A stretch of 33,156 nt of DNA, from positions 1-33,156 of the forward strand of contig JADGRL010000033.1 of assembly GCA_017880865.1 (NCBI GenBank). Reading direction: 5' to 3'. Below the pieces are notes generated by a model. It searched no databases, had not been told where the DNA came from, and saw nothing but the letters and a program-made list of their open reading frames with translations. This document shows positions 1 through 33,156 of this stretch, in pieces. The stretch comes from Gallionella sp. (GTDB taxonomy: Bacteria; Pseudomonadota; Gammaproteobacteria; Burkholderiales; Gallionellaceae). Position 1 is the first letter of the stretch. Every line of letters begins with the position of its first letter. A program made the translations under genes and the position numbers.

Positions 1-23
1 TGAAAGAAACCAAGAAGAAATAA
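1..23 (+). CDS. rplF: 50S ribosomal protein L6, last 6 codons (partial)
   Basis: Only the C-terminal tail is in the window, reading KETKKK and ending in TAA at 21-23. L6 proteins typically end in such a lysine-rich tail, and rplF is the gene that directly precedes rplR in the spc operon. The identification therefore rests on position plus six residues. The gap to rplR is 11 bp. Confidence 0.8.
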
Positions 24-34
24 TTGAGGCGGAT

Positions 35-391
35 ATGTTGATCAAAAAAGAAGCGCGTCAGCGCAGAGCACGCAAAACCCGTGCACGCATTGCTGAAAAG
101 AAATCGGTTCGTTTGGCAATTAATCGCACAAATTTTCACATCTATGCCCAGGTGATTTCGGCTTGTGGCAGTAAAGTATTGGCCAGTGCATCCAGCGTCG
201 AAGCTGAAGTGCGCAAAGATTTGGCGAATGGTGGTAATAAGGCTGCTGCGGCCCTGGTAGGCAAGCGTATTGCTGAAAAGGCGAAGAGCGCGGGTATTAC
301 CATAGTTGCATTCGACCGTTCAGGTAATCGTTATCATGGTCGTGTCAAGGCGTTGGCTGAAGCCGCGCGTGAACATGGTCTGCAGTTCTAA
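35..391 (+). CDS. rplR: 50S ribosomal protein L18
   Basis: The 118-residue product has the usual L18 length. It has a basic N-terminus ([16 protein letters not shown]) followed by the L18 core with [18 protein letters not shown] and a C-terminus ending [27 protein letters not shown]18 binds 5S rRNA in the central protuberance of the large subunit. It lies in spc operon order between rplF and rpsE, 13 bp upstream of rpsE. The ATG start fits the family start. No anomalies seen. Confidence 0.97.
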
Positions 392-404
392 TTGGAGTTG
401 AGCA

Positions 405-926
405 ATGGCTAAGCCGCAAGGAAAAATGCAGCAACAGGAAAAGCGTGATGACGGTCTGATCGAAAAAATGATCTCCGTGAACCGCGTTACCAAAGTGGTC
501 AAGGGTGGTCGTATCATGGGTTTCGCCGCACTTACCGTGGTTGGTGATGGCGATGGTCGCGTGGCGATGGGCAAAGGAAAGTCTAAGGAAGTTCCAGTTG
601 CCGTGCAAAAAGCCATGGACGAAGCGCGTCGCAATCTGACTAAAGTCAGTCTGAAGAACGGCACCTTGCACCATACCGTGATCGGCAAGCATGGCGCGGC
701 AAAAGTCCTGATGCAGCCGGCATCCGAAGGTACTGGTATTATCGCTGGTGGCGCGATGCGCGCCGTGTTCGAGGCGGTCGGTGTTCGTGATGTGTTGGCC
801 AAGTGTCTCGGTTCGAGCAATCCATACAACGTGGTGCGTGCTACGCTGAATGGTTTGCAAGCGATGAATTCACCATCCGAGATTGCTGCCAAGCGCGGCA
901 AAAACGTTGAAGAAATTTTGGGGTAA
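405..926 (+). CDS. rpsE: 30S ribosomal protein S5
   Basis: The 173-residue product has the N-terminal double-stranded-RNA-binding S5 domain (residues about 18-81, with [14 protein letters not shown] and [16 protein letters not shown]) and the C-terminal S5 domain ([19 protein letters not shown]). S5 sits near the mRNA entry side of the 30S subunit and influences decoding fidelity. GGAG (393-396) lies upstream of the ATG. Operon order rplR-rpsE-rpmD is conserved, and the gap to rpmD is 3 bp, suggesting translational coupling. Confidence 0.98.
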
Positions 927-929
927 GAC

Positions 930-1127
930 ATGACAAAAGCCAAAACAGTTAGCAAGACCCTGAAGGTGACACAGATCAAGAGTCTGATCGGCACCAAGCA
1001 ATCGCATCGCGATACGATCCGTGGCTTAGGGCTACGTCGTATCAACCACACCGTGCAACTGGAGGACACTCCTTGCGTGCGCGGCATGATCAACAAAGTG
1101 TTTTACATGGTTAAGTGCGAGGCATAA
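930..1127 (+). CDS. rpmD: 50S ribosomal protein L30
   Basis: This 65-residue protein carries the L30 signature ([28 protein letters not shown]) and ends shortly after a [12 protein letters not shown] segment. Bacterial L30 is usually about 60 residues, so the few extra N-terminal residues ([10 protein letters not shown]) are a minor extension. It is packed between rpsE and rplO with 3-bp gaps on both sides, as in a translationally coupled operon. Confidence 0.97.
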
Positions 1128-1130
1128 ATA

Positions 1131-1565
1131 ATGCAACTCAATAATATTCAACCTGCAGAAGGTGCCAAGCACGCCAAGCGTCGCGTTGGTCGCGGTATCG
1201 GTTCCGGTTTGGGCAAGACCGCAGGTCGCGGTCACAAGGGACAAAAGTCCCGTTCAGGCGGATTTCATAAGGTCGGTTTTGAAGGCGGTCAAATGCCGTT
1301 GCAACGTCGTTTGCCTAAGCGTGGTTTTGTTTCGCTGACGCGCAACGACACTGCACAAGTGCGTTTGTCGGATCTGCAAAAGTTGCCGGTCGACAGCATC
1401 GATTTGTTGGCGCTCAAGCAAGCGGGTATCGTTCATGCGAATGCGTTGACTGCGAAAGTTATTCTGTGCGGAGAACTAACCCGTGCAGTGAAGTTGCAGG
1501 GTTTGTTGGTCACCAAGGGTGCACGTACAGCGATTGAAGCCGCTGGCGGTAGCATCGCTGAGTAA
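1131..1565 (+). CDS. rplO: 50S ribosomal protein L15
   Basis: The 144-residue product has the Gly/Arg-rich L15 N-terminal extension ([22 protein letters not shown], split here at residues 17-38) that threads into 23S rRNA. The globular C-terminal domain ends in [16 protein letters not shown]. Length and position before secY are standard for the spc operon. Confidence 0.98.
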
Positions 1566-1574
1566 GGTTAGTTC

Positions 1575-2891
1575 GTGAGTACCGTTGCCAAGGGTGTAAC
1601 CAAGGGTAAGTATGGCGATTTGAGTAGCCGTCTCTGGTTTTTGCTGGGTGCGCTGGTGGTGTTTCGTATTGGCGCGCATATTCCGGTGCCCGGTATTGAT
1701 CCGGTTGAGCTGGCCAAACTTTTTAATACGCAAAAGAGCGGCATCCTGGGCATGTTCAATATGTTCTCGGGCGGCGCGTTATCTCGCTTTACGATATTTG
1801 CGCTGGGTATCATGCCGTATATCTCTGCATCGATCATCATGCAGTTGGCCGCGATAGCGGTGCCGCATCTCGAGCAGTTGAAAAAGGATGGCGATGCCGG
1901 TCGTCGCAAGATTACTCAGTACACCCGCTATGGCACCTTGGGTTTGGCTTTGGTCCAGGCTTTTGGTATCTCGGTGGCGTTGCAGGCTCAGCATAATTTG
2001 GTGCCGAATCCGGGCGCGATGTTTCAGATGACGACGATCGTGACGCTGGTGACCGGAACGATGTTCCTGATGTGGTTGGGTGAGCAAATTACCGAACGCG
2101 GCTTGGGCAACGGAATTTCGCTGATCATTTTTGCAGGTATCGCAGCAGGCTTGCCGAATGCGATTGGTAGTACGCTGGAATTGGCTCGTACCGGTGCGTT
2201 TTCCATCCCGCTGGTGTTAGCGCTGTTCTTCGGTGCAATCGCAGTCACGGCGTTGGTGGTCTTCGTCGAACGTGGTCAACGCAAGATTCTGGTGAACTAC
2301 GCCAAGCGTCAAGTGGGCAACAAGGTGTATGGTGGGCAAAGTTCGCATTTGCCGCTGAAGCTGAATATGGCCGGTGTAATTCCACCGATCTTCGCTTCAA
2401 GCATCATCTTGTTCCCTGCGACGATTGCCGGTTGGTTTGGCGCCAGCCCCGGAATGGGGTGGCTCAAGGACATCAGCGATAAGCTGTCTCCCGGCCAACC
2501 GATTTATGTGTTGTTTTATGCGGCAGCGATTGTGTTCTTCTGTTTTTTCTATACGGCGCTGGTGTTCAGCCCGAAAGAAACAGCAGAAAACCTGAAGAAG
2601 AGCGGTGCATTTTTACCCGGTATTCGTCCTGGTGAGCAGACTGCGCAGTATGTTGAAAAGATCATGTTGCGTCTGACCATGGTGGGTGCGGTGTATATCT
2701 CGCTGGTTTGTTTGTTGCCTGAATTTTTAGTGGTTAAGTGGAATGTACCTTTTTACTTTGGCGGTACGTCGCTGTTGATCATGGTGGTTGTAACGATGGA
2801 CTTTATGACGCAAGTACAGTCCTACCTTATGACGCACCAGTATGAAGGTTTGCTGAAGAAAGCAAACTTCAAAGGCGGGTTGACACGCTAA
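1575..2891 (+). CDS. secY: Preprotein translocase subunit SecY
   Basis: The 438-residue product is the channel-forming subunit of the SecYEG translocon in the inner membrane. Ten hydrophobic segments can be followed. SecY landmarks include [15 protein letters not shown] near residues 75-90, the cytoplasmic loop [31 protein letters not shown], and the C-terminal [17 protein letters not shown]. The start is GTG, nine bases after the rplO stop; no closer ATG gives the conserved N-terminus. Its TAA stop shares its final A with the infA ATG, so infA is probably translated by termination-reinitiation. Confidence 0.98.
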
Positions 2892-3109
2892 TGTCTAAAG
2901 AAGATGTGATTCAAATGTTTGGCGAGGTTGAAGAGTCGCTGCCCAATGCAACGTTTCGAATCAAGCTGGAGAATGGTCATGTGGTGTTGGGTCATATTTC
3001 CGGGAAAATGCGAATGCACTATATCCGCATTCTGCCCGGCGATAAGGTGACTGTAGAATTGACACCCTATGATTTGAGCAAGGCGCGCATCGTGTTCCGC
3101 GCTAAATAG
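2891..3109 (+). CDS. infA: Translation initiation factor IF-1
   Basis: The 72-residue product has the OB-fold IF-1 sequence, including [23 protein letters not shown] and [25 protein letters not shown]-1 occupies the ribosomal A site during initiation. The start overlaps the secY stop by one base (TAATG). The infA-rpmJ order between secY and rpsM is typical of Betaproteobacteria. The length is exactly the family norm. Confidence 0.98.
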
Positions 3110-3131
3110 TAAAGCAGTTAAGGAGAAAAAA

Positions 3132-3245
3132 ATGAGAGTTCAAGCATCCGTCAAGAAGATCTGTCGTAACTGCAAAATCGTTATTCGTAAACGCGTGGTG
3201 CGTGTTATTTGTGTCGAGCCACGTCATAAGCAACGTCAAGGGTAA
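3132..3245 (+). CDS. rpmJ: 50S ribosomal protein L36 (zinc-ribbon form)
   Basis: This small gene reads [20 protein letters not shown] followed by 17 more residues ending RHKQRQG, 37 residues in all. The zinc ligands C11, C14, C27 and H32 are all present, so this is the zinc-binding (C+) version of L36. A strong ribosome binding site (AAGGAG, 3119-3124) lies upstream of the ATG. It closes the spc part of the cluster; its last codons and stop overlap the first unit of a 15-bp tandem repeat (3234-3293). Confidence 0.97.
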
Positions 3246-3293
3246 TTAAGCCCGGGTTGATACAGCCCAGGTTAATTGAGCCAAGGTTATTTA
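3234..3293 (+). repeat. Four imperfect 15-bp tandem units across the rpmJ stop
   Basis: Consecutive 15-bp units begin at 3234, 3249, 3264 and 3279. Units 2-4 read agcccgggttgatac, agcccaggttaattg and agccaaggttattta. The first unit holds the last rpmJ codons and its stop and matches the fourth at 11 of 15 positions; units 3 and 4 match at 12 of 15. The array looks like expansion of the rpmJ tail into the spacer before rpsM. Confidence 0.65.
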
Positions 3294-3311
3294 AGAAAGA
3301 CCGGCTTTGAG

Positions 3312-3320
3312 TGTTATAAT
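3312..3320 (+). promoter_or_regulatory. Extended -10 promoter of the alpha operon
   Basis: The bases tgttataat form a perfect extended -10 element (TG-N-TATAAT, hexamer at 3315-3320) 28 bp before the rpsM ATG. No good -35 hexamer is present at 16-18 bp, which is acceptable for extended -10 promoters. Transcription would begin near 3327, leaving a leader of only about 22 nt. It would provide separate transcription of rpsM-rpsK-rpsD-rpoA-rplQ. Confidence 0.6.
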
Positions 3321-3348
3321 TTTCGTTTTTCAGAGATAGGGTAGCTGC

Positions 3349-3714
3349 ATGGCACGTATTGCAGGGGTCAATATCCCCAACCATCAACACGCTGTGATTG
3401 CTTTAACTGCAATCTACGGTATCGGACGCACACGATCGCAAATCATTTGCGCGGCGGCAGGTGTTAACACCGCCACAAAAATGAAAGATTTGACCGACGC
3501 AGAAGTTGAAAAACTGCGCGAACAAGTCGCTAAAGTAACGGTAGAGGGTGATTTGCGCCGTGAAACGACCATGAACATCAAACGTCTGATGGACCTGGGT
3601 TGCTATCGCGGCGTGCGTCATCGTCGTGGTCTGCCATGTCGCGGCCAGCGCACTCGCACCAATGCACGTACCCGCAAGGGTCCGCGCAAAGCGATTGCTG
3701 GCGCCAAGAAGTAA
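3349..3714 (+). CDS. rpsM: 30S ribosomal protein S13
   Basis: The 121-residue product has the S13 N-terminus ([20 protein letters not shown]), the helix-two-turn-helix region ([17 protein letters not shown]) and the basic C-terminal extension [20 protein letters not shown] that reaches the decoding region. It forms the head of the 30S subunit and contacts tRNA and L5. It is the first gene of the alpha operon and is preceded by its own extended -10 promoter. Confidence 0.98.
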
Positions 3715-3746
3715 ATTTGCTATAACGCCTTAGAGGATTAGAGTAT

Positions 3747-4136
3747 ATGGCCAAGCCAAGCACGAAAGTGCGCAAGAAAGTCAAGAAGAACGTAGCGGAA
3801 GGAATCGCGCACGTCCACGCTTCCTTCAATAACACCATCGTCACGATTACTGACCGCCAAGGCAATACTTTGGCATGGTCAACCAGTGGTGCGAATGGTT
3901 TTAAAGGTTCGCGTAAGAGCACACCCTTTGCTGCACAGATTGCAGCTGAAACGGTGGGCAAGTCTGCTGCTGAATGCGGTGTAAAGAATATTGAAGTGCG
4001 CATCAAGGGACCCGGCCCAGGCCGTGAATCCGCAGTGCGCGCATTGAATGCTGCCGGTTTTAAGATCACCAGCATATCCGATATCACACCGGTGCCGCAC
4101 AACGGTTGCCGTCCGCCTAAAAAGCGTCGTATTTAA
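3747..4136 (+). CDS. rpsK: 30S ribosomal protein S11
   Basis: The 129-residue product matches S11 throughout: [19 protein letters not shown] near the start, [20 protein letters not shown] in the middle, and the conserved C-terminus [17 protein letters not shown]11 lies on the 30S platform next to the E-site mRNA path. GAGG at 3732-3735 serves as ribosome binding site. Position between rpsM and rpsD is canonical. Confidence 0.98.
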
Positions 4137-4151
4137 TTTTGGGAGTCGATC

Positions 4152-4781
4152 TTGGCTAGAAATCTTGATGCAAAGTGCCGTCAGTGCCGCCGTGAAGGCG
4201 AGAAGTTGTTCCTGAAGGGCGAAAAATGTTTTACCGATAAATGCGGTGTTGAGCGTAGAGCTTACCCGCCCGGCCAGCACGGTCAGAAGAAAAATACTCG
4301 TCTGTCGGAATACGGCGGCCAGTTGCGTGAAAAGCAAAAAGTTCGTCGTATCTACGGCGTACTTGAAAAGCAATTCCGTTTGACCTACAAGCGCGCGGAA
4401 AGCCAGCGCGGAATTACCGGTGAAGCCTTGTTGCAGATCCTGGAATCCCGTCTGGATAATGTTTCCTACCGCATGGGTTTTGGTGCATCGCGCGCCGAAG
4501 CTCGTCAGGTTGTGCGTCACAACGGCTTGCTGGTAAATGGCAAGCGCGTGAATATTCCTTCCTATCAAGTGCGTCCTGGTGACGTGGTTGAAGTGGTCGA
4601 AAAATCCAAGGCTCAACTGCGTATCAAGGCGGCAATCGCTGCTGCTGAACAACGCGGTTTCCCGGCTTGGATCGAAATGGACACCAAAGCCTTTAAGGGA
4701 ACATTTAAAGCTAAACCGCAACGTGCCGAACTGCCTGCAACCATCAACGAGCATCTCGTGGTTGAGTTGTATTCCAAGTAA
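4152..4781 (+). CDS. rpsD: 30S ribosomal protein S4 (zinc-binding form)
   Basis: The 209-residue product is S4, a primary 16S rRNA binder and, in studied bacteria, the repressor of the alpha operon. The N-terminal zinc knuckle is intact, with C9, C12, C26 and C31. An S4 RNA-binding domain ([20 protein letters not shown] onward, about residues 97-160) follows. The start is TTG, preceded by GGGAG (4140-4144); the residues after it match the usual N-terminus MARNLDAKC, so the rare start codon is well supported. Confidence 0.97.
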
Positions 4782-4798
4782 TCCACGGGGAGTAGCGT

Positions 4799-5773
4799 AT
4801 GTCAAAGAATGAATTTTTGAAGCCTCGCATCATTGATGTGCAGAAGATTTCCGACACCCAAGCCAAAGTGGTGATGGAGCCTTTTGAACGTGGCTATGGT
4901 CATACATTAGGCAATGCATTGCGTCGTATCCTGTTGTCTTCGATGCAGGGCGCTGCGCCGACCGAAGTAAAAATGGCCGGTGTGTTGCACGAGTACGCAA
5001 CGATCGATGGCGTGCAGGAAGATGTCGTCGATATTCTGCTGAACCTCAAGGGTGTGGTGCTGCGTTTGCATAACACTTCTGAAGTTGTGCTGACCCTTAA
5101 AAAAGAAGGTCAGGGCGTCGTAACAGCGGCTGATATCAGCGGCAACGCCGATGTCGAAGTGATCAACCCGAATCATGTGATCGCGCATCTGACTGCCGGT
5201 GGCAAGCTGGATATGCAGATCAAGGTCGAACAAGGTCGCGGTTATGTATCCGCAATCTCAAGACTGGCTCCGAATGAAACGCGTGCCGTCGGCCATATCG
5301 CGCTGGATGCATCGTTCAGCCCGGTCAGCCGTGTGAGCTATGCCGTTGAAAGCGCGCGTGTTGAACAGCGCACCGACCTCGACAAGCTGGTGATGCATAT
5401 CGAAACCAATGGTGCGGTTGATCCTGAAGAAGCGATTCGCAATGCGGCGCGTATTCTGGTGGATCAGTTCTCCGTGTTCGCAGCTCTTGAAGGCACTGAG
5501 CCTATCGTCGAGAAGGTGCAAACACCCAAGGTTGATCCGATCCTGTTGCGTCCTGTTGATGATCTGGAGCTCACCCCACGTTCTTCAAACTGCCTCAAGG
5601 CACAGAGCATTCATTACATCGGCGATCTGATTCAGTACACTGAAAACGATTTGTTGCGCACCCCGAATCTGGGACGCAAGTCGCTGAACGAAATCAAGCA
5701 GGTTCTTGCCGAGCATAATTTGTCGCTGGGTATGAAGCTGGAAAACTGGCCTGTTCCAGCGGTTCCGGCTTAA
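4799..5773 (+). CDS. rpoA: DNA-directed RNA polymerase alpha subunit
   Basis: The 324-residue product has the alpha N-terminal dimerisation domain ([20 protein letters not shown] near residues 31-50) used for polymerase assembly. After a short linker comes the C-terminal domain ([19 protein letters not shown] and [14 protein letters not shown]) that binds UP elements and activators. The RSSNCLKA segment carries the arginine used for UP-element contact. The length is normal and the gene order rpsD-rpoA-rplQ is conserved. GGGGAG at 4787-4792 is the likely ribosome binding site. Confidence 0.98.
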
Positions 5774-5839
5774 GTCAGTGAACTAATACAGAAGTCCAAG
5801 AAAATTAGAAGCCAAAAATTGAAGTAAGAGAGGCAAATC

Positions 5840-6226
5840 ATGCGTCACCGTTTAGGTTTAAGAAAACTCAACCGTACTAGCAGCCACCGTCTGGCGATGT
5901 TCCGCAACATGACCGTGTCGTTGTTGCGTCACGAACTCATCAAGACCACATTGCCTAAAGCCAAGGAACTGCGCCGTGTTGCAGAACCTATCCTGACACT
6001 GGGCAAGACCCCGAGTCTGGCAAACCGTCGTCTGGCATTTGCCCGTTTGCGCGATCGTGAAATGGTCACCAAGTTGTTCGATGAACTCGGTCCACGTTAC
6101 GCAGCACGCAACGGCGGCTATTTGCGCATCCTCAAATTCGGTTTCCGTAAAGGCGACAACGCCCCGATGGCACTGATCGAGTTGATGGATCGCCCAGCCG
6201 ACGCTGTTGCGGTTGATGCAGAGTAA
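5840..6226 (+). CDS. rplQ: 50S ribosomal protein L17
   Basis: The 128-residue product starts [20 protein letters not shown], the L17 signature, and continues with [20 protein letters not shown] and [19 protein letters not shown]17 sits near the exit tunnel of the 50S subunit. A GAGAGG ribosome binding site lies nine bases before the ATG. It is the last gene of the alpha operon; a strong terminator follows 24 bp after the stop. Confidence 0.98.
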
Positions 6227-6250
6227 TATTTTCCTGTAACAGCAATAAAC

Positions 6251-6278
6251 AAAAAAGCCGGATTCGTCCGGCTTTTTT
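6251..6278 (+). terminator. Intrinsic terminator after rplQ, probably bidirectional
   Basis: A perfect 12-bp inverted repeat (6251-6262 with 6267-6278) encloses a TTCG tetraloop. The outer six pairs are A:T, so each strand has a GC-rich core (gccgga/tccggc) followed by a six-T run. It ends the ribosomal operon on the + strand and can also stop arfB transcription arriving from the other side. Confidence 0.95.
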
Positions 6279-6302
6279 GCATTTGCTACTCACCGAATCC
6301 GG

Positions 6303-6719
6303 CTAATCGTTAATTCGGCTCCGCAGCGTTTTCAGTTGTCCGCGCTGAGTCTTGCTTTCGATGCGTCTCTTTTTTGATGCTCGGGTCGGCTTCGTTGCGG
6401 TGCGTATTTTGGGCGTGATGGCGGCGTTCCGGATCAACGCCAGCAGGCGAGCCAAGGCATCTTCGCGATTCTTGTCCTGACTGCGGTAGCGCTGCGCCTT
6501 GATGATGATCACACCATCGCCGGAGATGCGACGGTCATTCAGTTGCAGCAGCTTATCCTTGTAGTCATCCGGCAGCGAGGACGCATTGATGTCGAAGCGC
6601 AGATGAATCGCGGTCGAGACTTTGTTGACGTTCTGTCCGCCCGCACCCTGAGCGCGAATCGCGTGCAATTCGATCTCGGTGTCCGGGATAGCAAGCTGAT
6701 CGGATATTTGCAGCATCAT
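6303..6719 (-). CDS. arfB: Alternative ribosome-rescue factor ArfB (YaeJ-type peptidyl-tRNA hydrolase)
   Basis: The 138-residue product closely follows E. coli ArfB/YaeJ. It has an N-terminal release-factor catalytic domain with the GGQ loop at residues 27-29 ([20 protein letters not shown]). A basic C-terminal tail ([21 protein letters not shown]) is the part that inserts into the empty mRNA channel of stalled ribosomes. It hydrolyses peptidyl-tRNA on non-stop ribosomes. It starts 14 bp after uvrA on the same strand and may share its transcript. The start could also be the second methionine; the difference is one residue. Confidence 0.95.
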
Positions 6720-6733
6720 CGCGGCTCGATCAA

Positions 6734-9553
<2,820 letters not shown>

Positions 9554-9582
9554 GCATACCAACTTGATTGAAGCGACCTTGC

Positions 9583-9612
9583 ATTTTACGCGATTATTGA
9601 GTGCTTTCCCAA
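9583..9612 (-). promoter_or_regulatory. Candidate sigma-70 promoter of uvrA
   Basis: Read on the minus strand there is TTGGGA (9612-9607), an 18-bp spacer and TAAAAT (9588-9583), about 30 bp upstream of the uvrA ATG. The hexamers are reasonable but not perfect. Confidence 0.45.
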
Positions 9613-9671
9613 CCAATCATAGCGGTAAGTAATTGACTGCCAACCTTTTGCATGTTCCATCCCATGTTATT

Positions 9672-9690
9672 TTGTATGGTTGACATATAA
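9672..9690 (+). promoter_or_regulatory. Candidate HigA operator
   Basis: The arms ttgtatg and catataa are separated by gttga and match at 6 of 7 positions as an inverted repeat. The site covers the -35 hexamer of the higBA promoter, as expected for an autorepressor operator. Binding by HigA is inferred from position and symmetry only. Confidence 0.5.
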
Positions 9691-9708
9691 CGCGCTGCGT
9701 AATATTCT
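9680..9708 (+). promoter_or_regulatory. higBA promoter
   Basis: A consensus TTGACA (9680-9685), 17-bp spacer and TATTCT (9703-9708) make a strong sigma-70 promoter. The predicted start of transcription, about 9715, coincides with the higB ATG at 9716, so the toxin message would be leaderless or nearly so. Confidence 0.7.
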
Positions 9709-9715
9709 GCGCGTA

Positions 9716-9994
9716 ATGATCAAGTCGTTTACATGCAAGGATACCCAGGCGTTGTTTGAAGGAAACTATCCGCGACGCTTCCGTGCGATTCATGCAGCGG
9801 CCGAGCGAAAACTGACGCAACTGGACGCCGCAGCCACGCTGGATTTTCTTCGCGCGCCACCGGGCAACCGGCTGGAAGCATTGCGGGGAGATCGCAAGGG
9901 GCAATGGAGCATCAGGGTGAACGACCAATGGCGGATTTGTTTCAAGTTTAATAATGGTGACGTATTCGATGTCTCGATAGTCGATTACCACTGA
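9716..9994 (+). CDS. higB: HigB-type toxin (RelE/ParE superfamily mRNA interferase)
   Basis: The 92-residue product has the HigB pattern: MIKSFTCKDTQALFEG at the start, a helical segment RFRAIHAAAERKLTQLDAA, and the strand region LRGDRKGQWSIRVNDQWRICFKF carrying the basic residues used for ribosome-dependent mRNA cleavage in this family. The open frame begins at a TTG at 9680, but that codon lies inside the -35 element. The ATG at 9716 gives the family N-terminus. higA follows 10 bp later in the toxin-first order typical of hig loci. Confidence 0.9.
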   Translation: MIKSFTCKDTQALFEGNYPRRFRAIHAAAERKLTQLDAAATLDFLRAPPGNRLEALRGDRKGQWSIRVNDQWRICFKFNNGDVFDVSIVDYH

Positions 9995-10004
9995 GGAGAT
10001 CAAC

Positions 10005-10304
10005 ATGGTGAAGAATGGAATGCGCCCGGTACATCCGGGAGAAATTTTGCGCGAGGAATACATCGTGCCTATGGGCATGAGTGTCCATGCGCTGTCGCAG
10101 GCATTGCGCGTGCCCGCCACGCGGCTGCACGAGATCGTCAAGGAGCGCCGTTCGATCACGCCCGATACCGCATTGCGGCTGGCGCGCTACTTCGGCACGG
10201 ATGCGCAGTCCTGGCTGAACCTGCAACTGAGCTACGATTTGAAAATCGCGGAAGCGGAACTGAAAGACAGGATCGAGCGCGAAGTCGAGCAGATGGCGGC
10301 GTAG
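10005..10304 (+). CDS. higA: HigA-type antitoxin, XRE-family regulator
   Basis: The 99-residue product carries the HigA signature RPVHPGEILREEYIVPMGMS. A helix-turn-helix follows (residues about 25-65: VHALSQALRVPATRLHEIVK and TPDTALRLARYFGT). The C-terminal helix ends in REVEQMAA. It should neutralise HigB and repress the shared promoter through the palindrome at 9672-9690. A GAGGAG ribosome binding site (9993-9998) overlaps the end of higB. Start choice is secure, though M6 (MRPVHPGE) is also possible. Confidence 0.92.
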   Translation: MVKNGMRPVHPGEILREEYIVPMGMSVHALSQALRVPATRLHEIVKERRSITPDTALRLARYFGTDAQSWLNLQLSYDLKIAEAELKDRIEREVEQMAA

Positions 10305-10507
10305 TGCGGCCACAAAGATCAATTCGCTCTGCCCCGTGTGCTCTTCTTTAACAAAAGCACGCCTTGCCCGTGTCCCATTACTTCCGTATGATTTCCCCAC
10401 GTGCGAAACGCATATTTAACAGAAGCGTAGACGCGAGTTTCCGCACTAGCGGGCGCGACCAATCAGCAAGTTTGTATACGTGAACATCGCGTAGCGATAC
10501 TTTGTCC

Positions 10508-10531
10508 CCCTCACCCGCTTGCGGGAGAGGG
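10508..10531. repeat. REP-like palindrome
   Basis: The arms ccctcacccgc and gcgggagaggg flank a TT loop and pair at 10 of 11 positions. GC-rich palindromes of this form are common dispersed intergenic repeats in beta- and gammaproteobacteria. This is the only copy recognised in the window. Confidence 0.7.
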
Positions 10532-10600
10532 CCGGGGAGCGGGAACGGACAAGGTGCCAGCGACGTTCATCATCAGGTATGTCTGACACCATGTCTGTTA

Positions 10601-10650
10601 AGGGGAATAATATAACTGCAAGCTTCTCTGCTTTTTCTTTGTGCCGCTCC
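10601..10650 (+). repeat. Left copy of 50-bp direct repeat
   Basis: This segment aligns without gaps to 12541-12590, matching at 42 of 50 bases; the core ctgctttttcttt is identical. The two copies bracket the lipoprotein gene. The right copy lies in the leader of the ORF6N gene. Confidence 0.75.
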
Positions 10651-10809
10651 AGCAAGCTGTCGTCTCTCACTATGCTGTTCGTCGTCCGTTGGAATCGCGC
10701 TGGTGATTTTTAGAGAAACGGCATGCGAATGACTGCCGATGACAAAAGGAATTGGGAATCGGTATATTTGTTTGCAACAAAATTTAAACTGAGAAAGGGA
10801 GTTTTTCGC

Positions 10810-12426
10810 ATGAATAAGATTTTTATTTTTCTTAAAGGGGCTTGGGACTTACTGATTGTTGGCTCGATAGTGGGTACATTGCTTGCCGGATGCGGTGGTG
10901 GGGGCGGCGGTAGTGTTACAAGTAATACCACGGGAAATCTACCTTCAACTGGCGCTATACCGCCAGTCACGAACGGATTTGATGTGTGGGACTACAATTA
11001 CACGCCAAGTGCTGGCCTGGCCGGAAAGATGTGTGTCAATTTTAGCGCTGGCAACACTGCCGGGCAGATCGGCAATAGCACGTTATTCATTAACGGGTAT
11101 ATGGAAGCCAGTGACCTGAGCGGCACAGTTGATGCAGCCGGCAAAGTCGCCATGGCTTCGACCACTTTCGCCACGCAATTTAGTGCGAATGTCGATGCCG
11201 CTGCAACACTGATGTCAGGCCTGTTTACCGGCACCAGCCCGATAGGTGCGGGTAACTTTTCAGGTAAGCACGTAATGGGAAAGTATTCGTGCTTCTGGGA
11301 ACCATTCGCAACCGGGGCTGCACTCGATATTGTCATCACCAATAAAACCTCGGCACCTGCGATAGCCATGGACGGAGCTAATCCTGTCGTCGCATTTGTC
11401 GAAGAAGTTTTGGGTACGCCGGTGAATGGCAGCACGCCCTTCGAGGATAAGGTCTATGTCAAGCGCTGGAATGGCACGCAGTGGGTGCAATTGGGTGGTG
11501 CGTTAAACAACGTCGGGCGCAATGACCTTGCCAACCAGCCCATTGTGGCGGTGGCAAATGGTAATCCGGTAGTGACATGGACCGAGCGCAACAAGACTAC
11601 GCTGGTATATGAAGCTTATGCAAAACGCTGGGACAACATTACTTCGACCTGGGTTTCACTGGGTGGCTTGTTAAACAATCCGGTAACTCAGGACACGTAC
11701 GCCAAAGGTGTGGTGATCGATATCAATAACAACCCGGTTATCTTGCTGACATACAAAACCACTATTGGCACATTGATACAATTTGATAGTCGTGCGATGC
11801 AGTGGAGTGCCATTGCCAGCACATGGTCACAGCTAGGTACCAATTTGCTGAATACCTGGGTGTATCACGTCGCGAAAGACCCCGCCGGCGTACCCGTGTT
11901 GGTCGCTCAGTTCGGCCTTAGCGTTGGCGCAGAAAAATGGAACTCGGTGACCGGCTCGTGGGTTCCAATTGGCGGCAGTATTCCAACATCGTTGGGCACG
12001 GTCATGTCGGCAGAGATCGCGTACACTGGCAGTGGGGTGCCGGTCATGGTTTATGAAACCAATACAGGATTTAGCAGCCATGTCGACGCAAACGCCATGG
12101 TCAACGGCATCTGGGCGCAGCTCATTCCTGGTGTGCCTTTCGATCCGGTCTCAAACAAGCAATCGCCGCATATCGCTATCGATCCCACGGATGGTCTTCC
12201 TGTGGTCGCTGCGTCAAGCAACAGTATGGGAGGCATCGTCATTCAGAAGGCATATGCGAATCGCTGGAAACCGATGGGCAGTAATTTCGATAGCTACACT
12301 TTGTTCAGCTCACAATCGCCGGTCGTTGCATTTGACAGCGTTGGCAAGCTGTATGCGGCATCTTCGCAGCAGCCTACTTCGAGCGACAGCAATATCGTAT
12401 TGAGTACCTGGCCAAGCCAGAAATAA
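10810..12426 (+). CDS. Putative propeller-like outer-surface lipoprotein
   Basis: The 538-residue product has a lipoprotein signal (hydrophobic segment followed by LLAGC, lipidated Cys at residue 28) and then a poly-Gly/Ser tether. From about residue 180 on, blocks recur with a W..W..LGG.LNN theme: VKRWNGTQWVQLGGALNN, AKRWDNITSTWVSLGGLLNN, MQWSAIASTWSQLGTNLLN, EKWNSVTGSWVPIGG. Each is followed by P(V/I)V strands, suggesting a beta-propeller-like domain. I chose the ATG at 10810 because it begins the signal peptide and has AAAGGGA upstream; the open frame starts 29 codons earlier. Specific function unknown. It is flanked by a 50-bp direct repeat. Confidence 0.75.
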   Translation: MNKIFIFLKGAWDLLIVGSIVGTLLAGCGGGGGGSVTSNTTGNLPSTGAIPPVTNGFDVWDYNYTPSAGLAGKMCVNFSAGNTAGQIGNSTLFINGYMEASDLSGTVDAAGKVAMASTTFATQFSANVDAAATLMSGLFTGTSPIGAGNFSGKHVMGKYSCFWEPFATGAALDIVITNKTSAPAIAMDGANPVVAFVEEVLGTPVNGSTPFEDKVYVKRWNGTQWVQLGGALNNVGRNDLANQPIVAVANGNPVVTWTERNKTTLVYEAYAKRWDNITSTWVSLGGLLNNPVTQDTYAKGVVIDINNNPVILLTYKTTIGTLIQFDSRAMQWSAIASTWSQLGTNLLNTWVYHVAKDPAGVPVLVAQFGLSVGAEKWNSVTGSWVPIGGSIPTSLGTVMSAEIAYTGSGVPVMVYETNTGFSSHVDANAMVNGIWAQLIPGVPFDPVSNKQSPHIAIDPTDGLPVVAASSNSMGGIVIQKAYANRWKPMGSNFDSYTLFSSQSPVVAFDSVGKLYAASSQQPTSSDSNIVLSTWPSQK

Positions 12427-12540
12427 CGCAGCACGGGGCCATGCCTTGTATTGAAATAGATAAATAGCGTTTGAATAAAAGGGGCCGGGGTCGATATATT
12501 TTTGATGCGGAAAATAATTCGAACCTGCCCCTTTAATTTA

Positions 12541-12590
12541 AGGGAAATAACGTGACTGCAAGACTCTCTGCTTTTTCTTTGCGCCGATCC
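12541..12590 (+). repeat. Right copy of 50-bp direct repeat
   Basis: This copy matches 10601-10650 at 42 of 50 bases and ends 32 bp before the ORF6N start. Weaker similarity continues past it towards the ORF6N start (gttgccgcttgaatcg here, gtccgttggaatcg there). Confidence 0.75.
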
Positions 12591-12622
12591 GGCCAACCGC
12601 AGTCAGTTCCCGTCTACTCTGA

Positions 12623-13210
12623 ATGAGTACGCCTCCTCTGTTGCCGCTTGAATCGATTACACACCACATCCTGTTGCTGCGCGGGCAAAAGGTTTTGCTG
12701 GATGCCGATTTGGCGGTGCTCTATGACGTGCCAACCAAGCGTTTCAATGAACAGGTCAGACGTAATCTGGAACGCTTCCCGGCAGATTTCATGTTCCATT
12801 TGACCGAGGAAGAATGGGCGGCTTTAAGGTCGCAAGTTGCGACCTTAAAGACCGGGCGCGGCCAACATCGCAAATATCTGCCTTATGCCTTTACCGAACA
12901 TGGTGCCATCATGGCAGCAACGATCTTGAATAGCCCGAGGGCGACCGAGGTATCGGTCTATGTGGTACGCGCCTTTGTGCGTCTGCGCGAGGTGCTGGCA
13001 TCCAATGCGGAATTGGCAAAGCGCCTGGATGATCTGGAGCAAGCAACCGAAGCGCTGGCCTTGCAACACGATTCCTTTGCGCGCAACACGCGCGTCCAGC
13101 TCAAGCAGGTGTTCGATGCCATCCGGGAATTGATGACTCCGCCCGAGCCGCAATCGAGGCGGCCTATCGGGTTCATCAGCGGCGAGGAGCAGCCGAAGAA
13201 AGTTGGCTGA
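12623..13210 (+). CDS. ORF6N-domain protein (phage-type putative DNA-binding protein)
   Basis: The 195-residue product has the ORF6N/KilA-N-like N-terminal domain. It shows LRGQKVLLDADLAVLYDVPT, the NEQVRRNLERFPADFMFHLT block, a region around SQVATLKTGRGQHRKYLPYA, and FTEHGAIMAATILNSPRA. A coiled segment (RLDDLEQATEALALQHDSF) and a polar tail follow. Such proteins occur in prophages and accessory islands, often next to defence genes; the biochemical role is uncertain. The ATG at 12623 gives the usual N-terminus. The gene is convergent with the XRE regulator. Confidence 0.85.
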   Translation: MSTPPLLPLESITHHILLLRGQKVLLDADLAVLYDVPTKRFNEQVRRNLERFPADFMFHLTEEEWAALRSQVATLKTGRGQHRKYLPYAFTEHGAIMAATILNSPRATEVSVYVVRAFVRLREVLASNAELAKRLDDLEQATEALALQHDSFARNTRVQLKQVFDAIRELMTPPEPQSRRPIGFISGEEQPKKVG

Positions 13211-13284
13211 TCTGCCCAAGCTTTCGCTTGTCCCTAGTCGGTGTTACAAAGCAAGATCAGACCCCACGATTTTCAAGACGGGGT

Positions 13285-13653
13285 TTACTTCACGCTTTGT
13301 GTGCGGTTCAGGAGTTTGACAAACTCGACGGCGAGGTGTTTGTTTTCGGGGGTGAGCGCGCGAAAATGGCGGCGCAATTGAATGGCTTCGGTGGTGTAAT
13401 CGGCTTTATCGCTTCCCAATAAGTCGCGATTCCTTTTGGATACTTTTTCCACCCCTTCAGCGTGAGCATGTAGCGCGGCAACTGTCGTGTGAAGAGCCGC
13501 AGCAATCATTTTCAGTGATGCCGCTGCGGGCTGTTGAACTCCCCGCTCAATGCGTGACAAATTGCTGGGATCGGTACCGATCTCATGCGCCATTTGTTCT
13601 AGCGTTTGTCTTTTTTCCAGCCGTAAAGCGCGGATAACTTGTCCTATTTCCAT
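13285..13653 (-). CDS. XRE-family regulator, candidate controller of the type III R-M locus
   Basis: The 122-residue product has a clear N-terminal helix-turn-helix (residues about 5-60: IGQVIRALRLEKRQTLEQMA, HEIGTDPSNLSRIERGVQQP). A short C-terminal part is of unknown role. I chose the ATG at 13653 because it begins the HTH directly; the open frame continues 48 codons upstream across the operator region and would reach into mod. The gene is divergent from mod, with several palindromes between them. That arrangement resembles controller (C) proteins of restriction-modification systems, although those are better known from type II. Function as controller is inferred. Confidence 0.8.
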   Translation of the reverse strand: MEIGQVIRALRLEKRQTLEQMAHEIGTDPSNLSRIERGVQQPAAASLKMIAAALHTTVAALHAHAEGVEKVSKRNRDLLGSDKADYTTEAIQLRRHFRALTPENKHLAVEFVKLLNRTQSVK

Positions 13654-13674
13654 GTGCCAATTGTCGAAACCTAT

Positions 13675-13744
13675 GGCGTTTTGCGCAAAGCGCTTTGGCG
13701 CATGTTTAGAATAATTGGCGTTTGGCGCCAATTGAAAGGATAAT
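13675..13744. promoter_or_regulatory. Operator array and divergent promoters between the XRE gene and mod
   Basis: The region contains ggcgttttgcgc (13675-13686) and ggcgtttggcgc (13717-13728), spaced 42 bp or four helical turns. It also contains the palindromes ttgcgcaa (13681-13688) and aaagcgcttt (13687-13696), and an 8-bp inverted repeat aattggcg/cgccaatt (13713-13733). For mod, TTGGCG (13715-13720) and GATAAT (13739-13744) with an 18-bp spacer form a weak promoter whose -35 lies inside the palindrome. On the minus strand TATTCT (13713-13708) could be the -10 of the regulator gene. Confidence 0.65.
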
Positions 13745-13774
13745 CTTGTGCCATAAGCAAACTCAAGATAAGCC

Positions 13775-15286
13775 ATGCCGTTTCTCGATTGGGTCAATAA
13801 AAATCAGGCGCAGGAAGCCTCGCGCGAAGTTCCTTACCACTTGCTCAAGCAGGAAGCCGTGTATGGCGACAGCGCGGAAAACTTGCTGATACAGGGCGAC
13901 AACCTGCTGGCGCTCAAGGCGCTTATTCCGTTTTATGCCGGACGGGTCAAATGCATTTTCATCGACCCACCATACAACACACAAAGCGCCTTCACGCATT
14001 ACGACGACAAGCTGGAGCACAGCCAGTGGCTATCCATGATGTACCCACGCTTGGTGTTACTACGTGAATTGCTGGCGGAAGACGGCAGCATCTGGGTGAC
14101 GATAGACGACAACGAAGCGCACTATCTCAAGGTGTTGATGGATGAAGTGTTTGGGCGGAAAAACTTTATCGCAAACATGGTGTGGCAGAAACGAACATCG
14201 AGGGAAAACAGGGCTGCTGTTGGCTCAGCGCATGATCATATTCTTGTTTATGCCAAGGTGACAGCTGTAAATTGGAAGGAATTTAGGAACACACTTCCAG
14301 CAAGAGAAACTGGATTCAAAAATCCTGATAACGATCCGAGTGGTGAATGGCGCGCTATACCATTTACAGCGCAGGGATACAGAAAAAATCAAATGTATGA
14401 GATCGATACACCAAGTGGAAAAGTTGTGACCCCTCCAAGGGGGCGATGCTGGGGAGCTACAGAGCAATCTTTGAATCAGCTAATAAGTGAAGGTAGGGTT
14501 TACTTTGGAAAAAGTGGAGACGCTCAACCGACCATAAAAAAATATAAGGGTGAAGAGTCCGGTTTAGTACCGATGACTTGGTGGACGGCTGAGGAGTTTG
14601 GCGACAATACTGCTGCCAAGAGGGAAATTTTGGAGTTGTTTGAAAATGATGACACTCCATTCGGTACCCCGAAGCCAGAAAATTTAATTGAGCGAATTCT
14701 TCACATTGCCAGCAATTCCGGCGATGTCATCCTCGACAGCTTCCTTGGTTCAGCCACGACCGCAGCTGTTGCCCACAAGACGGGTCGCCGATATATCGGT
14801 ATCGAGATGGGTGACCATGCCCGCACACATTGCATTCCGCGTCTGCAAAAAGTTATCGAAGGCGAGCAAGGCGGCATCAGCCAAGCAGTTAACTGGCAGG
14901 GCGGCGGGGGATTCCGTTTTTGCACGCTGGGCGAGGCGGCGTTCGATGAGCATGGGCGCATCAATGTGGCGGTAAAGTTTGCAACCTTGGCGGCTTATGT
15001 CTGGCATTTTGAGACAGGCGAACCCAGCCAACAAACATTCGATCAACCGTTACTCGGCATTCACAACGGTACGGCTTACTACCTGCTTTACAACGGCATC
15101 CTCGGCGACCGCCGTCCTGCTTCGGGCAATGTGTTGACGCACGCGGTATTGCAGGCGATCAACGACATCTTTCCGCACGCCGGGCGCAAAGTGATCTACG
15201 GCGAAACCACGCGCTTAGGCGCGGCACGGCTGGCGGCGGAGAACATCACTTTCAAGCAAATTCCTTACGACGTGAAAATGCGATAA
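13775..15286 (+). CDS. mod: Type III restriction-modification DNA methyltransferase (Mod, adenine-N6)
   Basis: The 503-residue product is a beta-class N6-adenine methyltransferase. The catalytic DPPYNT motif is at residues 64-69 and precedes the AdoMet-binding motif DSFLGSATT (321-329), the order that defines this class. MPFLDWVNKN at the start and the C-terminal KVIYGETTRLGAARLAAENI are typical of Mod proteins that pair with Res. The central target-recognition region (about residues 135-305, bases 14180-14690) is markedly AT-richer than its flanks. Frame and motifs are intact, so methylation activity is plausible. The stop is 4 bp before res. Confidence 0.92.
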   Translation: MPFLDWVNKNQAQEASREVPYHLLKQEAVYGDSAENLLIQGDNLLALKALIPFYAGRVKCIFIDPPYNTQSAFTHYDDKLEHSQWLSMMYPRLVLLRELLAEDGSIWVTIDDNEAHYLKVLMDEVFGRKNFIANMVWQKRTSRENRAAVGSAHDHILVYAKVTAVNWKEFRNTLPARETGFKNPDNDPSGEWRAIPFTAQGYRKNQMYEIDTPSGKVVTPPRGRCWGATEQSLNQLISEGRVYFGKSGDAQPTIKKYKGEESGLVPMTWWTAEEFGDNTAAKREILELFENDDTPFGTPKPENLIERILHIASNSGDVILDSFLGSATTAAVAHKTGRRYIGIEMGDHARTHCIPRLQKVIEGEQGGISQAVNWQGGGGFRFCTLGEAAFDEHGRINVAVKFATLAAYVWHFETGEPSQQTFDQPLLGIHNGTAYYLLYNGILGDRRPASGNVLTHAVLQAINDIFPHAGRKVIYGETTRLGAARLAAENITFKQIPYDVKMR

Positions 15287-15290
15287 CGCC

Positions 15291-16088
15291 ATGTTAGAAC
15301 TCAAGCAGTATCAAAAAAATGCGCTGTCTGTGCTGACGCAATTTCTGCAAGCCTGCCGCAGTGTGCCGGTAGCCGATGCGTTCCATGCAATGCTGGCAAC
15401 ACAGAATAGAACTAACGAGCGTTATCACACGGTATTTGATGAAGTGCCGTGTGTTTGCCTGCGTATCCCTACGGGCGGCGGCAAGACATTGCTGGCGGCG
15501 CATGGCGTGGCGCTGGCAGGTAAGGCTGTGTTGGATTCCGATGCGCCGCTTGCCTTATGGCTGACTCCGAGCGATACGATTCGTTCGCAGACGCTGGAGG
15601 CATTGAGCAATGCGCGGCATCCTTACCGTCAGGCGCTGGCGCAGTACTTCGGCGACCGCGTGCAGGTGTGCGATTTGGAAAGCCTGCAAACTATCAGCCC
15701 GCATGATGTGGGCAAGGCGTGCATCGTGGTGGTGGCGACCATCCAGTCGTTCAATGTGTCGGATACCGCCAAGCGCAATGTGTATTCGTTCTTTGAGGAA
15801 CTCGCGCCGCACTTCGATAACCTGCCCGCGAACATCAGCGCCGGGCTGGAAAAAGTGACGGAAGCCGATTTGCAAAATCAGCCTTACCTGACCGCCAAGG
15901 ATATTGGGCGCACCAAGTATTCCGTGGCGAACTGGCTGCACTTGCATCATCCGGTGGTGATCGTGGATGAGGCACACAACAATCGCACTGACCGCTTCTT
16001 CAAGACGTTGGGCAGGTTGAATCCAAGTTGCGTGGTGGAACTGACGGCCACTCCTGTAGCGGGTAATAACGTGCTGTATCACGTTTAG
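15291..16088 (+). CDS. Res N-terminal fragment (first helicase domain, ends at amber codon)
   Basis: This 265-residue open part ends right after motif III (ELTATPVAGNNVLYHV). It holds the ATP-binding and DEAH motifs but lacks the second RecA-like domain and the nuclease, so it should not translocate or cut by itself. See the full-length pseudogene entry. Confidence 0.75.
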   Translation: MLELKQYQKNALSVLTQFLQACRSVPVADAFHAMLATQNRTNERYHTVFDEVPCVCLRIPTGGGKTLLAAHGVALAGKAVLDSDAPLALWLTPSDTIRSQTLEALSNARHPYRQALAQYFGDRVQVCDLESLQTISPHDVGKACIVVVATIQSFNVSDTAKRNVYSFFEELAPHFDNLPANISAGLEKVTEADLQNQPYLTAKDIGRTKYSVANWLHLHHPVVIVDEAHNNRTDRFFKTLGRLNPSCVVELTATPVAGNNVLYHV

Positions 16089-16097
16089 GCGCAGGAG

Positions 16098-17972
16098 TTG
16101 AAGACCGAGCAGATGATAAAGCTGCCCATCGTGCTGGCGGAACATCCTGAAGGCTGGCGCGAGTGTTTGCGTGATGCGATTTTGCGGCGCGACAGCTTGG
16201 AATTGGTGGCGCAGAAAGAACCGGAATATATACGCCCTATCGTGTTGGTGCAGGCCGCGCCTAAGGGCAACGAAGCAACGGTGGATGTCGTGCGCAAGCA
16301 TTTGTTGGAGCAGGAAAATATCCCAGAAAACCAAATTGCAGTCGCCACGGGCGAACAGAAAGAGCTGAACGGCATCAACCTGTTTGATCCCGCCTGCCCG
16401 ATTCGCTATGTGATTACGGTCGAGGCATTGAAAGAGGGATGGGATTGTTCATTCGCCTATGTACTGGCGTCGTTGCAATCAGTCAATTCAGCCAAGGATG
16501 TCGAGCAACTGCTGGGGCGCGTGTTGCGTATGCCTTACGCGAAAACGCGACAACAAGATGCGCTGAACAAAGCCTACGCGCACATCGTCGCGGAAAATTT
16601 TGCGCAGGCCGCGTCCAGTCTGAAAGACCGCATGGTGCAGAACATGGGCTTTGAGCGGTTCGAGGCCAACCTGGCAATCGTTCCAGAACAAAGTAAATTA
16701 CCTTTGCCGGAGGGCGATAAATCAACTTTACCCGCCATACCTGATTGCCATATCGAGGTGCCGCAAGCGCCAGATATCCAGCATTGGCCGGATGAAATCA
16801 AGGCTGCCGTGCAGATTATGCCCACGACACAGGGCGCAACGATTCTGCTCAAAGGCGATGTGGATGCCGATACGCTGGCGCAGGCAGAAACTTTCATCAG
16901 CCATGCGCTGCCGGAAAAAGCACGGGGTGCGGTCAAGGAACAGTTTGATGCACATCGCGCCATGCGTCGTGCGTTGCGCGCACCCGCGCAACTCGGGCTG
17001 ACTTTCGCGCCGATCCCGCAACTCTGCTTGAAGCTGGATGGTTATCTGGAGGTGGTCGAAAAAGAAACGCTGTCCAATTCGGGTGATTGGGATTTGTTGG
17101 ATCTGTCAGTGCAACTCGCAGGGTTCTCAATTACCGAGACCGTCAACTCGTTCGAGATAGATGTGAACGGGGAGAAAATAAAATATCGCCACTTGGATGC
17201 GCAGCAACTCAAGCTGAACGATGTGGTCAGCCATGTTAGTGAACAGGATTTGGTGCGCTGGCTGGACAGAGAGGTGCGCAAGCCGTACCTGTCGCAAACG
17301 CAGTTGCAGGCGTATCTGGTCAAGATGATTACGCACCTGATGCATGAGCGTGGCTTTAGCCTGACGGCGCTGGTGCGCGCACGGTTTCAACTGGCACAGG
17401 CTATTGCCCGCGAGGTGGAACGTTTGCGCCAGATTGCGATGGACAAAGGGTTTCAGGGGCGTCTGTTTGAAATGACCGTACCATCACTGGATCAGACAGG
17501 ACATTACAACTTCCAGTTTGAGGCAGGGATGTATCCCGCACGCCAGATTTATCAAGGCAGCTACGAATTCAGCAAACATTTTTATCCGGTCATTCACGAC
17601 TTGCGCGAGAAGACCCCAGCCGGGCAAGTTGCAGAAGAGTTCGTGTGCGCGCAAGCATTGGATGCACACCCCATGGTCAAGCAATGGGTGCGAAACATCG
17701 AGCGTCAGGAAAAATTCTCGTTCTGGTTGCCGACCTCAACGGATTATTTCTATCCCGATTTTGTAGCAGAGTTGGATGACGGGCGAGTGCTGGCCGTGGA
17801 ATACAAAGGTGAGCCATATAAAACTAACGATGATTCGCGCGAGAAAAATCAGGTGGGACATCAATGGGAAAAATCCAGTGGTGGGCGTTGCCTGTTCTTG
17901 ATGGCGGTTGCCAAGGACGAGCAAGGGCGGGATGTGCGTCAGCAGATAGCGGTAAAAATAACTTCTCGCTAA
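16098..17972 (+). CDS. Res C-terminal fragment (second helicase domain and nuclease)
   Basis: This 624-residue open part begins at a TTG four codons after the amber codon, or 5 codons later at the ATG at 16113, where AGGAG (16093-16097) lies 15 bp upstream. It carries LKEGWDCSFAYVLASLQSVN, LLGRVLRMPY and the PD-ExK residues D554, E568 and K570. Reinitiation is possible but unproven; trans-complementation with the N-terminal fragment would be needed for ATPase activity. Confidence 0.7.
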   Translation: MKTEQMIKLPIVLAEHPEGWRECLRDAILRRDSLELVAQKEPEYIRPIVLVQAAPKGNEATVDVVRKHLLEQENIPENQIAVATGEQKELNGINLFDPACPIRYVITVEALKEGWDCSFAYVLASLQSVNSAKDVEQLLGRVLRMPYAKTRQQDALNKAYAHIVAENFAQAASSLKDRMVQNMGFERFEANLAIVPEQSKLPLPEGDKSTLPAIPDCHIEVPQAPDIQHWPDEIKAAVQIMPTTQGATILLKGDVDADTLAQAETFISHALPEKARGAVKEQFDAHRAMRRALRAPAQLGLTFAPIPQLCLKLDGYLEVVEKETLSNSGDWDLLDLSVQLAGFSITETVNSFEIDVNGEKIKYRHLDAQQLKLNDVVSHVSEQDLVRWLDREVRKPYLSQTQLQAYLVKMITHLMHERGFSLTALVRARFQLAQAIAREVERLRQIAMDKGFQGRLFEMTVPSLDQTGHYNFQFEAGMYPARQIYQGSYEFSKHFYPVIHDLREKTPAGQVAEEFVCAQALDAHPMVKQWVRNIERQEKFSFWLPTSTDYFYPDFVAELDDGRVLAVEYKGEPYKTNDDSREKNQVGHQWEKSSGGRCLFLMAVAKDEQGRDVRQQIAVKITSR

Positions 17973-18377
17973 AACATGGAATCAGCTTCGTGTTGGTTAG
18001 CATGCGAAACTTCCATGCGGTGAGGCTGGTGCATTGGCTCTGGTAACTCATTCCCCTGTGCGCCGCCTCGCTAGTCCGCAAGCGGGCGGAGACTAACCTT
18101 CAGGTTATGTCGTAACCACACGTTTTCATGTGATGTGCCCGTTGCCGCACATTCATCTTCTAAGGAAGCGCTGAATAAGTCCGTTCGTGGTGAGTATTTC
18201 CCGTTCGCTCCTTCGATACACCGCACAACGCGCGGCACTGATGAAGCTACTAGCCATTCCACTAGCTTGCCAAAATACGGCAACCAAGTGGTTGGTTATC
18301 AGGACGAACGGAAAATGTATCGAACCATAGTTGGGATTTATTCAGTGCTTCCTTAAACCAAGTGCACCTCGGCTTAC
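17973..18377. other. Gene-free spacer holding a MITE-like element
   Basis: No gene was recognised. The part before the element has only a weak 7-bp inverted repeat (17975-17981 with 18011-18017). The rest is the 195-bp inverted-repeat element described separately. Confidence 0.6.
18161..18355. mobile_element. MITE-like non-autonomous element, 195 bp
   Basis: Terminal inverted repeats of 22 bp (18161-18182 and 18334-18355) pair at 20 of 22 positions; the left end begins taaggaagcgctgaataag. The ends carry TA, which would fit a TA target duplication but cannot be separated from the repeat itself. Internally CCGTTCGT (18181-18188) is matched by ACGAACGG (18304-18311), and TTCGATACA (18212-18220) by TGTATCGAA (18316-18324). 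No transposase is encoded, so movement would need one in trans. Confidence 0.75.
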
Positions 18378-18686
18378 TCAAGGCGTCTGTGATCCAGACT
18401 TGTTGGTTGCCGCTTGCGCAAGCAGCTTTTTCCCTTGCTCCGTGAATTTCCACCAGGGGATAGCTTCGCCGCTGTGCAGATAATGTTGCGCGGCCAGAAA
18501 AGTATAGAACACGCAGGGGTCGTGGCGACGCCCCATGTGGTCGGACAAGGCAAGGTAAGTTTTTAGCGGATCGCGCGTCGCGAGCTGTTGCGGGGTCAGG
18601 ATGCCGAGCGATCGCAGGTCGGACGCGATGGACTTGCCGATGTTGGGAATATCTTCAAGCTTGCTGGCGCTGTGCGGATTTTGCAT
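18378..18686 (-). CDS. Helix-hairpin-helix protein, Cdd1-like (pathogenicity-locus family)
   Basis: The 102-residue product has an HhH motif near the N-terminus (LEDIPNIGKSIASDLRSLGI, residues about 11-30). A conserved second half follows (LALSDHMGRRHDPCVFYTFL, then PWWKFTEQGKK). This combination is known from small Cdd1/mitomycin-resistance-like proteins of unknown biochemical role; non-specific DNA binding is the usual guess for HhH. AAGGAG lies one base before the ATG at 18692 and seven bases before the ATG at 18686, so I prefer the latter. Confidence 0.8.
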   Translation of the reverse strand: MQNPHSASKLEDIPNIGKSIASDLRSLGILTPQQLATRDPLKTYLALSDHMGRRHDPCVFYTFLAAQHYLHSGEAIPWWKFTEQGKKLLAQAATNKSGSQTP

Positions 18687-18800
18687 GATCATGCTCCTTT
18701 ATAAAGCCGGGTGCGGACGCGGTGCGCGCTCCCCGCTACTTTGATTTTGGTTATAGCCGCCGGGCAGCGCCAAGACCGTCCGCAAGGGCGAGTGTCTGAT

Positions 18801-18856
18801 AAAACAATTAGCCATTCCGCTAAGCCGTCAAAAGACATCGGCAAGTGGCTGGTTAT
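18801..18856. repeat. Diverged copy of sequence found inside the MITE-like element
   Basis: The stretch with tagccattccgcta and aagtggctggttat aligns with tagccattccacta and aagtggttggttat at 18251-18289 inside the MITE-like element, in the same orientation. Preceding ctgat...aa bases also match. The terminal repeats are absent here. Confidence 0.6.
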
Positions 18857-18979
18857 GGCGGCGTACCCTTTACGGGTGCTGCCACCGGCTACAAGAACGC
18901 TGAGTACGCGCATGCTATATTGTTATAGCTAAATTTACATTCCCTACAATATTTCCATTCCTGATTCGTCTTCACTGGT

Positions 18980-19555
18980 ATGGATACGACACTCACCCCC
19001 AACGCGCTGATGGCTGAACAAAACCAACGTATCTCCGAAACAGTCTCGCGCGAGCGCGGGCGGCTGATGAATTTCATCCGGCGGCGCGTGCCCGATCCGG
19101 GCGAGGCGGAGGACATTCTGCAGGACGTGTTCTACGAGTTCGTGGCCGCGTACCGCCTGCCGGAATCCATCGAACAGGTCGGTGCATGGCTGTTCGGTGT
19201 GGCGCGCAACCGGATCATCGACCGCTTTCGCAAGAAGAAAGAACAGCCTCTGCCCGAGGAGTCGGGCGAGGATGACGGGGGCAGCTGGCTGGATGAAGTG
19301 TTGCCCTCGAAGGAGGCCGGGCCGGAAGCGGCTTATGCCAGAGGTGTGTTGCTCGAAGAGTTGGCTGCCGCGCTGGCCGAGTTGCCCGAGGAGCAGCGCG
19401 CCGTATTTATCGCCCACGAACTGGAGGGGCGCAGCTTCAAGGAACTGGCGGAGGAGGCCGGGGTGGCTGTGAATACCTTGCTGGCGCGCAAGCGCTATGC
19501 GGTGCTGCACTTGCGCTCACGTCTGCAAACAATTTACGACGAATTTAATTTTTAA
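18980..19555 (+). CDS. ECF-type RNA polymerase sigma factor
   Basis: The 191-residue product has sigma region 2 (RLMNFIRRRVPDPGEAEDIL, QDVFYEFVAAYRLPE, and AWLFGVARNRIIDRFRKKK, residues about 29-88). An acidic linker (EESGEDDGGSWLDE) separates it from sigma region 4 (LAELPEEQRAVFIAHELEGR and SFKELAEEAGVAVNTLLARK, about 132-180). It lacks regions 1 and 3, so it is an ECF sigma. A membrane protein gene follows 12 bp later, and no classic anti-sigma gene is adjacent. A weak promoter TTGTTA/TACAAT with a long 19-bp spacer (18920-18950) may drive it. Confidence 0.92.
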   Translation: MDTTLTPNALMAEQNQRISETVSRERGRLMNFIRRRVPDPGEAEDILQDVFYEFVAAYRLPESIEQVGAWLFGVARNRIIDRFRKKKEQPLPEESGEDDGGSWLDEVLPSKEAGPEAAYARGVLLEELAAALAELPEEQRAVFIAHELEGRSFKELAEEAGVAVNTLLARKRYAVLHLRSRLQTIYDEFNF

Positions 19556-19567
19556 AGGAGAACTGAG

Positions 19568-19924
19568 ATGGGTATGAACTGCAAAACGAAATGCTGGACC
19601 AAATGTTGGACCATGGTGCCGCTGGTGATGGTCGGCATCGCTGGTCTGGGCTGGGTGGTGATGATGTTGTGGAACTGGTTGTTGCCGAACTTGTTCGTGG
19701 GCGTCAAAGCGATCGACTATGTTCAGGCGATGGGCGTGCTGCTGTTGAGCAAGATATTGTTCGGCGGATTTAGAGGACACTGCGGCGGTCATGCCAAGTG
19801 GCAGCAACATCGCCTGGAAAACATGACGCCGGAACAACGCGAAAAATTCCAGACCGGAATGCGCAGCGGGTTCTACAAGTGCAAGGGTGACGAGGCTTGT
19901 GCGCCGAAAGAGAAGCAGGACTGA
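19568..19924 (+). CDS. Small Cys-rich two-helix membrane protein paired with the ECF sigma factor
   Basis: The 118-residue product has a Cys-rich N-terminus (C5, C9, C13). Two hydrophobic segments follow (about 16-37, including GLGWVVMMLWNWLLPNLF, and about 47-65, VQAMGVLLLSKILFGGF). Next are an HCGGH motif and a charged tail (ENMTPEQREKFQTGM) with two further cysteines. A strong AAAGGAG site precedes it, 12 bp after the sigma gene, so the two are almost surely co-transcribed. It could be a membrane-bound anti-sigma/sensor or a metal/redox-linked target. Similar WNWLMP-type proteins exist but I know no assigned function. Confidence 0.8.
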   Translation: MGMNCKTKCWTKCWTMVPLVMVGIAGLGWVVMMLWNWLLPNLFVGVKAIDYVQAMGVLLLSKILFGGFRGHCGGHAKWQQHRLENMTPEQREKFQTGMRSGFYKCKGDEACAPKEKQD

Positions 19925-19962
19925 AGAGCCCCGTTCCACGCCCGATCGCGCGCTTAGAGGTT

Positions 19963-19986
19963 ATCAATGGAGTTTGCGCCATTGAT
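19963..19986 (+). other. Hairpin downstream of the sigma operon
   Basis: Arms atcaatgg and ccattgat (8 bp) enclose an 8-nt loop 39 bp after the stop of the membrane protein gene. It lacks a T-run, so it is more likely a transcript-stabilising or pause hairpin than a terminator. Confidence 0.45.
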
Positions 19987-20015
19987 GCGGCGAAAAAATA
20001 TCAACGGCCGCAAAT

Positions 20016-20051
20016 AAAAATGGCACGTCCTTTTTGACGTGTCATTTTTTT
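20016..20051. terminator. Bidirectional intrinsic terminator
   Basis: A 14-bp stem (20016-20029 with 20036-20049, one G:T wobble) with a cttttt loop is bounded by A-run and T-run on opposite sides. It lies between the convergent sigma operon and the OmpA-like gene and can serve both. Confidence 0.85.
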
Positions 20052-20065
20052 GTATCGCCTTTTGA

Positions 20066-20452
20066 TTAGAACCGAACCTGTACTTCGTAGCGGCGGTTCT
20101 TTGCTTTCTTGGCGGCGGTGTCGCCCGGCTTGACCAGCATATTATCCGAACCCATGCCGATGGCTTCGATGTCGCCGCTATCCACGCCCTGCGCGATGAG
20201 TTCCTTGACCATCACTTGTGCGCGGCGTGCCGACAGTTCCTTGTTTTTGACCGCATCGCCGGAGGAGTCGGTGTGGCCGGAGATGATGAATTTAAATCCG
20301 GTTTGCCCCTGGGCTTGCAGTTTCTTTTTTACGTCGATGATCGTGGTGGCCAGTTTTTTGGACTTGTTGCCGCAACCGGCTACCAGCTCAACCGATCCGC
20401 TTTTGAACGAACACTGGTTTTTTCTTCCTTCATCAAGCAACTTTTTATTCAC
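20066..20452 (-). CDS. OmpA-like peptidoglycan-binding domain protein, probably N-terminally damaged
   Basis: From a GTG at 20452 the 128-residue product carries a complete OmpA C-terminal domain: FIISGHTDSSGD, NKELSARRAQVMVKELIAQG and AKKAKNRRYEVQVRF, including the D and R residues that bind diaminopimelate. The frame stays open upstream to 20674. At about 20602-20565 it encodes KFRLLSATATFAHA, which looks like the end of a signal peptide, yet no ATG, GTG or TTG lies before it in frame. Without it the product would not be exported. A 9-bp hairpin sits just upstream. The DUF4382 gene precedes it on the same strand. Confidence 0.7.
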   Translation of the reverse strand: MNKKLLDEGRKNQCSFKSGSVELVAGCGNKSKKLATTIIDVKKKLQAQGQTGFKFIISGHTDSSGDAVKNKELSARRAQVMVKELIAQGVDSGDIEAIGMGSDNMLVKPGDTAAKKAKNRRYEVQVRF

Positions 20453-20605
20453 CTCAGTCGCGATTTGTTCGTTGCCCTTTGCGGGTGCTTTCTCTTTGGC
20501 TTGATCGGATGCCTTGGCATTGAGGTCGGCGGCTCTCGGGGTTTTTATGTTGTCCAGAAGTCCGGCATGGGCGAAGGTGGCTGTGGCAGAGAGCAGCCTG
20601 AATTT

Positions 20606-20632
20606 GTTATCGGGTGACGCTCGCCCGATAAC
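20606..20632 (-). other. Hairpin between the DUF4382 gene and the OmpA-like gene
   Basis: Perfect 9-bp arms gttatcggg and cccgataac enclose a 9-nt loop, 35 bp after the DUF4382 stop on the minus strand. No T-run follows, so it is not a standard terminator. It sits where the start of the OmpA-like signal peptide would be expected. Confidence 0.6.
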
Positions 20633-20666
20633 GTGACGTTCTCTTTGGATCGGGCGGCGGTTTGAA

Positions 20667-21863
20667 TTATGGTATCAGAGTAAAGTTATGCACGGCATCC
20701 GCCGTTGAAATGTTCGCTGCGAACGTCTGGGTCACGTAGCCGGTCGCGGAAGCTTCATCGGTGTATTGGCCCACGGTGAATGTGCCGTTAGAAAACACCA
20801 GCGGCAGCGTTGCACTGTACTGCGCGAGCCGGGGCGCGCCTATCGGCAAGATCAGTGAGTAGGCGCCGGTTGTGAGATCGGCTGCCTGCGATTTTACCGT
20901 CACGATTGGGAGGGTGCCGACGGCTTGCTGCGCTGCCGCGTAGGTGACGACCGTCGCATCGGTCGGATTCAAGGATATCGAGCCGCCCAAGATGTGGGTG
21001 GCCGATACCGGCATCGTGATCGGCGTGATGTTGTCACTCACGTTCACCACGCTGGTGGTGGTTGCGATCGGCACGCTGGCTATGACTGCCGTGGCATGGC
21101 CGTTTGCGGTGAGAACGACATCATAGTTTCCGGGGGTGACGCGGCCGAGAAAAAACTCACCGGTGGTCGCGTTCGGCACCGTGGTTTGAACGATCACACC
21201 GTTCTGCTGCGCCGTCACCAAGACGCTGCTGGGCAGTAACGCGGGATCGACAAAACCGTCAATGCCGTTCAGCGCAAAGGGGATGACTTTGATCACGGGT
21301 TTGAGCACGTAGTTTCCATTACCGCTCGTCACGATGGATTTGCAGGCGTTGAAATCCAGCACCAGATCGACACGCTGCCCGGAGGCCACGTCGAACGGGT
21401 TGATCAGCTTGATCCCGCTTTGCAGCGCGCTCGGGGTAACCAGCGGGGTCGCAGCGCCACCAGTCGGGACAACCGAGTTGGCGAGTCCACCCACAACGGT
21501 GTTCGGATCCAGCACCAGGCGCAGTTGCGTGTAATGCCCTGCAGCCAACGGTGTCTCGCCAAGATGGTCGAGTACGCCGTTGTTCAGGCTGAGCAAATTT
21601 ATTTTTCGCGCAGGGTTCAGCGTAATATCGGTCCAGCCGGCAGCCGTGTCGGTGGCGGTCGCGCTCTGGTGCACCCGCACTTTGTTGACGGTCACATTCA
21701 CCTCGTCGAAGCCGCAGGCCGGCGTATCTGTGAGGGATATGCCAAATATACCCGGGGCGGTGGCACCGTTGTCATTACCGCATCCGGCTGCAAGTGCAAC
21801 GAATACTGATGCTATCAGCCACGACAGAAGTTTGAATCTGGAATAATTATTGAACTTTTTCAT
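20667..21863 (-). CDS. DUF4382-domain lipoprotein
   Basis: The 398-residue product begins with a lipoprotein signal (WLIASVFVALAAGC, lipidated Cys 28). The DUF4382 domain covers residues about 38-190, with SLTDTPACGFDEVNVTVNKV, RKINLLSLNNG, and HYTQLRLVLDPN. The rest looks like a carboxypeptidase-regulatory-like beta-sandwich (GEFFLGRVTPGNYDVVLTANG). It is probably anchored in the outer membrane or at the cell surface; the family has no assigned function. AAAGGA upstream of the ATG supports the start. Confidence 0.88.
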   Translation of the reverse strand: MKKFNNYSRFKLLSWLIASVFVALAAGCGNDNGATAPGIFGISLTDTPACGFDEVNVTVNKVRVHQSATATDTAAGWTDITLNPARKINLLSLNNGVLDHLGETPLAAGHYTQLRLVLDPNTVVGGLANSVVPTGGAATPLVTPSALQSGIKLINPFDVASGQRVDLVLDFNACKSIVTSGNGNYVLKPVIKVIPFALNGIDGFVDPALLPSSVLVTAQQNGVIVQTTVPNATTGEFFLGRVTPGNYDVVLTANGHATAVIASVPIATTTSVVNVSDNITPITMPVSATHILGGSISLNPTDATVVTYAAAQQAVGTLPIVTVKSQAADLTTGAYSLILPIGAPRLAQYSATLPLVFSNGTFTVGQYTDEASATGYVTQTFAANISTADAVHNFTLIP

Positions 21864-22357
21864 ATTCTTTTCCTTTTCGTTAGCGTGACAGCGACGTGAT
21901 GTTGGCGGGAACTATGGGTTAATAAGATGTTTGTATTTCATCCGCCAGTTATCGCGAACGAAATGACATCGCAAAATGCGCTTTTAAATGGGGTTGATCT
22001 GTGCGCTAGAACACGCAGCGCGATGAGTCGCGATGAGCAGGAATCGGGTAAGCCATAGCTACGGGGCGCTAGGGCTCAAATCAAATGAGTGGGCTAACCT
22101 GCGTTTTTCGACAATCTTGCGTTCTTTGATCGGCGTTTGCTGCGATTTCCTGACGAAGCAATATCTCTGTTTGCAGTGCTTCGCTGTAAGAGCGATGGTG
22201 TAGCCCATGGGGGGTGATGTACACGCGGATGTTGAACCCGGCAAAGGATGATGGTGTGCAGCTCTGCCTAGCATCATCCTTTTGTATTTGCATAACGCTG
22301 TCGGCAGGCGTGGCGACCTGTTAAAATGCGCGAGTTATTCAGTCAACTTAACCTTTC
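21864..22357. other. Gene-free spacer before the MFS gene
   Basis: No gene was recognised. It contains the DUF4382 ribosome binding site near 21873, a short direct repeat (gcgatgagtcgcgatgag, about 22020-22037), the long inverted repeat at 22243-22282 and a TAAAAT that could be a -10 element (22322-22327) for the MFS gene. It also forms the right boundary of the accessory segment. Confidence 0.55.
22243..22282. repeat. 11-bp perfect inverted repeat upstream of the MFS gene
   Basis: Arms aaaggatgatg (22243-22253) and catcatccttt (22272-22282) enclose an 18-bp loop, followed by ttgtatttg. It could form a terminator-like hairpin ending transcription that enters from the accessory segment, or be the remnant of a small palindromic element. 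Confidence 0.65.
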
Positions 22358-23737
22358 ATGCAAAACGACAAAGATTCCATGACTGCGACCGAGCGTCGCG
22401 CCAGTATTGGTTTGGCCAGTATCTACGGCCTGCGCATGCTGGGGCTGTTCATCATCCTGCCGGTTTTCGCGCTGTACGCGGAACATCTACCCGGAGGCTC
22501 TAGCCATCTGATGATCGGCATCGCGCTCGGGGCTTACGGGCTGACCCAGGCGATTTTGCAAATCCCGGCCGGTTGGCTGTCCGACCGCTACGGGCGCAAG
22601 CCGGTGATTTACGTCAGTTTGATTTTGTTCGCGCTGGGCAGCTTTGTCGCCGCCTCCGCCGATAATATTTACTGGATCATCATCGGGCGCGTGGTGCAGG
22701 GCGCGGGCGCGCTGAACGCGGCGGTGATGGCGCTCACGGCCGACCTGACCCGCGAAGAAGTTCGCACCCGTGCGATGGCGATGATCGGCATCACGATCGG
22801 CATCACGTTTTCGATTTCAATGGTGCTGTCGCCGCTGCTCAATAACGTGATTGGCGTGCCCGGCCTGTTCGCGCTGACCGGCGTGCTGTCGTTGCTGGCG
22901 CTGGGGGTGGTGAAATTCATGATTCCCGATCCGGCGATCACGCGCTTTCACAGCGACACCGAGGCGAGCCTGAAACATTTTGGCGCGGTGCTCTCTAATC
23001 GCGAATTATTGCGGCTCGACTTCGGCATCTTTTCGCTGCACGCGATCCTGATGTCGGTGTTCATGCAAGTGCCGTTCGTGCTCAAGCGCGACGGGCTGGA
23101 TGTGGCGCAGCATTGGTATATTTATCTGCCGGTGATGCTGCTGGCGTTTGCTCTGATGGTGCCGCCTATCATCATCGCGGAAAAGAAAGCCAGCATGAAA
23201 CGCGTGTTCATGCTGGCGATCTTTCTGGCGATGTGCGCGCAGGCGCTGCTGATGTTCGGGCAACACAGCTTGTGGGGCGTGGCCGCCGCGCTGCTGGTGT
23301 TCTTCACCGCATTCAACGTGCTCGAAGCGACGCTGCCCTCGATGATCAGCAAGATCGCGCCGCTGGCAGCCAAAGGCACCGCGATGGGCGTATACAGCAG
23401 CGTGCAGTTCCTCGGCGCGTTCTGTGGCGCGGCAGTGGGCGGCGCGTTGATGCAGTTTGTCGGTGGCAACGCGGTGTTCGTGTTCGCGATCTGCTTGCTG
23501 TTGTTGTGGCTGATCGTCGCATCCGGCATGCAGCCTCCGGCCGCGGTGCGCACCCGGTTGTATCATTTGTCGGAAATGAATGAGGCGGCTGGGTTAGAAT
23601 TGCAAAAACAACTCGCGCAACTTCAGGGCGTGCGCGAAGTGATGGTGGTGGTGGCGGAAAACATCGCCTGCCTCAAGGTAGACATGCAGGGATTTGATGA
23701 AGCAGCGGTCGATAAACTTATGATGAAAGGAGCATGA
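22358..23737 (+). CDS. MFS transporter, YajR-like with C-terminal YAM-type domain
   Basis: The 459-residue product has about 12 hydrophobic segments. The MFS motif A is [14 protein letters not shown], and motif-B-like [20 protein letters not shown] follows. The last 65 residues ([40 protein letters not shown]) form a small soluble alpha/beta domain, as in E. coli YajR. It is a proton-driven exporter by family; the substrate is unknown. ssb starts 1 bp after its stop. In many Betaproteobacteria this gene lies between uvrA and ssb. The start ATG at 22358 has a second in-frame ATG at codon 8. Confidence 0.9.
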
Positions 23738-23738
23738 C

Positions 23739-24212
23739 ATGTCGGTGAATAAAGTGATTCTGATAGGCCGTCTGGGCAAAGACCCGGAAACCCGTTACAT
23801 GACCAGCGGCGAAGCCGTGACCAATGCGACGCTGGCGACTTCCGAAAACTGGAAGGACAAGAGCGGCGAGAAGCAGGAAAAGACCGAATGGCATAATCTG
23901 GTGTTCTACCGCCGCCTGGCCGAGATTGCCGGTGAGTATTTAAAAAAGGGTTCGATGATTTATGTCGAGGGCAAACTGCAAACCCGCAAGTGGCAGACCA
24001 AGGAAGGTCAGGATCGCTACACCACCGAAATCGTGGTCAACGAAATGACCATGCTGGGCGGCAAATCCACCGGCGGCAGTTTCGAAGTGGTGGAAAACCA
24101 ATCAGCTCCCGCGCGTGCGCCCGCCGCTGCAAAATCGGCCCCGGCAGCGCCGTCGTCAGGCGCTGCGCCAGGACGCAGCTTCGATAATTTCGACGACGAC
24201 ATTCCTTTTTAG
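23739..24212 (+). CDS. ssb: Single-stranded DNA-binding protein
   Basis: The 157-residue product has the SSB OB-fold ([60 protein letters not shown]). An Ala/Pro/Ser-rich linker and the acidic tip DDDIPF, the docking site for repair and replication partners, follow. AAAGGAG lies just before the end of the MFS gene, and the two genes are separated by one base. A terminator follows. Confidence 0.98.
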
Positions 24213-24239
24213 AATATACCTAGAGCAGCAATGTAAACT

Positions 24240-24274
24240 AAATCCCCTATGTCCAAACGGAGTAGGGGATTTTT
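24240..24274 (+). terminator. Intrinsic terminator after ssb
   Basis: Arms aaatccccta (24240-24249) and taggggattt (24263-24272) form a 10-bp stem with a 13-nt loop, followed by further Ts. Its 3' arm region overlaps the stop codon of the convergent diguanylate cyclase gene. Confidence 0.88.
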
Positions 24275-26243
24275 AATTGCCCGCCGTCTTTGGGTCGAAG
24301 AAACGGATCAGATTGCGTCCATCGGATTTGGCCTGGTACATCGCGATATCGGCCCACTTTAAAATTTCTTCCGGGTTGGCCGAGTGGTCGACGAACAGCA
24401 CCACGCCGATACTCGACGAGCAATGATGCTCGACGGTGATGGCCGAGCTGCCCTCATGCTTGAGTGTCAGCACATAAGGCTCGGCCAGAAGAGCGAGTAT
24501 TTTTTTCGCGACGATGTCGGCTTGCGCGGTGGACAGAGTTTTGTCCACATCCAGCTCACTGAGTATCACGACGAATTCATCACCGCCAAACCGCGCGACC
24601 GTATCCACCTCGCGCACACAGCTGGTGATGCGGCGCGCCACTTCCACCAGCAACAAGTCGCCCATCGCGTGCCCATACGTGTCATTGAGCTGTTTGAATT
24701 TATCCAGATCCAGGAACATCAGTGCGCTATAACGACCGTCGCGCTTGCTCGCGGCCATGGTCTGCACCAGCCGGTCATCGAGCAGACGGCGATTCGGCAG
24801 CAGCGTGAGCGGATCGTAAAAGGCGAGATTGCGGATTTGATCTTCCGCTGTTTTGCGCGCGGTGATGTCTTCGATGAAGCCGTTGTAGTGGATCGAACCA
24901 TCTGCCGCCCGCAACGCATGGGCAAAGCTCTGGATCCAGCAGGTGTCACCGTTGAGTATCACGCGGAACGTGGTATTCCAGCCTGAACCTTTCGCGATGC
25001 AGGCATCCAGTTCGGCCTCGTAAGCGGCCCGGTCTTCTGCGGGCACATGATCGAACAGGTGTTCACGCTGTGCCATGATCGCCTCGGCCTCCACACCGAC
25101 GATGTCCTTGACCCGGTGGCTGATAAATTTGGTGAAGCGCCGGCCATTCTCATCTGCCAGCACCTGGAAAACTGCCACCGGCGTGTTGTCCGTCAGCTCG
25201 CTCAAATACTGCTGCGCCGCTTCCAGCGCGCGGTGATTCTCCCGCTGCAATACCGCATTGCGCGCCAGTGTGTACAGCCAGAACAAGGCCATCACGGTAA
25301 TCAGTCCGGCTAGCGTCACTGCGCCCAGTACACTCCAGTGAGTCCACCAGGGATCGCGCCTGTCCAGCAATATCAGCTTCCAGTCACCCTCGGGATCATC
25401 CCACTCCAGCGAATGGCTGCGCACGATATGACGCACGCCATCAATGCTGGTTTCGGTCATATCTGCCGTAAAGGGCAAGGAGGGTGGCTGTGCACGTTCG
25501 AACATTTTGCCGAATTGCCGGACGCGCCGGATCCCGTCCAGCCGCTGTTGGTCGACCTCGCCAGTGATGTGAAACAGCCAGTCTTCACGGCTCGTGGCAA
25601 ACACCAAGCCTTGCGGAGATAACAGTACGGCGGGGCCGCCGGCCCAGGTCTTGAGCAGCGCATCCAGCTTGCTGGCGCCGACTCTGACCACCACAGCGCC
25701 GATTACCTTTGAGGTGTTATTTTGTTCTGCGCGCACGGGAGCCGCGAGAAAAATGCCACGTTCAGTGTTGATGGTGCCGATGCCAGGATAGACGTTGGGG
25801 ATTCCCTGCATGGCCAGTTGCGCATAGGGTCGAAAAGACAAATCAATTCCTGTGCCCCTCATGTTGTACTGGCTACTGTACGCCGTGACCACGCCCCGCT
25901 GATTCAAGATAAATGCAACGTCGCAAAAATACAGTGTACGCAAGGTATCCAGCGCGGATAAGACTTGAGGCGCATTGGGCGGCAGTTTTCCCAGCACCAA
26001 TTGTTTGGCCTCGCGGTTCTCCAGCCCGAACAGGATCGCCGCACCCATCGCACGGCTGTTTACCGTGCCGCTTTCCAGTGTGGATGAGAATGTGGCCAGT
26101 GCATCGGTCAGCGGGATCTCGCGATCCGCCTCGATAGAGCGGCTGATCTGATTAGCCACCCATAGCAGCACCAGTAGTACCAGTAGCGCACAGAGCGCCC
26201 GATAGATGCCGGTGTGTCGATCAATCCAGTAGAGAAAATGCAT
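24273..26243 (-). CDS. Membrane diguanylate cyclase (periplasmic sensor, PAS, GGDEF)
   Basis: The 656-residue product has a transmembrane helix near residues 12-32 and a periplasmic Cache-like sensor region. A second helix (VLGAVTLAGLITVMALFWLY) leads to a PAS domain (ELTDNTPVAVFQVL through YNGFIEDITARK) and a C-terminal GGDEF domain. The active site GGDEF is at residues 553-557, and REVD five residues upstream forms the inhibitory I-site. It should make cyclic di-GMP in response to a periplasmic signal. I chose the ATG at 26243, which begins just before the first helix and has GAGG upstream; the open frame extends 35 codons further. No EAL domain. Confidence 0.92.
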   Translation of the reverse strand: MHFLYWIDRHTGIYRALCALLVLLVLLWVANQISRSIEADREIPLTDALATFSSTLESGTVNSRAMGAAILFGLENREAKQLVLGKLPPNAPQVLSALDTLRTLYFCDVAFILNQRGVVTAYSSQYNMRGTGIDLSFRPYAQLAMQGIPNVYPGIGTINTERGIFLAAPVRAEQNNTSKVIGAVVVRVGASKLDALLKTWAGGPAVLLSPQGLVFATSREDWLFHITGEVDQQRLDGIRRVRQFGKMFERAQPPSLPFTADMTETSIDGVRHIVRSHSLEWDDPEGDWKLILLDRRDPWWTHWSVLGAVTLAGLITVMALFWLYTLARNAVLQRENHRALEAAQQYLSELTDNTPVAVFQVLADENGRRFTKFISHRVKDIVGVEAEAIMAQREHLFDHVPAEDRAAYEAELDACIAKGSGWNTTFRVILNGDTCWIQSFAHALRAADGSIHYNGFIEDITARKTAEDQIRNLAFYDPLTLLPNRRLLDDRLVQTMAASKRDGRYSALMFLDLDKFKQLNDTYGHAMGDLLLVEVARRITSCVREVDTVARFGGDEFVVILSELDVDKTLSTAQADIVAKKILALLAEPYVLTLKHEGSSAITVEHHCSSSIGVVLFVDHSANPEEILKWADIAMYQAKSDGRNLIRFFDPKTAGN

Positions 26244-26377
26244 CGTCAATGAACCTCGGATCAGGCTATGGATAATACTGAATAGGTAGATGCCGTCATA
26301 TCTTTTGATCGGCGATTCTATCAGAATGCCTGTATTGGCTAGAATCATTCTTCCATGTTCTTATTCAATCAGATAGG

Positions 26378-26383
26378 TATAAT
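26378..26383 (+). promoter_or_regulatory. Candidate -10 element for the PBP-like/porin genes
   Basis: A perfect TATAAT lies 42 bp before the ATG of the periplasmic protein, in the divergent region shared with the diguanylate cyclase gene. No good -35 hexamer is visible at the usual distance, so it may be activator-dependent. Confidence 0.4.
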
Positions 26384-26424
26384 TCCTGCAACTCAATCAA
26401 AGCCCGTTCAACGTAAAGCGCATA

Positions 26425-26868
26425 ATGTTCCGAGCACTTCAATCACATCGCTTATACCGCTGCGCCCTTGTCTGGCTGCTGCTGTTGCCGTCGAGTTTGC
26501 TGGCGGATGAGCTACTGGTTGTGACTGGCGAGAAAAGCTCGCTGACCGCGCTCGACAAAAATCAGGTACGCAATATATTCCTCGGCAAGGTCTCCTCACT
26601 TCCGGACGGCAGCAACGCGGCCCCTGTCGATCAGCCTGAATCCAGCCCGTTGCGCGATGAGTTTTATGAAAAGCTGACCCATCATTCTGCCGCCGAGGCC
26701 AAAGCGCACTGGGTCAAGCTGTCCTTTACCGGCCGTGGCGCGCCACCGCGTGAGAGTACCAGCAGCAGTGACACCAAAAGAATGGTCAATTCAATGCCGG
26801 GAGCAATCGGCTATATCGAGAAGTCAGAACTCGACAGCAGTGTCAAAGTTGTATTTACCGTGAAATAA
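26425..26868 (+). CDS. Periplasmic PBP-like (PstS-type) substrate-binding domain protein
   Basis: The 147-residue product has a signal peptide (CALVWLLLLPSSLLA before DELLVV). A short type-2 periplasmic-binding-like fold follows: LTALDKNQVRNIFLGKVSSL, the segment SPLRDEFYEKLTHHSAAEAK and NSMPGAIGYIEKSELD. These match the small phosphate-binding-like proteins that are roughly half the size of true PstS. It probably binds an anion or small ligand for the adjacent porin or sensor. It is divergent from the diguanylate cyclase and 36 bp upstream of the porin gene. Confidence 0.85.
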   Translation: MFRALQSHRLYRCALVWLLLLPSSLLADELLVVTGEKSSLTALDKNQVRNIFLGKVSSLPDGSNAAPVDQPESSPLRDEFYEKLTHHSAAEAKAHWVKLSFTGRGAPPRESTSSSDTKRMVNSMPGAIGYIEKSELDSSVKVVFTVK

Positions 26869-26892
26869 ACTGGCCACTATGCATGGTCGCTC

Positions 26893-26900
26893 GGGGGGGG
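26893..26900 (+). repeat. G8 homopolymer tract in front of the porin gene
   Basis: Eight consecutive G residues end four bases before the porin ATG at 26905 and occupy the ribosome-binding-site position. Slippage here would change the spacing or strength of initiation. Confidence 0.9.
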
Positions 26901-26904
26901 ATTT

Positions 26905-28065
26905 ATGTGTCTCATTAGATTATTGCAAACATTAGCACTGGCCGGCTTGCTGGGCCTGATTGCGCCGTCCGTTCAGGCCGTGGAAGTGGGCGGTATCGAT
27001 TTTAAAGGTTCCGGTTTTTTGACGCTGGTCGCAGGGTCGGTGCTAGGCAGCGGTGCGGCACAAAGTGCCAGCGGCTATAACTGCCCGTGCTTCATTTCCG
27101 ATTATGCCGAAGCCGGTGTTTATGAAAAGGGTGGTTTGCAGTGGCAACCGGACAGCAAGCTCGGGCTGCAGGGGACGGCGGCATTCAATGACAGTTATTC
27201 AGTGACCAGCCAGATCGTGATGCGCGGAGCCAGCAGTGAAAATGTGGACATCGAGTGGCTGTATGGTGATATCAAATTCAACGACAAGCTGACCCTGCAA
27301 GTCGGGCGCAAACGTCTGCCGCTGTTTTATTATTCGGAATCACAGGATGTTGGCCTGTCCTTCCCGTGGGTGCATTTACCGCCGCAGTTGTACGGCTGGG
27401 AAATCGTCAATTACAACGGAGCCAACCTGTTGTACAAGGATCAATGGGGAGATTGGTCGTCGGGCATGAATATTTTTTCCGGCAGCGAATCTTTGAAGAA
27501 CAGCGGCTATTGGAAAATGTACAACGGCAAAAATACCCGTACCGATTCGCACTGGTCGAGCATCCTCGGGGGCGATCTGAGCCTGAATAACGACTGGTTT
27601 GAAACCCGCCTGCTCTACATTCAATCGGATATACAGAATACCACCCCACCCGCGCTGGTCTTCGGCAACAATACCCGGCAGAAGATTTATGGGATTTCAT
27701 TTAATGTCGATTATGCGCAATGGGTCGCCCGTTCCGAATTCCTGTATATCAACCGCAAGGAATCCTATGGTGGTGATCACGCCCAACTCTACGGATTAGG
27801 CTATCGCATCGGCAAGCTGCTGCCGATGGTCACCTATACCAATTACCGCCAATCCGTCATTGTGGATCAAACGCTGGCGGAAGCCCATAGCACCACTTCG
27901 TTGTTGTTGCGCTATGACCTGAACACTTCCAGCGACATTAAACTGCAATACGACCACTGGCAGAACCACGCGCAATCTCCATTTTTTACTACCGCATCTC
28001 CCAATACCGCCGTCCCCATAGCAAGTGCAAACCTGCTTTCGGTCAGTTACGATAAGGTGTTTTGA
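26905..28065 (+). CDS. Putative outer-membrane porin-like beta-barrel protein
   Basis: The 386-residue product has a signal peptide (LALAGLLGLIAPSVQA before VEVGG). Alternating hydrophobic strands follow, with typical turns such as KFNDKLTLQVGRKRLPLFYY and WGDWSSGMNIFSGSESL, and the chain ends in phenylalanine (SVSYDKVF), as expected for BAM substrates. The length suits a barrel of about 16 strands. It follows the PBP-like gene and likely shares its transcript. The substrate cannot be told. Its ribosome binding site is replaced by a G8 tract. Confidence 0.82.
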   Translation: MCLIRLLQTLALAGLLGLIAPSVQAVEVGGIDFKGSGFLTLVAGSVLGSGAAQSASGYNCPCFISDYAEAGVYEKGGLQWQPDSKLGLQGTAAFNDSYSVTSQIVMRGASSENVDIEWLYGDIKFNDKLTLQVGRKRLPLFYYSESQDVGLSFPWVHLPPQLYGWEIVNYNGANLLYKDQWGDWSSGMNIFSGSESLKNSGYWKMYNGKNTRTDSHWSSILGGDLSLNNDWFETRLLYIQSDIQNTTPPALVFGNNTRQKIYGISFNVDYAQWVARSEFLYINRKESYGGDHAQLYGLGYRIGKLLPMVTYTNYRQSVIVDQTLAEAHSTTSLLLRYDLNTSSDIKLQYDHWQNHAQSPFFTTASPNTAVPIASANLLSVSYDKVF

Positions 28066-28134
28066 TATTCCTGCATAAAATAATGAATCGTTGATTCGAA
28101 GTGCGGCGGGATTGATCCCTGAATCAAGGGCGCT

Positions 28135-28446
28135 TCAATAAGTCCAGGCCCAGGCAATACCCAGCCCCTTGCTCAGCACGGAGAGTTGCAGAACCCACGC
28201 CAGCCTCCAAGTTGTCTGGCGGTAGTCTTCATCGGCAGCAAGGTCGATGCAAGCACCGCCACGAAACAAATATATCGGATCAAGGGCAAGCTCGTAAAAT
28301 ATCGGGATCGAAAAAGAATCATTATCGAATATTAGCGGAAGCGGGTATTCGTGAAAACCGGGATAGGAGAAATTAAACCCGCTCCAGCACCGCCGCAAAA
28401 AATCCGTCCGTGCCGTGCAAATGCGGGCGCAGTTCAAGATAATCAC
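28135..28446 (-). CDS. Possible small hypothetical protein overlapping the end of the rRNA methyltransferase gene
   Basis: The 103-codon open frame overlaps the last 74 bases of the methyltransferase gene. The N-terminal half reads like noise, but the C-terminal half (ELALDPIYLFRGGACIDLAA and LAWVLQLSVLSKGLGIAWAW) has a composition suggestive of a real, perhaps membrane-associated, protein. No ATG with a clear ribosome binding site starts just before that part. It could be the remnant of a decayed gene filling the otherwise empty 28066-28372 spacer. Confidence 0.3.
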   Translation of the reverse strand: MIILNCARICTARTDFLRRCWSGFNFSYPGFHEYPLPLIFDNDSFSIPIFYELALDPIYLFRGGACIDLAADEDYRQTTWRLAWVLQLSVLSKGLGIAWAWTY

Positions 28447-29626
28447 CCGCTTCCAGCTCGATCTTTTGTTGCTGCAATATCTCGCCTGCCGGGCGCAGCA
28501 CGAAGTCGGGGTGGGAAGCTAAAAAGGCTTGCACGATGAGCTGGTTTTCTTCCGGCAAAAAGCTGCAGGTCGCATAGACCAGACGTCCGCCTTTTTTCAA
28601 CAGGCGGCAGGCGGATGCGAGTATCGTGGCTTGCAGATGGGTGAGCGCTTCGATGCTGCCGGGCGACTGGCGGAATTTTAGATCCGGGCTGCGCCGCAGC
28701 GTGCCCAAGCCGCTGCACGGCGCGTCCACCAGCACGCGGTCGATCTTGCCGGCCAGGCGTTTTACCTTGAGGTCGTTCTCGTGCGCGATCAGCATCGGCT
28801 GGATGTTGCTGGCACCTGAGCGTTTTAAGCGCGGCTTGAGATTGGCGAGGCGTTTTTCGGATACGTCCATCGCATACAAGCGGCCTTGCGAATTCATCAT
28901 CGCCGACAGCATCAGCGTCTTGCCGCCCGCACCGGCACAAAAATCCACCACCATGTCGTTGCGTTTCGGCGCGAGTAGGAAGCCTAGCAACTGGCTGCCC
29001 TCGTCCTGCACTTCGATCTTGCCTTCTGAGAACAGCGCGTCCTTGTTCAGCGGGATTTTTTCCTTGAGGCGAATGCCAATGGGCGAGTAGGGCGTGGCGG
29101 CAGCTTCGATATTTTTGTCGTGCAGTTGTTGCAAGATGTCCTCGCGCTTTGCCAGCAGCGTGTTGACGCGGATATCCAGCGGTGCGCCCAGTTGCATGGA
29201 CTTTCCGATCGCGAGGATGTCTGCATCGCTATAAGTACCGCGCATTTTTTCCACCAGCCATTCGGGCAATTCGGCCTGCACCGCTAACGGCAAGTCCTCG
29301 ACCTTCACGCCCTTGACGGTGGCGAGCCAGTCTTTTTCGCCGGGTTTCAACACCGGCTCGAGTTCGCGCAGATTGTAGCCGCCGAATCTGAGCAGATGGG
29401 CGAGTGCCATGCGGCGCGGCGTCGCGTTGCCGGCGCAGGCGTGCTCCAGCAGCAGGCGGTGGCGCAACACGCCGAACACGGTTTCGGCGACTAGTTCGCG
29501 TTCGTTGGAGCCGATGCGTTCGTTCTTGAAAAAATAACGCAACGTGGTGTCGGCGGGATGCGCCAGCGGCAGGATGCCGCGCAGGGCGAGGATAGCGAGG
29601 TCTAAACGATATTCGGTAATAAGCAT
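28373..29626 (-). CDS. RsmB/NOP-family rRNA cytosine-C5 methyltransferase
   Basis: The 417-residue product has an N-terminal NusB-like helical part (about 1-120), a linker, and the class I methyltransferase domain. AdoMet binding is at VVDFCAGAGGKTLMLSAMM (about residue 230). The two catalytic cysteines lie in VDAPCSGLGTLRRSPDLK and LVYATCSFLPEENQ. It should methylate C5 of a cytosine in 16S rRNA; whether the target is C967 (RsmB) or another site is not visible, so I give no symbol. The gene follows the DUF3108/purNM block on the same strand. Confidence 0.9.
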   Translation of the reverse strand: MLITEYRLDLAILALRGILPLAHPADTTLRYFFKNERIGSNERELVAETVFGVLRHRLLLEHACAGNATPRRMALAHLLRFGGYNLRELEPVLKPGEKDWLATVKGVKVEDLPLAVQAELPEWLVEKMRGTYSDADILAIGKSMQLGAPLDIRVNTLLAKREDILQQLHDKNIEAAATPYSPIGIRLKEKIPLNKDALFSEGKIEVQDEGSQLLGFLLAPKRNDMVVDFCAGAGGKTLMLSAMMNSQGRLYAMDVSEKRLANLKPRLKRSGASNIQPMLIAHENDLKVKRLAGKIDRVLVDAPCSGLGTLRRSPDLKFRQSPGSIEALTHLQATILASACRLLKKGGRLVYATCSFLPEENQLIVQAFLASHPDFVLRPAGEILQQQKIELEAGDYLELRPHLHGTDGFFAAVLERV

Positions 29627-29711
29627 GGACGGGTATGATCTGTAAGGTCAGTATTGGGTAATTGGTGTGAGATGTGCCGCGAGTTGCATTCAGAGTTTGG
29701 GAGTTTAACGT

Positions 29712-30704
29712 TTATTCATCGGATACGCGTATATCTGAAATAACCATTTCACCGGCGACTTTTCCGTCGCGATCGATTTGGCGGATTTTGATGGGAAGCA
29801 GGCGATATTCCAAACCCAGCCAGATATCCAGCCCTTCTTCGCCCGGCGCATGTATTTTTCGCAAGTGCAGCGCGCGCAGTTTACCCATTGAGCTGATGAG
29901 CGTTTCTTCCTCGCCAATCTCCAGTGCATAGCGCTCCAGTTTTTTTCCATTGCTGATGTCGAGCGCCAATACATTATCAACGAAAGCGAGTTGCGATAGC
30001 TGGTAGAAACAGCTCAATATGTCCTGAGCCTGTTCGGGTAGCGGCGTGCTGTTTTCGTTCGAAAAGGATAGCGTCTTTTCTGCCCAGTTGAACTTGGCCA
30101 CAAGGGCTTCGCGACCTTTAGAGGTATTCCTGGTTTCGCTATATTCGTTCGGGCGCAAACCCTGTCCGGTCAGCGTGCCGCTACTTTGTTGGCTCAATTC
30201 AAACGTCTTGAACAGGCTGGCGATACCGGTGGTGTTGATGCCGACCTTGAGTGTGTAGTTTTGAGCATCGTCTATTTCGAGCAGATGACGTGCTTCGCCG
30301 ATTTTCAAACCGGTACCCAGATAAACATTAAAAGTGAGTTGTGCATGCTTGGGGAGCGGATGCGCAGGTTTGATTTCTGGTGCAAGCTCGCTGGGCTTGG
30401 GCGGCTCGGGCTTGATTTCAGGTTTTTCTGTTGGGCTGGGTTCTTCCGGTTTTGGTGCTGCTGCATGGACAGGTTCGACGGGGGTGGGTTGTGCTTGCGG
30501 TTTCGGCTTTGGGTGAGGTTTTTTGATGACGTGTTGGGCGGCGATTTTGGGCAAGGGCTCGAGCTTGGCGGTCAGTGGTGGCAGCAATATTTCGCCGGTC
30601 GGGAGTTTGATGATCGGTGAGAACAGCATGATCGCGTGAGCCAATAGCGACAAGACAATCGCCAGAATAATTCTTCCGGTAGACGAACTCGGAAATACGT
30701 TCAC
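29712..30704 (-). CDS. DUF3108 protein with TonB-like N-terminus
   Basis: The 330-residue product starts with one membrane helix (IILAIVLSLLAHAIMLFSPI). A long Pro/Lys/Glu-rich stretch (KKPHPKPKPQAQPTPVEPVH and PEEPSPTEKPEIKPEPPKPS, about residues 60-115) resembles the periplasm-spanning part of TonB. The DUF3108 domain (LTFNVYLGTGLKIGEARHLL through GLEYRLLPIKIRQIDRDGKV) follows. The domain is probably periplasmic and held at a distance from the inner membrane. Its ATG overlaps the end of the upstream paralogue by 4 bp. Function unknown. Confidence 0.88.
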   Translation of the reverse strand: MNVFPSSSTGRIILAIVLSLLAHAIMLFSPIIKLPTGEILLPPLTAKLEPLPKIAAQHVIKKPHPKPKPQAQPTPVEPVHAAAPKPEEPSPTEKPEIKPEPPKPSELAPEIKPAHPLPKHAQLTFNVYLGTGLKIGEARHLLEIDDAQNYTLKVGINTTGIASLFKTFELSQQSSGTLTGQGLRPNEYSETRNTSKGREALVAKFNWAEKTLSFSNENSTPLPEQAQDILSCFYQLSQLAFVDNVLALDISNGKKLERYALEIGEEETLISSMGKLRALHLRKIHAPGEEGLDIWLGLEYRLLPIKIRQIDRDGKVAGEMVISDIRVSDE

Positions 30705-31408
30705 GGTTTGATGTCGAGTTTGTTTAAAACTTGGGTCAGCTGACCGCCGTCCTTATCGGTGATGACCATCTTGTAAGGAAAATTGGCGTGCTCGCCAGCC
30801 AGCCATATCTCTATCCGGTTTGCATCCGCTTCCGGCACGCTGGCCACATACAATCCCTTGAACGTGCCGAGTGGAACCGTCACGCTCTGGTCGGGCGTGA
30901 TGCGGTAATTGTAGATGTCCAGCTTGCTGCCGTTGGTCATATGAAAATTCAGCATGTCGGTTTTAGCCAGCGACAGGAACATGAATTGATACATCACACT
31001 CAGGCGGTCTTGTGTGTCGTCGGGCAGCGGCAATACTTTGCGCTGTTCGTGTTCGATCAGCGTCAGTTTCTTTGCAGTCCAATCGAACTCGGCAGAACGA
31101 TTTTTGTTCGCGTCCCGCTCGCGCTGATCGCTAAAATGCAACGGCTTCAGTCCTTTGGTGCCTATCAATCCGCTGCTGCTGATGATAATTTTTCCCGGTT
31201 TGAATATCGCCAGCAAGCCGACCGGGCTTGTGGTGCTGGACAGCGTGTAGCGATCTTTTTTGCGCGTGTAGCTCTCTTCGATCTGACCGATTTTTATGCT
31301 GCCTTTGTAAATATCGTAACTGGCCTGCACGCTGCTCGGCGGGGCGGCAAATGCAGCGTTGGCGACACACAGTATGAACCCTAGCAAAGACTGGAGAGGA
31401 TATTTCAT
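30701..31408 (-). CDS. Secreted DUF3108 protein
   Basis: The 235-residue product has a signal peptide (LLGFILCVANAAFA before APPSS) and then a DUF3108 domain (VQASYDIYKGSIKIGQIEES, KPLHFSDQRERDANKNRSAE, WLAGEHANFPYKMVITDKDG). It is a paralogue of the next gene, minus the membrane anchor and proline-rich linker, so it would be free in the periplasm. It starts 2 bp after purN ends and overlaps its downstream neighbour by 4 bp, so all are co-transcribed. Function unknown; the fold is expected to be a lipocalin-like beta structure. Confidence 0.88.
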   Translation of the reverse strand: MKYPLQSLLGFILCVANAAFAAPPSSVQASYDIYKGSIKIGQIEESYTRKKDRYTLSSTTSPVGLLAIFKPGKIIISSSGLIGTKGLKPLHFSDQRERDANKNRSAEFDWTAKKLTLIEHEQRKVLPLPDDTQDRLSVMYQFMFLSLAKTDMLNFHMTNGSKLDIYNYRITPDQSVTVPLGTFKGLYVASVPEADANRIEIWLAGEHANFPYKMVITDKDGGQLTQVLNKLDIKP

Positions 31409-31410
31409 CG

Positions 31411-32049
31411 CTATTCCAGGCCGGGTGAAATCAGCGCAAAACTGGACTGTTTGCGATACCGGAACAGGACTTTATCCTGTTCGTCCAGTTCGATTTGATC
31501 TTTGCACAGCCAGCGAATGGCTTGCGGATAAATGCGATGCTCTTCATGCAACACGCGTGCTGCCAGCGTTTGTTCGGTGTCGTCGCGCAGCACCGGCACC
31601 GCAGCCTGGATGATGATCGGGCCGTGGTCGAGATCCGGGGTGACGAAATGCACCGTGCAGCCATGGATCTTGACCCCGTCGTGCAAGGCGCGCGCGTGGG
31701 TGTTGAGACCGCCATAGGATGGCAATAACGAGGGATGGATATTGAGGAGACGGCCTCGATAACGCGCCACAAAACCTGCGCCCAGGATGCGCATGAAGCC
31801 GGCCAGCACTACATAATCCGGGTTGAATGCATCGATAGTCTGGGCCAGCGCGGTATCGAAATTGCCGCGATCCGGATAATCGAGATGTGCGACGACTGCG
31901 GTAGGAACGCCATGCGCCCGGGCGATGCCCAAGCCTGTCGCATCCGCGCGATTGCTGATCACCGCCGCGATCTGGCAAGGCAGCGTTGTTTCCAGCAGTG
32001 CCTGCATATTGCTGCCGCGACCCGAGATCAGGATGACGATTTTTTTCAT
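31411..32049 (-). CDS. purN: Phosphoribosylglycinamide formyltransferase
   Basis: The 212-residue product has the GAR transformylase motifs: ISGRGSNMQAL near the start, AGFMRIL, the catalytic block NIHPSLLPSYGGLNTHARAL with the active-site Asn and His, and HGCTVHFVTPDLDHGPII with the catalytic Asp. It transfers a formyl group from 10-formyl-THF to GAR in purine synthesis. It lies 5 bp after purM, giving the classic purMN operon. Confidence 0.97.
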   Translation of the reverse strand: MKKIVILISGRGSNMQALLETTLPCQIAAVISNRADATGLGIARAHGVPTAVVAHLDYPDRGNFDTALAQTIDAFNPDYVVLAGFMRILGAGFVARYRGRLLNIHPSLLPSYGGLNTHARALHDGVKIHGCTVHFVTPDLDHGPIIIQAAVPVLRDDTEQTLAARVLHEEHRIYPQAIRWLCKDQIELDEQDKVLFRYRKQSSFALISPGLE

Positions 32050-32054
32050 GTGGG

Positions 32055-33119
32055 TCAGTCGACCTGTGTCTGCGCCTCAGAGCCCAGCCTTGCGCGTATC
32101 ACGCCGATGGCGGTCGCCGTCTCGCCGGCGGCGTTGAGCTGTTTGATCGCCACATCTGCATCAATCTTGTCCACGATCACCACCATGCCGATGCCGCAAT
32201 TGAAGGTGCGATACATTTCCTGAGGGGCGACGTTGCCCATCTCGCGCAGCCAGTCGAATAATACGGGCGTGTGCCATGCCTTGCCGTCCAGTTGCGCGAC
32301 CACGTTTTCTGGCAACACGCGCGGCACGTTTTCCAGCAGTCCGCCGCCGGTGATGTGCGCCATACCTTTGACGGTGAGGGTTTTCATCAGCGCCAGCAGC
32401 GGCTTCACGTAAATGCGCGTCGGCGCCATGATCAGATCGGACAGCACTTTGCCGTCGAGCTTTTGATTGAGGTCGACGTTGTGGGTGCTGATGATCTTGC
32501 GCACCAGCGAATAACCGTTGGAATGTGCGCCGTTCGAGGCGAGGCCGATCACCACATCGCCCGCCTTGATATCGGCGCCGCTGATGATATTGGCCTTCTC
32601 CACGACGCCGACCGCGAAGCCTGCCAGATCGTATTCACCGGCCGGATACATGCCCGGCATCTCGGCGGTTTCGCCGCCGATCAACGCGCAGCCCGCCTGT
32701 TCGCAACCGAAGGCGATGCCCTTGATGACTTCGGTGGCGGCGTCCACATCCAGCTTGCCGCACGCGAAATAATCGAGGAAGAACAGCGGCTCCGCGCCCT
32801 GTACCAGAATGTCGTTGACGCTCATACCGACCAGGTCGATGCCCACCGTGTCATGGCGGTTCAGTTCAAACGCGAGTTTGAGCTTGGTGCCGACGCCATC
32901 GGTGCCGGACACCAATACCGGCTCGCGATATTTTTTTGAAATCTCCACCAGCGCGCCGAAGCCGCCGATGCCGTTCAGCACTTCCGGGCGCATCGTGCGT
33001 TTGGCAAACGGTTTGATATTTTCGACGAGGCGGTCGCCCGCGTCCATATCTACACCCGCATCTCTGTAGGTAAGGCTGCCGCTGTTGGCGGAAGAAAGGG
33101 GAGTCGTTGTATTGTTCAA
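32055..33119 (-). CDS. purM: Phosphoribosylformylglycinamidine cyclo-ligase
   Basis: The 354-residue product is AIR synthetase. It shows [20 protein letters not shown] at the N-terminus, [59 protein letters not shown] and [16 protein letters not shown]. It closes the imidazole ring in the fifth step of purine synthesis. The start is a TTG at 33119; it gives a sensible N-terminus and no ATG lies upstream in frame before the window end region, but the ribosome binding site is weak. A start a few codons away is possible. Confidence 0.95.
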
Positions 33120-33156
33120 GTTGAGTTTTCGCTTTCTACAGGATAAAGTGCCGCAC

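Follow-up and report, generated by a model that had tools for sequence, protein, structure and literature searches.

Why is a Type III restriction gene that otherwise reads as one frame interrupted by a single amber codon, while the methyltransferase gene beside it stays open? The question arises in a 33,156-nt stretch of a contig from Gallionella sp. (JADGRL010000033.1; hereafter the window, meaning the whole stretch of DNA analysed), in which mod (13775-15286) and res (15291-17972) follow each other on the + strand with a gap of 4 bases. The probable answer is that this is an ordinary mod-res Type III operon whose res very recently gained a nonsense codon. The features concerned are the following.

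13775..15286, + strand: mod, Type III DNA methyltransferase, 503 aa, open frame (PDLC03644 MTase_III, PF01555, DPPY, FLGSAT)
14190..14700, + strand: central variable region of mod, probable target recognition domain, limits approximate (GC dip, low identity)
15291..16088, + strand: 5′ part of res, first helicase (RecA1) part, 265 aa, ending in TAG (PDLC03650 positions 1-270; PF04851)
16086..16088, + strand: in-frame TAG, res codon 266 (frame translation; homologue column S/A/G)
16089..17972, + strand: 3′ part of res in the same frame, second motor part, spacer and nuclease motif, 627 codons
16113..16115, + strand: in-frame ATG, best candidate internal start, weak ribosome-binding context (sequence; start of the homologue P0035)

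The nearest named relatives at the mod-res locus are Gallionella, Sideroxydans and other Nitrosomonadales/betaproteobacterial environmental MAGs. Just upstream of mod-res, an ORF6N-domain protein (PF10543; PADLOC candidate PDC-S05) is encoded at 12623-13210, and a divergent HTH regulator that weakly resembles R-M control proteins and capH lies upstream of mod at 13285-13653 on the − strand; frames resembling this regulator occupy the same place in five relatives' loci (L002-L006). The interval from uvrA to MFS-ssb (9617-22357) measures ~12.7 kb in the window, compared with 117-243 bp in 5 and 938-1083 bp in 3 of 29 relatives' loci (21 of the 29 are without uvrA inside the fetched flank of up to 1.5 kb), and is probably an insertion hot spot.

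As the first-pass annotation had described, res is continuous save for one codon: it translates as a single frame of 893 codons, closed by a terminal TAA (17970-17972), and its sole internal stop is TAG at codon 266 of 894 counting the end stop (16086-16088). The N-terminal piece covers positions 1-270 of the 898-position Type III Res profile PDLC03650 (E 3.1e-96) and the C-terminal piece, from 16098 on, covers positions 276-894 (E 1.3e-232). Since the two pieces fit adjacent parts of one profile, the frame represents a real gene and not a chance one. Motifs are kept on both sides of the stop, again in agreement with that annotation, with TGGGKT (residue 61), DEAH (226) and TATP (252) before it, and GWD (383), QLLGRVLR (406), YPDF (821) and EYKG (837) after it. 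TATP is taken here as helicase motif III, and the YPDF/EYKG region is presumably the PD-ExK nuclease. The TAG sits 11 codons past TATP, close behind it, so that ‘directly after', as it was first put, is slightly loose. Res stands directly downstream of Mod with both helicase and nuclease motifs, and it is not one uninterrupted polypeptide; the TAG at codon 266 makes this a Type III locus with a broken res rather than a complete system.

A search with the C-terminal part of res yielded 6347 proteins, and the best 120 of them were examined. Among these best 120, 116 align across both pieces with exactly one residue between them, and all 116 carry a sense residue at the stop column (Ser in 56, Ala in 55, Gly in 5), while P0035, P0075, P0085 and P0114 match the C-terminal part only. 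L002-L006 and L033, which are the six nearest loci read (with five distinct sequences, as L033 is identical to L002), have at this position a Ser codon one step from TAG, which bears out the proposal that a single substitution is the likely origin of the stop.

Could the stop instead mark a true gene boundary? No family with a normal boundary at this position was found among the homologues and loci examined, contrary to what would be expected were the stop such a boundary. Compared with the intact homologue P0002, 112 of the best 120 proteins (of 6347) are essentially the whole gene and 8 are without the N-terminus, with starts scattered over residues 148-275. A search with the N-terminal part listed 120 shorter proteins (candidates limited by length), in 71 of which the end can be aligned, leaving at most 10 residues unaligned beyond it; these ends spread from residue 140 to 460 without a peak at 266, the 260-279 bin holding 5 of the 71 and the adjacent bins 7 and 8. 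Of 90 loci with a Res match, 60 were scanned (L002-L046 and L105-L119), the other 30 being lower-ranked, partial or distant matches whose listed rows are without an internal stop. Res is unbroken over >840 residues in 50 of the 60 (45 distinct), partial in 7 and broken in 3, namely the window's own locus (L105) and the pair L032 and L039, counted as one locus since they share a frameshift. One of the partial loci, L030, has 6 kb of upstream sequence yet no 5′ res. Across the order, 28 of 399 genomes hold a Res match at E ≤ 1e-30, and among the listed rows of that search a stop inside Res occurs only in the window's own. With N-fragment ends scattered and the other listed order-wide rows free of an internal stop, a true boundary in homologues was rejected.

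Further irregular copies were encountered. P0001, the nearest homologue among the best 120 of 6347 (95%) and one of the 8 without the N-terminus, sits on one 3.4-kb contig, and of its first 41 residues 33 agree with the window's other reading frame; its res thus appears frameshifted near residue 148, which speaks both for recurrent res loss and for errors in metagenome contigs. Plasmids carry Res relatives too, at E ≤ 1e-50 in 53 of the 72,556 records (30 of the 53 from Acinetobacter), and on plasmid CP033569 the Res match falls into three pieces where no gene is annotated, possibly a further broken copy.

What the two pieces could do depends on where the break falls in the protein. In EcoP15I Res, as set out in PMC4490356, RecA1 spans aa 7-269 and RecA2 aa 366-594 with Pin inserted at 288-365, the spacer and nuclease come after RecA2, and the nucleotide is bound between RecA1 and RecA2. 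No sequence alignment of the stop region to EcoP15I Res (4zcf) was obtained, so the domain limits were transferred using the order of the motifs and the residue numbers. Judged by the order of the motifs, the stop would lie at the end of RecA1, near the RecA1/RecA2 junction, and neither piece would then hold a complete motor. The N-terminal piece is without the later motor motifs and the nuclease, and the C-terminal piece is without TGGGKT and DEAH; with the motifs divided in this way, loss of restriction is the expected outcome.

The same position near a domain junction would suit a Res made of two chains, split at the RecA1/RecA2 junction, with the C-terminal chain made from ATG 16113 and both reassembled on Mod; restriction would then persist, perhaps weakened. 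One homologue fits this arrangement: P0035, a 628-aa stand-alone C-terminal Res (80% identical; 4 member sequences), has as its first residue the Met that corresponds to ATG 16113, just past the window's stop position. Yet the scatter described above, of N-fragment ends all over the gene and of starts in proteins without the N-terminus, is not that of a conserved split, and the nucleotide would sit between the two separated domains. Intact relatives have the same coding residues around ATG 16113, so no new start has evolved there. The reinitiation near 16098-16113 that had been suggested does have candidate starts, but its signals are weak, with AGGAG abutting TTG 16098 without a spacer and lying 15 nt before ATG 16113, a poor spacing. 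A two-chain Res is accordingly regarded as highly improbable.

Nor does a rescue from elsewhere in the genome seem available: no second Mod and no second close Res was found at E ≤ 0.001, and a second copy supplying Res in trans was rejected, as the genome search with the C-terminal part returned only itself at that threshold. PF04851 matches 15 helicase-type places in the genome, which may include distant nucleases.

A codon that is decoded rather than obeyed would leave Res whole. RF1 is present (525 bits vs a cut-off of 423), no CTA anticodon occurs among the 39 tRNA hits, all typed with ARAGORN (an incomplete set, since tRNA-Trp is missing from it), and PylS yielded nothing over its cut-off, with two sub-cut-off matches at 21-22 bits vs 178. 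On these grounds amber suppression, which had been put forward for this codon, and pyrrolysine were rejected. TAG ends ssb and an RF-1-domain gene besides the N-terminal part of res (25 window frames checked), the RNA around the stop has no more stable a fold than its shuffled versions (z −0.17), and the column holds TAG in no relative seen. Programmed recoding is thus contradicted both by the sense residues of the spanning homologues and by the lack of decoding machinery in these searches. Selection downstream of the TAG does resemble that in intact relatives, as read-through would predict; the chance that the codon is read through by a suppressor tRNA, by pyrrolysine or in a programmed way is nevertheless judged negligible. 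The idea of a phase-like switch also finds no support, there being no tandem repeat at the TAG codon and no homopolymer run of 4 or more within 60 nt of it. The exact 21-base context of the stop gave 0 matches in viral contigs.

Selection on res was compared by a three-sequence distance method, in which the more distant pairs have a high or saturated dS. Over the whole gene, dN/dS on the window branch is 0.051 (95% bootstrap 0.028-0.081) with references L002 and L003 and 0.055 (0.033-0.086) with L002 and L004, and 0.041-0.065 on intact branches. In the C-terminal part, the window branch gives 0.062 (0.035-0.103) or 0.068 (0.039-0.112) depending on which reference pair is used, near the top of the range for intact branches (0.050-0.065) and with widely overlapping intervals; in the N-terminal part it gives 0.002 or 0.009, below the intact 0.022-0.079. 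Furthermore, of 657 columns invariant in the nine other sequences (stop column uncounted), 4 are changed in the window, fewer than in six of the nine intact sequences, which show 0-13 such changes. The three with low counts are L007 (2), L008 (0) and L034 (0); because the last two carry copies of one gene, changes of their own are hidden. Selection on the interrupted res therefore matches that on its intact relatives, with no sign of relaxation, which means either that the stop arose very recently or that the organism does not in fact carry it. If free evolution followed the stop, synonymous divergence since release from selection amounts, as a rough bound, to at most ~0.005-0.012 per site. 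Of the two options first offered, recent decay or a functional codon, the recent interruption is upheld and the functional codon finds no recoding support.

The absence of decay beyond the stop is equally expected from a consensus error or a minor assembly variant, and the main rival to a nonsense mutation is accordingly an assembly or consensus error, or a minority strain variant, in an organism whose Res is intact. Such an error would sit easily with a draft genome (84 contigs, 2.85 Mb, completeness 95.5%), with the apparently full constraint on all other parts of res and with intact relatives up to 93% identical to its C-terminal part; the other broken copies (P0001 and L032/L039) are also on metagenome-type contigs, where errors are possible. 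However, an informal look at the contig's Pfam-matched genes noticed no other split frame, the codon lies away from any homopolymer, and such res genes seem to break elsewhere as well, by frameshift in P0001 and L032/L039 and by absence of the 5′ part in L030. On balance, an error or strain variant is considered unlikely, and a real nonsense mutation is preferred.

The state of mod agrees with the earlier statement that the methyltransferase is open. Its frame is uninterrupted over 503 codons, the product matches PDLC03644 (MTase_III) over positions 1-541 of 542 (E 1.4e-188) as well as PF01555, and it carries the catalytic motif DPPY at 64 and the AdoMet motif FLGSAT at 323, so modification probably persists. 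Among 23 Mods of relatives, DPPY is found in 21 and the AdoMet motif pattern in 20, with the Ala form FLGSAT in 3 (L002, L008 and L014). The centre of mod (14190-14700) has a GC content of 0.444 vs 0.519 and 0.564 on its two sides, and Mod residues 141-300 show identities of 0.13-0.47 to six relatives vs 0.76-0.94 outside. Composition and identity together suggest that this is probably a target recognition region exchanged between relatives, and mod can thus not be treated as one history. Two relatives have unusual mod arrangements: in a Nitrosomonadales MAG whose Res is a 91-98% relative (L004:3495-5049), the mod frame breaks at an A9 run where the variable region begins, which would be either a homopolymer error or a phase-variable tract, and res is intact; and in a gammaproteobacterial MAG (L023:2007-5198), two tandem mod genes, 60-61% identical to the window's Mod, precede one res.

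Among known systems, the locus resembles the EcoP15I type (Mod2Res1) in its adjacent mod and res, its Mod DPPY, its SF2 helicase motifs and its C-terminal nuclease motif, and the window's Mod matches the EcoP15I Mod chain 4zcf_A (4.7e-36). It differs in that res is interrupted and in that its Res subfamily is far in sequence: 4zcf_C was reached at just E 0.38 with a profile, and a PDB search with the single Res sequence gave no match. A literature search on premature stops in type III restriction-modification res subunits gave no match, which is not proof of absence. Inactivating res mutations beside mod are described in PMC2667262 and PMC3311624 for H. influenzae, Neisseria and H. pylori. By analogy with these cases, a restriction-minus, modification-plus locus would, on the best reading, be of a known kind: in H. 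influenzae modA, Neisseria modA11/modA12 and H. pylori modH, mod is kept and res inactivated (PMC2667262, PMC3311624).

This precedent, along with the open mod, could favour a Mod kept as a dedicated epigenetic regulator, res having been lost under selection as in phasevarions. Unlike modA, modA11/modA12 and modH, the window's mod has no obvious phase-variable repeat (the only tandem repeat found in it is a 21-base unit of 1.9 copies, and its longest homopolymer is A7 at 14536), so that no tract obviously switching mod was found; the window's nearest named relatives, moreover, are environmental MAGs. The loss is also too young to show that mod is kept for itself, and a kept regulator is very doubtful here.

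Under the preferred nonsense mutation, translation would halt at 16086 and the remainder of Res would not be usefully made; the 265-aa product, the first motor part alone, would be unable to hydrolyse ATP or to cut. Mod would still form and methylate its site, and the cell would become restriction-minus and modification-plus, a viable state in that self-DNA stays marked. On the accepted logic of R-M systems, a cell that lost Mod before Res would have its own DNA left open to cutting, so a nuclease lost first would fit the expected order. The locus would most likely be a transient null allele heading toward loss of the system. It looks like an ordinary loss of function or an assembly error, not a new mechanism. 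If the stop is real, the locus shows the opening step in the loss of a Type III system, with the nuclease gone and the methylase and constraint signature still whole, and adds a modest data point on the turnover of defence systems in Gallionella-like betaproteobacteria.
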